From Slackia heliotrinireducens DSM 20476 (GTDB lineage: Bacteria; Actinomycetota; Coriobacteriia; Coriobacteriales; Eggerthellaceae): a stretch of 64,000 bases of DNA. The stretch is from contig NC_013165.1 in assembly GCF_000023885.1 (NCBI RefSeq), forward strand, positions 2,418,001 through 2,482,000, in the 5' to 3' direction. A program made the translations under genes and the position numbers. The notes beneath the pieces were generated by a model, which worked only from the letters and a program-made list of their open reading frames with translations, had not been told where the DNA came from and searched no databases. Shown one piece after another: positions 1 to 64,000 of the stretch (its first letter is position 1; each line of letters starts with the position of its first letter).

Positions 1-91
1 AAGGAAGCCCGTTCCAGCACTTGCAGGCAACCTGGCAGCCCTTGCACGCCGAGCAGCGCGAAGAGTCGAACAGGATCGCTTTCTCAGTCAT
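1..91 (-). CDS. Formate dehydrogenase iron-sulfur (beta) subunit, 5' end only
   Basis: Only the first 30 codons lie in the window; the gene runs off the left edge. The translation begins MTEKAILFDSSRCSACKGCQ and continues VACKCWNG, which is the first ferredoxin cluster motif (C-x2-C-x2-C-x3-C) of FdnH/FdhB-type subunits that pass electrons from the catalytic subunit to the membrane. The ATG at 91 is preceded by a strong AAGGAGG ribosome site, and the gene starts 14 bases after the fdnG stop, so the two are one operon. The identification is solid for the family; the length and any membrane anchor cannot be seen. Confidence 0.85.
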   Translation of the reverse strand, partial: MTEKAILFDSSRCSACKGCQVACKCWNGLP

Positions 92-105
92 GGTCTTCCT
101 CCTTC

Positions 106-3100
106 CTATGCCTTCTCAACGTCCACGAGGAACGCCTTGTACTCGGGAATGAAACTGTTGGGGTCGCCCACGTTGGGCGTCAGGTCGTTGACCACGTCGC
201 CCGTGGAGTACATGTTGGTCCAGTCCCAATGGTGGATCATGCCCACCTGATGCACCGTCTCACCGTTGATGGTGAAGGGGCGGATGCGCTTGGTGACCAG
301 GGCCTTCAGCACCACCGAACCGCGATTGTTGAACACGCGGACGTCGTCGTTGTTGGCGATGCCCTTCTCGGCGGCCAGCTCCTCGGACATCTCGATGAAC
401 TGCTTCGGGGCGATTTCGTCCAGGACCGGGCACATGCGGGTCTGGGCGCCCGTCTGCCAGTGCTCGGTGATGGAGTAGGTGGTGGCCACGATCGGGTACT
501 CGGCGTAGTCGCCCTTCTGCACCGACGCGTTGTCGGCGAACTTGATCATGGGCGAGTTCTGCAGGCCGTTGAGCACGTTGGAAGTCGGCGACTCCAGCGG
601 CTCGTAATGCTCGGGCAGCGCCGCGTCCTTCATGCCCGTGGACAGGAAGTTCGCGTTCTGCTCCCACTTCATCATGAACGCCTTGTTGTTGGGCGGGATC
701 ATCTCCACGGTGCCGTCGGCGTTGGTCTTCTTGAAGCCGAAGTCCGGGACGTCGTTGGTGATCCACTCGGTGCCGGTCCATTCCACCAGCACGCGGTCGG
801 GGTTCCACGGCTTGCCGTTCATGTCGGCGGACGCGCGGTTGTAGATGATGCGGCGGTTGGCCGGCCATGCGAAGGCCCAGCTGGGGTACAGGCCCAGGTT
901 GCCCGGGTCGTCATGCTCGCGGCGGCCGATGGGCTGCTGCGCCGGGTCGAGCGGGGCGTCGCTGTTGTTGTAGAAGCCGCCGTAAATCCACATGGCGTTG
1001 GCGGTGGAGCCGTCGGCAGCCAGGTTCGCGAAGGCGGGCAGCAGATCCACCTTGCCGCTCTCGAAGTCGGTGCCGTCCACATAGTAACCGTTCAAGGCCC
1101 AAGCCACAGGGCGCGGGTCGATGACGCCGTCCACGTAGTAATCCCACTTGGTGTTCAGGATGGGCTCGGGGCATGCGCCGCCTTCAGCCTTGTACAGCTC
1201 GACGATCTTCTTCCACAGAAGGTCGCACATCTCGTAGTCGGGCTTGGCGCCCCCTACCGGGTCGACGGCCTTGTAGCGCCACTGCAGCCAACGGCCGGAG
1301 TTCAGGATGGTGCCGCTCTTCTCGTAGATGAGGGCAGCAGGCAGGATGTAGCATTCCGTCTGGATGGATGCGGGATCCATGTCGGGCGCGCGCCAGAAGG
1401 ACGCGGTGGCCGTCTCGGTCCAGTCGGCCGCCACCAGCCAGTCCAGGTTGCACATGGCGTTGCGGATGAACTTGGTGTTCGGATCCGACGCGGCTGGGTT
1501 CTGGCCCCAGGCGAAGTAGCCCTTCATGATGCCCTGGTCCATCAGCTCGAAGGTGCCGATGGTGGTGAAGTCGGCGCCGTTCTTCGGGATCTTCGGCAGC
1601 CAGTCGTAGCCGTAGTCGTTCTCCAGCGTTGCGTGCTCGCCGAACCACTCCTTCAATCCGGAGATGAAGAACTTGGGCTTGTTGGTGTAGAAGCCGTCCG
1701 AATAGGTCTGGCCCTCAAGCCAGGTGCGCAGGTCGGGCGAATCCACCGCATGGGGCCACTTCAGGTAGCCCGGGAAGTCGAAGACCAGCATGGCCATGTC
1801 CGTGGCGCCCTGGACGTTGGGCTCGCCGCGCAGAGCGTTCAAGCCGCCGCCGGCCACGCCCACGTTGCCCAGGATCAGCTGGACCAGCGTCATGATGCGC
1901 GTGTTCTCTGAGCCGTAGTGATGCTGCGTCTGACCGAGCGCGTACAGGATGGTGCCGGACTTCTCAGGGGCGCCCGTGGAGGCGTAGGTCTTATAGACGA
2001 GCTCCAGGGTTTCGGGGTCCATGCCGCAGATATCGCACACGGTTTCGATGGTGTAGCGGGAGTAATGCTTCTTCATGAGCTGCCACACGCAGTTCGGATC
2101 CTGCAGCGTGGGATCCTTCTTGGGGGTTTTCAGCACGGGCGGCGTGAACTCGGGCACGCCCTCGCCCTCGACCCAATGGTACGCACCGGATTCCGAGGTA
2201 TCCCACTCGGTTTCGGTGTCGGTCTGATATCCCCAGGTGGTTCTGTCATAGCTGTGGGTCTCCTCGTCCCAGCCGGAGAAGAGGCCCGTTGCGGGGTCGA
2301 AGTCGTAATCAGGGTTGATCAGATACGAAGCGTTCGTGTAGTTGATGACGTACTCGTGCTGCCACAAATCGTTCTCGATGATGTAGTTCAGCATGCCGCC
2401 GTAGAAGGCGATGTCCGTGCCGGAACGGATGGGGCAGTAGATGTCGGCCATGGATGCGGTGCGCGTGAAGCGCGGGTCCACCACGATCCAGGTGGCGCCG
2501 GCATCAAGGGCGCGCTGCGTCCACTTCGAGCTGACAGGATGGTTTTCCAGATTGTTGGAGCCGCACGTCAGCAGGACGTCGGCGTTTTTGAAGTCGCAGT
2601 AATGACCGGTCATCGAACCGCGACCGAACGAAGGTGCCAGACCGGCAACCGTGGAGCTGTGTCAAACACGTGCCTGGTTGTCGATTCCGACGACGCCGAG
2701 CGAGCGCATCATCTTCAGGATGAGGTACTCTTCCTCGGAGTTCTGCTGGGAACCGCCCAGGCTGCCGATGGCCGGCGTGTAGTTGACGGTGACGCCGTCT
2801 TCCGTCTCGATGAAGTTCTGGTCACGCGTGTCCTTGACGTGGCGCGCGATCTCCTCGATGGCCTGATCCCACGAGATCTCTTCCCACTCGGTGCCGCCGG
2901 GACGGCGCACCAGGGGCGTGGTGATGCGGTTCGGATTGTGGATGATCTCACCCGATTTTTCGTCGACCACGTTACGCAGCTGGAACATGGCTGCACCCTT
3001 CGGGCACAGGCACCCCTCGTTGATGACGTGGTCGGGGTCGCCCTCGACATTGATGAGCTCGCCGTCGCGCACCGAACAGATGACACCGCAGCCGCCAGAG

Positions 3101-3261
3101 CAATAGCAGCAGATGTTGGTGTACTCCTCGGTGTTGACGAGCTTCCAATCATCGGCGTCGTCCAAGGCGAACGCCTTCGATTGGCTCGAGAGCTCGTAGG
3201 CCATCGACCCGGCGAACGCCAGGGCGGTTGCCTTGAAGAACCCTCTTCGTGTCAACTCCAT
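106..3261 (-). CDS. fdnG: Selenocysteine-containing formate dehydrogenase catalytic subunit (FdnG/FdhA type, Tat-exported)
   Basis: Molybdopterin oxidoreductase of about 1,051 residues that oxidises formate and passes electrons to the iron-sulfur subunit encoded directly downstream. The N-terminus carries a twin-arginine signal (TRRGFFKA). The 4Fe-4S motif C-x2-C-x3-C with a later CPKG is seen at about residues 52-90. The frame is broken by a UGA at 2662-2664 (residue 200) inside NQARV-UGA-HSSTVAGLAP. This matches the E. coli FdnG context NQARV-U-H, where Sec ligates Mo/W. A SECIS hairpin follows at the canonical distance, so the two apparent open frames (2662-3261 and 106-2613) are one selenoprotein. 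The start has a GGAAGGAG site. Family function is established; export and use of selenium are inferred from sequence. Confidence 0.95.
2633..2650 (-). promoter_or_regulatory. Bacterial SECIS element of fdnG
   Basis: On the minus strand GGTTGCCGGTCTGGCACC folds as GGU, a bulged U, GCC, loop GGUCU, GGC, ACC. This has the bulged U and GGUCU loop that SelB recognises in the E. coli fdhF/fdnG elements. It begins 11 nt after the UGA, the same spacing as in E. coli. The fold is drawn by eye from the bases. Confidence 0.92.
2662..2664 (-). other. UGA recoded as selenocysteine in fdnG
   Basis: In-frame UGA between GTT (Val) and CAC (His), at the position where Sec ligates Mo/W in known formate dehydrogenases. 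Reading continues without another stop for 835 further codons with family-typical sequence. A frameshift or nonsense mutation is therefore unlikely. Confidence 0.93.
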
Positions 3262-3830
3262 AGAATTGCTCTCCTTCCCTTTTCGTAAACTCCCCGCCTA
3301 CGCAGAACGCCGGTTTCGCAACGCGCGCATCCGCACATACTCCCCCGTACGGGTCCGCGCGACTGTTCAAAGGTGCATATCTCTGCGTACAGCTTGTTTC
3401 ATATTTTAAGTTTGCGGTTCGAAAACCTCCTAGGGACAATTCGCCGCGTCTGTCAGTTTGTGTGTCAGTTGTCGGCCATCGGCAGGTTTTATGCCACCTT
3501 TTTCCGTTCACCGTCCCATTACTACCGTTGATATGGGACAGATTTGATATTGTATGGGTTACACATGCCGCTGCCAGCGGTTGGTTTGTCGGGGTGTACG
3601 GTCGCCGCATGGCGTGCGACCCTTGCAAGGCGGTTCAATACACGTCGGCACCCCAGCCGTTCGCCGTCGGCAGGCTGGATTTGCAAGCACGACGTCGCTG
3701 CGTTAAGCGTTTCAGATAGATAGGTCGCAGCCCTGTGTTCTGTATGCACTCATGCCGTATCAGCTATATAATGATGCCTGCATTACAGCGTAAGCCAGGC
3801 AACTGGCGCGACCTTGAGGAGGAGATTCCC
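3262..3830. other. Intergenic region between divergent fdnG and the 3831 gene
   Basis: No coding sequence I can support lies here. It must hold the fdnG promoter (minus strand) and the promoter of the plus-strand gene at 3831. The best plus-strand candidate is a perfect TATAAT at 3767-3772, about 60 bases upstream of the start codon; no good -35 hexamer is placed 17 bp before it. I see no riboswitch or RNA gene. Confidence 0.5.
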
Positions 3831-4199
3831 ATGGACAAGGAACTGTTCGATTTCGTAGCCGAGCGCGCCGACATCCTATCGAAGTCACCCGCCAGCAAGC
3901 AGGACACGCAGGAGGCGGCGAAGGCTTGGTTGCAAGCCGTACCCGCCGATGCAAGCGAAGATACGTTCAACGAAGCCACCGAGAAGCTGCTCGACTTCCT
4001 GAGCGGCCGCATGCTGGGCATCGACGACCTGATCGCTTTCGTGCAGGGCCCCGGCGTCGCCATCTTCGGCGAGGAAGGCGCAGCCCAGATGCTCGCGGCC
4101 CAGCAGGAGCGCAAGGCCCAGGGTGCGAAGTACTGCAACTGCGAAGCCCACACTGCCGCAGGCGAGCTGCTGGCCAAGTTCGGCCGCATCGAGCTGTAA
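3831..4199 (+). CDS. Conserved hypothetical protein, 122 aa, cysteine pair near C-terminus
   Basis: I do not recognise the family with confidence. The start at 3831 (MDKELFDFVAERADIL) is chosen because GAGGAGG lies just upstream; longer readings through 3735 have no ribosome site. The protein is mostly helical and acidic and ends with AKYCNCEAHTAAGELLAKFG, where the CNC pair and nearby His could bind a metal or thiol ligand. It stands alone on the plus strand, with its own terminator, between fdnG and ychF. Base use is like the neighbours, so it looks native rather than recently transferred. Confidence 0.75.
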   Translation: MDKELFDFVAERADILSKSPASKQDTQEAAKAWLQAVPADASEDTFNEATEKLLDFLSGRMLGIDDLIAFVQGPGVAIFGEEGAAQMLAAQQERKAQGAKYCNCEAHTAAGELLAKFGRIEL

Positions 4200-4217
4200 G
4201 CTGCGATTCCATTAACG

Positions 4218-4259
4218 AAAAGACCGGACGGCGGGACATCCCGTCGTCCGGTCTTTCTT
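4218..4259 (+). terminator. Rho-independent terminator after the 3831 gene
   Basis: Long stem: AAAGACCGGACG pairs with CGTCCGGTCTTT, with an inner CGGGA/TCCCG pairing, followed by CTTCC. It sits 18 bases after the stop codon. Confidence 0.85.
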
Positions 4260-4369
4260 CCAGCCGTGTTTCGAACCATTGGATATGGCGCGAACCGGCA
4301 TTGCAAATCTGCTGAAAACGCTGCTATCGATTCCAGGGTGCAGCGTGTCTACCTGGCGTTATCCGCAAT

Positions 4370-5434
4370 TTACACGTTGAACTTGAAATGCATGATGTCG
4401 CCGTCCTGAACGACGTACTCCTTGCCCTCCTGGCGCAGACGGCCGGCATCGCGGCAGCCCTTTTCGCCCCCGAGCCGCACATAGTCCTCGTAGCTGGCAG
4501 TTTCGGCCTTGATGAAGCCGCGCTCGAAGTCGGTGTGGATGACGCTTGCGGCTTGCGGCGCCTTCGCACCCACGGGAATGGTCCAGGCGCGGGTCTCGTC
4601 AGGGCCGCTGGTGAAGTAGCTCTGCAGGCCCAGCAGACGGTACGCCTCGTGGATCAGACGGGACAAGCCGCTCTCTTTGATGCCCAGCTCCTCCATGAAC
4701 ATGGCGGCCTCGTCGGGCTCCAGCTCGGAGAGGTCGGCTTCGATCTTCGCGCTGATAGGCACAGGAATCTGGCCGTCGATTTCAGGCAGCTCCATATCCA
4801 TTTTGTCTTCGTCCACGTTGGCGATGTAGAGCATGGGTTTCATGGTAAGCAGGCACAAATCCTTGATGGCGGCCTTTTCGTCATCGGACAGACCGAGCGT
4901 CAGCGCGCGGTGCTCCTCTTCCAGCCCCGCGTACACCTTTTTGGCTGTTTCAAGCTTGAACACGCCGTCCTTGTCGCGTTTGGCTTCCTTCTCCAGACGA
5001 GGGATGGCCTTTTCCAACGTGGCCATATCAGCCAGGATGAGCTCGGTCTTGATGGTGTCCACGTCGGACTGCGGGTCCACCTTTTTGGAGACATGCTCAA
5101 CGTTGGGGTCGGAGAAGAACCTGACGACCTCGCAGATGGCATCGGTCTCGCGGATGTTGGCGAGGAACTTGTTGCCCAGGCCTTCGCCTTGGCTGGCGCC
5201 GGCCACCAGACCTGCGATATCGACGAATTCGACCGTTGCGGGAATGATCTTGGCAGGATGGTCGATCTTTGCCAGCTCCTCAAGACGCGTATCGGGGACG
5301 GGCACCATGCCCACGTTGGGGTCGATGGTGGCGAACGGGTAGTTGGCGGCAAGGCCCGTCTTCTTAGTCAGGGCCGTGAACAGCGAGGACTTGCCCACGT
5401 TGGGCAGGCCGACTATACCGATGGAAAGCGACAT
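4370..5434 (-). CDS. ychF: Ribosome-associated GTPase/ATPase YchF (OLA1 family)
   Basis: 354-residue P-loop NTPase. The start MSLSIGIVGLPNVGKSS is preceded by AAGGAG; a reading extended upstream to 5587 lacks support. G1 is GLPNVGKSS (residues 8-16) and DIAG serves as G3. NVDED replaces the usual NKxD of GTPases, in line with the ATP preference reported for this family. The C-terminal TGS-like domain (FTSGPDETRAWTI to IMHFKFNV) is intact, so it is full length. Family members bind ribosomes and take part in stress responses; the precise cellular job remains debated. It is transcribed alone here. Confidence 0.95.
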   Translation of the reverse strand: MSLSIGIVGLPNVGKSSLFTALTKKTGLAANYPFATIDPNVGMVPVPDTRLEELAKIDHPAKIIPATVEFVDIAGLVAGASQGEGLGNKFLANIRETDAICEVVRFFSDPNVEHVSKKVDPQSDVDTIKTELILADMATLEKAIPRLEKEAKRDKDGVFKLETAKKVYAGLEEEHRALTLGLSDDEKAAIKDLCLLTMKPMLYIANVDEDKMDMELPEIDGQIPVPISAKIEADLSELEPDEAAMFMEELGIKESGLSRLIHEAYRLLGLQSYFTSGPDETRAWTIPVGAKAPQAASVIHTDFERGFIKAETASYEDYVRLGGEKGCRDAGRLRQEGKEYVVQDGDIMHFKFNV

Positions 5435-5557
5435 TGCGCACACTCCTTGTGACGTAGTAAAAAGCCCATGTATGATACCACGCTCCACCCGCGAACACCG
5501 CCAGGTCACCAAAGCCCCAGACGAAACCATGCCGCAGGCATCCCGCCGCATACGAAA

Positions 5558-5580
5558 CGGGCCCCTCTGAGAGGGGCCCG
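5558..5580 (-). terminator. Terminator after the DUF47 gene
   Basis: Perfect GC-rich hairpin CGGGCCCCTCT / AGAGGGGCCCG followed on the minus strand by TTTCG. It lies 24 bases beyond the DUF47 stop codon. Confidence 0.8.
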
Positions 5581-5603
5581 CGGTCATGCGTTGTCGGGAA
5601 TGG

Positions 5604-6239
5604 CTAGGCGTTCTTCAGAAGGACGTCGGTCATGCGGTCGGCAGCCTGCTCGCAGGCGTCGGCAGCGTTCTCGAGGCGCTGGAAGAGCTCGTCCCACTTG
5701 TACACATGCAGCGCATATTCGTTTTCTTCCGTATGCAACTTGCGAACCACGGCGAAGAACAGTGCGTCGACCTCTTCCTCCACGTCGCAGACGTCGATGA
5801 TGAGCTTGCGGATCTTCTTCGACTTCTTGAAGTTGCGGAAGTCATCCAGGGCAGTCATGAGCTTCTTGGTGCTCTTACACAGAAGGTCGGTGAACTCGGC
5901 GGCGCCTTCATGCATGTTGTTGACGTTCAACATGTAGAAGTGCTGGATGGCGCTTTCCATGTGGTCGGAAACGTCGTCCAACCTCTGGGTGAGCTCGATG
6001 ATATCCTCGCGGTCGATAGGCGCGATGAACTCGACGGCCAGAGCCTCGAACACGCTATGGCAAATCTCGTCGCCCTTGTGCTCAAGCTCGCGGGCCTTCT
6101 CGATCTGCCCCATCAGGTACTCTTCGTCGTTTTCGTAATTAGCTACAGTATCCTTCAGAAGCTGAGCCATCTCATGAGCGACGACTGCCTGCTCCTCGAA
6201 TGCGTCGAAGTAATCGAACTTGCGTTTTTTGCCAGCCAT
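5604..6239 (-). CDS. DUF47/PhoU-like protein (Pit accessory family)
   Basis: 211-residue all-helical protein of the DUF47 (YkaA/TM1734) family, distantly related to PhoU. Typical members sit beside low-affinity phosphate (Pit) transporters and are thought to control them. The sequence shows the family's acidic helical repeats (ELTQRLDDVSDHMESAI, DVCDVEEEVDALFF), which bind metal clusters in PhoU-like proteins. No pit transporter is adjacent in this window, so the partner is unknown. The start is the first ATG and has an AGGA-type site. It is probably a single-gene unit with its own terminator. Confidence 0.85.
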   Translation of the reverse strand: MAGKKRKFDYFDAFEEQAVVAHEMAQLLKDTVANYENDEEYLMGQIEKARELEHKGDEICHSVFEALAVEFIAPIDREDIIELTQRLDDVSDHMESAIQHFYMLNVNNMHEGAAEFTDLLCKSTKKLMTALDDFRNFKKSKKIRKLIIDVCDVEEEVDALFFAVVRKLHTEENEYALHVYKWDELFQRLENAADACEQAADRMTDVLLKNA

Positions 6240-6374
6240 TAGATTCCTCCCAAACTACATTGCAAAGTACACTAAAAACGCGCTTGCACAAATTGTATCC
6301 CTAGTCCGACCAAACGACCAGCAGAAAGCTGTCACTAATTCGCGAATTGCGATTCGGCGACGTGCGATGCGAAT

Positions 6375-7064
6375 CTAAAACGCCATGATGGTCCGGCGGC
6401 GCTCCGCACCGATGGTCGTCGTGCTTTCGTGCCCAGGGTACACCACGGTGATGTCCGGCAGCGGCGCAAGCTTCGTGCGCATGCTCTGGCGCATCTGCTT
6501 GTCGCTTCCGCCCTCCAGGTCGGTGCGGCCCGTGGCTCCGCAGAACAGCGTGTCGCCGGAGAAAAGCAGCCCCCGGCCGTCTTTCGACAGCTCCAAATAC
6601 AGGCAGATGCCGCCCCGCGTATGCCCCGGCGTATGGATCACCTTGAAATCCATCGAGCCGACGGAGATAACGTCTCCGTCCTGCACGCGGCGGGCCACCT
6701 TGACGGGGTCGATGTGGTTTCTGGGATTGAACAGCTGCTCCTGCCCCCGCTCGATGATGTCGGCCTCCGACCCGTGGATGATCACCGGCGCGCCCGTCTC
6801 CTCGGCCACCTCGGGAAGCGCCAGCACATGGTCGGCATGGCCGTGGGTCAGCACGATGGCCTGGCATGAGTACCAACCGATGGCGTCGATGATGGCATCG
6901 GGATCGCCCGCCGGATCGATGAGAACGCAAGGGGCGCTCTCATGATGGCCGTCGGAGACGATGTATGTCAGGTTGTTCATGGGACCGATGGTCAGCATGG
7001 TCACGGAGACGCGGCCGTAGTCGTTGGTCACGTTCCGCTTGCAGATGATACCGGGGTCGTGCAT
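6375..7064 (-). CDS. Metallo-beta-lactamase fold hydrolase (YcbL/glyoxalase II-like)
   Basis: 229-residue metal-dependent hydrolase. The metal site is complete: THGHADH (H-x-H-x-D-H), HTPGHTRGG, FSGDTLF and the final YPGHEST. It belongs to the short glyoxalase II-like group and lacks the C-terminal substrate domain of true GloB, so a thioester substrate is possible but unproven. It follows relA at 18 bases and has an AAGGAAACC ribosome site, so it is the last gene of a recJ-rel-MBL operon. This pairing of a rel gene with an MBL hydrolase is common in Gram-positives and actinobacteria. Confidence 0.9.
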   Translation of the reverse strand: MHDPGIICKRNVTNDYGRVSVTMLTIGPMNNLTYIVSDGHHESAPCVLIDPAGDPDAIIDAIGWYSCQAIVLTHGHADHVLALPEVAEETGAPVIIHGSEADIIERGQEQLFNPRNHIDPVKVARRVQDGDVISVGSMDFKVIHTPGHTRGGICLYLELSKDGRGLLFSGDTLFCGATGRTDLEGGSDKQMRQSMRTKLAPLPDITVVYPGHESTTTIGAERRRTIMAF

Positions 7065-7082
7065 ATGGCTGGTTTCCTTTCG

Positions 7083-9452
7083 CTAGCGGCGATGGCTTGC
7101 ATCGCCCGGAAGCATGCGGCGCGCCTCGAACACGCCGTCGATGGAACGCAAGTCGGCGAGGATCCGCTCGATGTTGGACACTTGGGACACCTGGAACAGG
7201 TAGCGCATCTCCACGATGCCGTCGGAATGGCTGGACGTGCTTGACGAGATGACGTTGACGCCGGTGTCAGACAAAGCGTTGATGATGTCGCGCAGCAGGT
7301 TGAGACGGTCCATGGCCTCGATGTACACCTCAACCTGATAGGAGGTTTCACTGGGGACGGAATCGGCCCAGTTCACCTCGATGATGCGACCACGGTCCTT
7401 CAACAGGTCCGAAGCGTTGGGACAGTCGGCCCTGTGCACGGACACGCCGCGTCCACGGGTGATGAAGCCGATAATCTCGTCGCCGGGCACCGGGTTGCAG
7501 CACCTGGACAGGCGCACGGGCGCGTCGTCCAGACCCGTCACCACAACGCCGTTGGACGCGTGGGCGGTGCGGCGCGGCGCCCTCTTCACCGTGGTGAGCA
7601 TAGGCAGAAGCGTGCCCGCCGGCAATCCTGCCAGCATCTCGGGGGTCGCGGTGTCTTCAGGCTCCGGAGCCAGAATCTTCAGTATGCGGTTGACCACATG
7701 GTTCACGGTTTCTTTGCCTGCACCCACGGCAACCATCATGTCGTCCACATCGCGGTAACCCAGCTGGTCAGCCACCTGGCGTTGCGCGCGAATCGAAGCA
7801 GTGGACCCCAAGCCGAAGCCCTGCTTCTTCAAATCACGGGACACTTTGTCGCGGCCGTTCACCAAGTCGTCGCTGCGGCTGACCTTGGACAGGTAGTTGC
7901 GAATCTTGCTGCGCGCCGAGGCCGTGGCCACGATTTTGAGCCAGTCGCGGGACGGGCTGGCGCTTTTCTGCGTCAGGATTTCCACTCGGTCGCCCATCTT
8001 GAGCTGGTACGACAGCGGAACGATGTCGCCGTTGACCTTGGCGCCGACGCAGTGGTTGCCCACTTCGGTATGGACCGCGTAGGCGAAGTCGATCGGCGTG
8101 GAGCCCGCGCGCAGGCTCATGACCTCGCCCGCAGGCGTGAACACGAACACTTCGGAGGGTGCCAGGTCAACCTTGAGCTCGCTTAGGAACTCGCGGGAGT
8201 CCTGGGTCTCGTCCTGCCAGTCCACCATCTGACGGAGCCAGGCGATCTGCTTGTCGAAGGCAGCGTCGGCTTTGGAGTTTCCCTTCTCCTTATAGCGCCA
8301 GTGGGCAGCGACGCCGTATTCGCTCAGGCGGTGCATCTCCTCGGTGCGGATCTGCACCTCAAGCGGACGGCCCGCCGGGCCGATGACCGTGGTGTGCAGG
8401 CTTTGGTAGCCGTTCGCCTTGGGCATGGCGATGTAGTCCTTGAAACGGCCGGGCATGGGATGCCAGAGCGAATGGACCGAGCCCAGCACCGAATAGCAGT
8501 CCTTGACGGATTCCACGATGATGCGCACGGCGATCAGGTCGTAGATTTCGGAGAACCCCTTCTCGCGGTTGATCATCTTCTGATTGATGGAGTACAGATG
8601 CTTCGGGCGCCCGGCGATGTGCGCTTTGATGTTCAGGTCGTTCACATCGTCGCGCAGCGTCTCGATGACGCGGGACAGATAGGCCTCGCGCTGGGCACGG
8701 CTTTCGGCCACCATCTGGGCGATCTGCTTGAAGCGTGCCGGATCCAGGTAATAGAAGGACAGGTCTTCAAGCTCCCATTTGATGGAGCCGATGCCCAGGC
8801 GGTGCGCGATGGGAGCATAGATTTCCAACGTCTCGTGGGCCTTGAAGATGCGGCGGTCCTCGCGCAGGGCCGACAAGGTGCGCATGTTGTGCAGGCGGTC
8901 CGCCAGCTTGATGACGATGACGCGGATGTCGTGGCTCATGGCGACGAACATCTTACGGATGGTGGCGGCCTGCTCGTCGGTGAGGCTTTCGACCTCGACC
9001 TGGGTGATCTTGGTCACGCCTTCCACCAGGTTGGCGACGCTCTCGTTGAACGTATCCAGCAGGTCCTTGTGGGTGACGTCGGTGTCTTCAACCGTGTCGT
9101 GCAGCAAGGCGGCGCACAGCGTGTCCACGTCCATCCTGAGGTCGGCCAGGATGAGGGCGACCTCCACCGGGTGGGCGATGAACGGCTCGCCGCTCTTGCG
9201 TTTCTGGCCCTTGTGGGCGGACTCTGCGAATCGGTACGCCTTCTCCAGAAGAAGCATGTCCTCTTCCGGCAGATAGGCGCCGGCCAGCCGGACCAGCTCC
9301 TTGAAACGCATTTCGGGCGAAACGTTGTCGGAGGGCCTTGCCGAAGGAGCGATGGCATCGGTCAGCTCGCCGTTCGCGAACAGACCCGAATCTTGTATGA
9401 GTTCCGAAGCCTCAGAGAAAGAGGCGTCTTGTACGTTGCGGTTCTCTGCCAT
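7083..9452 (-). CDS. rel: Bifunctional (p)ppGpp synthetase/hydrolase Rel (RelA/SpoT)
   Basis: 789-residue stringent-response enzyme. Domains in order: HD hydrolase with LLHDTVEDT (about residue 117); synthetase with RVIVESVKDCYSVLG and the GYQSLHTTVIGP motif; TGS (VFTPAGEVMSLRAGSTP); zinc-finger/helical region with LSRCCNPVPGD; C-terminal ACT. Both active sites look intact, so it should make and degrade the alarmone. The ATG at 9452 is chosen because GGGGGA precedes it; an in-frame ATG at 9473 overlaps the recJ stop. It lies 10 bases after recJ, so the genes are co-transcribed and possibly coupled. Confidence 0.95.
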   Translation of the reverse strand: MAENRNVQDASFSEASELIQDSGLFANGELTDAIAPSARPSDNVSPEMRFKELVRLAGAYLPEEDMLLLEKAYRFAESAHKGQKRKSGEPFIAHPVEVALILADLRMDVDTLCAALLHDTVEDTDVTHKDLLDTFNESVANLVEGVTKITQVEVESLTDEQAATIRKMFVAMSHDIRVIVIKLADRLHNMRTLSALREDRRIFKAHETLEIYAPIAHRLGIGSIKWELEDLSFYYLDPARFKQIAQMVAESRAQREAYLSRVIETLRDDVNDLNIKAHIAGRPKHLYSINQKMINREKGFSEIYDLIAVRIIVESVKDCYSVLGSVHSLWHPMPGRFKDYIAMPKANGYQSLHTTVIGPAGRPLEVQIRTEEMHRLSEYGVAAHWRYKEKGNSKADAAFDKQIAWLRQMVDWQDETQDSREFLSELKVDLAPSEVFVFTPAGEVMSLRAGSTPIDFAYAVHTEVGNHCVGAKVNGDIVPLSYQLKMGDRVEILTQKSASPSRDWLKIVATASARSKIRNYLSKVSRSDDLVNGRDKVSRDLKKQGFGLGSTASIRAQRQVADQLGYRDVDDMMVAVGAGKETVNHVVNRILKILAPEPEDTATPEMLAGLPAGTLLPMLTTVKRAPRRTAHASNGVVVTGLDDAPVRLSRCCNPVPGDEIIGFITRGRGVSVHRADCPNASDLLKDRGRIIEVNWADSVPSETSYQVEVYIEAMDRLNLLRDIINALSDTGVNVISSSTSSHSDGIVEMRYLFQVSQVSNIERILADLRSIDGVFEARRMLPGDASHRR

Positions 9453-9462
9453 AGATCCCCCG

Positions 9463-12400
9463 TTATTCACCATGCGGCAGGATGGGCGTGATCATATGCG
9501 AACGCAACATATCGGCTGTACTACGAAGGGCCCAGTCCTTGAACCGCGTAAAAGCGTCTAGTTCTTCAATCCCTTCACGATAATATACACTATCGGTCAA
9601 TTCCACCCTGCTTTTGGCGTTCGGAACGCGAATCTGGCGAGGAGCATCCTCCGACGCCTCGCGGACCTCGACCAGGCCGAGCTCTGAGAAAACGGCGATG
9701 CCGGCGGCGCAGGATTCGGGAGTGATGGTGGAGCGTCCGCAGGCCGAGGCGAGCTCCACGTCGTCCATGGGGAAGAACGCATCATCGGGCCGTTCCGACT
9801 GCATGTGCCGAAGCGTTCGGTAGATCTGGGCCATGTCGTCGTGGGACGGTGCGGCGGTCCGCAGGATGCGTTCGCACACCTCCGCATCGCGGCGACCGAA
9901 CAGCAGATGGATGGTGGCTTCGGTGCCGTCGCGGCCGGCGCGGCCGCTCATCTGGTTGAACTCGATTTCCGAGAAGGGCATTCCGTACAGCACCACGTGG
10001 CGCACGTCGGGGATGTTGACGCCTTCGCCGAAGGCCGACGTGCACACGAGCACTTTGAGCACGTCGTCGCGGAAGAGCTGTCCGATGCGTTCGCGCTCGT
10101 CGCGGGACATGCCGGCGTTGTAGAAGCCGATCTGCATGGCGACCTGGGGAACCATGGTCCGCAGCGTACGGGCCAGATCCACCGTCCCCATGCGGGAGTT
10201 GACGTAGATGATGGTTTTCTCGCCGGTCGCGACGATACCCGCCAGATAGCTGTCCTTGTCGCGCAGGTTGCGGCGGTCGTCCATCTGCAGGTTGGGCCGG
10301 ATGGTGTCGTCCAGCACGTGCTGCTCGATGCCAAGGATGCTGTCGGTTATGTTGGCAACCTTCGTGGGGCCCGTGGCGGTAAGCGCCAGCACCGTCGGGT
10401 TGCCGAGCTTTTCGGCCAGCGTGCCCATGGCGCCGTATGCCGCGCGCTTACGGGTTCCCATTTCGGCCATGTGGTGGGCCTCGTCCACCACCATCAGCTT
10501 GATGCGGCCGCTGGCGGCGATGTCATCGATGTGGTAGACGGCGTATTCGGGTGTGGTCAGAACCACGTCGATGGTGCCGTCGGCCAGACCTCGGTACACG
10601 CGCTGGCGCTCGTCGGCGGAGGTTTCGCCCGTAAGCGAGGCCACCTCCAGCCCGAAGGGTTCGAACAGCTCCTTCATCAGGTACCACTGGTCGTCGATCA
10701 GGGCGCGCAGCGGGTACACGAACAGGCTGGCCGCATGCTCGTTCAAAGCGAGGTGCGCCGCCTTCGTCTGGAAGATGAGGGACTTGCCCCGGCCCGTACC
10801 CATGACGACCAAGGTGTTCTTTTTGGCGTCCAGCGACTGCAGCGCCGCACGCTGAGCGGCATGCAGCTTGCTCGCGTCGCCGATGAGCGACGCGATGATG
10901 GCATCCTCCAACGTGCTGCCATCGCCGGTGGCTTCGGTGATCCAGAGCTGTTTGGCCTCGGGCGACAGCGGATCGAACCCGTCGTCGTCATCGTCTTGGC
11001 CGCCGTCCCATTCATCATACATCTCGCCGATGAACTCAAGGTCGTCGGAGGGCAGGCAGGCGGACAGGGCCGGGCACGTCGCCGTTGGCTCGACGGCCTT
11101 GAGCATGCACTTCACCTTGCGGCGGCCACGCCATTCGTCTATTTCCACCTCGAACACGGCGTCGACCACGCCGCCGCAGGCCATGAGCCCCTCGATGCCT
11201 TCGCAGTGGAACATGATGCCGTCCACGCGGGAAACGCCGTCCGTCAACGAGCAGGACAGATGGTTTTTCGCCGCGCCCACGGCCCGGGCGTTGACGATGC
11301 GCACGTTGCGGGCCAAAAGCCTGGGCGTCGGGTTCTCCTGCCCGAAGGGGGCAAGCCGCTCGAGCTGTTCCACGTTCTCGATGGTGAGCTCGTCCAAATC
11401 GACCGGCGTGTCGATGGTGATCAGGGGATGGAAGCTGCTTTCCGGCAGCGAATCCATGTAGGCGCACAGGCGCTCGTTGAATTCTGGGAGCCTGTCGGTG
11501 GGAACGGTCACGCCCACCGCAGCAGCATGCCCTCCGAAGCGGACGAGCATGTCAGACAGCGACTCGACGGCCTTGAACAGGTTCACCTGGCCGACGCTGC
11601 GGCCGCTGCCGCGCGCCTCGTCGCCGGTGATGGTGAAGAGAATAGACGGAACGCCATAGGTATTGACCAGGCGCGATGCGACGATACCCTTCACGCCCTC
11701 ATGCCAACCTTCGCCTGCGACCACCAGCGCGCGCTGCCCGTCGTAGATCTTCTCGGCCTGCTCCTTTGCCACGGCGGCCAGGTCCGCCTCGATGGAGCGA
11801 CGCTGGTCGTTGACGGCGTCCAGTTCGGCCGCGAGCTTCTGGGCTTCGCCGAAATCGTCTTCCATCAGGAGTTTCGCCGCCAAACCGGCATCCCCCATGC
11901 GTCCGGCCGCGTTCAACCGTGGAATGAGGGAGAAGGACAGGTTGGTGGACGTGAGCTCCTTGTCCGCCACGTTGCATACGCCGATGAGCGCCGCGATGCA
12001 GGGGCGCGGGTTGGTATTGATCTGCCTCAGGCCGTCGGCCACCAGGGCGCGGTTCTCATCCCTCAGCGGCATGAGGTCGGCCACGGTACCCAGTGTTGCC
12101 AGATCGGTGTATTGGCGCCACAGGTACGGCTCACCGAAGCGGGCGCCCAGGACCTGGACCAGCTTGAGCGCCACGCCGACGCCGGCCAGGATGCTGCTGG
12201 GATTATCCTCGCAGCACTTCGGGTCGACGACGATGATGCCTTCGGGAACGTTCTCGCTGGGTTCGTGATGGTCGGTCACCACCAGCTCCATACCCAGGGA
12301 CTTCACCGTTTCGGCCTCGTCCTTGCAGGAGATGCCGCAGTCCACTGTGATGATGAGGTCGGGATCGCATTCCGTCTGCGCACGGGCGATGGCGGCGTCG

Positions 12401-12780
12401 GACAGGCCGTAGCCCTCCTCGAAGCGGCGGGGTATAAGCCAATGGGCGTCGGCCCCCAGCGAACGCAGGCCGCGGGTCAGCACCGTGGTCGCCGAGATGC
12501 CGTCGAGGTCGAAATCGCCGAACACGAGGATGGTCTCGTTGTTGCGGATGGCTGCCTCCACGCGGTCTGCCGCTTCTTTCATCTGGGGGATGTCGTAGGG
12601 GTTCCGCCAGTCCTCATCCAAATCAGGGTTGAGGAAGTGCCGGGCCTCCTCCAGCGTTTTGACGCCATGCGCGACCATGGTGGCCGCCACGAAACGCGGC
12701 AGCCCGAACTCTTGTTGAATAGCAGCAACTGCGGAGGGCTCGGCTCCGCGAATCTCGAATTGCGCAGTCATAGTATTCAC
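9463..12780 (-). CDS. recJ: RecJ single-strand exonuclease fused to a RecQ-like DEAH helicase
   Basis: A 1,105-residue protein, about twice the usual RecJ length. The first ~600 residues are a DHH-family 5'-3' single-strand exonuclease: FGDFDLDGISAT (about residue 88), TVDCG, TDHHEP (about 170), then RLNAAGR and FGGHAAAVG. After an acidic linker (GGQDDDDDGFDP) comes a superfamily 2 helicase with Walker A MGTGRGKS (about 659), DEAH box VVDEAHH (about 767), LALTAT, and motif VI QMSGRAGRDG. In most bacteria RecJ and RecQ are separate partners in end resection; here one polypeptide carries both. There is no frameshift. The start is either GTG 12780 or ATG 12771; TTAAGG lies upstream of both. Confidence 0.95.
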   Translation of the reverse strand: MNTMTAQFEIRGAEPSAVAAIQQEFGLPRFVAATMVAHGVKTLEEARHFLNPDLDEDWRNPYDIPQMKEAADRVEAAIRNNETILVFGDFDLDGISATTVLTRGLRSLGADAHWLIPRRFEEGYGLSDAAIARAQTECDPDLIITVDCGISCKDEAETVKSLGMELVVTDHHEPSENVPEGIIVVDPKCCEDNPSSILAGVGVALKLVQVLGARFGEPYLWRQYTDLATLGTVADLMPLRDENRALVADGLRQINTNPRPCIAALIGVCNVADKELTSTNLSFSLIPRLNAAGRMGDAGLAAKLLMEDDFGEAQKLAAELDAVNDQRRSIEADLAAVAKEQAEKIYDGQRALVVAGEGWHEGVKGIVASRLVNTYGVPSILFTITGDEARGSGRSVGQVNLFKAVESLSDMLVRFGGHAAAVGVTVPTDRLPEFNERLCAYMDSLPESSFHPLITIDTPVDLDELTIENVEQLERLAPFGQENPTPRLLARNVRIVNARAVGAAKNHLSCSLTDGVSRVDGIMFHCEGIEGLMACGGVVDAVFEVEIDEWRGRRKVKCMLKAVEPTATCPALSACLPSDDLEFIGEMYDEWDGGQDDDDDGFDPLSPEAKQLWITEATGDGSTLEDAIIASLIGDASKLHAAQRAALQSLDAKKNTLVVMGTGRGKSLIFQTKAAHLALNEHAASLFVYPLRALIDDQWYLMKELFEPFGLEVASLTGETSADERQRVYRGLADGTIDVVLTTPEYAVYHIDDIAASGRIKLMVVDEAHHMAEMGTRKRAAYGAMGTLAEKLGNPTVLALTATGPTKVANITDSILGIEQHVLDDTIRPNLQMDDRRNLRDKDSYLAGIVATGEKTIIYVNSRMGTVDLARTLRTMVPQVAMQIGFYNAGMSRDERERIGQLFRDDVLKVLVCTSAFGEGVNIPDVRHVVLYGMPFSEIEFNQMSGRAGRDGTEATIHLLFGRRDAEVCERILRTAAPSHDDMAQIYRTLRHMQSERPDDAFFPMDDVELASACGRSTITPESCAAGIAVFSELGLVEVREASEDAPRQIRVPNAKSRVELTDSVYYREGIEELDAFTRFKDWALRSTADMLRSHMITPILPHGE

Positions 12781-12909
12781 ATGCCTTAAGTCGTAGTTTT
12801 CAAGGCGTATTGTCGCATATTTTCGGCATGGGCTCGTTACAGAATGGAGCCGCTATCAAAAATACGGGAGATAAAGCCTGCGCGGATGCGGCACGAACGC
12901 CGCGCCGGG

Positions 12910-13482
12910 CTATTTGGCCGACGAGTTGTACTTCTGCTGAGCCTTGTCCAGGCCGTTGTCCATGTAGTAGAGCACTGCCTCGCAGCCGAGCTGGGTGCCC
13001 TGCACGAAGTCGTCCCATGCTTCTTTCTTCGGCTTGCTCAAGACCCAATCGGTGACGGGCATGCGTCCCGGAGGGCGGCCGATGCCGATGCGGATTCGCA
13101 GCCAGTCGCGGGTCTGGAGCTTGGCGTCGATGGACTTCAGGCCGTTGTGGCCCGCCAGCCCCCCGCCGAACTTCACGCGGATGGTGCCCGGGTCGATGTC
13201 CAGCTCGTCATGGATGACGATGAGGTCGGTTTTCGGGTCGACCTCGTATTTCGCGCACAGCTGCTTGACCGGCCCGCCCGAGACGTTCATGAAGCTCTGG
13301 GGTTTCGCCAACAGGACGTCCTCGCCGCGATACGTGGTTTTCGCCGTAAGGGCGCCGCACTCGGTCTTCCAATAATTGACGCGCAGCTCCTCGGCCAGCA
13401 GCGACACCGTGTCGAAGCCGGCGTTGTGCCGCGTATGGTCGTATTCCTCACCCGGATTGCCCAGGCCCACTATGAGGCGCAT
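12910..13482 (-). CDS. pth: Peptidyl-tRNA hydrolase
   Basis: 190-residue enzyme that frees tRNA from stalled peptidyl-tRNA. Signature residues are present: IVGLGNPGEEY with DHTRHNAGFD (catalytic His after N), KPQSFMNVSG, and HDELDIDPG with GGGLAGHNGLKS. The start MRLIVGLGN has GGAAGGG upstream; the longer reading from 13581 adds an unrelated 33-residue tail. It sits between recJ and prs, all on the minus strand, and is probably expressed with prs. Confidence 0.95.
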   Translation of the reverse strand: MRLIVGLGNPGEEYDHTRHNAGFDTVSLLAEELRVNYWKTECGALTAKTTYRGEDVLLAKPQSFMNVSGGPVKQLCAKYEVDPKTDLIVIHDELDIDPGTIRVKFGGGLAGHNGLKSIDAKLQTRDWLRIRIGIGRPPGRMPVTDWVLSKPKKEAWDDFVQGTQLGCEAVLYYMDNGLDKAQQKYNSSAK

Positions 13483-13540
13483 GCATTCGCCCTTCCAATC
13501 GTCGTCGTTCAGCTGTGGCATTATACCCCGAAGCATCCGC

Positions 13541-13580
13541 CTGTGCCCCCGATGCTGCAAAAGACGCATTTCCCGCATCA
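13541..13580 (+). repeat. Weak copy of a dispersed repeat (copy A)
   Basis: Positions 13548-13580 read roughly GATGCTGCAAAAGACGC then ATTTCCCGCATCA, which resembles copies B and C (TGCAAAAAACGCGC then TTTCCTGCCTCA) with several mismatches. Assignment is tentative. Confidence 0.35.
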
Positions 13581-13679
13581 AGTCCGCGGTGCGGCTCGCA
13601 GGGGTTTGTCGCTTTAGGGACGGGCCACGCCGGGGTCACACAATCTCCAAGGATCCGCCCGTTACCACATCTGAACCAT

Positions 13680-13732
13680 GAATGAGGTAGGATATGCGCG
13701 TTTTTTGCACCAGTCACTCCTGACAGGCATCG
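13680..13732 (-). repeat. Dispersed ~50-bp repeat, copy B (inverted relative to C)
   Basis: Read on the minus strand it shares TGCAAAAAACGCGC exactly with copy C. A further 30 bases then match partly (TCCTaCCTCA, then TTC, then TGGTA). With copy C it forms an inverted pair about 100 bp apart in the pth-prs gap. Confidence 0.6.
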
Positions 13733-13812
13733 AAACGCGTGGTTTCAACCACATCGAGAAGGCTGAACAGCATTCGAATCGCCGAAAACCAGATGATGCG
13801 CCTTCCATCTGG

Positions 13813-13871
13813 CCCGAATGATGCAAAAAACGCGCGTTTCCTGCCTCAATGGGGTTTCGAACTTGGTAGAG
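13813..13871 (+). repeat. Dispersed ~50-bp repeat, copy C
   Basis: Contains TGCAAAAAACGCGCGTTTCC followed by TGCCTCAATGGGGTTTCG and TTGGTAGA. It is the partner of copy B in inverted orientation. The role is unknown; it lies just beyond the prs terminator. Confidence 0.6.
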
Positions 13872-13899
13872 CCGTGCCCAATCCTGGGTCCAAACATCA

Positions 13900-13926
13900 A
13901 AAAGGGCCGCCTCTCGACGGCCCTTC
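13900..13926 (-). terminator. Terminator after prs
   Basis: Hairpin AAGGGCCG / CGGCCCTT with an 8-base loop. On the minus strand it is followed by TTTTGATG. It begins 14 bases after the prs stop. Confidence 0.75.
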
Positions 13927-13939
13927 AACAGAGCAATTC

Positions 13940-14899
13940 CTAGTTGAACAGGGCGGAAATCGACCCGTTCTCGTAAGCGGCCTTCATGGTCTTGGCAAGC
14001 AGCGGCGCCACGGACAGCACCTTTATCTTGCCAGTCTGACGCTCCAGCGGAACAGGAATCGTGTTGGAGACGACGACCTCTTCGATGATCGAGTTCTCGA
14101 TACGATCGTAAGCGGGACCGCTGAAGATGCCGTGCGTCGCGCAAGCGAAGATGCGCTCGGCACCCTTTGCCTTCAGCGTTGCGGCGGCGGCCACCAGGGA
14201 TCCGGCCGTGTCGATCATGTCGTCGTTGATGATGCAGATCTTGCCCTCGACGTCGCCGATGAGCGCGGTAATCTCGGCCTGGTTGTGGCGCGGGCGGTCC
14301 TTATGCATGATGGCGATGTCGGAATCGAGCCGCATCTGCATCTTCTTGGCTTCCTTGGCGCGACCCACATCAGGCGACACCACGCACAGGCTCGCGGGGT
14401 CGAAGCCCTTCTGCTTGAAGTAGTCAACAAAAATCGGCAGTGCAGTCATGTGGTTCACCGGGACGTTGAAGAAGCCCTGGGTTGCAGCCGCATGCAGGTC
14501 GATGGTGATGATGTTCGAAATACCGGCGACCTGAAGCATGTCGGCAACAAGCTTCGCCGTAATGGGCTCGCGGGGAGAAGCCTTGCGCTCCTGACGAGCG
14601 TAGCCGTAATGCGTGATGACGGCCGAAATGGAGCGGGCGGATGCGCGCTTGGCAGCATCGATCATGATGAGCAGCTCCATGAGCGCGTCGTTGATGTGCT
14701 CGCCGGCGACGGACTGGATCAAGAACACGTCATCGCCGCGGATGTTCTCGAGGTAGCGGCAGTAGATTTCGCCGTTCGCGAACTTCTCGTGTTTGATGTT
14801 GCCCAACGGCATGCCCAACTGATCGGCGATCTCCTCAGCAAGCTTCGGATTCACCGAACCGCTGAAAATTGCCATCTCCTTCGTCATCTCGGTCAGCAT
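13940..14899 (-). CDS. prs: Ribose-phosphate pyrophosphokinase (PRPP synthetase)
   Basis: 319-residue class I PRPP synthetase making PRPP from ribose-5-phosphate and ATP for nucleotide, His and Trp synthesis. Visible motifs are FANGEIYCRYLENIRG, the flexible loop YGYARQERKASPREPI, DLHAAATQGFF, VSPDVGRAKEA and the PRPP loop NDDMIDTAGSL. Full length and intact. A GAAGGAG site precedes ATG 14899. The next upstream gene, glmU, is 93 bases away on the same strand, an order (glmU-prs-pth) common in Gram-positive bacteria. Confidence 0.97.
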   Translation of the reverse strand: MLTEMTKEMAIFSGSVNPKLAEEIADQLGMPLGNIKHEKFANGEIYCRYLENIRGDDVFLIQSVAGEHINDALMELLIMIDAAKRASARSISAVITHYGYARQERKASPREPITAKLVADMLQVAGISNIITIDLHAAATQGFFNVPVNHMTALPIFVDYFKQKGFDPASLCVVSPDVGRAKEAKKMQMRLDSDIAIMHKDRPRHNQAEITALIGDVEGKICIINDDMIDTAGSLVAAAATLKAKGAERIFACATHGIFSGPAYDRIENSIIEEVVVSNTIPVPLERQTGKIKVLSVAPLLAKTMKAAYENGSISALFN

Positions 14900-14992
14900 A
14901 CGTTCTCCTTCGTTCCGTTCCCCCGTTTGCCGATGTTCCTATTCTAGTACCGCACAGGTGTGAATAGCGCCTGAAAGCTTGAAAGCCCCCAC

Positions 14993-16405
14993 TTATTGCT
15001 GCGTCTTCGAAGCTTCCTTCTGGGCCTTGAGCTTCTCGAGGTGCTTGGGGGCCCAATTGGGAATCTCCCTCTGCTCGGACCGCTCAAGGGCCAGCGCGTC
15101 CGGCGCCACGTCGTGCGTGATGCAGGACGAAGCCCCGATAACGGCGCCCTCACCGATGGTCACCGGGGCGACCATCATGGTGTCGGAACCGACGAACACA
15201 TTGTCTCCGATGACCGTCTTGTGCTTGTTCACGCCGTCGTAATTGCACGTGATGGAGCCTGCGCCGATGTTGACGCCGGCGCCCATCTCGGTGTCGCCGA
15301 TGTAAGACAGATGAGGCACCTTGCTGCCTTCGCCGATGGTGGATTTCTTGATCTCCACGTGAGTGCCGGCCTTTGCGTTCTTGCACAGGTGAGCCTGCGG
15401 GCGCAGGTAGGCTCGGGGGCCCGTGGAAGCCCCGTCGTCAATCTGGGCCTCGATAGCCACGGTCTCGTCCACCTTGCAGCCGCAGCCGACCACGGTGTCG
15501 GTCAGACGGGTGTTGGGGCCGATAACGCTGTCGCGGCCGATGGTGGTGGCGCCCATAAGCATGACCTGGGGCAGCAGCTCCACATCGTTTTCGATACGCA
15601 CGTCCGGTCCGATCCAGACGGTGGTGGGGTCCATCATGGTGACGCCCGCCATCATGTGACGGGTGTTGATGCGGTGCTGCATGGCGCGGGTTGCCTGCGA
15701 CAGCTGGACGCGGGAGTTCACGCCCATGGCCTCTTCGGCGTCGGCGGTCTTGTAGGCCAAAACCTTACGACCTGCGTTGCGGCAGATTTCCAGCACGTCG
15801 GTCAGGTAGTACTCGCCCTGGGCATTGTTGTTAGACACATGGGACAGCGCCTCGAACAGCGCCGGCGTGTCGAAGCAGTAGAACCCGGCGTTGCACTCGG
15901 TGACGGCCGCCTCTTCGGGCGTGCAGTCCTTCTGCTCCACGATGCGGGCAACGGCGTCGTCGGCATCGCGGATGATGCGGCCGTACCCGGTGGGGTCGTC
16001 CATGTCCATGGTAAGCACCACCACGGCGGCATCGGTGGATTCGCGCGTCTCAACCAGCGCGGCGATGGTTTCAGGGGTGATGAGGGGGCAGTCGCCGGAA
16101 AGGACCACCAGCGAACCAGGTACCACGGCTCCGTCGTTGGCGAACGCGTCACGGGCGGCATTCACGGCGTGACCCGTGCCCAGGCGCTGCTCTTGGAATA
16201 CGACGGTCGTGTCCGTAACCAGCGGTTCAACCTGGTCGGCCTTGTGGCCGAGCACGGTAACGACTTCAGTAATACCAGCGTCGCGAGCTGCGTCGATGAC
16301 CCAACGTACGAGCGGCTTGCCCAACACTTCGTGTGCGACCTTCGGTTTTTCCGATTTCATGCGCGTTCCAGCGCCGGCCGCGAGAATCAAAGCCTTGGCT
16401 TGCAT
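14993..16405 (-). CDS. glmU: Bifunctional GlmU: UDP-GlcNAc pyrophosphorylase and glucosamine-1-phosphate acetyltransferase
   Basis: 470-residue enzyme catalysing the last two steps to UDP-GlcNAc, the peptidoglycan precursor. The N-terminal nucleotidyltransferase has LAAGAGTRMKS and EQRLGTGHAV. The C-terminal left-handed beta-helix of hexapeptide repeats includes GPRAYLRPQAHL and NIGAGSITCNYDG with the acetyl-CoA site. ATG 16405 with AGGTG five bases upstream is preferred over GTG 16411. It acts directly after GlmM, encoded upstream on the same strand. Confidence 0.96.
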   Translation of the reverse strand: MQAKALILAAGAGTRMKSEKPKVAHEVLGKPLVRWVIDAARDAGITEVVTVLGHKADQVEPLVTDTTVVFQEQRLGTGHAVNAARDAFANDGAVVPGSLVVLSGDCPLITPETIAALVETRESTDAAVVVLTMDMDDPTGYGRIIRDADDAVARIVEQKDCTPEEAAVTECNAGFYCFDTPALFEALSHVSNNNAQGEYYLTDVLEICRNAGRKVLAYKTADAEEAMGVNSRVQLSQATRAMQHRINTRHMMAGVTMMDPTTVWIGPDVRIENDVELLPQVMLMGATTIGRDSVIGPNTRLTDTVVGCGCKVDETVAIEAQIDDGASTGPRAYLRPQAHLCKNAKAGTHVEIKKSTIGEGSKVPHLSYIGDTEMGAGVNIGAGSITCNYDGVNKHKTVIGDNVFVGSDTMMVAPVTIGEGAVIGASSCITHDVAPDALALERSEQREIPNWAPKHLEKLKAQKEASKTQQ

Positions 16406-16503
16406 GTACACCTACATTTCAAAACTAACGGTTGAATAAGTCCGCTTAGTATATCAGTGAACACCCGCGTATTGGGGAAACGCACGAATGATGCAAAGAC
16501 GAG

Positions 16504-16533
16504 GCAACCGCGCCCCTGATGAAGCGCGGTTGC
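16504..16533 (-). terminator. Probable terminator between glmM and glmU
   Basis: Perfect 9-bp stem GCAACCGCG / CGCGGTTGC with a 12-base loop, 45 bases past the glmM stop. On the minus strand only a short CTCGTCTTT tract follows, so termination may be partial. Confidence 0.55.
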
Positions 16534-16577
16534 ATGTTCGATATGGCAGCTGCGGCGAAGGTGCCGCGACGCTTCGG

Positions 16578-17930
16578 TTAGCCGATTTCGGCCCGTACCA
16601 CGGAGGCGATGGCCTCGGCCTTCTCCTCGGCGGTCTTCTTGTCGACGGCTTCAACCATGACGCGGACCAGGGGCTCGGTTCCGCTGGTGCGGACCAGCAC
16701 GCGGCCGGCATCTCCCATGGCCTGTTCGGCCTCGCGGACGGAAGCCCAGATGGGCTCGTTGTCGTCCAGCAGATGCTTGTCGCGGACGCGCACGTTGACG
16801 AGCGTCTGGGGCAGACGCTCCATGACCTTGATGGCCTCGTCCACGGTTTTGCCGCTGCGCTTGACGGCCGCCAGGAACTGGCAGGCCGTGACCAGCCCGT
16901 CGCCCGTGGAGTTGTAATCCAGCATGATCATGTGGCCGGACTGCTCGCCGCCGATGGCGTAGCCGCCTTCGCGCATGGCTTCCAGCACGTAGCGGTCGCC
17001 CACCTTGGTCTGGATGACCTTGATGCCGTTGGCATGCATGGCGCGCACGAAGCCGAGGTTGGTCATGACGGTGGAAACCACCGTGTCCTGCGGCAGGGCG
17101 CCGCGCATCTTCATGTCGACGGCCATGACGGCTTCGACACGGTCGCCGTCGATGTCGGTGCCGTCCTTCGCCATCAGCATGACGCGGTCCGCGTCCCCGT
17201 CGTGGGCGATGCCCACATCGGCGCCGCATTCGGCCATCAGCTGCTTCAAGGGGCCCAGGTTGGTGGACCCACACCCCACGTTGATGTCGTTGCCGTCGAA
17301 GTCGTCGTTGATGACCGTGACCTGGGCACCCAGGCGGCGCAGTGCTTCGGCGCTGGTCAGCGACGAGGCTCCGTGCCCGGTGTCGAGGGCGATGTGCATG
17401 CCTTCGAACGTGATGCCCTGGGACGTCACGCTGTCGACGGCGTGCTGGATGTAGATCTCGCAGGCCTCGTCCACGTCGACGGCGGCGCCGACGGAATCGC
17501 CCACAGGCATGGATTCGCCCTCGGCGAGGTTGGCCTCGAGTCCGCCGCTTTCGACGAAGGCCTGGATGGAATCCTCCACGTCGTCGGGGAGCTTGAAACC
17601 CTGGTCGTCGAAAAACTTGATGCCGTTATATTCAGGAGGGTTGTGGGAGGCGGAAATGACGATGCCGCCCGCAGCCCTCAGCTCGCGCACCAGCAGAGCC
17701 ACGCCGGGCGTCGGGATGACGCCCGCGAGCAGCGCATCGCCGCCCGCGCTCGTGATGCCTGCGACGACCGCGGCCTGCAGCATATCGCCGCTCTTGCGCG
17801 TATCGCGCCCCACTACGATGGATGAACCCAGGAAAGTGGCGGCAGCCTGACCAAGACGATATGCAATGGCGCAGGTCAGCTCGGTGTTTGCAACACCGCG
17901 CACGCCGTCTGTTCCGAAGAGTCGAGCCAT
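16578..17930 (-). CDS. glmM: Phosphoglucosamine mutase
   Basis: 450-residue alpha-D-phosphohexomutase converting glucosamine-6-phosphate to glucosamine-1-phosphate, the substrate of GlmU. It begins MARLFGTDGVRGVAN, the family signature. The phosphoserine loop ISASHNPPEYNGIK, metal loop DGDADRVML and sugar loop GGEQSGH are all present, as is the phosphate-binding RTSGTEPLVRVM near the end. An AAGGGG site lies just upstream. The glmM-glmU-prs-pth order is a cell-wall/nucleotide housekeeping cluster. Confidence 0.97.
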   Translation of the reverse strand: MARLFGTDGVRGVANTELTCAIAYRLGQAAATFLGSSIVVGRDTRKSGDMLQAAVVAGITSAGGDALLAGVIPTPGVALLVRELRAAGGIVISASHNPPEYNGIKFFDDQGFKLPDDVEDSIQAFVESGGLEANLAEGESMPVGDSVGAAVDVDEACEIYIQHAVDSVTSQGITFEGMHIALDTGHGASSLTSAEALRRLGAQVTVINDDFDGNDINVGCGSTNLGPLKQLMAECGADVGIAHDGDADRVMLMAKDGTDIDGDRVEAVMAVDMKMRGALPQDTVVSTVMTNLGFVRAMHANGIKVIQTKVGDRYVLEAMREGGYAIGGEQSGHMIMLDYNSTGDGLVTACQFLAAVKRSGKTVDEAIKVMERLPQTLVNVRVRDKHLLDDNEPIWASVREAEQAMGDAGRVLVRTSGTEPLVRVMVEAVDKKTAEEKAEAIASVVRAEIG

Positions 17931-18160
17931 GAGGGACCCCTTGTTCTCGAATGGTACCGATGAAAAGCCGTGTAGGCACAGCCTTGTATTTTAGCAGAGC
18001 TGCGAAAATGCGCCATCCATACCTATATATGAATACAGTTGGACGATTTGCCCTGACGCCAAAGACACGTGCGGATGGCGTGATGGCGGGCCCGGTGCGG
18101 TCGGGCGGCGGCGCCGATGTGGCATAATGTCGCAAGACATTCCCCATGGAACGGAGCGAC

Positions 18161-18964
18161 ATGGACTTCGATTTTCGCAACTACCCCCTCACCTGCTCGT
18201 TGATCGTCATCAACGTCGTGGTTTTCGCCGTGCTCGAAGTGCTCGGCATGACCCAGGGCTACACGCTGTACAACGCGGGCGTGCTGACCACGTCCAGCCT
18301 GTTGGACGGCCAGTACTACACCCTCATCACGTCGATGTTCCTGCATGGCGGGCTGATGCATCTGCTTTGCAACATGATCACGATGTATTACATCGGCACC
18401 GTCATCGAGGACGTGTTCGGGCCGGTGCGGTTCCTCATCATCTACTTTTTGTCAGGCATCGCCGGAGGCCTGACGTCCATGGCGGTCATGATAGCCGCCG
18501 GCGAGAACGGAGGCGTCGTGGGCGCGTCCGGCGCCCTGTTCGGCCTGTTCGGAGCCTACGGCTACCTGCTCGTCCGCGAGCATCGCAAGCCCGTGGTGTT
18601 CATGCGCCCGACCTCGTCTTCGGACCTCAAGGGCTTCTTCGGGTTCTTGGTGTTGAACATCATCATCGGTCTGACGCCAGGCATCGCCATGGAGGCGCAC
18701 ATCGGCGGCATGATTTGCGGCCTTTTGGCGTCCATCCCCATGTACGAGCTGATGCGCGTCGCCGTCCAGCGCGAAATCGACGCGGGGCACATCCCGGCGC
18801 CCTACATCCCCAAGCCGAATCCCGGCTACGACTACGACGCCGCCACGGCCGCCCACGATGCCGCCATGGCAGCCCAGAACGACTTCAACCGGCGCTACGA
18901 TTCCGCCCGCCCCCATCAGAAGGAAGAGATGCGCGAAGAGGCCCTCGACCTGGACAAACGATAG
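18161..18964 (+). CDS. Rhomboid-family intramembrane serine protease
   Basis: 267-residue membrane protein with six or so hydrophobic segments. The catalytic dyad is visible: Ser in VVGASGALFGLFGAYG (about residue 122) and His in AMEAHIGGMICG (about 180). The conserved HGGLMHLLCNM loop follows TM1. It should cleave membrane proteins within the bilayer; the substrate is unknown. A 75-residue cytosolic tail rich in Ala, Asp and Pro (KPNPGYDYDAATAAHDAA) is unusual. ATG 18161 is preferred because GGAGCGAC lies five bases upstream; an alternative start is 18146. Confidence 0.92.
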   Translation: MDFDFRNYPLTCSLIVINVVVFAVLEVLGMTQGYTLYNAGVLTTSSLLDGQYYTLITSMFLHGGLMHLLCNMITMYYIGTVIEDVFGPVRFLIIYFLSGIAGGLTSMAVMIAAGENGGVVGASGALFGLFGAYGYLLVREHRKPVVFMRPTSSSDLKGFFGFLVLNIIIGLTPGIAMEAHIGGMICGLLASIPMYELMRVAVQREIDAGHIPAPYIPKPNPGYDYDAATAAHDAAMAAQNDFNRRYDSARPHQKEEMREEALDLDKR

Positions 18965-19007
18965 AAGCGCACGTGGCGGCCGCCGGCCGCGCAGCCCCAA
19001 ACATGCG

Positions 19008-19040
19008 AAGCGCCCTCCCCGTCATGAGGAGGGCGCTTTT
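19008..19040. terminator. Bidirectional terminator between rhomboid and zinc-ribbon genes
   Basis: Stem AAGCGCCCTCC / GGAGGGCGCTT with TTTTG on the plus strand. It lies between convergent genes ending at 18964 (+) and 19067 (-). Confidence 0.85.
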
Positions 19041-19066
19041 GTGTTCCCTACGGCACGGCCCGACGG

Positions 19067-20269
19067 CTACCACTCGGTCGCGATGTCGGTTATCAGCCCG
19101 CTCTCGCCGATGGTCAGGTACACCGTGATGGTGTTGTCGGGTCCGTCGGCCTGCATTTGGGCCCATTGGTCGGCACTCACCATCGACTGCGTTGCCCAGA
19201 ACCGCACCGTCGCCTTGACCACGTTGTCGGGTTGGCCCTCGGTGGTAAGCTCCACGCTGTCGGCGTTCGGCGCGGCGCCCAGGTACAGCGGACCTTCGAA
19301 GTCGAACGCCCACGATGCGTTGGAGCCGGGCTCGATGTAGGCCATCCAGGGGTCGCCCTCCACGATTGTCATGGTGCCGGACTCGTCCAGACTCCACTGG
19401 CTGAAGAACGACCAGCAGAAGTCGGATGCCACCTTGATCATGGCTTCGTCGTCCAACCCGCTTTCGGCAGGCTCGGGTTCAACCGTTTTTTCGGGCTCGG
19501 TTTTCTCTTCGGCTTCGGGCTCGGGTGCCTCCTCGGCTGCAGGCTTCGAATCTGCAGCGCGATGCGTCCAATACATCGCCGCCATCTTCAGGTCTTCCAG
19601 CTGCCCTTCGGAAAGCAGCCCCTCGTCAACGGCTTTCTGGGCCCATTCCAACGCCGCATCGAGCTCGTCATCCCGCACGCCGTCGGGATCAGCCTCTATC
19701 AATCGGACGTTCATTTCGTTTTCCACGCCGGAAATGGCCGATTCGCCGTCGGCATCTTCGGTATCGTAGGAAATCCCACCCTTCTTATCGACAGACACCA
19801 CGGCCACGTCATCGGGCACGTCGTACATTTCGCCACCTGCGGCGATCGGAGATGCCGGAACGCTCACCTTGTATTCACCTGGCTCCAAATTGACAGAAGC
19901 GGGTTCGTCGGTCGTAGCGAACAGCTCTTGGTCCACCTTGTCGCCCTCGGCGGTTCGGCCCTTGACGCACACGGGCACCGGCGACCCTTCGCCATCAAGG
20001 CCGTCGGCTTCAACAGCGATGTTGATGGCCGCCTCCTCTACCTCCGCGCCGGATCCGCGAGTCAGAGCGAAAACACCGATGCCCGCGATGAGCGCCACGG
20101 CTGCGACGGCCGCTATGACGATCGGCACCTTGGACTTCTTCGGTGCGGCTGGAGCCATCTGCTGTGCCTGGGAAATTCCGGGGGTCTGAGCTGCGCCTGT
20201 CGGCGCACCGCAATTGTTGCAGAATCTCACGTTGTCGGGAATCTGGTTTCCGCACTGCTGGCAATACAT
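19067..20269 (-). CDS. Zinc-ribbon membrane-anchored protein
   Basis: 400 residues starting MYCQQCGNQIPDNVRFCNNC, a double CxxC zinc-ribbon (zinc_ribbon_2 type). A Pro/Ala linker and one transmembrane helix (VPIVIAAVAAVALIAGIGVF, about residues 50-70) follow. The remainder is extracellular: a beta-rich domain, then a Glu/Pro-rich linker (EEAPEPEAEEKTEPEKTVEP) and a C-terminal region resembling NTF2/SnoaL-like folds. I infer a surface or envelope-sensing role; the function is unknown. The start is set by AAGGGACGGAT directly upstream; the longer frame to 20383 has none. Confidence 0.85.
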   Translation of the reverse strand: MYCQQCGNQIPDNVRFCNNCGAPTGAAQTPGISQAQQMAPAAPKKSKVPIVIAAVAAVALIAGIGVFALTRGSGAEVEEAAINIAVEADGLDGEGSPVPVCVKGRTAEGDKVDQELFATTDEPASVNLEPGEYKVSVPASPIAAGGEMYDVPDDVAVVSVDKKGGISYDTEDADGESAISGVENEMNVRLIEADPDGVRDDELDAALEWAQKAVDEGLLSEGQLEDLKMAAMYWTHRAADSKPAAEEAPEPEAEEKTEPEKTVEPEPAESGLDDEAMIKVASDFCWSFFSQWSLDESGTMTIVEGDPWMAYIEPGSNASWAFDFEGPLYLGAAPNADSVELTTEGQPDNVVKATVRFWATQSMVSADQWAQMQADGPDNTITVYLTIGESGLITDIATEW

Positions 20270-20381
20270 ATCCGTCCCTTCTCCAATACGGTTCCCATAA
20301 CGATTATACGGGCTTGATTCGCAATGGGTTGCACAACTTCGGCGGCATGGGGCGCGACAGCAGGCAACGTGCCGCAGCAAC

Positions 20382-20410
20382 AAAAAAGCCGCCCCGAAGG
20401 ACGGCTTTCT
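20382..20410 (-). terminator. Terminator of the rplM-rpsI operon
   Basis: On the minus strand, stem AAGCCG / CGGCTT with inner CC/GG pairing is followed by TTTTTTG. It starts 23 bases after the rpsI stop. Confidence 0.9.
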
Positions 20411-20432
20411 TGTAGTCTTTGGAACTCGAAGC

Positions 20433-20825
20433 TTAGCGCTTGGAGAACTGCGGACGCTTGCGGGCCTTCTTCAGACCGTACTTCTTGCGCTCGACCATAC
20501 GAGGGTCGCGGGTCAGGAAGCCAGCCTTCTTGAGCTCGGGACGATACTCGCCGGCCTCGAGCAGCGCACGGCTGATGCCGTGACGCAGAGCGCCAGCCTG
20601 TCCGGAAATTCCGCCGCCATTGCAACGAGCGATGACGTCGAAATGACCCATGGTGTCGGTTACCTTGAACGGTGCCATGGCGTAATCAACCAGGGCTTCG
20701 CGGCCGAAGTACTGGGCAGCTTCACGGCCGTTGACCGTGACCTTGCCGGTGCCGGGGACCAAGCGGACGCGAGCAACGGCGTTCTTGCGACGGCCAGTGC
20801 CGTAGTAAATTGCTTCACCTGCCAT
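20433..20825 (-). CDS. rpsI: 30S ribosomal protein S9
   Basis: 130 residues, full length, with the family start [16 protein letters not shown], the [19 protein letters not shown] core and the conserved C-terminal tail [12 protein letters not shown] that reaches the P-site tRNA. Two bases separate it from rplM, the standard rplM-rpsI operon. Confidence 0.98.
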
Positions 20826-20827
20826 TG

Positions 20828-21265
20828 TTACAACTCCTCAATCTTGATCTCACGGGGCTTCTGAGCCTGATGCGGATGATCAGGACCAACGTACACCTTC
20901 AGCTTCAAACCCTGCTTGCGGCCCAGAGTGTTCTTGGGCAGCATGCCCTTGACGGCATGCTCGATAACGCGCTCAGGATGCTTCTCCATGGCCTCGGTGA
21001 AGGTTTCCTTCTTCAGTCCGCCCGGATGGCCGGAATGACGATAGTATTCCTTGTTAGCGGCCTTGGTACCGGTCACCTTGATCTTGTCAGCATTCACGAT
21101 GATGACAAAGTCGCCGGTGTCGATATGCGGGGTATACGTCGGCTTGTGCTTGCCCTTGAGAATCATGGCAGCCTTAGCAGCAACGCGACCCAGAACCTGG
21201 TCGGTGGCGTCGATGACGAACCACTCGCGCTCAACCTCACTCGGCTTTGCGTAATACGTTTTCAC
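20828..21265 (-). CDS. rplM: 50S ribosomal protein L13
   Basis: 145 residues, full length. Conserved blocks are [33 protein letters not shown] and [15 protein letters not shown]. It is the first gene of the rplM-rpsI operon, with AGGATATCGTG just upstream of the ATG. I did not recognise an autoregulatory leader in the gap upstream. Confidence 0.98.
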
Positions 21266-21590
21266 GATATCCTCCGTTTACATGTTCATAATCAATAGTG
21301 CCGCTCTCGAACTGTTCAGGTCCCACCCCGAACCGGTTTTCCGGGCCTGGACTCCCTTCCGACCGTGTCCGATTCACAGCAATTTCCGGGGCTATTGAAA
21401 GCGAACTTTTGCAGTATATGAAGGAAATCGCCCAACGTCAACAAGGGTTTTCGTCCCTTGGCGAAGCGACCACACAATTCCCACGTATTCGCGCAGGCAT
21501 CTCGCCTGAACAAACCCCGGCAATGCCGTGCAGGGCATCGGCGCGAAGCGGCTAAGCGGTACGCAATCTGTTTCTCATATGGTGGCAATG
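21266..21590. other. Gap between divergent rplM and the argC control region
   Basis: No supported gene. It must contain the rplM promoter on the minus strand. Short open frames here (for example 21298-21555 and its antisense) have no ribosome site and no recognisable product. Confidence 0.5.
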
Positions 21591-21604
21591 TGTATATTTA
21601 TGCA
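21591..21604. promoter_or_regulatory. Candidate ARG box (ArgR operator) upstream of argC
   Basis: TGTATATTTATGCA fits the ArgR operator architecture TGNAT-N4-ATNCA with an AT-only centre (E. coli TGAAT-WWWW-ATTCA). It lies just ahead of a candidate promoter, TTTTCA (21608-21613) and TATAAC (21630-21635). A second half-like match, ATTTATGCA, is at 21648-21656. Recognition by ArgR is inferred. Confidence 0.5.
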
Positions 21605-21662
21605 TGGTTTTCAATCTTTTTATCATTTTTATAACATTGAGATTAGAATTTATGCACTAAAC

Positions 21663-21699
21663 ATAAGACCGCGCACGATCGATCGGGACGCGGTCTTAT
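21663..21699 (+). terminator. Hairpin in the argC leader (possible attenuator)
   Basis: ATAAGACCGCG pairs with CGCGGTCTTAT around a 15-base loop containing GATCGATC. It lies downstream of the candidate promoter and 117 bases before argC. The tract after it (ATAGTTAAG) is poor in U, so intrinsic termination is uncertain. Confidence 0.5.
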
Positions 21700-21815
21700 A
21701 TAGTTAAGGGCGCAGAAACCGCCGCTTAGAGGCAAAGTCCGTGTTTCCGCAGTTCGCATTCGGGAAAACGGGTACCATGCCGTAAGCGGATAAACCTATG
21801 AAAGAGAGGATGCAC

Positions 21816-22886
21816 ATGGTAAAAGCAGCGGTCATCGGTGGCGCAGGATACGCAGGCGCCGAACTGGTTAGGCTGATTGCCCGACATCCCGAATTCGAAC
21901 TGATCGCCGTCACGTCCGACGCCGACGCAGGCAACCCCATCGCCGACACGTATCCGGCGCTTCTGGGCGTCGAGCCCGCCTGCTTCACGCCGCACGACGA
22001 CCCGGCCGTGCTTGATTGCGACGTGGCGTTTCTGGCCGTGCCCCATACCGCGGGCATGCATCACGCGGCGCGCCTTGTTGCCGCAGGCGTCACGGTGGTC
22101 GACCTGTCGGCCGACTTCCGTCTTCCCCAGGATGTGTACGAAGCGGCCTACAACGTGGAACATACCGCCGCTGACCTGCTTGAAGGCGCGGCGTACGGAC
22201 AGCCCGAACTTAACCATGCGGCGCTGGACGCGCTGGCTGCCAAGCATGCGGAAGGAGAGCCCGTGGTGGTAGGCTGCGCAGGCTGCTACCCCACCGCCGT
22301 CTCGCTGGCCGCGGTGCCTGCCGTTCGTGCGGGCCTGGTTTCCGGCACGGTGATCGCCGACTGCATTTCCGGCATCTCGGGCGCCGGCAAGAAGCCCACC
22401 TACAAGACGCACTACTGTTCGGCCAACGAGGACGCCCAGGCCTACGGCCTGCCTCTGCACCGCCACGCCCCCGAAATGGACATGGAGCTTGAAATGGCCT
22501 GGTCCCAGGGCGAAAACGAAGGTGCTGCGCCGAAGATCCTGTTCACGCCCCATCTGGCGCCGCTGGCACGCGGCATGGTGGCCACGCTGCACCTGCCCGT
22601 CACCACCGAGGATGTGGACTGGCAGAAACTCTATGAGGATGCCTACGCGGGCAACCCCTTCGTCCACGTGCTGCCCGCAGGCAAAAGCCCGCGCACCTCG
22701 AGCGTCGCAGGCACGAACAACGCGCACATCGGCGTGTTCCCGAACCGCGGCAACGGGTACGTCACGGTAATAAGCACCATCGACAACCTGGGCAAAGGCG
22801 CTGCGGCGCAGGCCATCCAGTGCGCCAACATCATCTTCGGCTTCGACGAGACCGCCGGTCTGGAAGGCATGGCGAGGGCCCTGTGA
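21816..22886 (+). CDS. argC: N-acetyl-gamma-glutamyl-phosphate reductase
   Basis: 356 residues; NADPH-dependent third step of arginine synthesis. The Rossmann start VKAAVIGGAGYAGAELVRLI, the active-site Cys in VGCAGCYPTAV and the C-terminal HIGVFPNRGNGYVTVIS are present. GAGAGGA seven bases upstream supports ATG 21816; in-frame ATGs at 21798 and 21810 are alternatives. It is the first gene of argCJBD and its stop overlaps the argJ GTG, indicating translational coupling. Confidence 0.96.
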   Translation: MVKAAVIGGAGYAGAELVRLIARHPEFELIAVTSDADAGNPIADTYPALLGVEPACFTPHDDPAVLDCDVAFLAVPHTAGMHHAARLVAAGVTVVDLSADFRLPQDVYEAAYNVEHTAADLLEGAAYGQPELNHAALDALAAKHAEGEPVVVGCAGCYPTAVSLAAVPAVRAGLVSGTVIADCISGISGAGKKPTYKTHYCSANEDAQAYGLPLHRHAPEMDMELEMAWSQGENEGAAPKILFTPHLAPLARGMVATLHLPVTTEDVDWQKLYEDAYAGNPFVHVLPAGKSPRTSSVAGTNNAHIGVFPNRGNGYVTVISTIDNLGKGAAAQAIQCANIIFGFDETAGLEGMARAL

Positions 22887-24181
22887 GTTACTCCACCGAC
22901 TTTTTCGACATTTCCGGGCTGGCGCTGGAGCCGCCGGCCCTCGACGATTTCGCCGTCATCGAACGCGGCGGCGTGACCAGTGCCCAGGGATTCAAGGCAT
23001 GCGGTGTGGCTGGATGCTTCCGCCCCGCCACGCCCGATCGCCTCGACCTGGCCATTGTGGCAAGCGATGCGCCCGCCCGCTGCGCCGGAACCTTCACGAA
23101 GAACGAGTTTTACGCCGCACCCGTAGCCGTAAGCCGCGAACATTCCGCGCAGGGCTGCGCCAAAGGTGTGGTCATCAACTCCGGCACCGCCAACGCGGCC
23201 ACCGGCACCGTGGGTATGGACAACGCACGGCGCATGGCCGCCATCGGAGCCGAGGCCCTGGGGTGCGCGACCGAGGAAGTGCTCATCGCGTCCACCGGCG
23301 TCATCGGCCGCCACATGGACATGGGCAAGCTCGAAGCCGCCATCCGCGCGGCTGCGCCCAAGCTTTCCGCAGATGCCGGGCACGATGCGGCCGTCGCTAT
23401 CCTGACCACGGACACCCATGCCAAGGAATTTGCCGTCAGCTGGACCACCGCCGACCCTGCCTATGACAAAGCCACGTTCACCGTGGGCGGCATGGCCAAA
23501 GGCGCCGGTATGATCATGCCGAACATGGCAACCATGATCTCGGTCATCACCACCGATGCGCCGCTAGGCCAGACCTGCTGCCAGCAGGCACTTTCCGCAG
23601 CAGTCGACGGGAGCTTCAACAAGGTGACTGTGGACGGCGACACGTCCACCAACGACACCTGCCTGTTGATGGCAAACGGAGCCGCCGCCGCAGGCGCGCC
23701 GTGGATCGAACCCGGCAGCATCGCCGCCGACGAGTGCGCCGCAGCCGTCGCCTACGTCTGCACTACCATCGCCCGCGCGATGGCCGCCGACGGCGAGGGC
23801 GCCACGAAGCTTCTGACCGTGCATATCGCGGGCGCCGCAAACGATGCCGAAGCCGAAACCGCCGCGCGCACCGTGGCGAACTCCATGCTGGTCAAGACCG
23901 CAATTTTCGGACACGACGCCAACTGGGGACGCATCGCCGCCGCCATCGGGCGCTCCGGCGTGCGCATGCGACAGGAAAACATGGACATCGACCTTATGGG
24001 TGTCAACGTCCTGAAGGCCGGTCTGCCCGTTCCCTTCGACGAGGACGACATGCTGGTCCGCTTCGAAGCCCCGGAGATCGTCATCGACGCCGATCTGGGA
24101 GAAGGCGAAGGCGAATCCACCATCTGGTCGTGCGATTTGACCTTCGATTACGTGCACATCAACGGCGACTACCGCAGCTAG
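22883..24181 (+). CDS. argJ: Bifunctional glutamate N-acetyltransferase / amino-acid acetyltransferase
   Basis: 432 residues, starting at a GTG that overlaps the argC stop. ArgJ self-cleaves at an Ala-Thr bond, and the site is seen in KGAGMIMPNMATMI (about residue 216), giving alpha and beta chains with Thr as nucleophile. VDGDTSTNDTC and the C-terminal region are intact. It recycles acetyl from N-acetylornithine to glutamate, so a separate argE and possibly argA are not needed. Other catalytic residues agree with the family. Confidence 0.96.
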   Translation: MSYSTDFFDISGLALEPPALDDFAVIERGGVTSAQGFKACGVAGCFRPATPDRLDLAIVASDAPARCAGTFTKNEFYAAPVAVSREHSAQGCAKGVVINSGTANAATGTVGMDNARRMAAIGAEALGCATEEVLIASTGVIGRHMDMGKLEAAIRAAAPKLSADAGHDAAVAILTTDTHAKEFAVSWTTADPAYDKATFTVGGMAKGAGMIMPNMATMISVITTDAPLGQTCCQQALSAAVDGSFNKVTVDGDTSTNDTCLLMANGAAAAGAPWIEPGSIAADECAAAVAYVCTTIARAMAADGEGATKLLTVHIAGAANDAEAETAARTVANSMLVKTAIFGHDANWGRIAAAIGRSGVRMRQENMDIDLMGVNVLKAGLPVPFDEDDMLVRFEAPEIVIDADLGEGEGESTIWSCDLTFDYVHINGDYRS

Positions 24182-24217
24182 CCGCGCAACCGTCGACTCA
24201 ACCGTTAGGAACACTTC

Positions 24218-25210
24218 ATGAAATACACTTCCGACTTCCGCCAGATCCTGGAAACCCAGGGCGCCGAAACGCTCATCGAGGCGCTGCCCTGGTTCAAGGA
24301 CGTCACCGGCAAAACCGTCGTCATCAAATACGGCGGCGCGGCCATGGAGGACCCCGAGCTCATGGATTCGGTCATGACCGACATCCTGCTGCTGAAGATC
24401 ATCGGCGTGCGCCCCGTCATCATTCACGGCGGCGGCAAAGCCATCAACCGCATGCTGGACAAGCTCAACGTCCCCGTGAAGTTCGAAAACGGCCTGCGCG
24501 TGACCGACGACGCCACCATGGACGTGGTGAAGATGGTGCTCACCGGCGACGTGAACGACCAGCTGGTACGCGCCGTCAACAAGCACGGCAACCTGGCCGT
24601 GGGCCTTTCGGGCTCCGACGCCGGCACGCTGAAGGCCGTGCAGAAGGATCCGGCTTTAGGCCGCGTGGGCAAGGTCTCCGAGATCGACCCCAGCTACCTG
24701 AACGACCTCATCAACGCGGACTACATTCCGATCATCGCAAGCATCGCAGCCAGCGCCGACGATGACGGCGTCTACAACATCAACGCCGACGAGGCCGCGG
24801 GCGACATCGCTTCCGCCATCGGCGCCCACAAGATCATGTTCCTGACGGACGTGAACGGCCTGTACGAGAACTACCCCGACCCCGACACGCTCATCGCGTG
24901 GATGACCCAAGAGGAAGCCGAAGAGCTCATCGCTTCCGGCAAGATCGCCAGCGGCATGATTCCCAAGATCAACGCCGCGCTGCACGCCCTTAAAGGCGGT
25001 GTGCCCCGCGCCCACATCCTGAACGGCAAAATTCCCCACGCTATCCTGCTCGAAATGCTCACCGACTCGGGCATCGGCACCATGATCCGACGCGCAGACA
25101 GCGCCGATCAGCTGGAACGCCACCCGCTGGACCGCTTCACCAAGCGCCTGTCCGAAAACCTGTCCATCGACCCCGAGGGCGACGAATACGAATTCGAAAT
25201 CGTCCACTAA
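24218..25210 (+). CDS. argB: Acetylglutamate kinase
   Basis: 330 residues; phosphorylates N-acetylglutamate. Motifs are VVIKYGGAAM, PVIIHGGGKAIN (substrate loop) and DEAAGDIASAIGAHKIMFLTDV near the nucleotide site. The N-terminal extension (YTSDFRQILETQGAETLIEA) resembles the helix found in arginine-inhibited forms, so feedback control by arginine is likely but inferred. A 30-residue C-terminal tail (ADSADQLERHPLDRF onward) extends beyond the usual length. It starts 36 bases after argJ. Confidence 0.95.
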   Translation: MKYTSDFRQILETQGAETLIEALPWFKDVTGKTVVIKYGGAAMEDPELMDSVMTDILLLKIIGVRPVIIHGGGKAINRMLDKLNVPVKFENGLRVTDDATMDVVKMVLTGDVNDQLVRAVNKHGNLAVGLSGSDAGTLKAVQKDPALGRVGKVSEIDPSYLNDLINADYIPIIASIAASADDDGVYNINADEAAGDIASAIGAHKIMFLTDVNGLYENYPDPDTLIAWMTQEEAEELIASGKIASGMIPKINAALHALKGGVPRAHILNGKIPHAILLEMLTDSGIGTMIRRADSADQLERHPLDRFTKRLSENLSIDPEGDEYEFEIVH

Positions 25211-25231
25211 CCCACGCTGAGGAGACCACCT

Positions 25232-26440
25232 ATGACTCTTGAACATGAGCAGCAGCTCGAAAACGAATACGTAATGCCCACCTTCGTCCGCAAGCCCGTC
25301 GAGTTCGTCAGCGGCTCGGGCATGGAGCTTGTAGACGACAAGGGCAAAACCTATCTGGACTTCATCGGCGGCATCGGCGTGATCGCCATCGGGCACTGCA
25401 ACCCGGTGCTGGCGGATGCCCTCGCCGAGCAGGCCCACAAACTCATGCACGTCAGCAACTACTACTATGTCGAAGGCCGCGGCGACCTGTCGAAGAAGCT
25501 TTGCGACATGCTGAACCACGGCGCTGCCGAACCCGAGGTTTGGAAGACGTTCTACACGAACTCCGGCGCCGAATCCAACGAATGCGCCGTGAAGATCGCA
25601 CGCCTGCACGCCAAGAAGAACGGGCGCGGCGGCACCATCGTCACGCTGGAGGGCAGCTTCCACGGACGCACGCTGGCGACGTTGGCCGCCACGGCCCAGC
25701 CTGCCAAGCAGGAGGCGTTCCAACCGCTGCCTGCGGGGTTCGTCGCCACGCCGCCTAACGACGTCGCAGCGTTGGAAGCCCTGTTCGAGGCCCAAGGCAC
25801 CGACATCGCGGCCGTTCTCGTGGAGCCCATCCAGGGCGAAGGCGGCGTCAAGCCCCTCACCCAGGAGTTCATGCAGGCCGTGCGCGAACAGTGCACGAAG
25901 CACGGCGCGCTCATGATGTGCGACGAGGTCCAGACGGGCATCTACCGTTGCGGCACCCCCTACGCGTTCCAGAAGTTCGGCGTTGTGCCCGACGTGGTCA
26001 GCATGGCCAAGGGCATCGGCGGCGGCATGCCCATGGGAGCCTGCGCTGCCCGTGGCGAAATCGCCGACACTTTCTCGCCCGGCGACCATGGCACCACGTT
26101 CGGCGGCAGCTGCCTGGCAATCACGGCAGCAAACACGACGCTCGATTACATCCAGGAGCACGACATCGCCGCCAACATTGAGGAAACGGGTGCTTACCTG
26201 CGCGAACAGCTGGCAACCCTGCCCCATATGAAAGAAGTCCGCGGCATGGGCCTTATGGATGCCATCGAATTCGACGACACGGTGGATGCGCCGGCGTTGG
26301 TTCTGGCAGCCCTTGAAGCCGACCAGGGCCTGGTGCTCAATTACACCGGTCCCCACACCATGCGCTTCCTGCCGCCGCTGGTCTGCACCAAGGCGGATGT
26401 GGACGTCATGATCGCCCAGATGAAGGAGCTGCTCGGCTAA
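25232..26440 (+). CDS. argD: Acetylornithine aminotransferase (class III, PLP)
   Basis: 402 residues converting N-acetylglutamate semialdehyde to N-acetylornithine. Seen are [46 protein letters not shown] and the PLP lysine in [11 protein letters not shown] (about residue 258). GAGGAGACC lies upstream of the ATG, 22 bases after argB. argF, argG and argH are not in the window; a strong terminator closes the operon here. Confidence 0.95.
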
Positions 26441-26495
26441 CCGCACTCCCCCATCGCCGAGCCGGCCTTCGCAAGGTTCGATTCAGGGTTCATCT

Positions 26496-26538
26496 CAGCC
26501 CCCGGATGCAAACAACCAAGCATCCGGGGGCTGTTTCT
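26496..26538 (+). terminator. Terminator after argD
   Basis: 14-bp perfect stem CAGCCCCCGGATGC / GCATCCGGGGGCTG followed by TTTCTTG. It ends the argCJBD transcript. Confidence 0.92.
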
Positions 26539-26636
26539 TGTCGCTAATACCACGTTGCTTTCAGCCGCCGCCAAGGCCGCAATCAAAACCGCCGGAACCC
26601 ATCTGTCGGGCAACTCGCAAAGAATCAGCCAGCATC

Positions 26637-27008
26637 ATGGTGGTGGTCTGCGGAACCAACCAAAGACCGAGCGCCATGCTCATGGCCACTGAGGCGAACG
26701 TGCGCCATACGCTCGTACCGCTGAAACCGACGAACAAACATGGAACGAAAACCTCATACCCGAAGTTCCGCAAAGCACTGCGTGACGACGGGTTCGTCAT
26801 GGTGGCGCCTGAGCTGTACATGCGCGTGGTGGCGAACCGGAAAGCGATTCGCAAGCACCTCAAACGAATGGCCGAAAAGCTGCCTGAAACGGACACCGTC
26901 GTGACGCTTTCCCTTACAGAAAAGCAGTGGGAGAAAATGGTGTATCTGGTGGGTGAAAAAAGCGATCAAGAACTGCTAGTGGGAGGAAAATCCCATGTCA
27001 TTCTATAG
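26637..27008 (+). pseudogene. Relic resembling type II CRISPR Cas2
   Basis: The C-terminal three quarters resembles type II Cas2: FRKALRDDGFVM, then SLTEKQWEKMVYLVGEK and the ending QELLVGGKSHVIL, comparable to S. thermophilus Cas2 (NFRKEL, VTEKQ, then IIGGKTKQEEIV). The N-terminal strand that should carry the metal-binding Asp (FDLP type) reads LVPLKP instead, and the residues before it match nothing I recognise. No cas1, cas9 or csn2 is adjacent; argD is upstream. I infer a dead or repurposed remnant. It ends exactly where the first 44-bp palindrome begins. Homology is by eye; the start is uncertain. Confidence 0.5.
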
Positions 27009-27237
27009 GTTTGACGGGTTCCTGATTTCAGGAACCCGTCAAACCTATTCGATTACGGTTAACGAAATGTTCTTTCCGCGTGATGGAGAACGTTCTATCA
27101 TTGCAATAAGATTCGACGAGTTGTACGAAAAGGCCAAAGAACGTACCTCGGACGCAAAGCAGGCGAAAAACGCCGCGCTGGCTTTGTTGGAAGCTGAAAA
27201 CGAGGTGAAACGATGGTACAAGATAACCAAGTTGTAA
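26995..27237 (+). CDS. Unknown 80-aa frame running through palindrome P1
   Basis: ATG 26995 has GGAGG eight bases upstream (GGGAGGAAAATCCC then ATG). The frame overlaps the cas2-like stop and reads through the palindrome (residues about 5-18, RFDGFLISGTRQTY). It then gives a charged helical region ending EAENEVKRWYKITKL. I do not recognise the family. The palindrome-coded part is unlikely to be ancestral, so the downstream 60 residues may be the remnant of a gene cut by the insertion, now fused to a new start. It overlaps the next small gene by 25 bases. Confidence 0.45.
   Translation: MSFYRFDGFLISGTRQTYSITVNEMFFPRDGERSIIAIRFDELYEKAKERTSDAKQAKNAALALLEAENEVKRWYKITKL
27005..27048. repeat. Palindrome P1 (44-bp perfect inverted repeat)
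   Basis: The core 36-mer at 27009-27044 is GTTTGACGGGTTCCTGA, then TT, then its exact reverse complement. ATAG/CTAT extends the pairing to 44 bp. No T-run follows, so it does not look like a terminator. It overlaps the cas2-like stop and lies inside the first codons of the 26995 frame. Confidence 0.95.
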
Positions 27238-27371
27238 GGGAGCCAGAAAAGGCCTCTGATTATACTATTGATGACCGCGATTATACATACGACCCCTACA
27301 AGCCAGATATGGGTCTTGATAAACAGACCCTGGCGTTGATTGAAGAGATCAAATCGGAAATCGATAAGTAG
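27213..27371 (+). CDS. Small acidic protein, 52 aa, unknown
   Basis: ATG 27213 is preceded by GAGGTGAAACG and overlaps the end of the 26995 frame, a coupled arrangement. The product (starting MVQDNQVVREPEKASDYTID) is acidic and rich in Tyr and Asp. It ends with the helix KQTLALIEEIKSEIDK. It could be the small partner of the preceding frame, for example an antitoxin-like or accessory protein, but nothing in the sequence proves that. A terminator follows immediately. Confidence 0.5.
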   Translation: MVQDNQVVREPEKASDYTIDDRDYTYDPYKPDMGLDKQTLALIEEIKSEIDK

Positions 27372-27373
27372 TT

Positions 27374-27396
27374 AGCCGCCCTCCGAGGCGGCTTCT
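27374..27396 (+). terminator. Terminator after the 27213 gene
   Basis: Stem AGCCGCC / GGCGGCT followed by TCTGTTT, directly abutting palindrome P2. Confidence 0.6.
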
Positions 27397-27432
27397 GTTT
27401 GACGGCTTCCTGATTTCAGGAAGCCGTCAAAC
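27397..27432. repeat. Palindrome P2 (36 bp)
   Basis: Same element as P1 with a matched pair of substitutions: left arm GTTTGACGGCTTCCTGA, right arm its exact complement. The G-to-C change in the left arm is compensated in the right arm, keeping 17 paired positions. Confidence 0.95.
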
Positions 27433-27570
27433 TCGCGCCCCCCTGCTCATGCCGGGCGCGAGCGTGATGGTCTGCCGCCTGGGCGAGATCTCGCCGTCCG
27501 CGCCCTCCAGCTCGGCGCGCACGACCGTGTAGTCCAGCCTCAGTATGCGGACGGTCTCGGGTATCTCCAT
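27427..27570 (-). pseudogene. 3'-truncated small (phage-like) gene ending in palindrome P2
   Basis: Starts at ATG 27570 after GGGAGGCGGA. It encodes MEIPETVRILRLDYTVVRAE and continues through a region ending TLAPGMSRGARV. The stop codon (27427-27429) is supplied by the edge of palindrome P2, so the original C-terminus is probably lost. The sequence suggests a small phage tail-region or similar protein, but I cannot name the family. It is the last gene of segment B. Confidence 0.45.
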
Positions 27571-27625
27571 TCCGCCTCCCTTCCTCTGAGGCGGCAGTAT
27601 GCGCGCGAGGTCACCCCGGCATAAG

Positions 27626-27651
27626 AAAAGCCCCGCCGGGGCGGGGCTTTT
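27626..27651. terminator. Bidirectional-looking terminator inside segment B
   Basis: AAAAGCCCCGCC / GGCGGGGCTTTT, a 12-bp perfect stem with A and T tracts on both sides. It overlaps the stop codon of the 27650 gene. Confidence 0.85.
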
Positions 27652-27838
27652 ATCTGAAGTCGATGCCGAGAATCGGATGTGAGTGCTGCGGAGGTCTGTA
27701 CTCTCCCTTGAGCAGTGGTTCGTAATCTCCACCGTGATCGTTCTTGGCCAACGCGTCATAGAGAATCATGGTCGGCATAATAAAATCCTCCGGCCACTTG
27801 CGCCTCAGCATCTCGTCTATGAATTCCTGTCTATCCAT
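27650..27838 (-). CDS. Small hypothetical protein, 62 aa
   Basis: ATG 27838 overlaps the stop of the upstream frame (TATGGATAG), a coupled arrangement. The product begins MDRQEFIDEMLRRKWPEDFI and ends SHPILGIDFR at a strong terminator. The N-terminal helix is plausible; no family is recognised. Base composition and packing suggest a mobile-element or prophage origin. Confidence 0.55.
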   Translation of the reverse strand: MDRQEFIDEMLRRKWPEDFIMPTMILYDALAKNDHGGDYEPLLKGEYRPPQHSHPILGIDFR

Positions 27839-28109
27839 ACGCTTCATTGTACAGTTTTTGAACAAGCTCGCCAACCTCTTGCGCGCATTCGCGCGGAGAT
27901 TCGCTCGTCTTCCATTCGGCATACGCTTCCGCAAGAAACCCCCTCTTGACTGTGTCGAGGCTTGTTCCCTCTTCGCTTGCGCGCTTCTGCACATAACCAG
28001 AAACATTTCCCTTTAAATCGCCTTCGTACTTATCGAGAATCTTCTCAAATTCGGACGACGAAGAAATCTTGAGCAAGTCATCCAATTGGTGGGCTACTTC
28101 ATGATTTAC
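27831..28109 (-). pseudogene. 5'-truncated gene, zincin-like HExxH fragment, cut at palindrome P3
   Basis: The last ~92 residues of a protein, beginning NVNHEVAHQLDDLLKI at the palindrome edge and ending NEAYG. HEVAH fits the HExxH zinc-protease motif seen, among others, in C-terminal domains of some phage head-morphogenesis proteins. The residues immediately upstream (VLRVPEIRNPSN) are just translated palindrome, so the N-terminal part is missing. No start codon with a ribosome site serves this frame. The identity as a phage protein is inference; the truncation at P3 is directly visible. Confidence 0.5.
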
Positions 28110-28145
28110 GTTAGACGGGTTCCTGATTTCAGGAACCCGTAAAAC
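28110..28145. repeat. Palindrome P3 (36 bp, mismatched outer pairs; hybrid-looking)
   Basis: Left arm GTTAGACGGGTTCCTGA, right arm TCAGGAACCCGTAAAAC. Inner pairs are intact, but positions 4 and 5 do not pair with 33 and 32. The left arm has the G of P1/P2 at position 5, while the right arm ends like P4. Confidence 0.93.
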
Positions 28146-28155
28146 GGAAGGGCCG

Positions 28156-28524
28156 ATGGCGACCGCGCGCAGGACGGCGGGCTGGCGCTTCCTCCTGGCC
28201 GACCCCGAGTACATGGAGCACCTCGTTGCGGTCTTTCTCGACGGCTCGCTCGTGATTTGGCGCGAATCGGGGCAGCTCGTGTTCGGCGCCCTGTTCAGCC
28301 TGAAGGAATCGCTCTACTACTCGGACGACAAGGCGGCCTCGATAAGCCGGCGCACAGTGTTCCTGCATGACTACATGGCCAGGAAGCGCCCCGAGATCGC
28401 CGACGACCCGGCTGCCGCCTGCGCGGAGACCGGCTACCCGCCCGACGCCTACAGCGCGATGGCGGGGATAGAGGCCCGCGATATAAGGAAGACCAGGGAT
28501 TCAGAGGAAGGAGCGTTGAGATGA
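28156..28524 (+). CDS. Unknown 122-aa protein of segment C
   Basis: ATG 28156 has GGAAGGG a few bases upstream, directly after palindrome P3. It encodes MATARRTAGWRFLLADPEYM, then a mixed alpha/beta region (LVAVFLDGSLVIWRESGQLVF) and a charged C-terminus ending EEGALR. No family is recognised. GC content is clearly higher than in segments A and B. The stop overlaps the ATG of a 19-codon frame, suggesting a coupled pair. Confidence 0.6.
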   Translation: MATARRTAGWRFLLADPEYMEHLVAVFLDGSLVIWRESGQLVFGALFSLKESLYYSDDKAASISRRTVFLHDYMARKRPEIADDPAAACAETGYPPDAYSAMAGIEARDIRKTRDSEEGALR

Positions 28525-28580
28525 GGTACGTGCTCAGGTTCTTCAAGTGGCTTTTCAGGGCCGTCGCGAGGTTCATGTGA
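28521..28580 (+). CDS. 19-residue cationic amphipathic peptide
   Basis: ATG 28521 overlaps the stop of the 28156 gene (ATGA) and has GGAAGGAG seven bases upstream. The product is MRYVLRFFKWLFRAVARFM: five Arg/Lys spaced along a hydrophobic helix, typical of membrane-active peptides such as small toxins. It is too short to confirm by homology, but the strong ribosome site and coupling favour real translation. Confidence 0.45.
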   Translation: MRYVLRFFKWLFRAVARFM

Positions 28581-28709
28581 TCCCGGGCGCACCGAGCCGG
28601 GAAGGGGGCTTCTGGCTGCCGTCCCTTGCGCGGGGCCGTCACGCCCGTGCTGTGCCAAGCGGGGCTAGGCCCCGGTTGGGCCGCCCCTTCCCCTCGCGCA
28701 GAAACCCGG

Positions 28710-29567
28710 TCAGAGCCTCCTCCCAAGGTACGCCTGCAGGACGCGCGCGAACTCTTGCGGGCGCTCCTTCTGGGGCCAGTGCTTGCATCCCTCCATCAGG
28801 TACACTTCGCAGTCTGGGATCTTCTCGCCGGCAAGGATGGCGCCTTCCACGGGAACCGCCCGGTCGAGCGCGCCGTGCACGAGGAGCGTGGGCACAGCGA
28901 TTTCCTGGAGCCTCCCGAACAGGTCGGTGGCGAGGCCCGTGGGCGTGATCTCGCTTCGCTGGAAGGACACGAAAGGCCTGCCCGCGCCGGGCTCCCGGAT
29001 TGCCTCCAGTATCTCGTCGACCAGGCCGTCGCCCACCCTGGACTTGTCGCCGAACAGGCTGTATTCCAGGGAGAACCTGATGACGGACGGATGCTTGCCC
29101 GCCCATGCGTACAGGTTGTCGTTTATCCTGGAGTGGACGAACCAATGGGTCAGCCGGTGCCAGGGCAGCCTGTCGAACAGACCCCACGCGTCGACCGGCA
29201 CGAGGGCCCTGACGAGCTCCGGGTAGGCCAGCGCCATGTTCAGGCATATGCCGCCGCCTAAGGACAGCCCGACCAGGACGACCGGCTCGCCGCCGAACGC
29301 CTCGACCACGCCCTTCACCGCCTCGGCGTAGAACGCCAGCGTATACTCGCCGTCTATTCGGTCGCTCGTCCCGTATCCCGGCAGGTCGGGCGCGATGACC
29401 CGGTACCGCCCGGACAGCAGCGGGATCACCTCCCCCCAGGAGAGCATCGCCGAGTCCACGCCGGCGCCGTGCAGCAGCACGATGGCGTCGTCGCCGCCCC
29501 CGGCGCAGTGGCACGTCACGCCCACCCCGTTCGCGCGGATGCGCATTTTCTCGATCCGGCCGCCCAT
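28710..29567 (-). CDS. Alpha/beta-hydrolase fold protein
   Basis: 285 residues. The oxyanion stretch is IVLLHGAGVDSAM; the nucleophile elbow is GLSLGGGICLN (Ser about residue 99); the acid is in LLVHGALDRAVP and His in EGCKHWPQKERP, so the Ser-Asp-His triad is complete. It resembles meta-cleavage hydrolases and related esterases; the substrate cannot be told. AGGAGGG lies upstream of ATG 29567. It is complete, very GC-rich, and lies alone inside segment C between palindromes P3 and P4, opposite in direction to the two small genes. Confidence 0.85.
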   Translation of the reverse strand: MGGRIEKMRIRANGVGVTCHCAGGGDDAIVLLHGAGVDSAMLSWGEVIPLLSGRYRVIAPDLPGYGTSDRIDGEYTLAFYAEAVKGVVEAFGGEPVVLVGLSLGGGICLNMALAYPELVRALVPVDAWGLFDRLPWHRLTHWFVHSRINDNLYAWAGKHPSVIRFSLEYSLFGDKSRVGDGLVDEILEAIREPGAGRPFVSFQRSEITPTGLATDLFGRLQEIAVPTLLVHGALDRAVPVEGAILAGEKIPDCEVYLMEGCKHWPQKERPQEFARVLQAYLGRRL

Positions 29568-29988
29568 CCAGGCTACCCTCCTTCTCCTCCGGCAATCACG
29601 GCTTCACATGGCGCGATAAACGATCTCGATTCTTTGACAGTACCAACCCCAGCCCACGAACGCAAGCCGGCGCCCGGCGCCTCGCCCGAGCCGGTCCGCG
29701 CGTGCGGGCGGGTTAACGCATGCGCTCCCCCAAGCCAGGTCAGCAACCCTTAGATGGCGCGTCCTCCGCCACGAATTCGGGAATGAGCGCAGCACCAGCG
29801 AAAACGCCGTCACGAACCCCAGAGAGGGGCTGCGCGCACGTAGTTTTACGGGTTCCTGATTTCAGGAACCCGTAAAACACAAAGCAATCGGAATATGTTT
29901 AAGCAGGAACCGGTAATACGAAACATTGCGTTGGGGCATTAGCGCATTTACCGGCTTCTGCGCGCCCGTTTTTCCTTTTCCATTCCGC
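29568..29988. other. Gap holding palindrome P4; otherwise no gene seen
   Basis: GC-rich, unassigned sequence up to P4 (29843-29878), then a sharp change to lower-GC sequence leading to the lipoprotein gene. An open frame at 29604-29813 (-) has no ribosome site or recognisable features. Confidence 0.5.
29843..29878. repeat. Palindrome P4 (36 bp)
   Basis: Left arm GTTTTACGGGTTCCTGA, then TT, then the exact reverse complement. Relative to P1 a G-C pair is replaced by T-A on both arms, another compensated change. It marks the border between GC-rich segment C and the lower-GC block that follows. Confidence 0.95.
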
Positions 29989-30795
29989 CTACCGCAGCTC
30001 TACCCCATCCGCGTTGTACCAGATAAAGCCGTTTTTCGCACAGTAAGCGTCGATCTGTTTTGACAGCGTGCTGTCTGCCCTGTATTCCAGCAAGTAAACG
30101 GACAGACCGTATTCTTTCGCTTTAGAAAGATACTCCTGAAAATACTCCGTGTCCGCTTCCGACTGCTGACCGTAGGTTTGATTTGTGAAATCTATACTGG
30201 TAAATACCGTTTCCTGATTGATTCCGTCGAACAGCGACAGGGCTGTGTCTTCTTCCATACATCTTGAGACAAAAGGATCGCCCCCATTAATAATTAACGG
30301 CAACCCATAGCTCTTCAGACCCTTCATGATCGTACAAAGCCCTTGAAAAACATCATCTTCTGGAAAATGATAATAGACATCGGTATTGTCAAGAAAGAAC
30401 CCGTCCAGTCCCATGGCCGCATAGTCTTTTCCAAGCCCGTCAATGACAAAGTTCTGCCATAGAGGGGACGATACATCAATCCATCGCTCATCCGGCCAGT
30501 CTTCGTAGATGCCAAGAAACAAATCCTGAAAGCGATCGTAATAGGGGCGGAATTCCTCGATAGCTCCGACGTTGATGTAGCCGTAAACCGTCTTCCCTTC
30601 TGCATGCAGCTTGTCGATCTGTTCGGCGGAAAACGCGGAAGGCTCAATGACGACAATGTCGTACTTGTCCAACCTATGCATTTCTTCACTGTCGATGCCA
30701 AGGAAGACGCCGTATTCTTTAGGCTGTGTACTGCATCCGACAAGCAATATGGCCAGACAGAACATGACCAATAGAATCCTTTTCATGCTGCTCAT
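29989..30795 (-). CDS. GH114-like (endo-alpha-1,4-polygalactosaminidase family) lipoprotein
   Basis: 268 residues. The signal peptide ends at a lipobox (LAILLVGCST), so it is membrane-anchored on the outside. The mature part has the TIM-barrel features of the GH114/TM1410 family: TVYGYINVGAIEEFRPYYD, WIDVSSPLWQNFVI, GLDGFFLDNTDVY and PLIINGGDPF, with Asp/Glu at strand ends as likely catalytic acids. Family members are linked to galactosaminogalactan-type polymers. It lies four bases after the CPBP gene, so it is co-transcribed; in-frame ATGs are at 30795 and 30786. The lower GC suggests acquisition from a Firmicute. Confidence 0.82.
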   Translation of the reverse strand: MSSMKRILLVMFCLAILLVGCSTQPKEYGVFLGIDSEEMHRLDKYDIVVIEPSAFSAEQIDKLHAEGKTVYGYINVGAIEEFRPYYDRFQDLFLGIYEDWPDERWIDVSSPLWQNFVIDGLGKDYAAMGLDGFFLDNTDVYYHFPEDDVFQGLCTIMKGLKSYGLPLIINGGDPFVSRCMEEDTALSLFDGINQETVFTSIDFTNQTYGQQSEADTEYFQEYLSKAKEYGLSVYLLEYRADSTLSKQIDAYCAKNGFIWYNADGVELR

Positions 30796-30798
30796 GCG

Positions 30799-31512
30799 TT
30801 ATATCCAAAAGTACGAAAGAATCCCCAAGCCGAATATGTCTCCTATCGCATGGGCGATAAAGAAAGGCAGTAGGTTCTTGTCCTTTGACCGGCGGTACAG
30901 CAGGTACATAAACGCACCGAACAGCAGCCCGATTCCAAGAGCCGAAAGCATCCCCTGATAGGTATGGAAACTAACCCTGATCAGCAGAGAGAACGGAACG
31001 GCCCACTTCAGGTGTTCTTTCCTCACCGCAAGGCAGATGCCGAGGAAATAGAGTTCTTCATATACGCCGTTGAGCAGAGCGTATATGACACCGGACACCG
31101 TTTCGCCTCCGAAGAAAGCACCGATCGGCCCTGGAAACGGGAGGACGCCTGCCAGTGGGTCGGTCAGCAGGAAGTAGACGTCAAGCAGAAGTGCTGCGGC
31201 TAGGAAGATCAGAATACCGCAACCGGCAGCCTTCAAGTCGAAATGTATCGTCCATGCTTTGAAATCGAATCGGCGTAGCCACAGATACAGCAGGGCAAGG
31301 AGCAGAAGCCCCGCCTGCAGCGCCAGTGCGCCATAATTGTCCGCAGCGGAAAATGAAAGGTTGTCACCAACGGTCGTCGCACCCCGCATCAACGCGATAT
31401 ACGACACGGTTGAGGTGTAGATGCCCTCGCCCCACATAATCAAAGTAATGACGAGAATATCGAACCATCTCAGATGGCTGATTTTTTCTTTGTTCCGACG
31501 ATGAGAAAGCAA
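30799..31512 (-). CDS. CPBP-family (CAAX-like) intramembrane metalloprotease A
   Basis: 237 residues, about seven hydrophobic segments. The CPBP motifs are EELYFLG (EExxxR-like, with Arg replaced), SFHTYQGML and FFIAHAIGDIFG. Start is a TTG at 31512 preceded by a strong AGGAGG, overlapping the previous gene's end. CPBP proteins process prenylated peptides or confer immunity to bacteriocins in Gram-positives. Two copies side by side with a lipoprotein suggest an envelope or peptide-related cassette, which is inference. Confidence 0.82.
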   Translation of the reverse strand: MLSHRRNKEKISHLRWFDILVITLIMWGEGIYTSTVSYIALMRGATTVGDNLSFSAADNYGALALQAGLLLLALLYLWLRRFDFKAWTIHFDLKAAGCGILIFLAAALLLDVYFLLTDPLAGVLPFPGPIGAFFGGETVSGVIYALLNGVYEELYFLGICLAVRKEHLKWAVPFSLLIRVSFHTYQGMLSALGIGLLFGAFMYLLYRRSKDKNLLPFFIAHAIGDIFGLGILSYFWI

Positions 31513-31524
31513 CTGTAAATCCTC

Positions 31525-32289
31525 CTATGTACGTTCAGCTGCGACGTTTTGCCCCCATTTTCCGGCTAGCAGCAACAACATGATGATGACCTCCGCAACC
31601 TGCAAAAGACCCATCAGGATCGCATAGACGGGAATCTGCTGCGTTGCTCCGCTGAACAGGATGTAGTCCCATAAAAAGTGCATTACGATCAGGAGATGGA
31701 TGTTCCTGGTGTAGTCGAACATAAGCACATAGAACAGCCCAGCTACAAAGGTTGCAGCAATCTGCATAAGAACCTGCGGCGCCGGTAAACCTCCAAAAAT
31801 ATTCACCGCGTGAAGGAGGCTGAAGCATGCAGCGGAAATCAGAAGCGGTTTTGTGAAGCTTTGGCCCTGGAACAGCCCGAGCAGTCGGATGAAAAGAATT
31901 CTGCGGAACATGGTTTCTTCCGCCACGCCAACAAGCAGCATTGCCGCGAGCGGAGCCATGAACGCATTAGTAAAGCTACCGTTTGTCAGCAGGAAGTATA
32001 GCGCCATTGCCGCAAGAGGCAGGAACACAATCAGGAACAACGACAGCCTGCCGCGTTCTTTCCACGGAAGGGCAAGCCGTTCTCTTTGGGCAAACAGGCA
32101 GATTAGAGCACCGGCTGCCAGAACCGCAAGGAACGGAAGCATCGCATTTGCATACCCGTCACCACCGTACTCTATATGATAGCCGTGATATACGATGTAG
32201 TTGGACAAACCCATCCCTGAAATATACAGGAGAGGCCAGAGCAAAACCGCAAGTACTCCTTTTTGCTGCTCGTAATCCATTTTCCTCAT
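31525..32289 (-). CDS. CPBP-family (CAAX-like) intramembrane metalloprotease B
   Basis: 254 residues with about eight transmembrane segments. Motif 1 is VGVAEETMFRRILF (E-E-x3-R complete), motif 2 FSLLHAVNIFGG and motif 3 VMHFLWDYILF, so the metal site looks intact. Start ATG 32289 (MRKMDYEQQ) is chosen over a longer reading to 32349; the ribosome site is weak. It heads a three-gene unit: CPBP B, CPBP A, GH114 lipoprotein. GC is lower than the flanking chromosome. Confidence 0.84.
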   Translation of the reverse strand: MRKMDYEQQKGVLAVLLWPLLYISGMGLSNYIVYHGYHIEYGGDGYANAMLPFLAVLAAGALICLFAQRERLALPWKERGRLSLFLIVFLPLAAMALYFLLTNGSFTNAFMAPLAAMLLVGVAEETMFRRILFIRLLGLFQGQSFTKPLLISAACFSLLHAVNIFGGLPAPQVLMQIAATFVAGLFYVLMFDYTRNIHLLIVMHFLWDYILFSGATQQIPVYAILMGLLQVAEVIIMLLLLAGKWGQNVAAERT

Positions 32290-32542
32290 GTCGGTTTCTT
32301 TTCGCTCGCTTCGCTTCGGCGGCACAATACCCTGTGCATGGAGTTGCAATTATCAGAATCATGGATAATGCAATCTCGTTGGGGTGTGCTGCTATTCCAA
32401 TGTCGTGGGTCGGGGTTAGGAACGGAATTAAAACGGGATCAATGCAGAATACGTTTCTAGTAAACGCGACCAATGCCGTCAATGCAATGGGCGCCGCTTG
32501 AACAAGAATGGGAGAAAGCCCGAATAATGATTTTCGCTTTCT

Positions 32543-33160
32543 TTATCCCTTCCTGCGCTCAAACTCAACCTCGATTCCATTGCCCGCTTTCAGCTCAAGC
32601 CGGTCATCGTCGCATAGCTCCTTTATCAGCGGAAAACGGGCGGGGTCGGTGCCGTAAACGATCTTGTCGATTCCTGCAATGCCATTCGGATGCACAAAGT
32701 CCACAGGCTTTGGGTCGGTAGAAAAATAAGTCATCAGAAACGGCACATCAAGAGCTGCAGGAGAAACAATCCGAAACCGCAAGTCCCTGCCGTGCGTATC
32801 AATTCGGCGGCTTGGCATCCCACAGCTTTTGATTCCGTGTTTCTGTAAAATGGCGACCTCTCTTTTTAGATCAGTCTCGTAGTTCTCAAAGGCAAGCTCG
32901 CAATATCCAAGACCGCAGGTATCGAGACGTTGCAGCCTGTCAACAAGCGCCCCTTTCCCCAGCAGACGCATAAGGACCTTTGCCGCACCTGGCATTCTCG
33001 ATCCATCCAAAAGCTCTATGTAAGGGCCTTTGGAGAAATAAATCAAAGCGTTGATCGGGTTCTTCTCTTTGCCGTACTCAACGGCAAAGCCCTTATCTCT
33101 GTATTCCTGAACGGCTTTGTCAAGCTGCTCCACCTTCAAAATCACATGGCTTAATTTCAT
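32543..33160 (-). CDS. VOC-superfamily (glyoxalase-like) protein
   Basis: 205 residues. The start MKLSHVILKVEQLDKAV is the usual first beta-alpha element of vicinal-oxygen-chelate proteins. GGAGGATTCG sits before ATG 33160. A second half (YCELAFENYETDLKRE and onward) completes a duplicated fold of the Glyoxalase_3-like type. Metal ligands cannot be assigned by eye, and the substrate is unknown. It belongs to the same lower-GC block as the CPBP proteases but is separated from them by about 250 bases. Confidence 0.78.
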   Translation of the reverse strand: MKLSHVILKVEQLDKAVQEYRDKGFAVEYGKEKNPINALIYFSKGPYIELLDGSRMPGAAKVLMRLLGKGALVDRLQRLDTCGLGYCELAFENYETDLKREVAILQKHGIKSCGMPSRRIDTHGRDLRFRIVSPAALDVPFLMTYFSTDPKPVDFVHPNGIAGIDKIVYGTDPARFPLIKELCDDDRLELKAGNGIEVEFERRKG

Positions 33161-33258
33161 AGACGAATCCTCCGGCTTATTCTTCAAAACAAATACCTGC
33201 GTTGCGATCTCTTCTGGCGGAAATAAGCCAGCAGATTGTCAAACACAACCCCTGAACC

Positions 33259-33582
33259 TTAGCTCCGGATAAGCTCAGGGCATGTCTCCTGGAGGATTTG
33301 CAGGAAGTCGTGGCCTTCCGGGTCATCCTCCCAGGCAATCCACGAAGCCACGTTTTCCATGAGCCAATCCTGCTGGGCGAGATGCATCATAGTCGGAATC
33401 TGGGCGGCGAACTGCGTCTTACGGTTCTCGGCCTGCCAGGTGCCACGCCCGATCCTCACGTTCCCACGCGGTTCCACGATGCGCCCGGCACAGTCGTGCA
33501 GCTCGTCGGGGTCATATCCGTTGCGAATCGACCTCTCCTCATCGAACTCGAGGCTGAACCGCCAAGGCGTCGCACTTTCCAT
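33259..33582 (-). CDS. Hypothetical protein, 107 aa
   Basis: ATG 33582 (MESATPWRFSLEFDEERSIR) has GGAAGAAGG upstream; an ATG at 33603 is possible. The product is acidic, with several Trp and a C-terminal helical segment (HDFLQILQETCPELIRS). No family recognised. Base use returns to the high-GC type of the chromosome, marking the right edge of the lower-GC block. Confidence 0.6.
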   Translation of the reverse strand: MESATPWRFSLEFDEERSIRNGYDPDELHDCAGRIVEPRGNVRIGRGTWQAENRKTQFAAQIPTMMHLAQQDWLMENVASWIAWEDDPEGHDFLQILQETCPELIRS

Positions 33583-34068
33583 GCCTTCTTCCTCTCTCTT
33601 CAACCATCGAGATCCGGAGCCATAACCGGTGTTGTCGGTGTTGTCGCAACCAATGCGCGTGACGGGGTTTTGATACTACCATCACGGTAATCGGAAAAAA
33701 CAAAACAGTTCGGTGCCATCTCGCCATACCATGCGCCCCGTGCGGCTGGCTTTGCCCTCCATGCACAGAGCAATACCGTTTGTTATCGCGTAGGAAGCTG
33801 GCAATCAGCCCCGTCATACGCTGTTTTCCCAAGACGCGACTAACGCATCAATAACCCCACTTGCCAGGCACGGGATGTCGAGCAGAGACGACGGCGTCCC
33901 CAAGACACCGCACCAACGAGCTGATAAACATGAGGCTTGAATCGGCAGACCCGCTGCTCGGTCTTCAATTGCATATGGTTGTTCCAACCGCAAACGGAGG
34001 CGGACAACGAATCGGTCGCAACCTCGGCAAGACGTGTTGGCTCAGGTTTGAAGGGACTCCAGCCAGCC
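33583..34068. other. 486-bp gap without a supported gene
   Basis: Short open frames occur on both strands, none with a ribosome site or recognisable domain. The promoter of the 33259 gene should be here. I see no hairpin or repeat of note. Confidence 0.45.
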
Positions 34069-35550
34069 TTACTTTTTCGATTCTGGAAGCATATCGATAT
34101 CTTCGAATCTGACCAGCGCAGACAACGGGCAGCCGCTCCCACCGTCGACAGCGAGAGAAACACCTACGAGGCCATCCTCGGGCGCAAGCGAGACAATGTC
34201 CCCTTCTAGTCCTGCGAACGTCCCTCGCCCAACACGTGCACGCCTGCCCACGATTAGAACCGATTCGGTTTCGCTGCCCTTACGGCAAAAGACAACCGCA
34301 CGAGCCTCATTGGGGCCCATGCCGTCATCCCGCACGACGCCGAGGGAATCCGACCCTTTCAGGCCGTGCTCACGCATGCGCTGTCGCGAGATCCGCCACT
34401 GCGCCACATGCGCTTGACCCTCGCTAGACGCAAGGTCATAGTCGCAGGCGGCAAGCTGCTTGCGAACCAAATCGACGGGCTGCCAGAAGCAATTCGCCAC
34501 ATCCAGCACCGTCACCATGTCTTGGCGCAGCTCGTCCAAAACATACGCATCCGGCTGATCAGACGGTGGCGCACACCGGTTCACCAGGACCACATGCCTG
34601 TCTTCGGCGCCTTGCTGGGTTCCCGCTACGTACATCGCTGTTTCGACGTCGCATTCAACGTCGAACTCCACGCCGACGGCTTTGCTTTTCAGCCCCGTGC
34701 ACACGAACGCCTCGTACAACTGCGCTTCTAGGGCGTTGCACGCCTCGGCCAGGCGTTTGAAGTTGCTCTTGTCGTAGCGCTTCCAATCGCGCACGTCCAT
34801 TCGTTTGCGGGGCTTGAAGTCGTCGGAAGCGGTGTCCTCCGTTTTCGGGCGCACGTTCTCAAGGGGCATCAAATACTGAAGCTTCACAAGGCGCGGCAAG
34901 CCCGCCGGCCACGCTTCTTCGTTTTGGGCCGACGCGATCCTTGCAAGGCCGTACTCGAGGTCGAACGCCTCAATGACGCCCCGAACTGGGCACTCGAGCA
35001 CAGGCCACCCTTCTACACGAACAGTCTGACCGAGTGCGAGCCATGCATATTCACCATCAGGCATGGCTTGCGTGTGCGCCTTAACGGCCCGCACCTCGTC
35101 CGAGTCTGAGCCACTGCCCCAAACGACGTCGATCACATCCGCCATTGCCAGACGCCGTCCGAGACGCTCCCAAGCGGCTATCCGTTTGTCCAGCCAAGAC
35201 GAACGCCCCCGAGAATCTAGCGGAGCATGCCGCAGGAAATCGGACACCTCGCTCACCGGCACTTTGAACGTATTGGCCAGCTCGGTCACTGTGACCAGGT
35301 CTTTTTTGACTTGTTTAACTAAATAGCTGTTTTCGAGGATGCTGGGCGGTAGTTTTCTGTTCAGTATAAGCGCATGTTCGGGCGGCACATGCGTGCCCAG
35401 CACGTACAACGCCGTAAGCTCGTCGCATTCGAGCATGTCCACGATTCGACGGAACTCGTCGGGATCCACCGTGGGCGCCAAGGGGTTAATGTCAAGCAGA
35501 CACGAATTGAAGAGCTCTGTATATTCGCAATCTGCCACAAAACCACCCAT
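34069..35550 (-). CDS. Unknown protein with two tandem modules, each ending in an SH3/KOW-like domain
   Basis: 493 residues from ATG 35550 (MGGFVADCEYTELFN); an ATG at 35607 lies within a hairpin and is less likely. Two modules can be aligned. Module 1 has ECDELTALYVLGT, then DLVTVTELANTFKVPVSEV and LGQTVRVEGWPVLECPVRGV. Module 2 has ECDVETAMYVAGT, then DMVTVLDVANCFWQPVDLV and VGRRARVGRGTFAGLEGDIV. The last segment resembles the NusG KOW motif. A role in binding RNA, ribosome or polymerase is possible but is only inference. No family name recognised. Confidence 0.75.
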   Translation of the reverse strand: MGGFVADCEYTELFNSCLLDINPLAPTVDPDEFRRIVDMLECDELTALYVLGTHVPPEHALILNRKLPPSILENSYLVKQVKKDLVTVTELANTFKVPVSEVSDFLRHAPLDSRGRSSWLDKRIAAWERLGRRLAMADVIDVVWGSGSDSDEVRAVKAHTQAMPDGEYAWLALGQTVRVEGWPVLECPVRGVIEAFDLEYGLARIASAQNEEAWPAGLPRLVKLQYLMPLENVRPKTEDTASDDFKPRKRMDVRDWKRYDKSNFKRLAEACNALEAQLYEAFVCTGLKSKAVGVEFDVECDVETAMYVAGTQQGAEDRHVVLVNRCAPPSDQPDAYVLDELRQDMVTVLDVANCFWQPVDLVRKQLAACDYDLASSEGQAHVAQWRISRQRMREHGLKGSDSLGVVRDDGMGPNEARAVVFCRKGSETESVLIVGRRARVGRGTFAGLEGDIVSLAPEDGLVGVSLAVDGGSGCPLSALVRFEDIDMLPESKK

Positions 35551-35575
35551 CCGTTGGATTGAAAAGGCGAAATGT

Positions 35576-35607
35576 TTGAGCCGCTGGCACATGTTCCAAC
35601 GGCTCAA
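35576..35607 (-). terminator. Probable terminator after the MoaE-like gene
   Basis: Stem TTGAGCCGcTGG / CCAaCGGCTCAA with one mismatch and an 8-base loop, 22 bases past the stop at 35629. The tract beyond it on the minus strand (CATTTCGCCTTTTC) is only moderately T-rich. Confidence 0.55.
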
Positions 35608-35628
35608 GCGTCGTAAACGAGTTTACGT

Positions 35629-36024
35629 CTATGCGAAGATTTCGCGCTCCACCACCAGGTTGTTCTTGATGTGGCCCACCAGCTTCTGCAGCGCGTCGAT
35701 GCAGCGTGGGCGGATGTCGGCACCGATGAGCACATACATAAGCGAATCGCCTACGTTGCACACGCCCTCGTTCAGCCACACGCGCACGTAATACACGCCG
35801 TCCCAGGTCAGAGCCTCTTCAATGGCCTTCTGCAGGCCTTCCTCATCATACGAGAAATCCACCTGGACCACTTCGCCCAAGCCCTCGACGCCTTCGCGCA
35901 CCTGTTTTTTCGGAGTGGCGCGCACCACGCCGTTATGCGTGAGATACATGCCGCACTGTGCAGCTTTCGGATCCTGCTTGGCCTCTTTCAGCCACTGATC
36001 GATGGACGGTTCTTGTTTAGCCAT
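35629..36024 (-). CDS. MoaE-like protein (molybdopterin synthase large-subunit family)
   Basis: 131 residues from ATG 36024 (GGAGCGAGTT upstream). The region MYLTHNGVVRATPKK, the central acidic strand and the C-terminal DIRPRCIDALQKLVGHIKNN recall MoaE. The usual catalytic Lys stretch near the end (PIWKKE type) reads NLVVERE here, so classical molybdopterin synthase activity is doubtful. No moaD is adjacent. Mo enzymes are encoded on both sides of the window, so a cofactor-related role fits, but the assignment is moderate. Confidence 0.65.
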   Translation of the reverse strand: MAKQEPSIDQWLKEAKQDPKAAQCGMYLTHNGVVRATPKKQVREGVEGLGEVVQVDFSYDEEGLQKAIEEALTWDGVYYVRVWLNEGVCNVGDSLMYVLIGADIRPRCIDALQKLVGHIKNNLVVEREIFA

Positions 36025-36115
36025 AACTCGCTCCTGTTCAGCTTGTTGTTTCAGCCACGCTATGTCGCACAATGCAGGACGGCGTGCTGAATTGCTTTTC
36101 TAACGGTTGGACCGC

Positions 36116-36709
36116 CTACGCCAGATAGCCCAGCACGGTTTCGGTGTCGACCACACGGCTGTCGTAGCAGCGGGAGAAGTACTCAAGGCCCGCCTCCTGG
36201 GTGCCGATGAGGAACGTTCCCGTGGCATCCGCCGCAACAATGGTCTTATACCCCAGGAAATACGCCCCTGCCAGCGTCTGCAGAACGCAGATGTTGGTGT
36301 CGCACCCTACAGCGATAATGGTGTCGACACCCAGCTCGCGCAAGGAAATGTCCAAATCGGTCTGGAAGAACCCGTTGTAGCGCCGCTTCGGGATAATGCG
36401 GTCGGTAGGCTGCACGTCAAACTCATCCAGAGGAAGGCTGCCCTGGGTGTTTACCATGCCGTGTTCGCCCCATAGCGTGAGCTCAAGATCGACTTCCGGC
36501 AGGTGGTTGTCATCAGAGAAGATGACAGGCACGCCCTTGGCACGAGCCGCCTTTACGATGCGGACGGCATTTTCGGCCATGGTTTCCAAACCGGGAACGG
36601 TGCCTTCGTTACCGCCAAGTATGTCGATAACGAGCACGGCAGTTTTGCTCAGGTCGATTTCGTTGGACTGCTGCCAAGCAGTCTTTTGAGGAACAGGCAG
36701 ATACGGCAT
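36116..36709 (-). CDS. Isochorismatase-like cysteine hydrolase
   Basis: 197 residues. The catalytic triad is visible as Asp in AVLVIDILGGNEG, Lys in IIPKRRYNGFFQTDL and Cys in GCDTNICVLQT. The family includes nicotinamidases, ureidoacrylate and related amidohydrolases; the substrate cannot be decided by eye. AGGAGG precedes ATG 36709. It is transcribed as a single gene, divergent from dinB. Confidence 0.88.
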   Translation of the reverse strand: MPYLPVPQKTAWQQSNEIDLSKTAVLVIDILGGNEGTVPGLETMAENAVRIVKAARAKGVPVIFSDDNHLPEVDLELTLWGEHGMVNTQGSLPLDEFDVQPTDRIIPKRRYNGFFQTDLDISLRELGVDTIIAVGCDTNICVLQTLAGAYFLGYKTIVAADATGTFLIGTQEAGLEYFSRCYDSRVVDTETVLGYLA

Positions 36710-36849
36710 GACTCAACCTCCTTACATTTTTTAAGCCATTCTACGCCCATCTGGAACAATGCGGACAACGAAACGGCAACCTGCGAAACTCTACATTTTG
36801 TTCGATTGACAAGAGCCTTTCTTGCTGCAACAATGATACCACAAAAACA

Positions 36850-36863
36850 CGAACAAACGTTCT
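36850..36863. promoter_or_regulatory. LexA (SOS) box upstream of dinB
   Basis: CGAACAAACGTTCT matches the Gram-positive/actinobacterial SOS box CGAAC-N4-GTTCG at all but the last base. It ends 19 bases before the dinB ATG, so a bound repressor would block transcription or initiation. Confidence 0.85.
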
Positions 36864-36882
36864 TTATTTTAGGAGGTTTTTC

Positions 36883-38181
36883 ATGACGGAACGCGTTGTT
36901 CTGCACGTTGATATGAACGCGTTCTATGCGTCGGTCGAGCAGCATAAAAATCCATCCCTCAGAGGCCGGCCCATAGCGGTCGCAGGCAATCCAGAGCGCC
37001 GCAACGGCATCATCCTTGCGAAAAGCCGCGAGGCGAAAGCGTGCGGGGTCAAAACGGCCGAGGCCTTATGGCAGGCGAAGGAGAAATGCCCGGATATCAT
37101 CTTCGTACCGCCTGATTACCGATCCTACCTGCGGTATTCTCGCTTCGCCAGGCAGATTTACTACCAATATTCCGACCAGGTCGAACCTTTCGGATTGGAT
37201 GAAAGCTGGATCGAGCTCACCCATACGCTGCACCTCCATGGCGGAGATGCCATGCTCGTTGCGGAAGAAATCAGCGAACGCATCAAAGCGGAGCTGGGGC
37301 TTACCGTATCGGTAGGTGTGTCGTTCAACAAAGTGTTCGCCAAGTTCGGAAGCGACACCGATCCGGGCGACGGCATCATGCGTATAACTCCGCGCAACTT
37401 TCGAAGCATCGTATGGCCGCACCCGGTCGATGAGCTCATCTACGTAGGGCGCGCCACCAAATCGAAGCTGAACTCCTCTGCGGTATTCACCATCGGGGAT
37501 CTGGCCTGCGCCTCCGACACGCTGCTGCAGCGGCGGCTTGGCAAGATGGGCGGCATCATCAAGATGTTCGCAAATGGCCAGGACATAAGCCCCGTCAAGG
37601 TTATGGATCCCGCGAAAGCCGATGCGGACTATGCCATCAAATCCATTGGCAACGGACTCACGGCACCGCACGACCTCGTGACCGAACGAGAGGCGAAAGC
37701 CCTCATATACTTGCTATCCGAATCGGTTGCGCAGCGGCTGAGGGAATGCCGGATGCGGGCGCGCACCATCGCCATCAGCGTCAGAGGGCATGACCTGCTG
37801 GGCTACACGCGGCAGGCGCCGCTGCCTGCTCCCAGCAACATCACCGAAGAGCTTTCCCGCGCGGCGTTCGCCCTGCTTCGAGCGAACGAACCCCTCGACC
37901 GTATCCATCCCGTGAGGGCCTTGGGCGTGCGGGCGTGCAACCTGGTTTCGGCCGACCTTCCTGTACAGGAAGACCTGTTCGGCGATGTGGCGGCCCGGGA
38001 ATCGCTTGAGCGGTTAGACGCCACCATCGACGACCTGCGACGGCGTTTCGGAAACGGATGCGTGAAACGCATGGTGGAGCTTTCGGACGAAGCCATGGCT
38101 GGCCTCGATATCAAACGGGACAACATCATCCACCCCGTCGGGTTCTTCGCGCCCGACGCCCATAGCAGGAGCGCCTCATGA
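36883..38181 (+). CDS. dinB: Y-family DNA polymerase IV (DinB type)
   Basis: 432-residue translesion polymerase. Metal-binding motifs are LHVDMNAFYASVEQ (first Asp) and EPFGLDESWIELT (Asp-Glu), and the steric-gate region NAFYAS is typical. The little-finger domain is present at the C-terminus. It carries an SOS box and AGGAGG site directly upstream. Its stop overlaps the ATG of the next small gene. The sequence is of the Firmicute-type DinB rather than ImuB, because the catalytic carboxylates are intact. Confidence 0.93.
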   Translation: MTERVVLHVDMNAFYASVEQHKNPSLRGRPIAVAGNPERRNGIILAKSREAKACGVKTAEALWQAKEKCPDIIFVPPDYRSYLRYSRFARQIYYQYSDQVEPFGLDESWIELTHTLHLHGGDAMLVAEEISERIKAELGLTVSVGVSFNKVFAKFGSDTDPGDGIMRITPRNFRSIVWPHPVDELIYVGRATKSKLNSSAVFTIGDLACASDTLLQRRLGKMGGIIKMFANGQDISPVKVMDPAKADADYAIKSIGNGLTAPHDLVTEREAKALIYLLSESVAQRLRECRMRARTIAISVRGHDLLGYTRQAPLPAPSNITEELSRAAFALLRANEPLDRIHPVRALGVRACNLVSADLPVQEDLFGDVAARESLERLDATIDDLRRRFGNGCVKRMVELSDEAMAGLDIKRDNIIHPVGFFAPDAHSRSAS

Positions 38182-38450
38182 GTGCGCGGGGCGTCATGCG
38201 ACGCGAGAAGCACTACGTGGCAGTCAACGCCCATTTCGATGCGAACGGGCGGCTTATGCCGGAATCCATCGAGTGGGACGACGGCCGCGTGTTCGGCATC
38301 GACCAGGTGAAAGACGTAAGGCGGGCGGCATCCCTTAAAACAGGCGGCGACGGCATCCGCTACACCATTCGTATCGGCGAGCGGGTCACCTACCTGTTCT
38401 TCGAGGACCCTCGGTGGTTTGTGGAGGAGAAGGTGGTCGAATTGCCTTGA
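38178..38450 (+). CDS. Small protein co-translated with dinB
   Basis: 90 residues; its ATG overlaps the dinB stop (CATGAG), so the two are coupled and share the SOS promoter. The sequence (HYVAVNAHFDANGRLMPESI, then IRIGERVTYLFFEDPRWFVE) resembles the short proteins that follow dinB in many Gram-positives. Their function is not established. A modulator of the polymerase is a reasonable inference from coupling. Confidence 0.78.
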   Translation: MSARGVMRREKHYVAVNAHFDANGRLMPESIEWDDGRVFGIDQVKDVRRAASLKTGGDGIRYTIRIGERVTYLFFEDPRWFVEEKVVELP

Positions 38451-38534
38451 TTCCCGAAACTGCGGCAAACGACCGCAGCATCAGACAAATATGCGCGACG
38501 GAAAGCTCCGCCGCGCATCATATCGACATGCGCC

Positions 38535-39479
38535 TTACGAGGCATGTCCTCGCAGCTCTTCGCAAAGCGCCAGGTCGCCAAGGGTTTTGGATTCGATCTG
38601 GCGGATGCGTTCCCGGGTCACGCCCAGTTGATCGCCAATCTGAGCCAAGGTTCGGGGCTCGCCGTCCACGATACCGAAGCGCAGCTCGATGATCTTGCGT
38701 TCCCGTTCGGGAAGCCGGCTCAGCGCCGACGCCACATCGTCGCGCAGCATGGCTTCGGCCGCCGCATCGAAAGCATCCTCGGAGTTTCGGTCCTCGATGA
38801 AGTCGCCTATTTCACTCGTCTTATCGTCGCCCACAGGCGTTTCGAGGGACAGCGGCTCGGATCCCAGCTTTAAAAGCTCGACCACGCACTGCTCGCTTAT
38901 GCCTAGCCTGTCGGCAATTTCAGCAGGGCTGGGATCGCGCTCGAGTTCGTCTGCAAGCTCATGTTGGACACGAACCACCTTGTTCATAAGTCCAACCACG
39001 TGCACGGGCAGCCGGATGGTTCGGGCCTTATCGGCAATTGCCCGCGTTACCGCCTGACGAATCCACCAGGTTGCGTACGTGGACAGCTTGAAGCCCTTCG
39101 TGTAGTCGAACTTCTCCACTGCGCGAATCAGACCGAGATTGCCTTCTTGCACCAGGTCAAGCAGGGGCAGGCCGCGTCCCCTGTACTTTTTGGCGATCGA
39201 TACCACCAAACGCAGGTTTGCGGCCACCAGCTTGTCTTTCGCCTCTTGGCCGGCACGTTGCACGCGCAGGAGCTTCCGACATTCGCGTCGATCGACTTCG
39301 ACGGACCCCTCGTTCATCTGGGCAAGGGCCGCTTCAGCCGCAAGCCCTGTTTGGTACTTTTTGGCCAGCTCGACCTCTTCAGCCGGCGTGAGCAGGTCGA
39401 CCTTGCCGATGTCGCGCAGATACATGCGGATGGAATCCCCCACCACATTGACCTGGCGAGCATGTTCGTTTCGCGCCAT
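38535..39479 (-). CDS. RNA polymerase sigma-70 family factor (RpoD/SigA-like)
   Basis: 314 residues from ATG 39479 (GGAAGGAGGG upstream). Region 1.2 is [20 protein letters not shown]; region 2 has [20 protein letters not shown] and [20 protein letters not shown]; region 3 has [20 protein letters not shown]; region 4 ends [19 protein letters not shown]. Region 1.1 is absent, so it is either a short primary sigma or a group 2 factor like SigB/HrdB relatives. It is convergent with the dinB operon. Confidence 0.92.
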
Positions 39480-39596
39480 GACGCCCTCCTTCCGTCGGTG
39501 TTGAATCGGTTTCGGCCGATTCACCTGACGGCAAGTATAGAAACGTCTTCCGACAAGGATTGCGCAATCGACCTGCGCATTGCCGCATGAACAAGA

Positions 39597-39632
39597 ACGG
39601 GCCGAAAGCTCTTCGGCTTCCGACCCGTTTCC
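39597..39632 (-). terminator. Terminator after sulP
   Basis: AACGGG and CCGAAAG pair with CTTCGG and CCCGTT in a slightly bulged stem. It sits just beyond the sulP stop at 39638. On the minus strand CTTGTTC follows. Confidence 0.6.
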
Positions 39633-39637
39633 TAGGA

Positions 39638-41470
39638 CTATTCCTCTTCGTCTTCCCCGTCGTCATCGTCGTCCATGTCTGTAGCCTTGTGCATGGCCGC
39701 AGCAACGCTGTCGGGCGGCGCATCGACGCTCACGCCGGAGCGTTTCAGGACGATGACCTCGGAGTCGGCCTGCGACGCGTCTTTGAGCGCTGCCGCGCGG
39801 TTCGGGAACACCTTCGCCCGACGCAGCACGCGCTTGAGCTCGGATCGGGTATACCGATCCAGCGTCGGCATGAGCGCCCGGACGATGCGCACCTCCACGC
39901 CGCGGGAGTCGATCAGGTCGAGCAGCTGGACCAACCGGTCGGTCGCCGTGGTGTCCAGGCCAGTGACCTCGGAGATGTTCAGGATCAAAACGTCGGTCCC
40001 GTCGTCCATCTTGTCCAGGATGGACGCCTCCACCTCGTGGATGTTCATGAACGAAATCATGCCGCTGAGGTTCGCCACCGCATAATCCGAGGGGATTTTC
40101 ATGCCGGCCGAAGCCCTGCGATCGCGGGTCACAAGCACGCCGCCACGCTCGTCGGTCTCGACCGTAACGACACCCAGGTACTTCTCGCTGTCGGTGTGCC
40201 TTTGACGCAGGAACAGCACCAGGAAGGACATGGCGACGCCCACAATGACACCCTGGGCTGCGCCGAGGAACACCACGGCTGCACCCGTGACAAGAAACAC
40301 CAGGAACTCGACGGCCATCTTGCGGCAGTAGCGGATGATCTTTCCGAATTCGACCGCGGTAATGAGCGCGTCGATGACGATGGCTGCCAGCACAGGCTCG
40401 GGCAGGAAGTAGAGAACCGGGGCGGCGAACAGCACGACGATGAGCACCGCCGCCGCGGCAGCGATGGACACGATTTGCGAACGGGCGCCCGCATTGTCGC
40501 CTGCCAGCGTGCGGGAGAGGCTGGCGGAGCAGGTCACGCTGCCGATGAACGCGGAGAACAGGTTGGCGAAACCGAATGCGATCAGCTCGTGGTTTTCGTT
40601 ACCTTCCTCGTCGTGCTTCATGGCGAAGATGTCCACCGTCAGCAGCGATTCGCATGCGGAAACCAACGCGATAAGCAAGCCGCATAGCGCCGCCAGCCCG
40701 ATGTTGATGCTCTTGAAATCGGGCAGACCCACATCCGGAAGGCCGGCGGGAATCGACCCCAGAACGTCCACGCCCATCGCTTCGAAATCGAAGAACCAAG
40801 ACCCGAACGTCGCAACCACCAGGACGATCAGCGAAACCGGGATGCGCGGTGCGAAGTGCTGGGTTATGAGAATGATGACCAATGCGGACACACCCAGCAC
40901 AACCGACATGCTGTTGGCCTGGGTGATTGTCGCCGCGATGGCCGAAATATTCTGCACTATGCCGCTTCCCATGTCGGAGTGAAGGCCAATCATCTTGGGG
41001 AACTGGCCGACGATGACCACCACGGCGATGCCTGCGATGAAGCCGTGCATGACAGGCATCGGCACGAAGCGCATGACGCGCCCCGCCCCCACGACGCCCA
41101 GGATGATCAGGAAGATTGCCGAGAAGAACGCTATCAGAGGAATGACGGCCAGAGCCTGCTCCGAGCCGGCCACCACGCCCATGCCCGCAATGAGACCGCC
41201 CGTTGCCGCAACCGTGGCCGAATCCATGCCGAACACGATGTTGCGCGAACGGGTAAGCAGCGCGTAGACCGCCGTCGGGATAATCGAACCGTACAAACCG
41301 TAAACCGGAGGCAGGCCCGCAACCTGGGCATAACCCATTGCAACGGGAATGGTCAGTGCAGCGACCACCAGGCCCGCCATAATGTCTGTCAGCGGGTGCA
41401 CATGACGCAGAAGCTCGACCCTGCGCGATGCTGCAAGCCACATCTCTCTCCAGACGCGTTGATAATCCAT
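39638..41470 (-). CDS. SulP/SLC26-family anion transporter with STAS domain
   Basis: 610 residues. About 12 transmembrane segments include the family signature [20 protein letters not shown] and the conserved [16 protein letters not shown]. The cytosolic STAS domain occupies about residues 440-560 ([21 protein letters not shown]). The C-terminus is highly acidic ([13 protein letters not shown]). Members move sulfate, bicarbonate or dicarboxylates; the substrate here is not determined. It is flanked by unrelated genes on the same strand. Confidence 0.92.
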
Positions 41471-41651
41471 GCTCTCCCCAAGTCATGCGAATGAAAAAAC
41501 CCAGGGTCATCAGACCCTTGGGGCCTCTATTTAAAAAACGAATGGGGTGCATTCTAATACAGAAGCGATTAAGAAACGCCCTTTCAGCCGTCACAATCGT
41601 GCGGAAGCCACGTCTGATTCACATAAACTGCTCAGTCTCTTGACCTGCAGC

Positions 41652-41686
41652 GCAAAAAAGCCGGACGGCGACTGCCATCCGGCTTG
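41652..41686 (-). terminator. Terminator after the HerA-like gene
   Basis: AAGCCGGAcGGC / GCCaTCCGGCTT with TTTTTTG on the minus strand, 20 bases after the stop at 41707. Confidence 0.9.
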
Positions 41687-41706
41687 CAATCAGCATAAAG
41701 GCTGAA

Positions 41707-43341
41707 TTATCGCTTCAACACACCGAGCAGGCCGCGGGCCAAGCCGTTGCCCAGCGTGCGGCTGAGGGATGTAAGCGCCGCATTGGCGATGCGCTCGCGG
41801 TCCCTGCGGCGGGCCGCCTCTTCCTTCTCGATGGCCTTCAGCTCGCGTTCGCGCTGGCGCTCGGCCTCGGCCACCATGCGGGCGAATTCCTTCTCCTCGG
41901 CGGCTTTGCGCTTGGCTTCTTCCTTCTCTATTTCCTTCTGGATACGGGCGGCTTCCTTCTCCGCGGCGATGCGCTCCTTTTCGGCCTGCTTCTCCAATTC
42001 CAGACGCAGCTTTTCTGCCTCGGCCTCGGCAGCCAGACGGTCCGCCTCCTCGGCTGCGGCGATGGCCTTCTTCTCCAAAATCTCGTAGGCGCTCACACGG
42101 TCGATCGGCGTTTTGTATTTCGGCATGAACGCGCCATTGTCAATGATGTAACGCTTGTCGTCGTCGGGCGCGGCATCCATGGAGCACGCCGGCGCGATGA
42201 CCTTCGCGCGCTGCACCACCGACGGCTTTCCGTCGGCATCCAGGAAGCTGATCAGCGCCTCGCCCGTCGCCAGGTCGGTAATGGCCTCGCGTTCGTCGAA
42301 GTCGGGGTTGTCGCGGAAGCTGTCCGCGGCGGCCTTGATGGACTTCTGCTCCGCCGGCGTATACGCGCGCAGGGCGTGCTGCACGCGGTTGCCCAGCTGC
42401 GCCAGTACCTCATCGGGGATGTCGGCGGGGTTCTGGGTGATGAAATACACGCCCACGCCTTTGGAGCGAATGAGCTTGACGATCTGCTCCACCTTGTCGA
42501 GCAGGGCCTTCGGCGCGTCATCGAACAGCAGGTGCGCCTCGTCGAAGAAGAAGCACATCTTGGGCTTGTCCAAATCGCCCGCCTCAGGCAGCATCTCATA
42601 GAGCTCGGAGAGCATCCAGAGCAAAAACGTGGAGTACAGAAGCGGCGACTGGGCCAACTTCACGCAGTCGAGGATATTGACATAGCCCTTGCCGTCCTCG
42701 TCACATTTGAGCCAATCCTCCAGTTCAAGGGCGGGTTCGCCGAAGAATATCTCGCCGCCGGCATCTTCCAGCTCCAGAAGCGAACGTTGGATTGCGCCCA
42801 CGGACGTCTTGGCAATCTGGCCGTAACGGGTGGTGTACTCCTGCGCGTTCTCGCCCAGGTAGGCAATCATGGACCGCAGGTCCTTCAGGTCGAGCAGCAG
42901 CATGCCTTCGTCGTCCGCCACGTGGAAGGCGATGTTGAGCACGCCCTGCTGCACGTCGGTCAAATCCAGCAGACGGGCCAGCAGCACCGGCCCCATCTCC
43001 GTAATGGTGGTGCGCACCGGCGTGCCTTGCTCGCCGAACACGTCCCAGAAGCGTACGGGGCACGCATGGAAATCGTAGTCGTACACGCCCAGCGCGGCCA
43101 GGCGGGCGACCAGCTTTTCCGTAGCCTGACCAGGCACGGCCATGCCGGACACGTCGCCTTTGATATCCGCGAGAAACGTTGGGATACCCGCGTCGCTCAT
43201 GCTTTGGGCGATGGTTTTCAGCGTGACGGTCTTGCCGGTACCTGTGGCGCCGGCGATAAGCCCGTGGCGGTTGGCCATGTGGGGGTACAGATAGACGGGC
43301 TCGGTGCCCTGGGCAATCAGGAGTTTGTCGTCGACATACAT
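41707..43341 (-). CDS. DUF853 family HerA-like ATPase
   Basis: 544 residues from ATG 43341 (MYVDDKLLIAQGTEPVYLYP). Walker A is GATGTGKTVTLK (about residue 30) and Walker B CFFFDEAHLLFDD; YFITQNPADIPDEVL is typical of DUF853/HerA-FtsK-fold ATPases (YjgR group). A C-terminal coiled coil of about 140 residues (EEADRLAAEAEAEKLRLE onward) is highly charged. The cellular role of the family is unclear; nucleic-acid translocation is suspected from the fold. No NurA partner is adjacent. The longer frame to 43569 has no ribosome site. Confidence 0.9.
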   Translation of the reverse strand: MYVDDKLLIAQGTEPVYLYPHMANRHGLIAGATGTGKTVTLKTIAQSMSDAGIPTFLADIKGDVSGMAVPGQATEKLVARLAALGVYDYDFHACPVRFWDVFGEQGTPVRTTITEMGPVLLARLLDLTDVQQGVLNIAFHVADDEGMLLLDLKDLRSMIAYLGENAQEYTTRYGQIAKTSVGAIQRSLLELEDAGGEIFFGEPALELEDWLKCDEDGKGYVNILDCVKLAQSPLLYSTFLLWMLSELYEMLPEAGDLDKPKMCFFFDEAHLLFDDAPKALLDKVEQIVKLIRSKGVGVYFITQNPADIPDEVLAQLGNRVQHALRAYTPAEQKSIKAAADSFRDNPDFDEREAITDLATGEALISFLDADGKPSVVQRAKVIAPACSMDAAPDDDKRYIIDNGAFMPKYKTPIDRVSAYEILEKKAIAAAEEADRLAAEAEAEKLRLELEKQAEKERIAAEKEAARIQKEIEKEEAKRKAAEEKEFARMVAEAERQRERELKAIEKEEAARRRDRERIANAALTSLSRTLGNGLARGLLGVLKR

Positions 43342-43484
43342 GAGGGAATCCCTTCCGATGAAACGGCCGATGCATAGTCTCATTATACCGTGGCAGACAC
43401 CGCGCGACTGGCATGAAACAATACAGGCGCCACACCGCCGTCGGCCTGCACCGATGCCCGACTGCTCCGCCTCAAGAGAGGACG

Positions 43485-44048
43485 CTACTGCGAATCGGTG
43501 GCCTTGCCGCAGTTCAGGATGGGTTCCAAATCGGGCGGCATGCAGGCGAGAACGTAGTCCACGAGGCATTCGCCAGACCGTCCGCTACTCGATATGGTCC
43601 AATCCATGTAAGCCTTCAGCGTCAGATAGTTGTAGTAATACAGCTCGAACAGCACTTTGTCAGTCAGGACCTCAGGGTCAAGCCGCTCCTCGATGATCTC
43701 GCGGTACACGCGGACGGAGCAATCCGCCATTCTGTCAAGCGGATGGATGACTCCGGGCACAGATTCCGTCGAATGCTCGACGTATGTGCCGAGGGATTCG
43801 ACGATGCCGACGCTGCCCAAGAGCAGCGAGCGATAATCGCCCCAGGATTGAGCCGCCTGCCTCAACTGCATTTCATACACGTACTCGACAAGTTCGAACT
43901 TATCCGCAAAATGGTAATAAAAGGTACGGGAGGAAACGCCGCAGTTCCTGGCAATGTCCCCCACCGTGATGTCTTTGATCTTCGCAGAACCCAACAATTC
44001 GACGAAGGATTCGGCGATAAGCTGCTTCGTTCCTTTTCGCTCAATCAT
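43485..44048 (-). CDS. TetR-family transcriptional regulator
   Basis: 187 residues from ATG 44048 (GGGAGGGACTGT upstream). The N-terminal helix-turn-helix is KIKDITVGDIARNCGVSSRT with FYYHFADKFELVEYV after it; the C-terminal half is a helical ligand domain. It is divergent from the DmsA-type oxidoreductase, 154 bases away, so it most likely controls that operon in response to a small molecule such as the enzyme's substrate. That link is inferred from position. Confidence 0.9.
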   Translation of the reverse strand: MIERKGTKQLIAESFVELLGSAKIKDITVGDIARNCGVSSRTFYYHFADKFELVEYVYEMQLRQAAQSWGDYRSLLLGSVGIVESLGTYVEHSTESVPGVIHPLDRMADCSVRVYREIIEERLDPEVLTDKVLFELYYYNYLTLKAYMDWTISSSGRSGECLVDYVLACMPPDLEPILNCGKATDSQ

Positions 44049-44202
44049 ACAGTCCCTCCCCGTCAGCCGGAGACCTTCGTTTTTCATAAAACCACGATTT
44101 TGTGCAACTTTGTCATAACCGGCCGGCATTCAACATTGTAGCGCAGGTCACAGCCCCATTATTGTTTGCACAGCGAGAAAAACCGAAGAAGGGGGGAGCG
44201 TC

Positions 44203-46713
44203 ATGATTGACAATTTCAAGACGAACAAGAATGGCATCTCGCGTCGTGGATTCCTGAAGACCACCGCTGCCGGCGGTGCAGCGCTTGCGGGTCTTGCCGC
44301 AGGATGCGCGCCCGAAGCGCAGGAAGCGACCGAAGAAGCAGCCGAAACCAATCCTGAAGGATACAGCCTTCCGCAGGTTGAGAAGGTGGAAGAGCAAATC
44401 TTCAACCAGTGCTGCCGCCCGAACTGCTTCAACACCTGCATGATGAACGTGCACGTGCGCGACGGCAAGGTGGTCAAGACCAGCCCGGCAGATTTCCCGA
44501 ACACCGAGTTCAACCGCATCTGCCTGCGCGGCCTCTGCCATGTGGAGAACATCTACCACCCCGACCGCGTGCTGTACCCCATGAAGCGCGTGGGCGGCGA
44601 GCGCGGCAACGGCGAGTGGGAGCGTGTGAGCTGGGACGACGCCTTGAACGACATCGCCGAGAAATTCACGCAATACCGTAAGGAATTCGGCGATTCCAGC
44701 ATCTTCCACATCGGCGGCTCGAGCTCGTACCATGCCACCACCGCCACTATCGGCAAGTTTTTCGGCGCCATCAACGCCTCCAGCATCAGCCCTTCGCTGG
44801 ACATGGGCAACAACCGCGGCATCACCAGGGCGTTCGGCTTCGCCGGCCTCTGGCCCGGAAACGATCCGCGCGACTACCTCAACACCAAGACCCTGTTCCT
44901 TTGGGGCAACAACCTGACCGATGCGCAGATCCAGGACTGGCACTTCGTGGCTGACGCCATCGAGAACGGCACCTACGTGGTGTGCGTCGACCCCATCTTC
45001 ACGCAGATGGCCGCCAAGTCGAACAAGTGGGTTCCCGTGCGCCCCGGCTGCGATTTGCCCCTCATCATGGGCATGATGAACGTCGTGCTGTCCGAGGACC
45101 TGGTCGATTGGGATTTCATGACCAATCACACCGTCGCGCCCTTCCTGGTGAAGGAATCCGACGGCCTGTTCCTGCGCATGAGCGACCTGGGCGTGGAGCC
45201 CACGGTGGTGGTCGACGAGGCCACCGGCACCGAGAACACCATCGACCCGTATGCCGTTTGGGACAGCGCCGCCAACGCCGCCGCTGAGCTGTCGACCGTG
45301 GCTGAACCCGCCCTGGAAGGCACCTTCGACGTGAACGGCGTCAAAGTAACCACTGCATTCACCCTGCTCAAGACAGAAATCGAAAAATACGACCCCGAAA
45401 CCGCCAGCGAGATGTGCGGTATCGCGGCCGACGAGATCAGCGAGTTGGCCCACCTCGCCGTGGACGGCCCCGTGTACCACCGCGTCGGATGGGGCCCGCA
45501 GGCCTACGACAACGGCATCGCGCCGCACCATGCAGGTGCCACGCTGGCCGCCCTTACCGGCCAGATCGGCGAGCCCGGCGCCGGCTATGCGGCCGCCCAG
45601 TGGATGATGTTCCTGGGTGCCAACCCTGCCGTCAACGCCATTCCCGAAGGCATCGCCACCGACGCAACGCCTTCGCCTGCGATTTCCTACCCCGCTGCAG
45701 CCGATGCATTCACCCAAGGCAAGGCACCCGACGGAACGCCGTTCACCCCGAAGGCCGCATGGTTCTACTGCGGCAACCCCGTGTGCACCTGGTGCGATAC
45801 GAACAGCCTGAAGCACGACATCCTGGACAAGTTCGAACTCATCGTCACCGTCGACAACATGATGACCGACACCGCGCGTTACTCCGACTACGTGCTGCCT
45901 TGCTCACACTGGTTTGAGTACGAAGACGCCGTCGTATACGGCAACTCGTTCCACCTGATCCACACCGAAAAGGCCGTGGAGCCCGCCGGCGAAAGCCGTT
46001 GCGACATGGATATCATGCGCGACCTGGCCAGCCGCATGGGCCTGCCTGAGAACTTCTATCAGGAAAGCAACGAGGCGTACCTGCGCGATTACTTCAGCGG
46101 CGATGCCTGCGACGCCATGGGCATCTCCTATGACGCGCTGTGCGAGCAGAAGGCCATTCGCGCGTACCCCGACCCGTATCAGATGTGGATGGACAAGACC
46201 TTCCTGACCCCCAGCACCCGCGTAGAGTTCTATATCGAGAACCCCTTCCCGTACAACGCAGGCTTCAACGCGCCCGACCTGTCCCGCGAGCACATGCCCG
46301 TCTGGTTCGAGCCGCGCGAGGCGCTGGACACCAACGCGCTTGCCGAGGACTTCCCCTTCCACCTGATGAGCGAGCGTCCGCGCTACCGCGTGCACGGCGG
46401 CTGGTCCTACACGCAGATCCTGCGCGAGCTTGACCCCGAACCGACCGTGAAGATGAACCCGTCCGACGCCGCCGCAAACGGCCTCGAGGACGGCCAGCAT
46501 GTGGAGTGCTACAACGACAACGGCCATGCCGTGGCCAAGCTGGTGCTGAACGAAGCGATCCGCCCCGGCTGCCTGGTGTACCCCAAGAGCTGGCAAAGCG
46601 ACCAGCATCTTGCCGGCGGTTGGTCCGAGCCGCTGTCGCACGTAAGCGACCCCGTGCTCATGAACCAGAGCTTCATGGACTGCCGTGTGGCCGTCCGCGC
46701 CTGGGAAGAATAG
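44203..46713 (+). CDS. Tat-exported molybdopterin oxidoreductase (DMSO reductase family catalytic subunit)
   Basis: 836 residues. Twin-arginine signal is ISRRGFLKTTAAGGAALAGL. The 4Fe-4S site is QCCRPNCFNTC with CLRGLC, and the family runs NWEYED-like and MMTDTARYSDYVLPC follow. The C-terminal cofactor domain includes HLMSERPRYRVHGGWSYTQ. The Mo ligand is not certain; SPSLDMGNNRG is the aligned stretch, with Asp as a candidate. It belongs to the large Eggerthellaceae set of DmsA-like reductases, which includes catechol dehydroxylases. The substrate is unknown. GGGGGG site upstream; first gene of the AB operon. Confidence 0.92.
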   Translation: MIDNFKTNKNGISRRGFLKTTAAGGAALAGLAAGCAPEAQEATEEAAETNPEGYSLPQVEKVEEQIFNQCCRPNCFNTCMMNVHVRDGKVVKTSPADFPNTEFNRICLRGLCHVENIYHPDRVLYPMKRVGGERGNGEWERVSWDDALNDIAEKFTQYRKEFGDSSIFHIGGSSSYHATTATIGKFFGAINASSISPSLDMGNNRGITRAFGFAGLWPGNDPRDYLNTKTLFLWGNNLTDAQIQDWHFVADAIENGTYVVCVDPIFTQMAAKSNKWVPVRPGCDLPLIMGMMNVVLSEDLVDWDFMTNHTVAPFLVKESDGLFLRMSDLGVEPTVVVDEATGTENTIDPYAVWDSAANAAAELSTVAEPALEGTFDVNGVKVTTAFTLLKTEIEKYDPETASEMCGIAADEISELAHLAVDGPVYHRVGWGPQAYDNGIAPHHAGATLAALTGQIGEPGAGYAAAQWMMFLGANPAVNAIPEGIATDATPSPAISYPAAADAFTQGKAPDGTPFTPKAAWFYCGNPVCTWCDTNSLKHDILDKFELIVTVDNMMTDTARYSDYVLPCSHWFEYEDAVVYGNSFHLIHTEKAVEPAGESRCDMDIMRDLASRMGLPENFYQESNEAYLRDYFSGDACDAMGISYDALCEQKAIRAYPDPYQMWMDKTFLTPSTRVEFYIENPFPYNAGFNAPDLSREHMPVWFEPREALDTNALAEDFPFHLMSERPRYRVHGGWSYTQILRELDPEPTVKMNPSDAAANGLEDGQHVECYNDNGHAVAKLVLNEAIRPGCLVYPKSWQSDQHLAGGWSEPLSHVSDPVLMNQSFMDCRVAVRAWEE

Positions 46714-46738
46714 CTTGGTGGAGTAAGGAGAGATTGAA

Positions 46739-47365
46739 ATGACCCAATACGGAATGCTTATCGACACCAAGCGCTGCGTTGCCTGCGGCACCTGCGTTGT
46801 GGGATGCAAGGTCGAGAACAACCTGCCCAAGGACATGTGGTACAACCGCGTGGTGAACGTGGGCGGCGAGAACCCCGATTCGCCCAGCGGCACCTACGCC
46901 GCACGCGACCTGGCCATGGGCGCCTACACCATGGCCTGCCAGCACTGCTCCAACCCGGCATGCGTCGAGGTGTGCCCCACGGGCGCATCCTGGAAGGACA
47001 CCGAGACCGGCCTGGTGCTCATCAACTCCGACGACTGCATCGGCTGCGGCGCATGCCTGAACGCATGCCCCTACGACGTGCGCCGTCTGCAGGAAGGCGA
47101 ACCGGTCAGCTACACCGGCTTCGACATGGGCGGCCAAGGCGCCCCCGTGCACAAGGCCAACGTCATGGAGAAGTGCACCTTCTGCGCGCATCGCGTGGTT
47201 GACGGCGAGCTGCCGTTCTGCGTGACGGTGTGCCCCGCCCGCGCCCGCATCTTCGGCGACCTGGAGGATCCCGAATCCGAGATCTCCAAGAAGCTGGCCG
47301 AGCGCGAGTACGAGCAGCTGTTGACCGAGGCCGGCACCGAGCCCAACGTCTATCTGCTGAAGTAA
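46739..47365 (+). CDS. DmsB-type four-cluster ferredoxin subunit
   Basis: 208 residues with 16 or more Cys arranged as four 4Fe-4S motifs: CVACGTCVVGC, CQHCSNPACVEVCP, CIGCGACLNACP and CTFCAHRV with a later CVTVCP. It passes electrons to or from the catalytic subunit encoded 26 bases upstream. No membrane anchor (DmsC/NrfD) follows; a terminator does. The partner anchor or electron donor must be elsewhere. Confidence 0.95.
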   Translation: MTQYGMLIDTKRCVACGTCVVGCKVENNLPKDMWYNRVVNVGGENPDSPSGTYAARDLAMGAYTMACQHCSNPACVEVCPTGASWKDTETGLVLINSDDCIGCGACLNACPYDVRRLQEGEPVSYTGFDMGGQGAPVHKANVMEKCTFCAHRVVDGELPFCVTVCPARARIFGDLEDPESEISKKLAEREYEQLLTEAGTEPNVYLLK

Positions 47366-47409
47366 TATCCGCGGCGCCGTTCCTTCCCCCTCCTGCAGCG
47401 GCGCAACGC

Positions 47410-47446
47410 AAACCCCCGCATCGTTTTCCGGTGCGGGGGTTTCTGC
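47410..47446 (+). terminator. Terminator of the oxidoreductase operon
   Basis: AAACCCCCGCA / TGCGGGGGTTT with TTCTGC after it, 45 bases past the ferredoxin stop. Confidence 0.85.
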
Positions 47447-47466
47447 ATTCTGCGAGGATACCTGAA

Positions 47467-47502
47467 AAGCGGACCGGCAGGCATTGCCTTGCCGGTCCGC
47501 TT
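47467..47502 (-). terminator. Terminator after the MarR gene
   Basis: AAGCGGACCGGCA / TGCCGGTCCGCTT, a 13-bp stem. On the minus strand TTCAGG follows. It faces the convergent operon's terminator. Confidence 0.75.
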
Positions 47503-47535
47503 CGGATCATTCGCTCGATTTTCGGGCGCGGACGC

Positions 47536-48156
47536 TTAGTCCTCTTCGTGGGGCTTGCGCTCGCCGAACTGTGCGTCGATGGACTCAGACAGCTTTGCCA
47601 GGATGCCGGCGAGCTGGTCCTTCTCCTCATCCGTCAGCACCGAGAAGATGTCCGCCGCACTCTTCTTGCGGTCTTCGGCCACCTTGGCTGCGCGGATACG
47701 ACCCGCCTCGGTGAGGTACACGTTGATGACGCGCGCGTCCTCTTCGTTGTGCTTGCGGGTGATCATGCCGTCTTCCTCCAGCTTGGCCAGGGCCTGGGAC
47801 AAAGACTGCGGACGGATGCCCAGTAGATACGCAAGGTCTTTCTGGCTCAAACCCTCCTGCATGGTGAGCGCCGCCAGGATACGGTTCTGGCCATGGCGAC
47901 CGGAACCGCCCTTGCACTTGTGGTTGCCGTAGCCGTGGGTCGCCTCGGGGTTGTCGAAGGCCATGGCGTCACGGGACGAGCGATGGCCGTGGTGACAGTG
48001 GTGCCCGTGATGGCCATGGTGACCGCGGTGGCCGTGCTCGAACTCGATGGGGTTGCCGTCCTCGTCGTAGGATTTCTTCATGGCCCTGCGGCTGCGGCGG
48101 GAAAGCACGCTGACGCGCTGGAGCTGGTACATGAGCTCTTCGTTGTCGATGGTCAT
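47536..48156 (-). CDS. MarR-family regulator with a histidine-rich N-terminal insert
   Basis: 206 residues from ATG 48156 (AAGGAGAAG upstream). The winged helix is seen in QEGLSQKDLAYLLGIRPQSL and SQALAKLEEDGMITRKHNEED. Before it lies an unusual His/Gly-rich stretch (HGHRGHHGHHGHHCHHGH, about residues 38-55) plus YGNHKCKGG, a likely Ni, Zn or Cu site. MarR proteins repress transcription and release DNA on ligand or metal. Its target is unknown, but it sits between the oxidoreductase operon and the chaperone gene. Confidence 0.9.
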   Translation of the reverse strand: MTIDNEELMYQLQRVSVLSRRSRRAMKKSYDEDGNPIEFEHGHRGHHGHHGHHCHHGHRSSRDAMAFDNPEATHGYGNHKCKGGSGRHGQNRILAALTMQEGLSQKDLAYLLGIRPQSLSQALAKLEEDGMITRKHNEEDARVINVYLTEAGRIRAAKVAEDRKKSAADIFSVLTDEEKDQLAGILAKLSESIDAQFGERKPHEED

Positions 48157-48358
48157 TTGGCTTCTCCTTAATCGTCGGTTGCGGCGCGGCTTGCTTTGCC
48201 GTCGCCAGACAATATGAACCGGGTTGTGTGACGGGATACACCCTACCATCGTCTGCGGCAGAATTGGTAAAGAACCTTACCGTTTCATGATACCTACAGA
48301 TTAGTAAGGTTCTTTATTAATTACGGGATGGAGAGCCTGCAGCCTTCGTGGGTATTTT

Positions 48359-48388
48359 GGGACAGCGGGGACTGTCCCCTTTGTCCCA
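48359..48388. repeat. GGGACA hairpin repeat, copy 1
   Basis: GGGACAGCGGGGACTGTCCC with CTTTGTCCCA after it can form alternative hairpins. It matches the element at 59232-59261 at about 23 of 30 positions. It may also terminate the torD transcript, which ends just downstream on the plus coordinate. Confidence 0.6.
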
Positions 48389-48395
48389 TAAGGCG

Positions 48396-49082
48396 CTATT
48401 TCAGGACAGGCAGAAGGGCCTGGACCAGCATGCCGGCGCTGCGATAGTACGGCAAGCGGCTGTCAGCCTGCAGCTTTTCGGCGAAACGGTCGGCCCAGGT
48501 GTTCATATGCTCGTCGATGAACTGGGCATATGCAGCCTGCGCGCTGCCGCCGGGAAGCGCATCCAGGGTGACCGTGCCCTCTTCGGGCTCGGCGATGCCC
48601 GCGGCCCAAGCCGCCAGCACCTGCAGCAGCTCGAACTCGGTGGCGATATGGTCCAGCGGCTCGTTCGTGCCCTCGGGGCGACCAAGACCGCACTTCTTCA
48701 TGAAGCGCTCAACGTCCATGCTGTGGGGATTCACGAACAGCAGGGCCTGCACACCGTCGTCGGCCGCACGCCACACGCCCTCATAGGGGCTGCACGCCGC
48801 CTCAGGGGCGCCGATGAACAGGCGGGTCGCCTCGGCACGCAGCGTATGGAACAGCGTGTCGCCGGACTGCGCCTCGCCTGCAGCGTTTTCGGTCAACGCC
48901 TCGCCGAAGGCTTCGGGCAGCGCAGCATCCAACACGCCCGCAATCTCGCGGGCCGCGTCGGCCCATTCGCCGTTCTCCAGCGCTTCCGCCAGCTCAGGTG
49001 CCGGATAACGAAGGGAAAACGCCAGCATTTCGCACGTCGTGGCGCGCACCTGCCACAGCTGCTGCTCTTCAGTCATATCCAT
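48396..49082 (-). CDS. TorD-family chaperone for molybdoenzymes
   Basis: 228 residues, all-helical. The family signature is seen in EATRLFIGAPEAACSPYEGV and the later segment DHIATEFELLQVLAAWA (E-x2-H-like region). TorD/DmsD proteins bind Tat signals and help cofactor insertion before export, so this one probably serves the DmsA-type protein encoded 1.7 kb away. AAAGGAACC lies before ATG 49082; the longer frame from 49121 is less likely. Confidence 0.9.
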   Translation of the reverse strand: MDMTEEQQLWQVRATTCEMLAFSLRYPAPELAEALENGEWADAAREIAGVLDAALPEAFGEALTENAAGEAQSGDTLFHTLRAEATRLFIGAPEAACSPYEGVWRAADDGVQALLFVNPHSMDVERFMKKCGLGRPEGTNEPLDHIATEFELLQVLAAWAAGIAEPEEGTVTLDALPGGSAQAAYAQFIDEHMNTWADRFAEKLQADSRLPYYRSAGMLVQALLPVLK

Positions 49083-49214
49083 TGGGGTTCCTTTCTCGAT
49101 GAACGGTAGAGATGATACCACTCGATCATGGGTTTCACCTGCTCATACGGGAAATGCAGCGTATATCCCGAAACTCGCCATCAGGCAGATGCGGACGCGC
49201 CACTGGCATGAGAA

Positions 49215-49244
49215 TGCGCCGGCAGAAGCGTTCCTGCCGGCGCA
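49215..49244 (-). terminator. Terminator after the Tat-exported esterase
   Basis: TGCGCCGGCAG / CTGCCGGCGCA with an 8-base loop, about 20 bases past the stop at 49264. Only TTCTC follows on the minus strand. Confidence 0.65.
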
Positions 49245-49263
49245 CCGGGTCTAAAAGGACGCG

Positions 49264-51186
49264 TTAGGCGCAGCAGCTCTGAACCCAGGAGATGAAGTTC
49301 GAAGTGCTGTCTCCCGTGCGCTCGGCTGTGGTGTGGCCTTGGCCCCATACGGTCTCGAAATCGACTGACTCCACGCCTGCCGCCTGCTGCAGCGCCAGCG
49401 CCAGATTGATCTCGGTGGCAGACGCCGTATCGCCCTGCTCGATGCCCGTACGAATGCGCCAGTGGGGCGCCGGCACCGAGGTGCCTTCCCCGTCATAGCT
49501 CGGGCACAGGTAGTACATGGGGTTGTACAGATTCTGGCGGCCTTCGCTCAGATTGCCAAGCTCGTCGGCTTTCTCCAGGTCGGCTGCGTATTCATCAGGA
49601 TAGGACGAGTCCCAGCCCTCCAGTTCGGCATAGGTGTCGGCGCCGGCCAGCAGCAGATCGGCCGTGCAGAAGTCGAAGTGCAGCGCATCCTCGTCGCCCG
49701 TGCCGAAAACCTTGTTCTCGGCCTGGCTGCGGTCCAGCGCGTCGAAGGCACAGACGTCCTTGCTCGGGCTCTTGCATGCGTTCACGAATCCGACAAGGCC
49801 GCTGATGGAAGCCGTGTTGGTGCCGGAATCATAGGTGATCCACTCGGAGTCGCCGTTCAGCTCCGCAATGTAATCCTCCACCGTCTCGTAGGTCGTGGAT
49901 CCGGAGCCTTCGGAATCCGAGGACCCGCCCATGGCGCCAGGCGCACCACCCGAAGGTGCCTCACCCGAAGGAGCCTCACCCGAAGGGGCCTCACCGGAAG
50001 GGGCTTCGCCTGGCATCTCACCTGACGGGGCGCCGGATCCGCCGCCTGCCGCGCCCATGTCGGCGTTGAACGCATTGGACGGCGTATAGGGAAATTCCGT
50101 GTCCGCCAGGAAGTTGTTGAGGGAACGTTCCACCTCGGCCACCACATAATCGTAGTAGCTGCCCTGGGTCTTGATGCCTTCGCCGCCGTCTTCCAAGGTC
50201 AACTCGTTGCCGTCTGCATCCCGCAGGCCCAGCACGTTGATGTAGTCTGCGTAGGCCTCCGCCATGTCCTGGCTGAGCTGCGCCGTGAAGGTCCCTTCGG
50301 CGCGGGTGCCGCTGCTCGCGAACTGGCCCATGTTCCACTCGTAGGCCTCGTTGGCGTAGTCGAGGTTGGTGATGGGGCACCAGCACATGGCGCCCATGAT
50401 GGCGTCGGAGATGTCATTGCCTTCGTCATCCTGCAGAGCGGCGCCGATGGTCTCCAGATAGGGAGTATAGCCTTCGGCGTTACCCGTGGCGCCCAAGATG
50501 GCGCTCTGGGCACCGCCGCCCGAATGGCCGAAGCTGAAGATGCGGTCCTTGTCGCCGGGGATGTTGCCGCCGTTATACCGCAACGTGCGGACGGCGCTCT
50601 TCAGGTCCGTGACGCCCCAAGGCGCGCCGCCTGCGAAGGTGTCGCCGTTGTCGCGGCCTCGGCATCCAGCGTACACGTAGATCAGGCCGGCCTCGAGGTA
50701 ATCGCCCAACCCGCTGTAGCTGTACTCGGTAGGCGCCGCCTGCGCGCTGTAGCCTGCGGTGTTGATGGGCATCACGATGGGAGCCGTGGTTCCCGTGAAG
50801 CCGTTGACCTCGTTTCCGTCGTTGACGGTGCAGGTGAAGGTTCCGTCGCCGTTGTCGGTGGCATCCATGTACGCCCCGGGGACGAAAATGCCCATGGACT
50901 CGTAGTCGGCGGCCTGGGGTGCGGCGCAGTAGGCCACGCCGATTTGGTAATAGACGTCGTTGTCGGCGTCGTAGTTCCAAGCCGCCGTGTCGATGGCCAA
51001 TGCCGTGTTGGCCAACTCGACCGGTTCCACATCGACGGCGGCCGTCGCGCTTCCCGAGGCAGTACCCGATGCAGTGGTGTCCTGGTCCTGGGCACAGGCG
51101 GCCAGGGCGGCCGAGCCCGCGACTCCGGCGGCTCCGATGGCGAGCATTGACAAGAAATTGCGGCGGGTGCAGGTTGTTTTGGTCAT
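49264..51186 (-). CDS. Tat-exported alpha/beta hydrolase related to tannases/feruloyl esterases
   Basis: 640 residues. The twin-arginine lipoprotein-like signal is CTRRNFLSMLAIGAAGVAGS with ALAACAQ following, so it may be lipidated. The nucleophile elbow is SFGHSGGGAQSAILG (Ser about residue 222) and the terminal His is in VWGQGHTTAERTG (about 615); WGVTDLKSAVRTLRYN is typical of the subtype seen in tannase-like secreted esterases. A Ser/Gly/Pro/Glu repeat (SGEAP units) splits the lid region. The likely substrates are plant phenolic esters, an inference from family and from the nearby dehydroxylase-type enzyme. Confidence 0.82.
   Translation of the reverse strand: MTKTTCTRRNFLSMLAIGAAGVAGSAALAACAQDQDTTASGTASGSATAAVDVEPVELANTALAIDTAAWNYDADNDVYYQIGVAYCAAPQAADYESMGIFVPGAYMDATDNGDGTFTCTVNDGNEVNGFTGTTAPIVMPINTAGYSAQAAPTEYSYSGLGDYLEAGLIYVYAGCRGRDNGDTFAGGAPWGVTDLKSAVRTLRYNGGNIPGDKDRIFSFGHSGGGAQSAILGATGNAEGYTPYLETIGAALQDDEGNDISDAIMGAMCWCPITNLDYANEAYEWNMGQFASSGTRAEGTFTAQLSQDMAEAYADYINVLGLRDADGNELTLEDGGEGIKTQGSYYDYVVAEVERSLNNFLADTEFPYTPSNAFNADMGAAGGGSGAPSGEMPGEAPSGEAPSGEAPSGEAPSGGAPGAMGGSSDSEGSGSTTYETVEDYIAELNGDSEWITYDSGTNTASISGLVGFVNACKSPSKDVCAFDALDRSQAENKVFGTGDEDALHFDFCTADLLLAGADTYAELEGWDSSYPDEYAADLEKADELGNLSEGRQNLYNPMYYLCPSYDGEGTSVPAPHWRIRTGIEQGDTASATEINLALALQQAAGVESVDFETVWGQGHTTAERTGDSTSNFISWVQSCCA
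49944..50010 (-). repeat. 15-bp tandem repeats encoding SGEAP in the esterase
   Basis: Four to five near-identical 15-bp units (CCTCACCCGAAGGAG type on the plus strand) encode SGEAPSGEAPSGEAPSG. They form a flexible linker in the lid region and are likely to vary in copy number. Confidence 0.85.
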
Positions 51187-51384
51187 GACGTCCTCCCATT
51201 CGTCTTCAGCAGTGCTGCTGGGGTCTTCCTTTCGATGGCATCATAGTAGGGGGCGAACCTGAATCGTACCTGAAACGCAGGCCCCCGCCTGCAAACGCCG
51301 CGGCAACGAAACGGCAACGGCGGAAGCCCTCGCCTTCGGCTCGGATGCGGACAGGCGCGTCGGAGGCGATGCCTTGCCCGGCAA

Positions 51385-51414
51385 CAAAAAAGCCGACCCG
51401 GACGGATCGGCCTT
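51385..51414 (-). terminator. Terminator after ettA
   Basis: GCCGAcCC / GGaTCGGC stem with TTTTTTGTTG on the minus strand, 13 bases past the ettA stop. Confidence 0.88.
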
Positions 51415-51426
51415 TGGACGTTTCGA

Positions 51427-53106
51427 CTAGTCCCGCGTCAGCTTACGGTGCAGGCGGTGCGGCTTGGCAGCCTCTTTGCCCAGGCGCTCCTCGCGGTTCT
51501 TCTGGTAGGCTTCGAAGTTGCCCTCGAACCAGTACCAGCGACCCGGGTTGTCGTCGTCGCCCTCCCACGCCAGGATGTGCGTGGCGATGCGGTCCAAAAA
51601 CATACGGTCGTGGCTGACCACCACCGAACAGCCCGGGAACTCGAGCAGGGCCGACTCCAGGCTGGACAGGGTTTCCACGTCCAGGTCGTTGGTGGGCTCG
51701 TCCAGAAGCAGTAGGTTTCCTCCTTCTTTCAGCGTGAGCGCCAGGTTCAGACGGTTGCGCTCGCCGCCGGAAAGCACGCCCGCCGGCTTCTGCTGGTCGG
51801 ATCCCTTGAAGCCGAAGGCAGCCACGTAGGCGCGGCTCGGCACCTCGGTCTCGCCGACGATCATATAGTCCTGCCCGCCGGAGACGACCTCCCACAGCTT
51901 CTTGTTCGGGTCGATGCCGGCGCGGTTCTGGTCGACATAGGAAATCTTGACGGTCTCGCCCACTTCAAGCGTGCCGCTGGTCAGCGGCTCCAAGCCCACG
52001 ATGGTCTTGAACAGCGTGGTCTTGCCCACGCCGTTGGGGCCGATGACGCCCACGATGCCGTTGCGAGGCAGCTCGAAGGACAGATCGTCGATCAGCACGC
52101 GGCCGTCGAATTCCTTATGGATGTGGTCGGCCACCAGGACCTTCGAACCCAAGCGCGGGCCCACGGGGATGTGGATGTCGGTGTAGTCGACCTTCTTGGC
52201 GGCAGCCGCCTCGGCCACCATCTGCTCGTAACGTTCCAGACGGGCCTTGTTCTTGGCCTGGCGGGCCTTGGGGCTGGAACGCACCCATTCCAGCTCTTTC
52301 TGCATGCGCTTTGCGAGCTTGGCCTGTTGCTGGCCCTGCGCTGCGATGCGGGCGGCCTTGGTCTCCAGATAGGTGGAGTAGTTGCCCTTGTAGGGGAACA
52401 GCTGGCCGCGGTCCACCTCGCAGATCCATTCGGCCACATTGTCCAGAAAGTAGCGGTCGTGGGTGACGGCCAGCACGGCACCGGGGTAGTTCTTCAGGAA
52501 CTGCTCCAGCCACAGCACCGACTCGGCGTCCAGATGGTTGGTAGGCTCGTCTAAAAGCAGCAGGTCAGGAGCCTCAAGCAGCAGACGGCACAAGGCCACA
52601 CGCCTGCGCTCGCCGCCGGAAAGCACGTTCACCGGCGCCTCGGGGTCGGGGCACTGCAGCGCATCCATGGCCTGGGACAGCTGGCTGTCCAGATCCCAGC
52701 CGTTTGCGGCGTCGATTTCGTCCTGCAGCTTGCCCATCTCGCTCATGAGCGCGTCGAAGTCGGCGTCGGGATCGGCCATCTCCTCGCCGATCTGGTTGAA
52801 GCGTTCCACCTTCGCCAGAATGGGGCCGAAGGCCTGCTGGATGTTCTCGAGCACGGTCTTGTCCTCGTCCAGCGGCGGCTCCTGCTGCAGGATGCCCACC
52901 GTGTAGCCAGGGGTCAGACGAGCCTCGCCGTTGGAGACCTCCTCCAGACCGGCCATGATCTTGAGCAGCGTGGACTTGCCCATGCCGTTGGGCCCGACGA
53001 CGCCGATTTTCGCACCGGGGTAGAAGCTCAGCGTGACGTCGTCCAGGATGACCTTGTCGCCGTGGGACTTGCGCGCGCGGAACATCTGGTAGATGAATTC
53101 GGCCAT
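51427..53106 (-). CDS. ettA: Energy-dependent translational throttle protein EttA (ABC-F ATPase)
   Basis: 559 residues with two ABC domains: Walker A GPNGMGKSTLLK and GPNGVGKTTLFK, signatures LSGGERRRVALC and LSGGERNRLNLA, Walker B LLLLDEPTNHLD and LLLLDEPTNDLD. The arm and linker regions match EttA (YbiT-unlike). It gates the ribosome's first elongation steps according to ATP/ADP level. GGAGG lies before ATG 53106. Full length; transcribed alone, divergent from the GH2 gene. Confidence 0.95.
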   Translation of the reverse strand: MAEFIYQMFRARKSHGDKVILDDVTLSFYPGAKIGVVGPNGMGKSTLLKIMAGLEEVSNGEARLTPGYTVGILQQEPPLDEDKTVLENIQQAFGPILAKVERFNQIGEEMADPDADFDALMSEMGKLQDEIDAANGWDLDSQLSQAMDALQCPDPEAPVNVLSGGERRRVALCRLLLEAPDLLLLDEPTNHLDAESVLWLEQFLKNYPGAVLAVTHDRYFLDNVAEWICEVDRGQLFPYKGNYSTYLETKAARIAAQGQQQAKLAKRMQKELEWVRSSPKARQAKNKARLERYEQMVAEAAAAKKVDYTDIHIPVGPRLGSKVLVADHIHKEFDGRVLIDDLSFELPRNGIVGVIGPNGVGKTTLFKTIVGLEPLTSGTLEVGETVKISYVDQNRAGIDPNKKLWEVVSGGQDYMIVGETEVPSRAYVAAFGFKGSDQQKPAGVLSGGERNRLNLALTLKEGGNLLLLDEPTNDLDVETLSSLESALLEFPGCSVVVSHDRMFLDRIATHILAWEGDDDNPGRWYWFEGNFEAYQKNREERLGKEAAKPHRLHRKLTRD

Positions 53107-53298
53107 GTGCGCCTCCTTATATATGCATTGCGGATGTAAGTCCCGTCATTCTCGCATACCGAAGCGCGGTTTCCCCGTTTTCGACGGAATGAACGCAACG
53201 CCGGGCCGCGCGTCCGGACGCCCGGTGAAATGCCGTGAAGGTTATGCCGAATGCGCCACAAAGGGTATGATGGGAAGCGACCGAACGGAGGCGCCCCC

Positions 53299-55107
53299 AT
53301 GCTGGATATCCAACGAGTGCTTAAAGCGAAACCCAAACCCCACGAACGAGCCGAGGCCGTGCGCCTGGACACGCCGTGGACCGCAGAGCTTGCCGAAGGC
53401 ACGCCGCTGTGCGAGCACCCTCGCCCGCAGTTCGCCCGCAGCGGCATCGACATCCTCAACGGATGGTGGGACGTGGCCTTCGGGCCCAAGCCGGAAGGTT
53501 CGCCCAGCATCGACGACCATCCCACCTTCGATGGGAAAATCCTGGTCCCCTTCTCCCCCGAGGCCCCCGCGTCAGGCGTCGGGCGGCGGCTCGAACCCAA
53601 CGAGACCCTGTGGTATCGCCGCACCTTCGACATCCCCGAGTTGGCCGGCAAGCGCCTGCTGCTGCATTTCGAAGCCGTGGACCACGCCTGCACCTGCTGG
53701 TGCAACGGCAAGCAGGTGGGCACGCATGAGGGCGGCTACCTCCCCTTCGCCTTCGACATAACCGATGCGCTGGTGGGCGTGTCGGCTGAAATCGTCCTGT
53801 GCGTGACCGACCCCAGCGACACGGGCACCCAGCCCCGCGGCAAGCAGAAACTGCAGGCGGGCGACATCTGGTACACGGCACAAAGCGGCATCTGGCAGAC
53901 GGTCTGGCTGGAAGTGGTGCCTGCGGCCCATATCGAAAACGTGCGGATGGATGCGAACCCCGACGACGGCGCGCTGCATGTGCGGGCGCGCACCGCAGGC
54001 CCGGACGGGGATTTCTACGTGTGGCTGCTGGACGGTGGCCGCCTGGTGGCTGAAGCCTGCGTCCAGACGGAAAACGGCGTCGCCGCCATCGACCTGCCGG
54101 TGGAACGACCCTGCCTGTGGTCGCCCGACGACCCGTATCTCTACAGCGTCCAGCTCGCTTTCGGCGACGACTCGGTCCGCAGCTACTGCGCCTTCCGCAC
54201 GGTAGGCGTCGAGCGGGACGCGGCCGGCACGCCCCGGTTCTGCCTCAACCACAATCCGGTGTTCCTGCGCGGCGTGCTTGACCAGGGCTACTGGTCGGAC
54301 GGCCTGCTTACGGCCCCGTCCGATGCTGCCCTGATCCACGACATCGAGTCCGCCAGGCGCCTGGGGTTCAACATGATTCGCAAGCACATCAAGGTGGAAA
54401 GCGACCGCTGGTATTGGCACTGCGACCGGCTGGGCATGCTGGTCTGGCAGGACATGGTAAACGGCGGAACGGACTACAGCTCCTGGCACACAAGCTACAA
54501 GCCCACGTTGTTCAGCTGGTCGTGGACGCGTTTTCCCGACGACACGCCGAAGCACCGCAGCGCCCTGTCCGCAGGCGACGCCGCCATGCGAAAAGCTTGG
54601 ACTGACGCCTGCATGGGCACGGTTCGGCATCTGGCCAATCACCCGAGCATCGTCACCTGGGTGCTCTTCAACGAGGGTTGGGGGCAGTTCGATGCGGCGG
54701 CCGCCACAAAGGCCGTGCGCGCCGAAGACCCCACACGCCCCATCGACGCCACCAGCGGCTGGTACGACCAGCGGTGCGGCGACTATTTCAGCATCCACAA
54801 CTACTTCCGCCCGCTGGAGGTGCTGCGCGACCCAGCCGCCACGCCGCGGGCCTTCGTCCTGTCCGAATTCGGCGGGCTGGCCTACCATGTAGACGGCCAC
54901 AGCGCGCTTGAGCTGGACTACGGCTACGAGACCTATGCAAACCTGGACGAGCTGAAGACGGCCGTCCGCGCACAGCTTGCCGCCGCCGAGGCGCTTGAAT
55001 CAAAAGGGTGCTGCGGATACGTGTACACCCAGCTCAGCGATGTGGAAGAGGAAACGAACGGTCTGCTGACCTTCGACCGGAAGATAAACAAGCTCGTAAA
55101 GGAATGA
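53299..55107 (+). CDS. Glycoside hydrolase family 2 protein
   Basis: 602 residues from ATG 53299 (GGAGGCGCC upstream). Domain order is sugar-binding jelly roll (LNGWWDVAFGPKP, then WYRRTFDIPELAGK), Ig-like domain, and TIM barrel. The acid/base Glu is in VLFNEGWGQFD (about residue 459) and the nucleophile Glu in VLSEFGGLAY (about 522). No signal peptide, so it acts in the cytoplasm on imported glycosides. Specificity (galactosidase, glucuronidase or other) cannot be decided. One base separates it from the deformylase-like gene, so the two are an operon. Confidence 0.92.
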   Translation: MLDIQRVLKAKPKPHERAEAVRLDTPWTAELAEGTPLCEHPRPQFARSGIDILNGWWDVAFGPKPEGSPSIDDHPTFDGKILVPFSPEAPASGVGRRLEPNETLWYRRTFDIPELAGKRLLLHFEAVDHACTCWCNGKQVGTHEGGYLPFAFDITDALVGVSAEIVLCVTDPSDTGTQPRGKQKLQAGDIWYTAQSGIWQTVWLEVVPAAHIENVRMDANPDDGALHVRARTAGPDGDFYVWLLDGGRLVAEACVQTENGVAAIDLPVERPCLWSPDDPYLYSVQLAFGDDSVRSYCAFRTVGVERDAAGTPRFCLNHNPVFLRGVLDQGYWSDGLLTAPSDAALIHDIESARRLGFNMIRKHIKVESDRWYWHCDRLGMLVWQDMVNGGTDYSSWHTSYKPTLFSWSWTRFPDDTPKHRSALSAGDAAMRKAWTDACMGTVRHLANHPSIVTWVLFNEGWGQFDAAAATKAVRAEDPTRPIDATSGWYDQRCGDYFSIHNYFRPLEVLRDPAATPRAFVLSEFGGLAYHVDGHSALELDYGYETYANLDELKTAVRAQLAAAEALESKGCCGYVYTQLSDVEEETNGLLTFDRKINKLVKE

Positions 55108-55108
55108 G

Positions 55109-55519
55109 ATGATCCGACCCGTTGTGAAAAACGAGCTGGCGCTCAGGGCGCCCAGCAGCCCCGCAACCGTCGCCGACCGCAGCGTCGGCCAAGACCTGAT
55201 GGACACGCTGCGGTTCCACTCCCACGAGTGCGTGGGCATGGCGGCCAACATGATCGGCGTGGCGAAGCGCATCATCGTGTTCGACGACGCCGGCACGCAC
55301 CGCCTGATGTACAACCCGGAAATCACGGCGAAAAGCGAGCCGTACCAGACCGAAGAAGGATGCCTTTCCCTTACGGGCCGCCGCCCCGCCACGCGATACC
55401 GGCGCATAGAGGTCACGTTTCGCGACGAGAGGTTCGCTTCCCGCACCGAGGCATTCGAAGGCTGGACCGCCCAGATCATCCAGCACGAGATCGACCACTG
55501 CAACGGCATAGTCATCTAG
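55109..55519 (+). CDS. Peptide deformylase-like protein
   Basis: 136 residues, short for a deformylase. Motif 2 EGCLSLTG and motif 3 QHEIDHCNG supply the metal Cys and two His. Motif 1 reads VGMAANMIG, with Asn in place of the catalytic Gln (GxGxAAxQ). It is therefore either a divergent type III deformylase or a protein with altered activity. The position, immediately after a glycosidase and without fmt, suggests it is not the housekeeping enzyme. Confidence 0.8.
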   Translation: MIRPVVKNELALRAPSSPATVADRSVGQDLMDTLRFHSHECVGMAANMIGVAKRIIVFDDAGTHRLMYNPEITAKSEPYQTEEGCLSLTGRRPATRYRRIEVTFRDERFASRTEAFEGWTAQIIQHEIDHCNGIVI

Positions 55520-55587
55520 CCGCACGGCACAGACTGCGGCATATCGGTATTCGGGTTCCGGATAGGACGGCTGCTAAGGCATCGCGC

Positions 55588-56574
55588 CTAATAGCAGGAA
55601 GCGGTGAACCCGTCCACCCGGCTCATCCTGCGGTATTCCAGGGGCGTCATCTTCTTCAGGCTCTTGAAGGCCGATGCGAATTTGCTCTGGTTCTCATACC
55701 CCACGCCGATGGCGATCTCGCCGACGGTCATGTTGGTGGTCGCCAGAAGCACGGCGGCCTCGTCCATGCGGCGGCGCTTCATATACATGGGAATGGATTC
55801 GCCGTACATGCTGTAGAAATAGGATCGCAGCGACGACTCGCTGATGCCGTACCCTGCGGCGACCTCTGCGACTGGCGTCCGCTTGCGTAGATCCGAGACC
55901 ATGCTTTCGATGGCGCCCTGGGCCATCATCATCTGCGAAGGCGTCAGCCAGATCCTGCGCGCGATGTTGTCGTCGGGCTCCATGGCCGCGACGGCGTTCA
56001 GGCATTGCGCGAACAGCAGCCGGCGATCGGCCCTCGGGGCGTTGCGATGTAGCACGGCATGGTTCATGGCCGCCTGTAAATCGGCGGGCGCCAGCGCCAG
56101 GAACGCTTCCCCGTTCGGGCACAGACGGTCCTCCAGCTCGAATGGGTCTATGTCCAAATCCTGCAGGAAGCGCGGCAGCCGATTGCTGATGGTGTCGAAG
56201 TCGATAAAGAATTTGATGCCGAGGAACCTGCCCGTCGGCATGCTCAGCGGCGTGCGCGTGTCGTCCAGGTGCACGGCGATGCGACCCGGCTCCAGAAAAG
56301 CCGAATGACCCTCGTTTACGTCAATCCTGCAGCGACCCTCGCTGCAGGCCATGATCGTCAAACCGTATTTCTTCGGTTGCGTCATCAGCGGAACGGTGCC
56401 CATGAAGAAGTCGCCCGCAGAAAAGCGAACGCCGGTGAACAGCTCGTGGACGAATATGTCACCGTATTCATCACCCATCGAAAACGATAGGCGATACCCC
56501 CCGTTTTGCATTTTCGACCGTGTGACCACACAAGGGGCACGCGCCTCATCAACACCCGTTTCCAGTTGCTCCAT
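55588..56574 (-). CDS. AraC/XylS-family transcriptional regulator
   Basis: 328 residues from ATG 56574 (GGGGAGAAGT upstream). The N-terminal ~220 residues are a ligand-sensing region without a recognised cupin. The C-terminal double helix-turn-helix is seen in RTPVAEVAAGYGISESSLRS and NMTVGEIAIGVGYENQSKFA with FASAFKSLKKMTPLEYRR. The target is unknown. It is convergent with the GH2-deformylase pair and divergent from the SOS-controlled gene at 57064. Confidence 0.9.
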   Translation of the reverse strand: MEQLETGVDEARAPCVVTRSKMQNGGYRLSFSMGDEYGDIFVHELFTGVRFSAGDFFMGTVPLMTQPKKYGLTIMACSEGRCRIDVNEGHSAFLEPGRIAVHLDDTRTPLSMPTGRFLGIKFFIDFDTISNRLPRFLQDLDIDPFELEDRLCPNGEAFLALAPADLQAAMNHAVLHRNAPRADRRLLFAQCLNAVAAMEPDDNIARRIWLTPSQMMMAQGAIESMVSDLRKRTPVAEVAAGYGISESSLRSYFYSMYGESIPMYMKRRRMDEAAVLLATTNMTVGEIAIGVGYENQSKFASAFKSLKKMTPLEYRRMSRVDGFTASCY

Positions 56575-57012
56575 ACTTCTCCCCAAAAGACCCATCCAAA
56601 AGCACTGCAACGTTCAAGGCTCTTCCCATCGGCTGGAGCCGACTAAAGCATTTCTTGTTACGAGGCATTATTTCCCGAATACGTTTCTCGTATCTACTCC
56701 GTTTTTTCTTTTTGGCTCCAATTCGTATTTATTTACCGTCTTTAACTGTAATTTTGCATTCCATACAATCAATAGCAGGGTTTTTGCGGGTCTCAACACG
56801 AAAACATTCATGTTAGCTGCGAGCTAACCATCGGGCGTGAACCCGGCGAAATGCCGCCTTTCGCACTTTAACGGCTTGCTTATCGACTCCGTTTTCGTCA
56901 AGAGCATCCAGAAGTGCGCATGTCAATATGCAAATGGACGACCGAGCCCCGCATTCCGCCGAAACGCAACGTCTGCGCTTTTCGCGAAGCCCGCCCCTTT
57001 TGAAATATCTAC
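56575..57012. other. AT-rich gap upstream of the AraC gene
   Basis: No supported gene. It holds the AraC promoter and, at its right edge, the promoter of the 57064 gene. The stretch 56690-56770 is strikingly AT-rich compared with the surrounding chromosome. Confidence 0.5.
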
Positions 57013-57041
57013 TTGAATACGAACGGATGTTCTCTTATAAT
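57013..57041 (+). promoter_or_regulatory. Sigma-70 promoter with an embedded LexA box
   Basis: -35 TTGAAT (57013-57018), 17-bp spacer, -10 TATAAT (57036-57041). The spacer contains CGAACGGATGTTCT (57020-57033), the same SOS-box pattern as at dinB. LexA binding there would block polymerase directly. Confidence 0.85.
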
Positions 57042-57063
57042 GGCGCTTCTAAGGAGGTGACCT

Positions 57064-58032
57064 ATGATTCTCAACACTGGGGCCAGAACCGATACCGTGC
57101 AGTATTACAGCGAATGGCTGCTCAACCGTTTTGCGGAGGGGTACGTGCTGTCCAGAAACCCTCTGTTTCCGGAAAAGGTCACCCGCTACGAGCTCACACC
57201 GGAAGCCATCGACCTGGTCATGTTCTGCTCGAAAAACTATGAACCCATCTTGCCGCGCCTACACGAGATAACGGATCGGTTCAACACGTATTTCCACTAC
57301 ACCATCACGGCCTATGGCCGCGACATCGAGCCGGGCGTCCCCTCCGTCGATGACAGCATCCGCACCCTCCTCAAGTTGGAACGCCAGGTGGGAAGACAAC
57401 GCATCGTTTGGCGCTACGATCCAGTGCTTCTGCTGGGGCCCTACACCGTCGAGCGCCACCTGCAAACTTTCGAGCACCTCTGCTCCCATTTGGCCGGGCA
57501 CATCGATCGCTGCGTTTTTTCGTTCGTAGGCATGTACAAGAAGCTGCAGCGCAACATGCCGGAGCTCAAGCCGGTAAGCGCCGGCGACAAGCTTCTGCTG
57601 GCAGAGCAGATGGGGCTCATCGCGCACAAGCACGGCGTAGTGCTGCAAACCTGCGGCCAAGCCGACGATTACACGCGGTTCGGCATAGGGCCGTCGGCCT
57701 GCACCAGGCTGGATATCATGGGGCCCGCCAATAACGTTGAATTCCGCAACCTGAAGCACAAAGGCATGCGGGCGGGCTGCGGCTGTTTCGAAAGCCGCGA
57801 CATTGGTGCCTATAACACCTGCCCCAACGGGTGTCGGTACTGCTACGCCAACTACGACCACGCCCAGGCGGCACGCAACTACCAAAACCACAATCCGGCT
57901 TCGCCCCTGCTCATCGGCAACCTGTCGGATCAGGACGAAATCGTTCCAGGGTCTCAGAAAAGCCTCTTGAAGAAAGAGTTCCGACCAACCGCGCATGAAC
58001 CAGGCACTCCTGTGCAGGAGTCCCTGTTCTAG
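57064..58032 (+). CDS. DUF1848 family iron-sulfur protein under SOS control
   Basis: 322 residues. The C-terminal cysteine cluster is CGCFESRDIGAYNTC followed by PNGCRYCYANYD (about residues 239-263). CxxxxxxC and CxxCY patterns of this kind suggest a 4Fe-4S or radical-SAM-like centre, as proposed for DUF1848. The N-terminal half is a TIM-barrel-like region starting MILNTGARTDTVQYYSEWLL. AAGGAGG precedes the ATG. The LexA box in its promoter points to DNA damage. The biochemical function of the family is not known to me. Confidence 0.85.
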   Translation: MILNTGARTDTVQYYSEWLLNRFAEGYVLSRNPLFPEKVTRYELTPEAIDLVMFCSKNYEPILPRLHEITDRFNTYFHYTITAYGRDIEPGVPSVDDSIRTLLKLERQVGRQRIVWRYDPVLLLGPYTVERHLQTFEHLCSHLAGHIDRCVFSFVGMYKKLQRNMPELKPVSAGDKLLLAEQMGLIAHKHGVVLQTCGQADDYTRFGIGPSACTRLDIMGPANNVEFRNLKHKGMRAGCGCFESRDIGAYNTCPNGCRYCYANYDHAQAARNYQNHNPASPLLIGNLSDQDEIVPGSQKSLLKKEFRPTAHEPGTPVQESLF

Positions 58033-58091
58033 CGCTGCCTATACAAAAAGGCCGACAGGATTACCCTGCCGGCCCGCATAAAACACAAGCA

Positions 58092-59210
58092 TCAATCGAA
58101 TTGTCGAAGTGATTTGGACAGGCGCTTCAAGCCTTCCCGCAGCACATCCTCCGATGCGCAGTAGCCGAGACGTGCGCCGCACGGCAGCTCGAAGCGGCTG
58201 CCTGGAACCAGCAGGACGCCCTCTTCCTTCAACAGGCGAAGGCAGAACACCTCGTCGTTCTCGGGAATGTCCAGGCGCATGTAGCTCACGCTGACACCCT
58301 TCGGAGGAATCCAGCTTGCGCGGGGCTCGGTGGCCATCCACTCGTTCACGATCTCGCGGTTCCTGCGGATGATGCCCAGGTTGCGCTCGATAATCTTGTC
58401 GCGGTTACGCAGCACGTAGGTGGCCAGCGCGTCGTTGAACACGCCGCTGCAGATCATGGTGTAGTCGCGCAGCACGCGCATGCGGTCTGCCAGTTCCTTG
58501 TTGCTGACCGTCCAGCCGCATCGGGCCGCAGGTACGCTGTAATCCTTGCTCACGCTGTTGGTGGCTACGCCCTTCTCGTACAAATCCACGATACTCGAGC
58601 ACTTCTCAGGATCCTCCAAGGGGAAGAACACCTCGTCGCAGAGCACCCATGCGTCCACGTGGCGGGCTATCTCGACGATCTCCTCCATCATCTCGGTGGT
58701 GATGACCGCACCCAACGGGTTGCTGGCGTTGTTGATGCAGATGAGTTTGGTGTCGGGGCGCACAAGCTCCTTCAGCTCGTCGATGCGAGGCTGCCAGCCG
58801 TCCTCCTCGTGGATGTGCCAGTAGTCCACCTCGGCGCCCAGGGCGCGGGGCAGGTCGTACAGGGGCTGATAGGTGGGATATTCCGCCACCACATGGTCGC
58901 CCGGTTCCACCAGCGCCATGATGGCGTTAAGGTTTGCTCCCGTGCCGCCGTTCATCTGCAGCACGTTGTCGGGGTCAACGTTCTTATACAGCTTGGCGAC
59001 CTCGGCCTTGAACTCCGCGGACCCTTCGATCCAGCCGTAGTTCATCTTCTCGCGGTCCAACCGCTCGTAGAAGGTGGCACCGTCCTGCCCGTCCAGCGCG
59101 AGGATCTCGCCCATGGTAAGGCTGCTGATGGTCGATTGGCCGATGTCCCATGTCGCGTCGTGCTCCCAGATGTTCAGGAACTCTTCGACGCCGATGGTTC
59201 TGATTTTCAT
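58092..59210 (-). CDS. PLP-dependent aminotransferase (class I/II) of the arginine cluster
   Basis: 372 residues from ATG 59210 (GGGAGGTTACC upstream). The fold-type I features are MNGGTGANLNAIMAL, NNASNPLGAVI, the Asp in VLCDEVFFPLE and the PLP Lys in SVSKDYSVPA, with CGWTVSN after it. It follows the antiporter and arcA on the same strand but is separated by a strong terminator, so it may have its own promoter. The substrate is unknown; an arginine- or ornithine-related amine is a guess from position. Confidence 0.88.
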   Translation of the reverse strand: MKIRTIGVEEFLNIWEHDATWDIGQSTISSLTMGEILALDGQDGATFYERLDREKMNYGWIEGSAEFKAEVAKLYKNVDPDNVLQMNGGTGANLNAIMALVEPGDHVVAEYPTYQPLYDLPRALGAEVDYWHIHEEDGWQPRIDELKELVRPDTKLICINNASNPLGAVITTEMMEEIVEIARHVDAWVLCDEVFFPLEDPEKCSSIVDLYEKGVATNSVSKDYSVPAARCGWTVSNKELADRMRVLRDYTMICSGVFNDALATYVLRNRDKIIERNLGIIRRNREIVNEWMATEPRASWIPPKGVSVSYMRLDIPENDEVFCLRLLKEEGVLLVPGSRFELPCGARLGYCASEDVLREGLKRLSKSLRQFD

Positions 59211-59231
59211 TGGTAACCTCCCTGAAACCGC

Positions 59232-59261
59232 GGGACAAAGGGCTACGTCCCCATTGTCCCA
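59232..59261. repeat. GGGACA hairpin repeat, copy 2
   Basis: GGGACAAAGGGCTACGTCCC followed by CATTGTCCCA; related to the copy at 48359-48388. It lies just upstream of the aminotransferase ribosome site. Confidence 0.6.
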
Positions 59262-59272
59262 CGAGAAAGAGA

Positions 59273-59308
59273 GGCGGGGCAACGAAAACCTGTGGTCGTT
59301 GCCCCGCC
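59273..59308 (-). terminator. Terminator after the antiporter gene
   Basis: GGCGGGGCAACGA / TCGTTGCCCCGCC, a 13-bp stem, with TCTCTTTCTC on the minus strand. It ends 45 bases past the antiporter stop. Confidence 0.88.
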
Positions 59309-59352
59309 GCGTACTGCTTGAAGAAGCGGTCTCTTCTATGTTCCGATTGGAA

Positions 59353-60804
59353 TTAGAAGACCGGGATAACGCCGATGACCGTGAGCGGGATGGAGATGAT
59401 GCCCAGGACGGCGATGGCCGCGGCACCGATCATCTCGTTGCGGGTCAGAGCCTTCTCGGCACCGGCCTCCTTGCGGGCCTGGCCGTAGAAGATGAAGCCG
59501 GGAATGTAGCCGAGGCAGGCCAGCAGCATCCACACCCAGCCGGAGAGCACGACGCTGGCAACCTGGAACAGCAGGGCAATACCGCCGAACGCGATGCTCT
59601 TGACGTCGTTCTGCTCGATGCCGAGCCTGATCTGGTAGGCAGCGGCGAAGGACCAGCTGATGATGATGGTCACGGTGCACATGCTGATGGCGAAGGTGTA
59701 GGCGTCGGCGGCGAAGTAGGCGATGACGAGGAAGACCTGGGTGCAGGCGCCGACGATGATGAGGGCCATCTGCGGAGCGTTCTTTGCGTTCATCTTGTTC
59801 CAGCTTGCGGGCAACAGGTGATCGTTGCTCATGCCGCTGGAGGTCTCGGCGGGCAGCATGGTGAAGGACAGCCAGCAGCCAAGGACGCTGATGATGATGG
59901 CTGCGTTCATGAAGGTTCCGCCCCAACCGGGAGCCATGTAGTCGAACACGGTGACGGTTGCCGGGCTGGGAGCTGCGATGAGCTCTTCGTAGGGCATGAC
60001 GCCGTAGGGAAGGATGGTTGCGCCGATGTAGAGGACCAGCAGGGTGATCAAGCCGATGACCGTGGCCTTGCCCACGTCGGACTTGCGCTCGGCACGGGCG
60101 TTCATGACCGTTGCGCCCTCGATGCCGATGAACATCCACATCATGATCAGGATGCAGTTGATGACCTGGGTGGTGACGCTGCCGAGCTCAACGTCGTTTT
60201 GCGCCATGATGGCGGCGTTGGCGGAAGCCTGGCCCCAGAAGTCGGCGGTGAAGACGCCGCCCTGGAAGCAGATGATGCAGAAGATGATGAACGCGGCGAT
60301 GGAGGCGATCTTGACGACCATGACGACGGCGTTCAGGAACGCGGCGCTCTCGACGCCATTGATGACCAGGAAGGTGATGAGCCACAGGAACGCAGACACG
60401 CCCACGATGGCGATGAAGTTGGGGGAACCTGCGGTGCCCGTGCTGAAAATGGCGGGGAATGCACCGGCAAGCACGTTGGCGATCATCGTGCCGAAGCCGA
60501 CGTTGCCCAACCATGCGCTCAGCCAGTAACCCCAGCCGCTGATGAAGCCGCAGAACGGACCGAAGCCTTCCTTGGCGTAGCCGTAGATGCCTTCGATCTC
60601 GGGTTTCTGGGAGCCGAGGCTGGACAGGGACAGTGCCAGGAACAAAAAGCCGACGCCGGCGATGCACCAAGCGATCAGCGCGGGACCAGGAGCTGCTACG
60701 TTAGCCAGCTGGCCGGTGGTGGCATACACGCCAGAGCCGATGCAGGAGCTGACGACGAAGCCGATCAAAGCAAAAAGGCCGAGGCCTTTCTTGTTTTCCG
60801 ACAT
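59353..60804 (-). CDS. arcD: APC-family amino acid antiporter (arginine/ornithine type)
   Basis: 483 residues with about 12-13 transmembrane segments. It begins LGLFALIGFVVSSCIGSGVY, the APC helix-1 signature, and has GIEGATVMNARAERKSDVGK, typical of basic amino acid exchangers (ArcD/YdgI group). Placed 255 bases after arcA on the same strand, it should exchange arginine for ornithine to feed the deiminase pathway. The name rests on this context; the substrate is not proven by sequence alone. Confidence 0.85.
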   Translation of the reverse strand: MSENKKGLGLFALIGFVVSSCIGSGVYATTGQLANVAAPGPALIAWCIAGVGFLFLALSLSSLGSQKPEIEGIYGYAKEGFGPFCGFISGWGYWLSAWLGNVGFGTMIANVLAGAFPAIFSTGTAGSPNFIAIVGVSAFLWLITFLVINGVESAAFLNAVVMVVKIASIAAFIIFCIICFQGGVFTADFWGQASANAAIMAQNDVELGSVTTQVINCILIMMWMFIGIEGATVMNARAERKSDVGKATVIGLITLLVLYIGATILPYGVMPYEELIAAPSPATVTVFDYMAPGWGGTFMNAAIIISVLGCWLSFTMLPAETSSGMSNDHLLPASWNKMNAKNAPQMALIIVGACTQVFLVIAYFAADAYTFAISMCTVTIIISWSFAAAYQIRLGIEQNDVKSIAFGGIALLFQVASVVLSGWVWMLLACLGYIPGFIFYGQARKEAGAEKALTRNEMIGAAAIAVLGIISIPLTVIGVIPVF

Positions 60805-60967
60805 TATTCCTCCTTATGGGAATGACGCGCCTGAGGCCAGTATTCTTCCTGCATGTCGACGCCAGCAGGTGTACGACATGCAGAAGGCCTGCGTTTGCGA
60901 TGCGGCCCTGTTTTGGCATAAAGGAACTGCACCTGGGTTTTCTCAGGCGTTCGAAAGGCGATGAGAA

Positions 60968-61003
60968 GCCGGGTCCATGAATCGGGGCAGACATGGACCC
61001 GGC
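60968..61003 (-). terminator. Hairpin between arcA and the antiporter
   Basis: GCCGGGTCCATG / CATGGACCCGGC, 12 perfect pairs around a 12-base loop. T-content downstream is modest (TTCTCATCGCC), so it may act as a partial terminator or an mRNA-stabilising structure within the operon. Confidence 0.6.
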
Positions 61004-61059
61004 CACCCTATAGGGTTGTAAAAGAATGCAGAACGGTTCGAAATACCGGGTATTGCGAA

Positions 61060-62280
61060 CTAGAACTCACGCCATGCAGGCATGCTCATGCAGCGCGGGC
61101 CGCCACGGCCACGGGACAGCTCGGCGGACGGGATTTGGATGATACGGATGCCCTTGTCCGTGAGGACGGCGTTCGTCACGTCGTTGCGCTCGTAGACGAC
61201 AACGGTGCCGGGACGGACGCACAGCGTGTTGGAGCCGTCGTTCCACTGCTCACGCTCGGCAGCGATGCGGTCGCCGCCGCCGCAGGGGATGAGCTCGACA
61301 GGCTGGCCGACGTACTTGGTCAGGATGTTCTCCAGCGTGTCGTGGATCTCGGTGGCATGGATCTTGCCGTTGCCCGTCGGGGTGATTTCGAAGACGGTCA
61401 GCGGGCCCATGATGCCGGGATGGATGGTGAACTTGTCGTAGTCGATCTGCGTGAAGACGGTGTCCAGATGCATGAACGCACGGCTGTTCGGGATGTCGAA
61501 CGCCAGGATGGTGTCGATGCTGGAGGTCTCGTCGTAGAAGATGACCTTGGCGAGCTCGTCGATGGCGTCGGGCTCGGTACGCTGGGAGATGCCGATAGCC
61601 AGGGTGTGCTCGTTGATGTTCAGAACGTCGCCGCCTTCGATGTGGAAGGCGTTGTAGCGGCTGTAGTACTGAGGCGTGCCGACGAAGTCCGGATGATACT
61701 TGTAGATGTACTCACCGTAGATGGTCTCGCGGTTGCGCGTGACGGAGTACATGCGGTTGATCATAACGCCGTTGCCCACGTTTGCGAACGGGTCACGGGT
61801 GAAGTACAGGTTGGGCATGGGGTTGACGACCATTTCGGTGGCGCTAGAAACCAAGTCGACCAAAGCATTGGAACGATCGACGTTGAGCTCGTTGAGCGTA
61901 ACGCCTTCCATGGTCTTCTCGACCATGGCTTTGGGATCCGCGTAGTTCTCCAACAGGTAGTCACGAAGAATGTTGGTGTACATCTCGGTGTGGATGTTGG
62001 CCTCACGGGTCCACTGCGCGATAAACTGATCGCGCACGGCCTCGTCGGCGCCGATGACATCAGCCATCAGATCCTCGAGATAGACAACCTCGACCCCTTC
62101 GCCGCGCAGAGCAGCCGCAAACGCATCATGCTCTTGCTGGGCGACTTTCAGGAACGGGATGTCATCAAACAGCAGTTCTTCGAGCTTCGCGGGGGTGAGG
62201 TTCAAAAGCTCACGCCCCGGGCGATGCAGGATAACCTTCTTGAGCGGTGCGATTTCGCTCTTGACGTTGATACCCTTCAT
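61060..62280 (-). CDS. arcA: Arginine deiminase
   Basis: 406 residues from ATG 62280 (GGAGGGCGT upstream); a longer frame to 62388 has no ribosome site. Guanidino-modifying fold motifs are LYFTRDPFANVG, FHIEGGDVLNI (Glu and Asp), MHLDTVFTQ (His) and the catalytic Cys in RGGPRCMSMPAWREF near the C-terminus. It converts arginine to citrulline and ammonia. arcB and arcC are not next to it, so citrulline breakdown to ATP must be encoded elsewhere. Confidence 0.96.
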   Translation of the reverse strand: MKGINVKSEIAPLKKVILHRPGRELLNLTPAKLEELLFDDIPFLKVAQQEHDAFAAALRGEGVEVVYLEDLMADVIGADEAVRDQFIAQWTREANIHTEMYTNILRDYLLENYADPKAMVEKTMEGVTLNELNVDRSNALVDLVSSATEMVVNPMPNLYFTRDPFANVGNGVMINRMYSVTRNRETIYGEYIYKYHPDFVGTPQYYSRYNAFHIEGGDVLNINEHTLAIGISQRTEPDAIDELAKVIFYDETSSIDTILAFDIPNSRAFMHLDTVFTQIDYDKFTIHPGIMGPLTVFEITPTGNGKIHATEIHDTLENILTKYVGQPVELIPCGGGDRIAAEREQWNDGSNTLCVRPGTVVVYERNDVTNAVLTDKGIRIIQIPSAELSRGRGGPRCMSMPAWREF

Positions 62281-62487
62281 ACGCCCTCCTCTCTCTTTGT
62301 ATGAAGCTTTCCGCGCAAGGTTCCATGCCATGCATGTCTGCTTGCTTCTGACGGGATATACAATCTCATACCGATGAATGCTTTTCAATTACCTCTTGTT
62401 TTCTTATTAGTGATAATCGGTAAGCGGTATTTTTACAGACTTTAACGGTCGTTTTCTCTACCATATCTTCAAATTTGCAAACTCATA

Positions 62488-62730
62488 ATGCACTCTGCAT
62501 ACATCCTAATACATGTGTTGAACTGGGATTATGCATTTCTATTTGAATTCTTGCAATTTGTCAAGACCAATTTTTATACTGCAAACCTGCATAATAGCGG
62601 TTTACCATGCATATCAGTGGGGTTTTATGCAGCGGCGAACGGGTCAGCTGGCTAAACCGCCAACCCCCTTTGCGGCCGCTCTCAGAGCGGCATATGCATA
62701 AAACCGCCAAGACCATGCATACCCTATGCA
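62488..62730. promoter_or_regulatory. Cluster of TGCAT/ATGCA words between arcA and the 62794 gene
   Basis: Nine occurrences of TGCAT or its complement in 243 bp, at 62488, 62496, 62531, 62588, 62607, 62627, 62694, 62715 and 62726. The last two form the perfect palindrome TGCATACCCTATGCA (62716-62730). The pattern suggests repeated sites of one regulator; ArgR is a candidate because a similar half-site occurs at argC. The regulator is inferred. Confidence 0.5.
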
Positions 62731-62754
62731 CAGCCGTTTCGGGGCGTCTATAAT
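62726..62754 (+). promoter_or_regulatory. Promoter of the 62794 gene
   Basis: Perfect -10 TATAAT at 62749-62754. The -35 position falls on the right half of the TGCATACCCTATGCA palindrome and matches the consensus poorly. This fits control by a bound regulator. Confidence 0.6.
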
Positions 62755-62793
62755 GGAGCCGTCAAAGTGGTCCGAATCGGAAAGGTCTGCCCC

Positions 62794-63018
62794 ATGGCCC
62801 GCTACAAAGTTAAGTTCTCCTCCGCCGAAAAGAAGCTGCTCGCACGCCTCGGGCTTGAAGGCAACTACGGGCAGCTCACAAACGACGAGCTGTTCGCCAT
62901 CGACGAGGTCGTGACCGAGTTCTTGATGGACGAGGGCATCGACGACGAAGGCAACGTGACCGAGCAGGGGCGAATCTGCGAGCAGATCATCGAGAAGCTC
63001 GCCGAGGTGGACGGCTAA
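62794..63018 (+). CDS. Small conserved hypothetical protein, 74 aa
   Basis: ATG 62794 (MARYKVKFSSAEKKLLARLG) has GGAAAGG upstream; a GTG at 62767 is less likely. The product is helical and acidic in its second half (VTEFLMDEGIDDEGNVTEQG). No family recognised. It has an elaborate upstream region and its own terminator, and lies divergent from arcA. Confidence 0.7.
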   Translation: MARYKVKFSSAEKKLLARLGLEGNYGQLTNDELFAIDEVVTEFLMDEGIDDEGNVTEQGRICEQIIEKLAEVDG

Positions 63019-63043
63019 AGGCCGCCGCCCATACAGTCGAACG

Positions 63044-63076
63044 GAGCCGGACGGGGCGAACCGCCCGGCTCTTTTG
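63044..63076 (+). terminator. Terminator after the 62794 gene
   Basis: GAGCCGGaCGG / CCGcCCGGCTC followed by TTTTGC, 26 bases after the stop. Confidence 0.85.
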
Positions 63077-63102
63077 CTGCCATCGGAGCTGCGAATGCGC
63101 CT

Positions 63103-64000
63103 TTAAGCGGCCTTGCTCCAACGCAGGGTATGCACGTGCAACGGGTCGTGGGACGACAGCGACATCTTCATGTTGTACAGTTTGACCTGGTGGAAGGCGT
63201 CATAGGCAATGTCGAAGATCCACTCGGACTCATCGCCGCTGCAGGCGTGAGGGGCCAGCTTGAACTGCAGGTACGAGCCGTTCTTCGCCGCGTCCTTCAC
63301 CATCTGCAACAGCTCCTGACGGCTTTCGGCGTAGCGCCCTTGGTTCTTGAAGAACGTGTTCGGATGGCTGCAGGGCGCGTAGCGCGACCGGCTCCACTCG
63401 TGGTCGAAGGCCATTTCCGCATCCGACAGCAGGAAGTAGTCGTAGCGCACAGGCCCCTTCTTGCTCAAGGTCAAATCGAAGGTGACGTCCATCTGGTAAG
63501 GTGCGCCGTCCACCCAGATGATGTTCCAGGCGTGCCCGCCCATGTTGTCGTAATCGCCGGGCGTATCGGACGCATCGCCGTAAACCACCTGGCAGCGCAG
63601 GCCGCAATGGTCCGCCAGGTACTTGTAGGCCATAGCTATGGCCGCACATCCGCCGCGGGCACCCACCAACGGGCCGCAGGCGCGGTACGCCGACCAGCCG
63701 ATGTCCAGATCATAGGTAACGTTGTTCACCATAAAGTCGTGAATGACCTGGGCTTTCTGCACATCACGCATGCCGAAAACCGCGCGTTGCACACGACACG
63801 CCACCTCGTCCATCCGGCGCAGCACCCGCAGAAGCTCCGCCTGGGTCATGTTATAGGCGGGCACCACGGTCACGCGCTTGGGCTTCGAGGCATAGTAGCG
63901 CATCGAGAACTCCTTTACCCAGAACATTTCGGGGATGTCGCGCCGCATCATGACCAGGATGTCGTTTAAGCGGCTATGGTCGGCGCCTTCTACCGTGAAC
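63103..64000 (-). CDS. Transglutaminase-like (protease-fold) protein, C-terminal part
   Basis: The frame is open from the right edge of the window (FTVEGADHSRLNDILVMMRR) to the stop at 63103, so the N-terminus lies outside. The transglutaminase-like triad is seen: Cys in GARGGCAAIAMAYKYLAD, His in NMGGHAWNIIWVDG and Asp in PYQMDVTFDLT. Such domains act as cysteine proteases or crosslinkers, often at the cell envelope. Residues about 40-90 (VQKAQVIHDFMVNNVTYDL) are typical of bacterial members with an N-terminal helical domain. Function is unknown. Confidence 0.85.
   Translation of the reverse strand, partial: FTVEGADHSRLNDILVMMRRDIPEMFWVKEFSMRYYASKPKRVTVVPAYNMTQAELLRVLRRMDEVACRVQRAVFGMRDVQKAQVIHDFMVNNVTYDLDIGWSAYRACGPLVGARGGCAAIAMAYKYLADHCGLRCQVVYGDASDTPGDYDNMGGHAWNIIWVDGAPYQMDVTFDLTLSKKGPVRYDYFLLSDAEMAFDHEWSRSRYAPCSHPNTFFKNQGRYAESRQELLQMVKDAAKNGSYLQFKLAPHACSGDESEWIFDIAYDAFHQVKLYNMKMSLSSHDPLHVHTLRWSKAA

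Follow-up and report, generated by a model that had tools for sequence, protein, structure and literature searches.

A candidate SOS-controlled iron–sulfur repair enzyme of the DUF1848 family in Slackia heliotrinireducens

Several described systems invite comparison with the gene considered here. Operons linked to SOS are reported to contain radical-SAM proteins resembling SplB, and hence spore photoproduct lyase (SPL) (PMC3765255), so that SOS-linked repair of the SPL-like kind has a precedent. A second point of reference is the radical SAM mobile pair (pair A, TIGR04471; pair B, TIGR04470), of which pair B is SPL-like. A third is provided by the repair and polymerase proteins that bind the bacterial sliding clamp, for which the motif reported as most common is QL[S/D]LF, in its wider form QxxLF; that of PolC in B. 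subtilis is C-terminal (PMC12309361). Finally, the PADLOC collection holds a group named RTasDUF1848 (DRT-associated), which belongs to the same family as the present protein. Our searches of the literature found no paper naming DUF1848 or PF08902, nothing on “radical SAM mobile pair”, nothing on a LexA or SOS box in Actinobacteria or Coriobacter and, by titles, no permuted radical-SAM barrel.

The gene was found in a stretch of 64,000 nucleotides (the window; all positions below are those of the window unless a locus is named) from the genome of S. heliotrinireducens, which is a single contig of 3,165,038 bases, the size also published for strain RHS 1T (PMC3035243). Its coding sequence, of 322 amino acids, occupies positions 57064–58032 of the forward strand, as defined from the list of open reading frames, the Pfam match and the AlphaFold model, and all features of the gene listed here lie on that strand. 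It is preceded by a ribosome-binding site, AAGGAGGT, at 57051–57058, and by a −10 hexamer TATAAT (57036–57041) and a −35 hexamer TTGAAT (57013–57018) that together score 10/12 in a scan for sigma-70 promoters. The 17-bp spacer between these hexamers holds a putative LexA (SOS) box, CGAACGGATGTTCT, at 57020–57033, with a score of 18.4 against a matrix of recA boxes (described below). The original prediction, that a LexA box sits in the 17-bp spacer of a good promoter, is borne out by these positions; of the span that it gave for the gene, 57013–58032, the end is correct, while 57013 is the start of the −35 hexamer rather than of the coding sequence. Upstream lies a gene for an AraC-type regulator on the opposite strand (55588–56610), and downstream a convergent gene, identified by eye as aminotransferase-like, with a terminator-like hairpin on the minus strand at 58049–58075, 3′ of DUF1848; from this layout the DUF1848 gene appears to be transcribed alone.

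One reading of the box that has to be weighed is that it is a chance match, or the site of another regulator. A loose consensus search of the 64-kb window, allowing two mismatches, is indeed unspecific, giving 58 matches against 43 expected, which is barely above chance and lends this reading something. Set against it is the position of the box within the promoter spacer, together with the fact that it is of the same kind as the boxes of recA, lexA and dinB in this genome. Across the 3.165-Mb genome the strict pattern CGAACNNNNGTTCK gives 16 rows, which represent 14 distinct sites (the reversed pattern, taken as a comparison, gives 42 rows), and eight of the 14 score at least 14 against the recA matrix; six of these eight precede recA, lexA, dinB, rarA, a gene for a 320-aa protein and DUF1848, and the remaining two are near other genes. 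Within the window just three sites score at least 12, at 36850 (18.4), 57020 (18.4) and 61477 (12.1). The first of these, CGAACAAACGTTCT at 36850–36863, is directly followed by dinB, encoding DNA polymerase IV, at 36883–38181. DUF1848 thus has what would be looked for in the sequence of a LexA-regulon member, namely a promoter overlapped by a box such as this genome uses, recA and lexA being present here with boxes of that kind.

Two of the other sites may be mentioned for their own sake. At one (L009:1501–2483) the box directly precedes the gene for the 320-aa protein, which has no Pfam match and may possibly be another SOS gene; the gene that follows was named uvrA-like by eye, Pfam finding in the fragment a sub-threshold start of an ABC ATPase. 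At the other (L014:1501–2878) the box lies at rarA/mgsA (MgsA_C AAA+ ATPase).

Conservation of the box was assessed in Coriobacteriia, using a matrix that is independent of DUF1848 because it was built from recA boxes only. In a first sample of 197 genomes, 28 were positive for DUF1848, and in all 28 a LexA-type box was judged by eye to lie between −35- and −10-like hexamers of the recA promoter. These boxes are not uniform: three of 25 carry two mismatches to GAACN4GTTC, and variants such as CAAACATTTGTACG occur in some genera. The matrix was made from 27 of the recA boxes and applied, with a threshold score of 12, to the 300 bp upstream of each gene. In the first set, 13 of 30 DUF1848 genes have a box at this threshold, against 0.195 expected from dinucleotide shuffles; this set keeps four broken genes (L040, L041, L042 and L044), of which L041 is one of the hits. 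A second and larger draw had 75 positive among 396 genomes (four with partial matches, G637, G612, G635 and G631, having been left out, and G485 taken as L099), from which 42 further stretches were taken, including the interrupted gene L231; here there was a box in eight, against 0.33 expected. Combining the two sets, 21 of 72 genes carry a box where about 0.5 would be expected by shuffling, and by our own tally of genus and family codes these 21 span 11 genera and three families. Moreover, the whole of the 72 loci (214 kb) contains only 25 sites that reach the threshold, 21 of them being those upstream of DUF1848.

As placed by script, the box lies inside a promoter spacer in 10 of the 21 cases, several of these promoters being weak, and a promoter scoring at least 9/12 overlaps six of the 21 boxes, compared with 16 of 1050 random positions. 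Boxes are present in both subfamilies of DUF1848, that with MIINTGxRTD and that with MIVSASRRTDIP. In genus g10, the boxes of DUF1848 are altered in a similar way to the altered boxes of its recA genes (judged by eye), which, like the count of 21 in 72, speaks against a chance origin. A further element, CGTACTTGTGTTCG, is conserved about 53 bases upstream of DUF1848 in five loci (L214, L226, L227, L100 and L102); it scores 11.6, just below the threshold, in three loci, and is possibly a variant LexA box.

On the side of chance, or of another regulator, it also counts that most orthologues have no box. With the matrix of the Coriobacteriia type, none reaching the threshold was found in 51 of the 72 Coriobacteriia copies, in 76 of a set of 80 named relatives that spans many phyla (L070 and L106 in it repeating L026 and L025), or in any of seven copies from other Actinobacteria; of nine positive genomes outside Coriobacteriia, seven were scanned. 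The four named relatives that do carry a box comprise two repeats of loci already counted, Slackia equolifaciens, and a metagenome-assembled genome labelled Alphaproteobacteria (box at −250), none of them being labelled Firmicutes. Because the matrix derives from Coriobacteriia, a LexA motif of another type in distant phyla would escape it. Given that most orthologues lack a box at this threshold, control by SOS is supported for some Coriobacteriia and not for the family, and as far as shown it would be a trait of the lineage; the proposed check of orthologues found boxes at this threshold within Coriobacteriia (21 of 72), in none of seven other Actinobacteria and in four of the 80 named relatives. 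For the window gene itself, the boxes of its own genome and those conserved in Coriobacteriia give strong support to the predicted SOS control, of which we are very confident on these sequence grounds; that its box should be a coincidence, or serve some other regulator, seems to us highly improbable.

The protein matches DUF1848 (PF08902) with 314.3 bits (E 1.1e-93; gathering score 30.5 bits), as had been stated originally, residues 2–262 covering the full profile (1–262 of 262), and this is the sole Pfam family above its cut-off. It carries a CX3CX2C loop, CPNGCRYC, at residues 253–260 (57820–57843), seen in the sequence, in alignments and in a profile match to the radical SAM mobile pair B; C253, C257 and C260 are invariant both in an alignment of 20 sequences (A1) and in one of 55 (A2). 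With its surroundings the loop is of the type YxxCxxxCxYCYA, which it shares with mobile pair B, itself SPL-like. Also invariant in both alignments are C197, C213 and the pair C239-x-C241 (57652–57786), which might represent a second metal site or second cluster, a feature by which DUF1848 would differ from SPL. Close to the N-terminus, directly after the first strand, R8-T9-D10 (57085–57093) is invariant in A1, while in A2 R8 and D10 are invariant and T9 nearly so; judging from the structural alignment of the model, these residues may correspond to strand two of a canonical radical-SAM barrel.

DUF1848 departs from SPL in the placement of the loop. In radical-SAM proteins the cluster loop is expected on the first strand, ahead of the barrel, and in SPL it does precede the barrel, whereas in DUF1848 it is C-terminal, at residue 253 of 322 in the window protein and beginning at residues 252–262 of 304–327 in all 20 proteins of A1. 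The Pfam Radical_SAM model (PF04055) gives a weak match, through its cysteine-loop end, that scores 14.7 bits where the cut-off is 29.5; permuting the sequence in silico leaves the score at 14.7 bits. No NCBIfam family was found for the window protein at E up to 1, and four further DUF1848 proteins showed no match to TIGR04471 or TIGR04470 at E up to 0.01, so DUF1848 itself matches neither mobile-pair model. Comparison of profiles with hhalign gives significance to the likeness with mobile pairs A and B over the cysteine loop only, the N-terminal part of the DUF1848 profile doing no better than column-shuffled controls; a doubled DUF1848 profile does span the junction on pair A in the expected register, without gain in score. 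Sequence searches of the PDB produced nothing significant, either with A1 (best match the radical-SAM protein 8vpo, E 0.38) or with mobile pair B.

The AlphaFold2 model, made with 55 sequences, has a pLDDT of 92.3 and a pTM of 0.89. Foldseek found no match for it in the PDB at E 1e-3 or better; on re-alignment with VIA, the first 17 matches are all radical-SAM chains, among them Elp3, biotin synthase, PFL-activating enzyme (PFL-AE), RlmN, HydE and SPL, at Z 8.3–9.5. These values are slightly above the 7–8 that is typical of the best matches for models without a clear relative, and unrelated barrels (glycoside hydrolases) come next at Z 8.2. Of the SAM-dependent lyases with which a comparison had been proposed, SPL is among the matches (4k9r, Z 8.5, rmsd 3.4 Å over 175 residues). 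In the SPL alignment, residues 1–198 of the model lie on 134–341 of the chain, and the match on PFL-AE starts at residue 71. The cluster cysteines are residues 90, 94 and 97 in SPL and 29, 33 and 36 in PFL-AE; both matches start beyond them, and DUF1848 therefore resembles these barrels only after their cysteine loops. A model of mobile pair B aligns from near its start, to PFL-AE 1–245 and SPL 18–341, but since this model is weak there (pLDDT 67 overall, and below 50 in the first 64 residues, which include the cysteine loop), its alignment over those residues is merely indicative. This is the pattern expected of a circular permutation, and although the sequence comparisons above fall short of proof, we think it somewhat more probable than not that the DUF1848 barrel is of a circularly permuted radical-SAM type, with the cluster loop at its C-terminal end.

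It might nevertheless be that the protein is SOS-controlled and clamp-associated but performs no SAM radical chemistry, being a permuted, degenerate barrel with a structural Fe–S cluster that senses damage or assists in repair or translesion synthesis. The weak radical-SAM signal in the sequence would fit such a protein, as would the additional invariant cysteines (C197, C213, C239 and C241) and the clamp-type motif discussed below. It would be less easily reconciled with a CX3CX2C loop that is invariant in both alignments and set in the same surroundings as in SPL-like radical-SAM proteins, or with best structural matches that are all catalytic radical-SAM enzymes, and we think it unlikely. 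An Fe–S, radical-SAM-like enzyme is, on the evidence of the model, a probable description of DUF1848; to this extent the cysteine motif that had been likened to those of radical-SAM proteins and photoproduct lyases finds support in model and loop alike, albeit with modest fold scores.

A feature that SPL does not share is found at the extreme C-terminus. The window protein ends ...PVQESLF, its last five residues (58015–58029) forming a putative sliding-clamp-binding motif of the QxxLF type, and the tail is predicted to be flexible (pLDDT 50–65), as would be looked for in a client of the clamp. Many members of the family end similarly, in QLSLF, QESLF, QPTLL, QLSLGI and the like. Enrichment was measured with a regular expression that allows penta- and hexapeptide variants and is thus wider than QxxLF, the expectation being obtained by shuffling each tail. 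Among Coriobacteriia the motif is present in 49 of 67 C-termini (L040, L041, L042, L044 and L231 excluded), against 2.9 expected and a maximum of 9, while internal segments match in only 2 of 1340 cases. In a mixed set it is present in 48 of 99, against 4.1 expected and a maximum of 12 in 2000 shuffles; this set excludes four broken genes (L040, L041, L042 and L044), two duplicates (L025 and L026), and any named locus that is open-ended or outside 295–330 aa. The expression is unmatched in the other 18 and 51 tails respectively, and the tag is absent from some clostridial copies in MarR operons. The DinB of the same window, itself preceded by an SOS box, carries LPVQEDLF, close to the VQESLF of DUF1848. 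DUF1848 differs from the clamp-binding repair and polymerase proteins in that Pfam finds in it, above its cut-off, no polymerase or mismatch-repair domain. It may be added that the rarA product, read from an internal ATG, begins MQESLF, in which the QxxLF wording recurs.

The genes that accompany DUF1848 in its relatives were counted in 80 loci, on the same strand and from −2.5 to +4 kb (at least 1.5 kb being available downstream in 63 and at least 600 bp upstream in 75). Mobile pair B was found in 19, a MarR regulator likewise in 19, Fpg in 10, a nitroreductase in seven and an HhH-GPD glycosylase in five, while mobile pair A was found in none. The fullest clostridial locus (L060) has, in an apparent operon, MarR, DUF1848, mobile pair B (TIGR04470, 444.6 bits), Fpg (289.5 bits) and an HhH-GPD glycosylase. 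In three loci from Coriobacteriia (L125, L126 and L128) pair B stands beside pair A (TIGR04471; 410.1 bits for L125 and 336.9 for L128, with a cut-off of 355, L126 having the same sequence as L125), and DUF1848 may therefore replace pair A. Slackia is arranged differently from the clostridial loci, where DUF1848 stands with pair B and a MarR regulator: it has an SOS box instead of MarR, and its genome contains no strong pair B partner (38.7 bits, where the cut-off is 410).

Other associations are more scattered. In a Thomasclavelia metagenome-assembled genome (L078:3372–4430) a gene that by eye is recA-like adjoins a MarR–DUF1848–radical SAM operon, and AlkB is near DUF1848 on a Planktothrix plasmid. 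On a plasmid of Roseburia sp. 831b (L186), DUF1848 directly follows genes for a Sir2 deacetylase and a protein-ADP-ribose hydrolase, which may hint at a tie to ADP-ribosylation, and a Sir2-like gene is also near L070, L106 and L107.

Distribution raises a further question, that of a function in defence or in mobile elements, in which DUF1848 would partner reverse transcriptases or some other anti-phage system and SOS would report phage attack. The RTasDUF1848 model matches 57064–58029 with 118.8 bits; the family, which is found in bacteria and archaea (e.g. on a Methanosphaera plasmid), is patchy, being present in 75 of 396 Coriobacteriia genomes; and its distant copies include six plasmid and eight phage records. 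A scan of IMG/VR gave no match, and PHROGs none for DUF1848. Since PADLOC lists an RT-associated group, a defence role is possible for some members. The window gene differs from that group in having no reverse transcriptase beside it (no flanking open reading frame resembles one by eye), in its LexA-type box and in being apparently a single gene. In the 80 loci, moreover, the recurrent neighbours include repair genes, and no defence family is prominent by eye among the groups present in at least three loci, while the clamp motif and the SOS box are what one would expect of repair; for the window gene we hold a defence function to be quite unlikely. Returning to repair, the DNA-damage role that was originally suggested has gained two independent supports at the level of sequence, from the clamp-binding-type motifs at the C-terminus and from the clostridial operons with Fpg, HhH-GPD and SPL-like genes, and a role in repair or processing of DNA seems to us reasonably likely.

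The mechanism that we infer, including as it does LexA binding, a cluster, use of SAM, permutation, clamp binding and a DNA substrate, would run as follows. LexA, bound at 57020–57033, would block the DUF1848 promoter until DNA damage, through RecA-triggered self-cleavage of LexA, freed it. The product would be an Fe–S protein with a circularly permuted barrel of radical-SAM type, its CX3CX2C loop following the barrel, and its C-terminal QESLF motif would bring it to sites of replication or repair via the sliding clamp; there, most likely, it would act much as spore photoproduct lyase does, using SAM-dependent radical chemistry to reverse or modify a lesion in DNA. Clostridial members of the same subfamily would do this from an operon under MarR control, alongside base-excision glycosylases and a canonical radical-SAM partner of the SPL-like kind. 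The core of this proposal, that DUF1848 is an SOS-controlled Fe–S repair enzyme, we predict with modest confidence, as on balance the better reading; the conjunction of all its details, i.e. an unrecognised family of circularly permuted radical-SAM repair enzymes, tethered to the clamp and in Coriobacteriia wired to SOS, is more tentative, and we give it somewhat less than even weight.

With a LexA box, a putative clamp tag and a fold like that of radical enzymes, DUF1848 is well placed as a candidate for a DNA-repair enzyme not described before. The LexA box, the clamp motif and the repair-gene neighbourhoods, three signals independent of one another, combine with the fold to give it a concrete and testable function. 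What appears to be new, relative to SOS-linked SPL-like radical repair, is the apparently permuted barrel and the clamp tag. If the proposal is true, gut anaerobes would possess a means of light-independent radical reversal of lesions at the replication fork, working alone or, in Clostridia, in company with base-excision glycosylases and a canonical SPL-like protein. The radical-SAM barrel would gain a candidate case of circular permutation, and radical-SAM DNA repair would extend beyond spore photoproduct lyase and be physically tied to the replication clamp.
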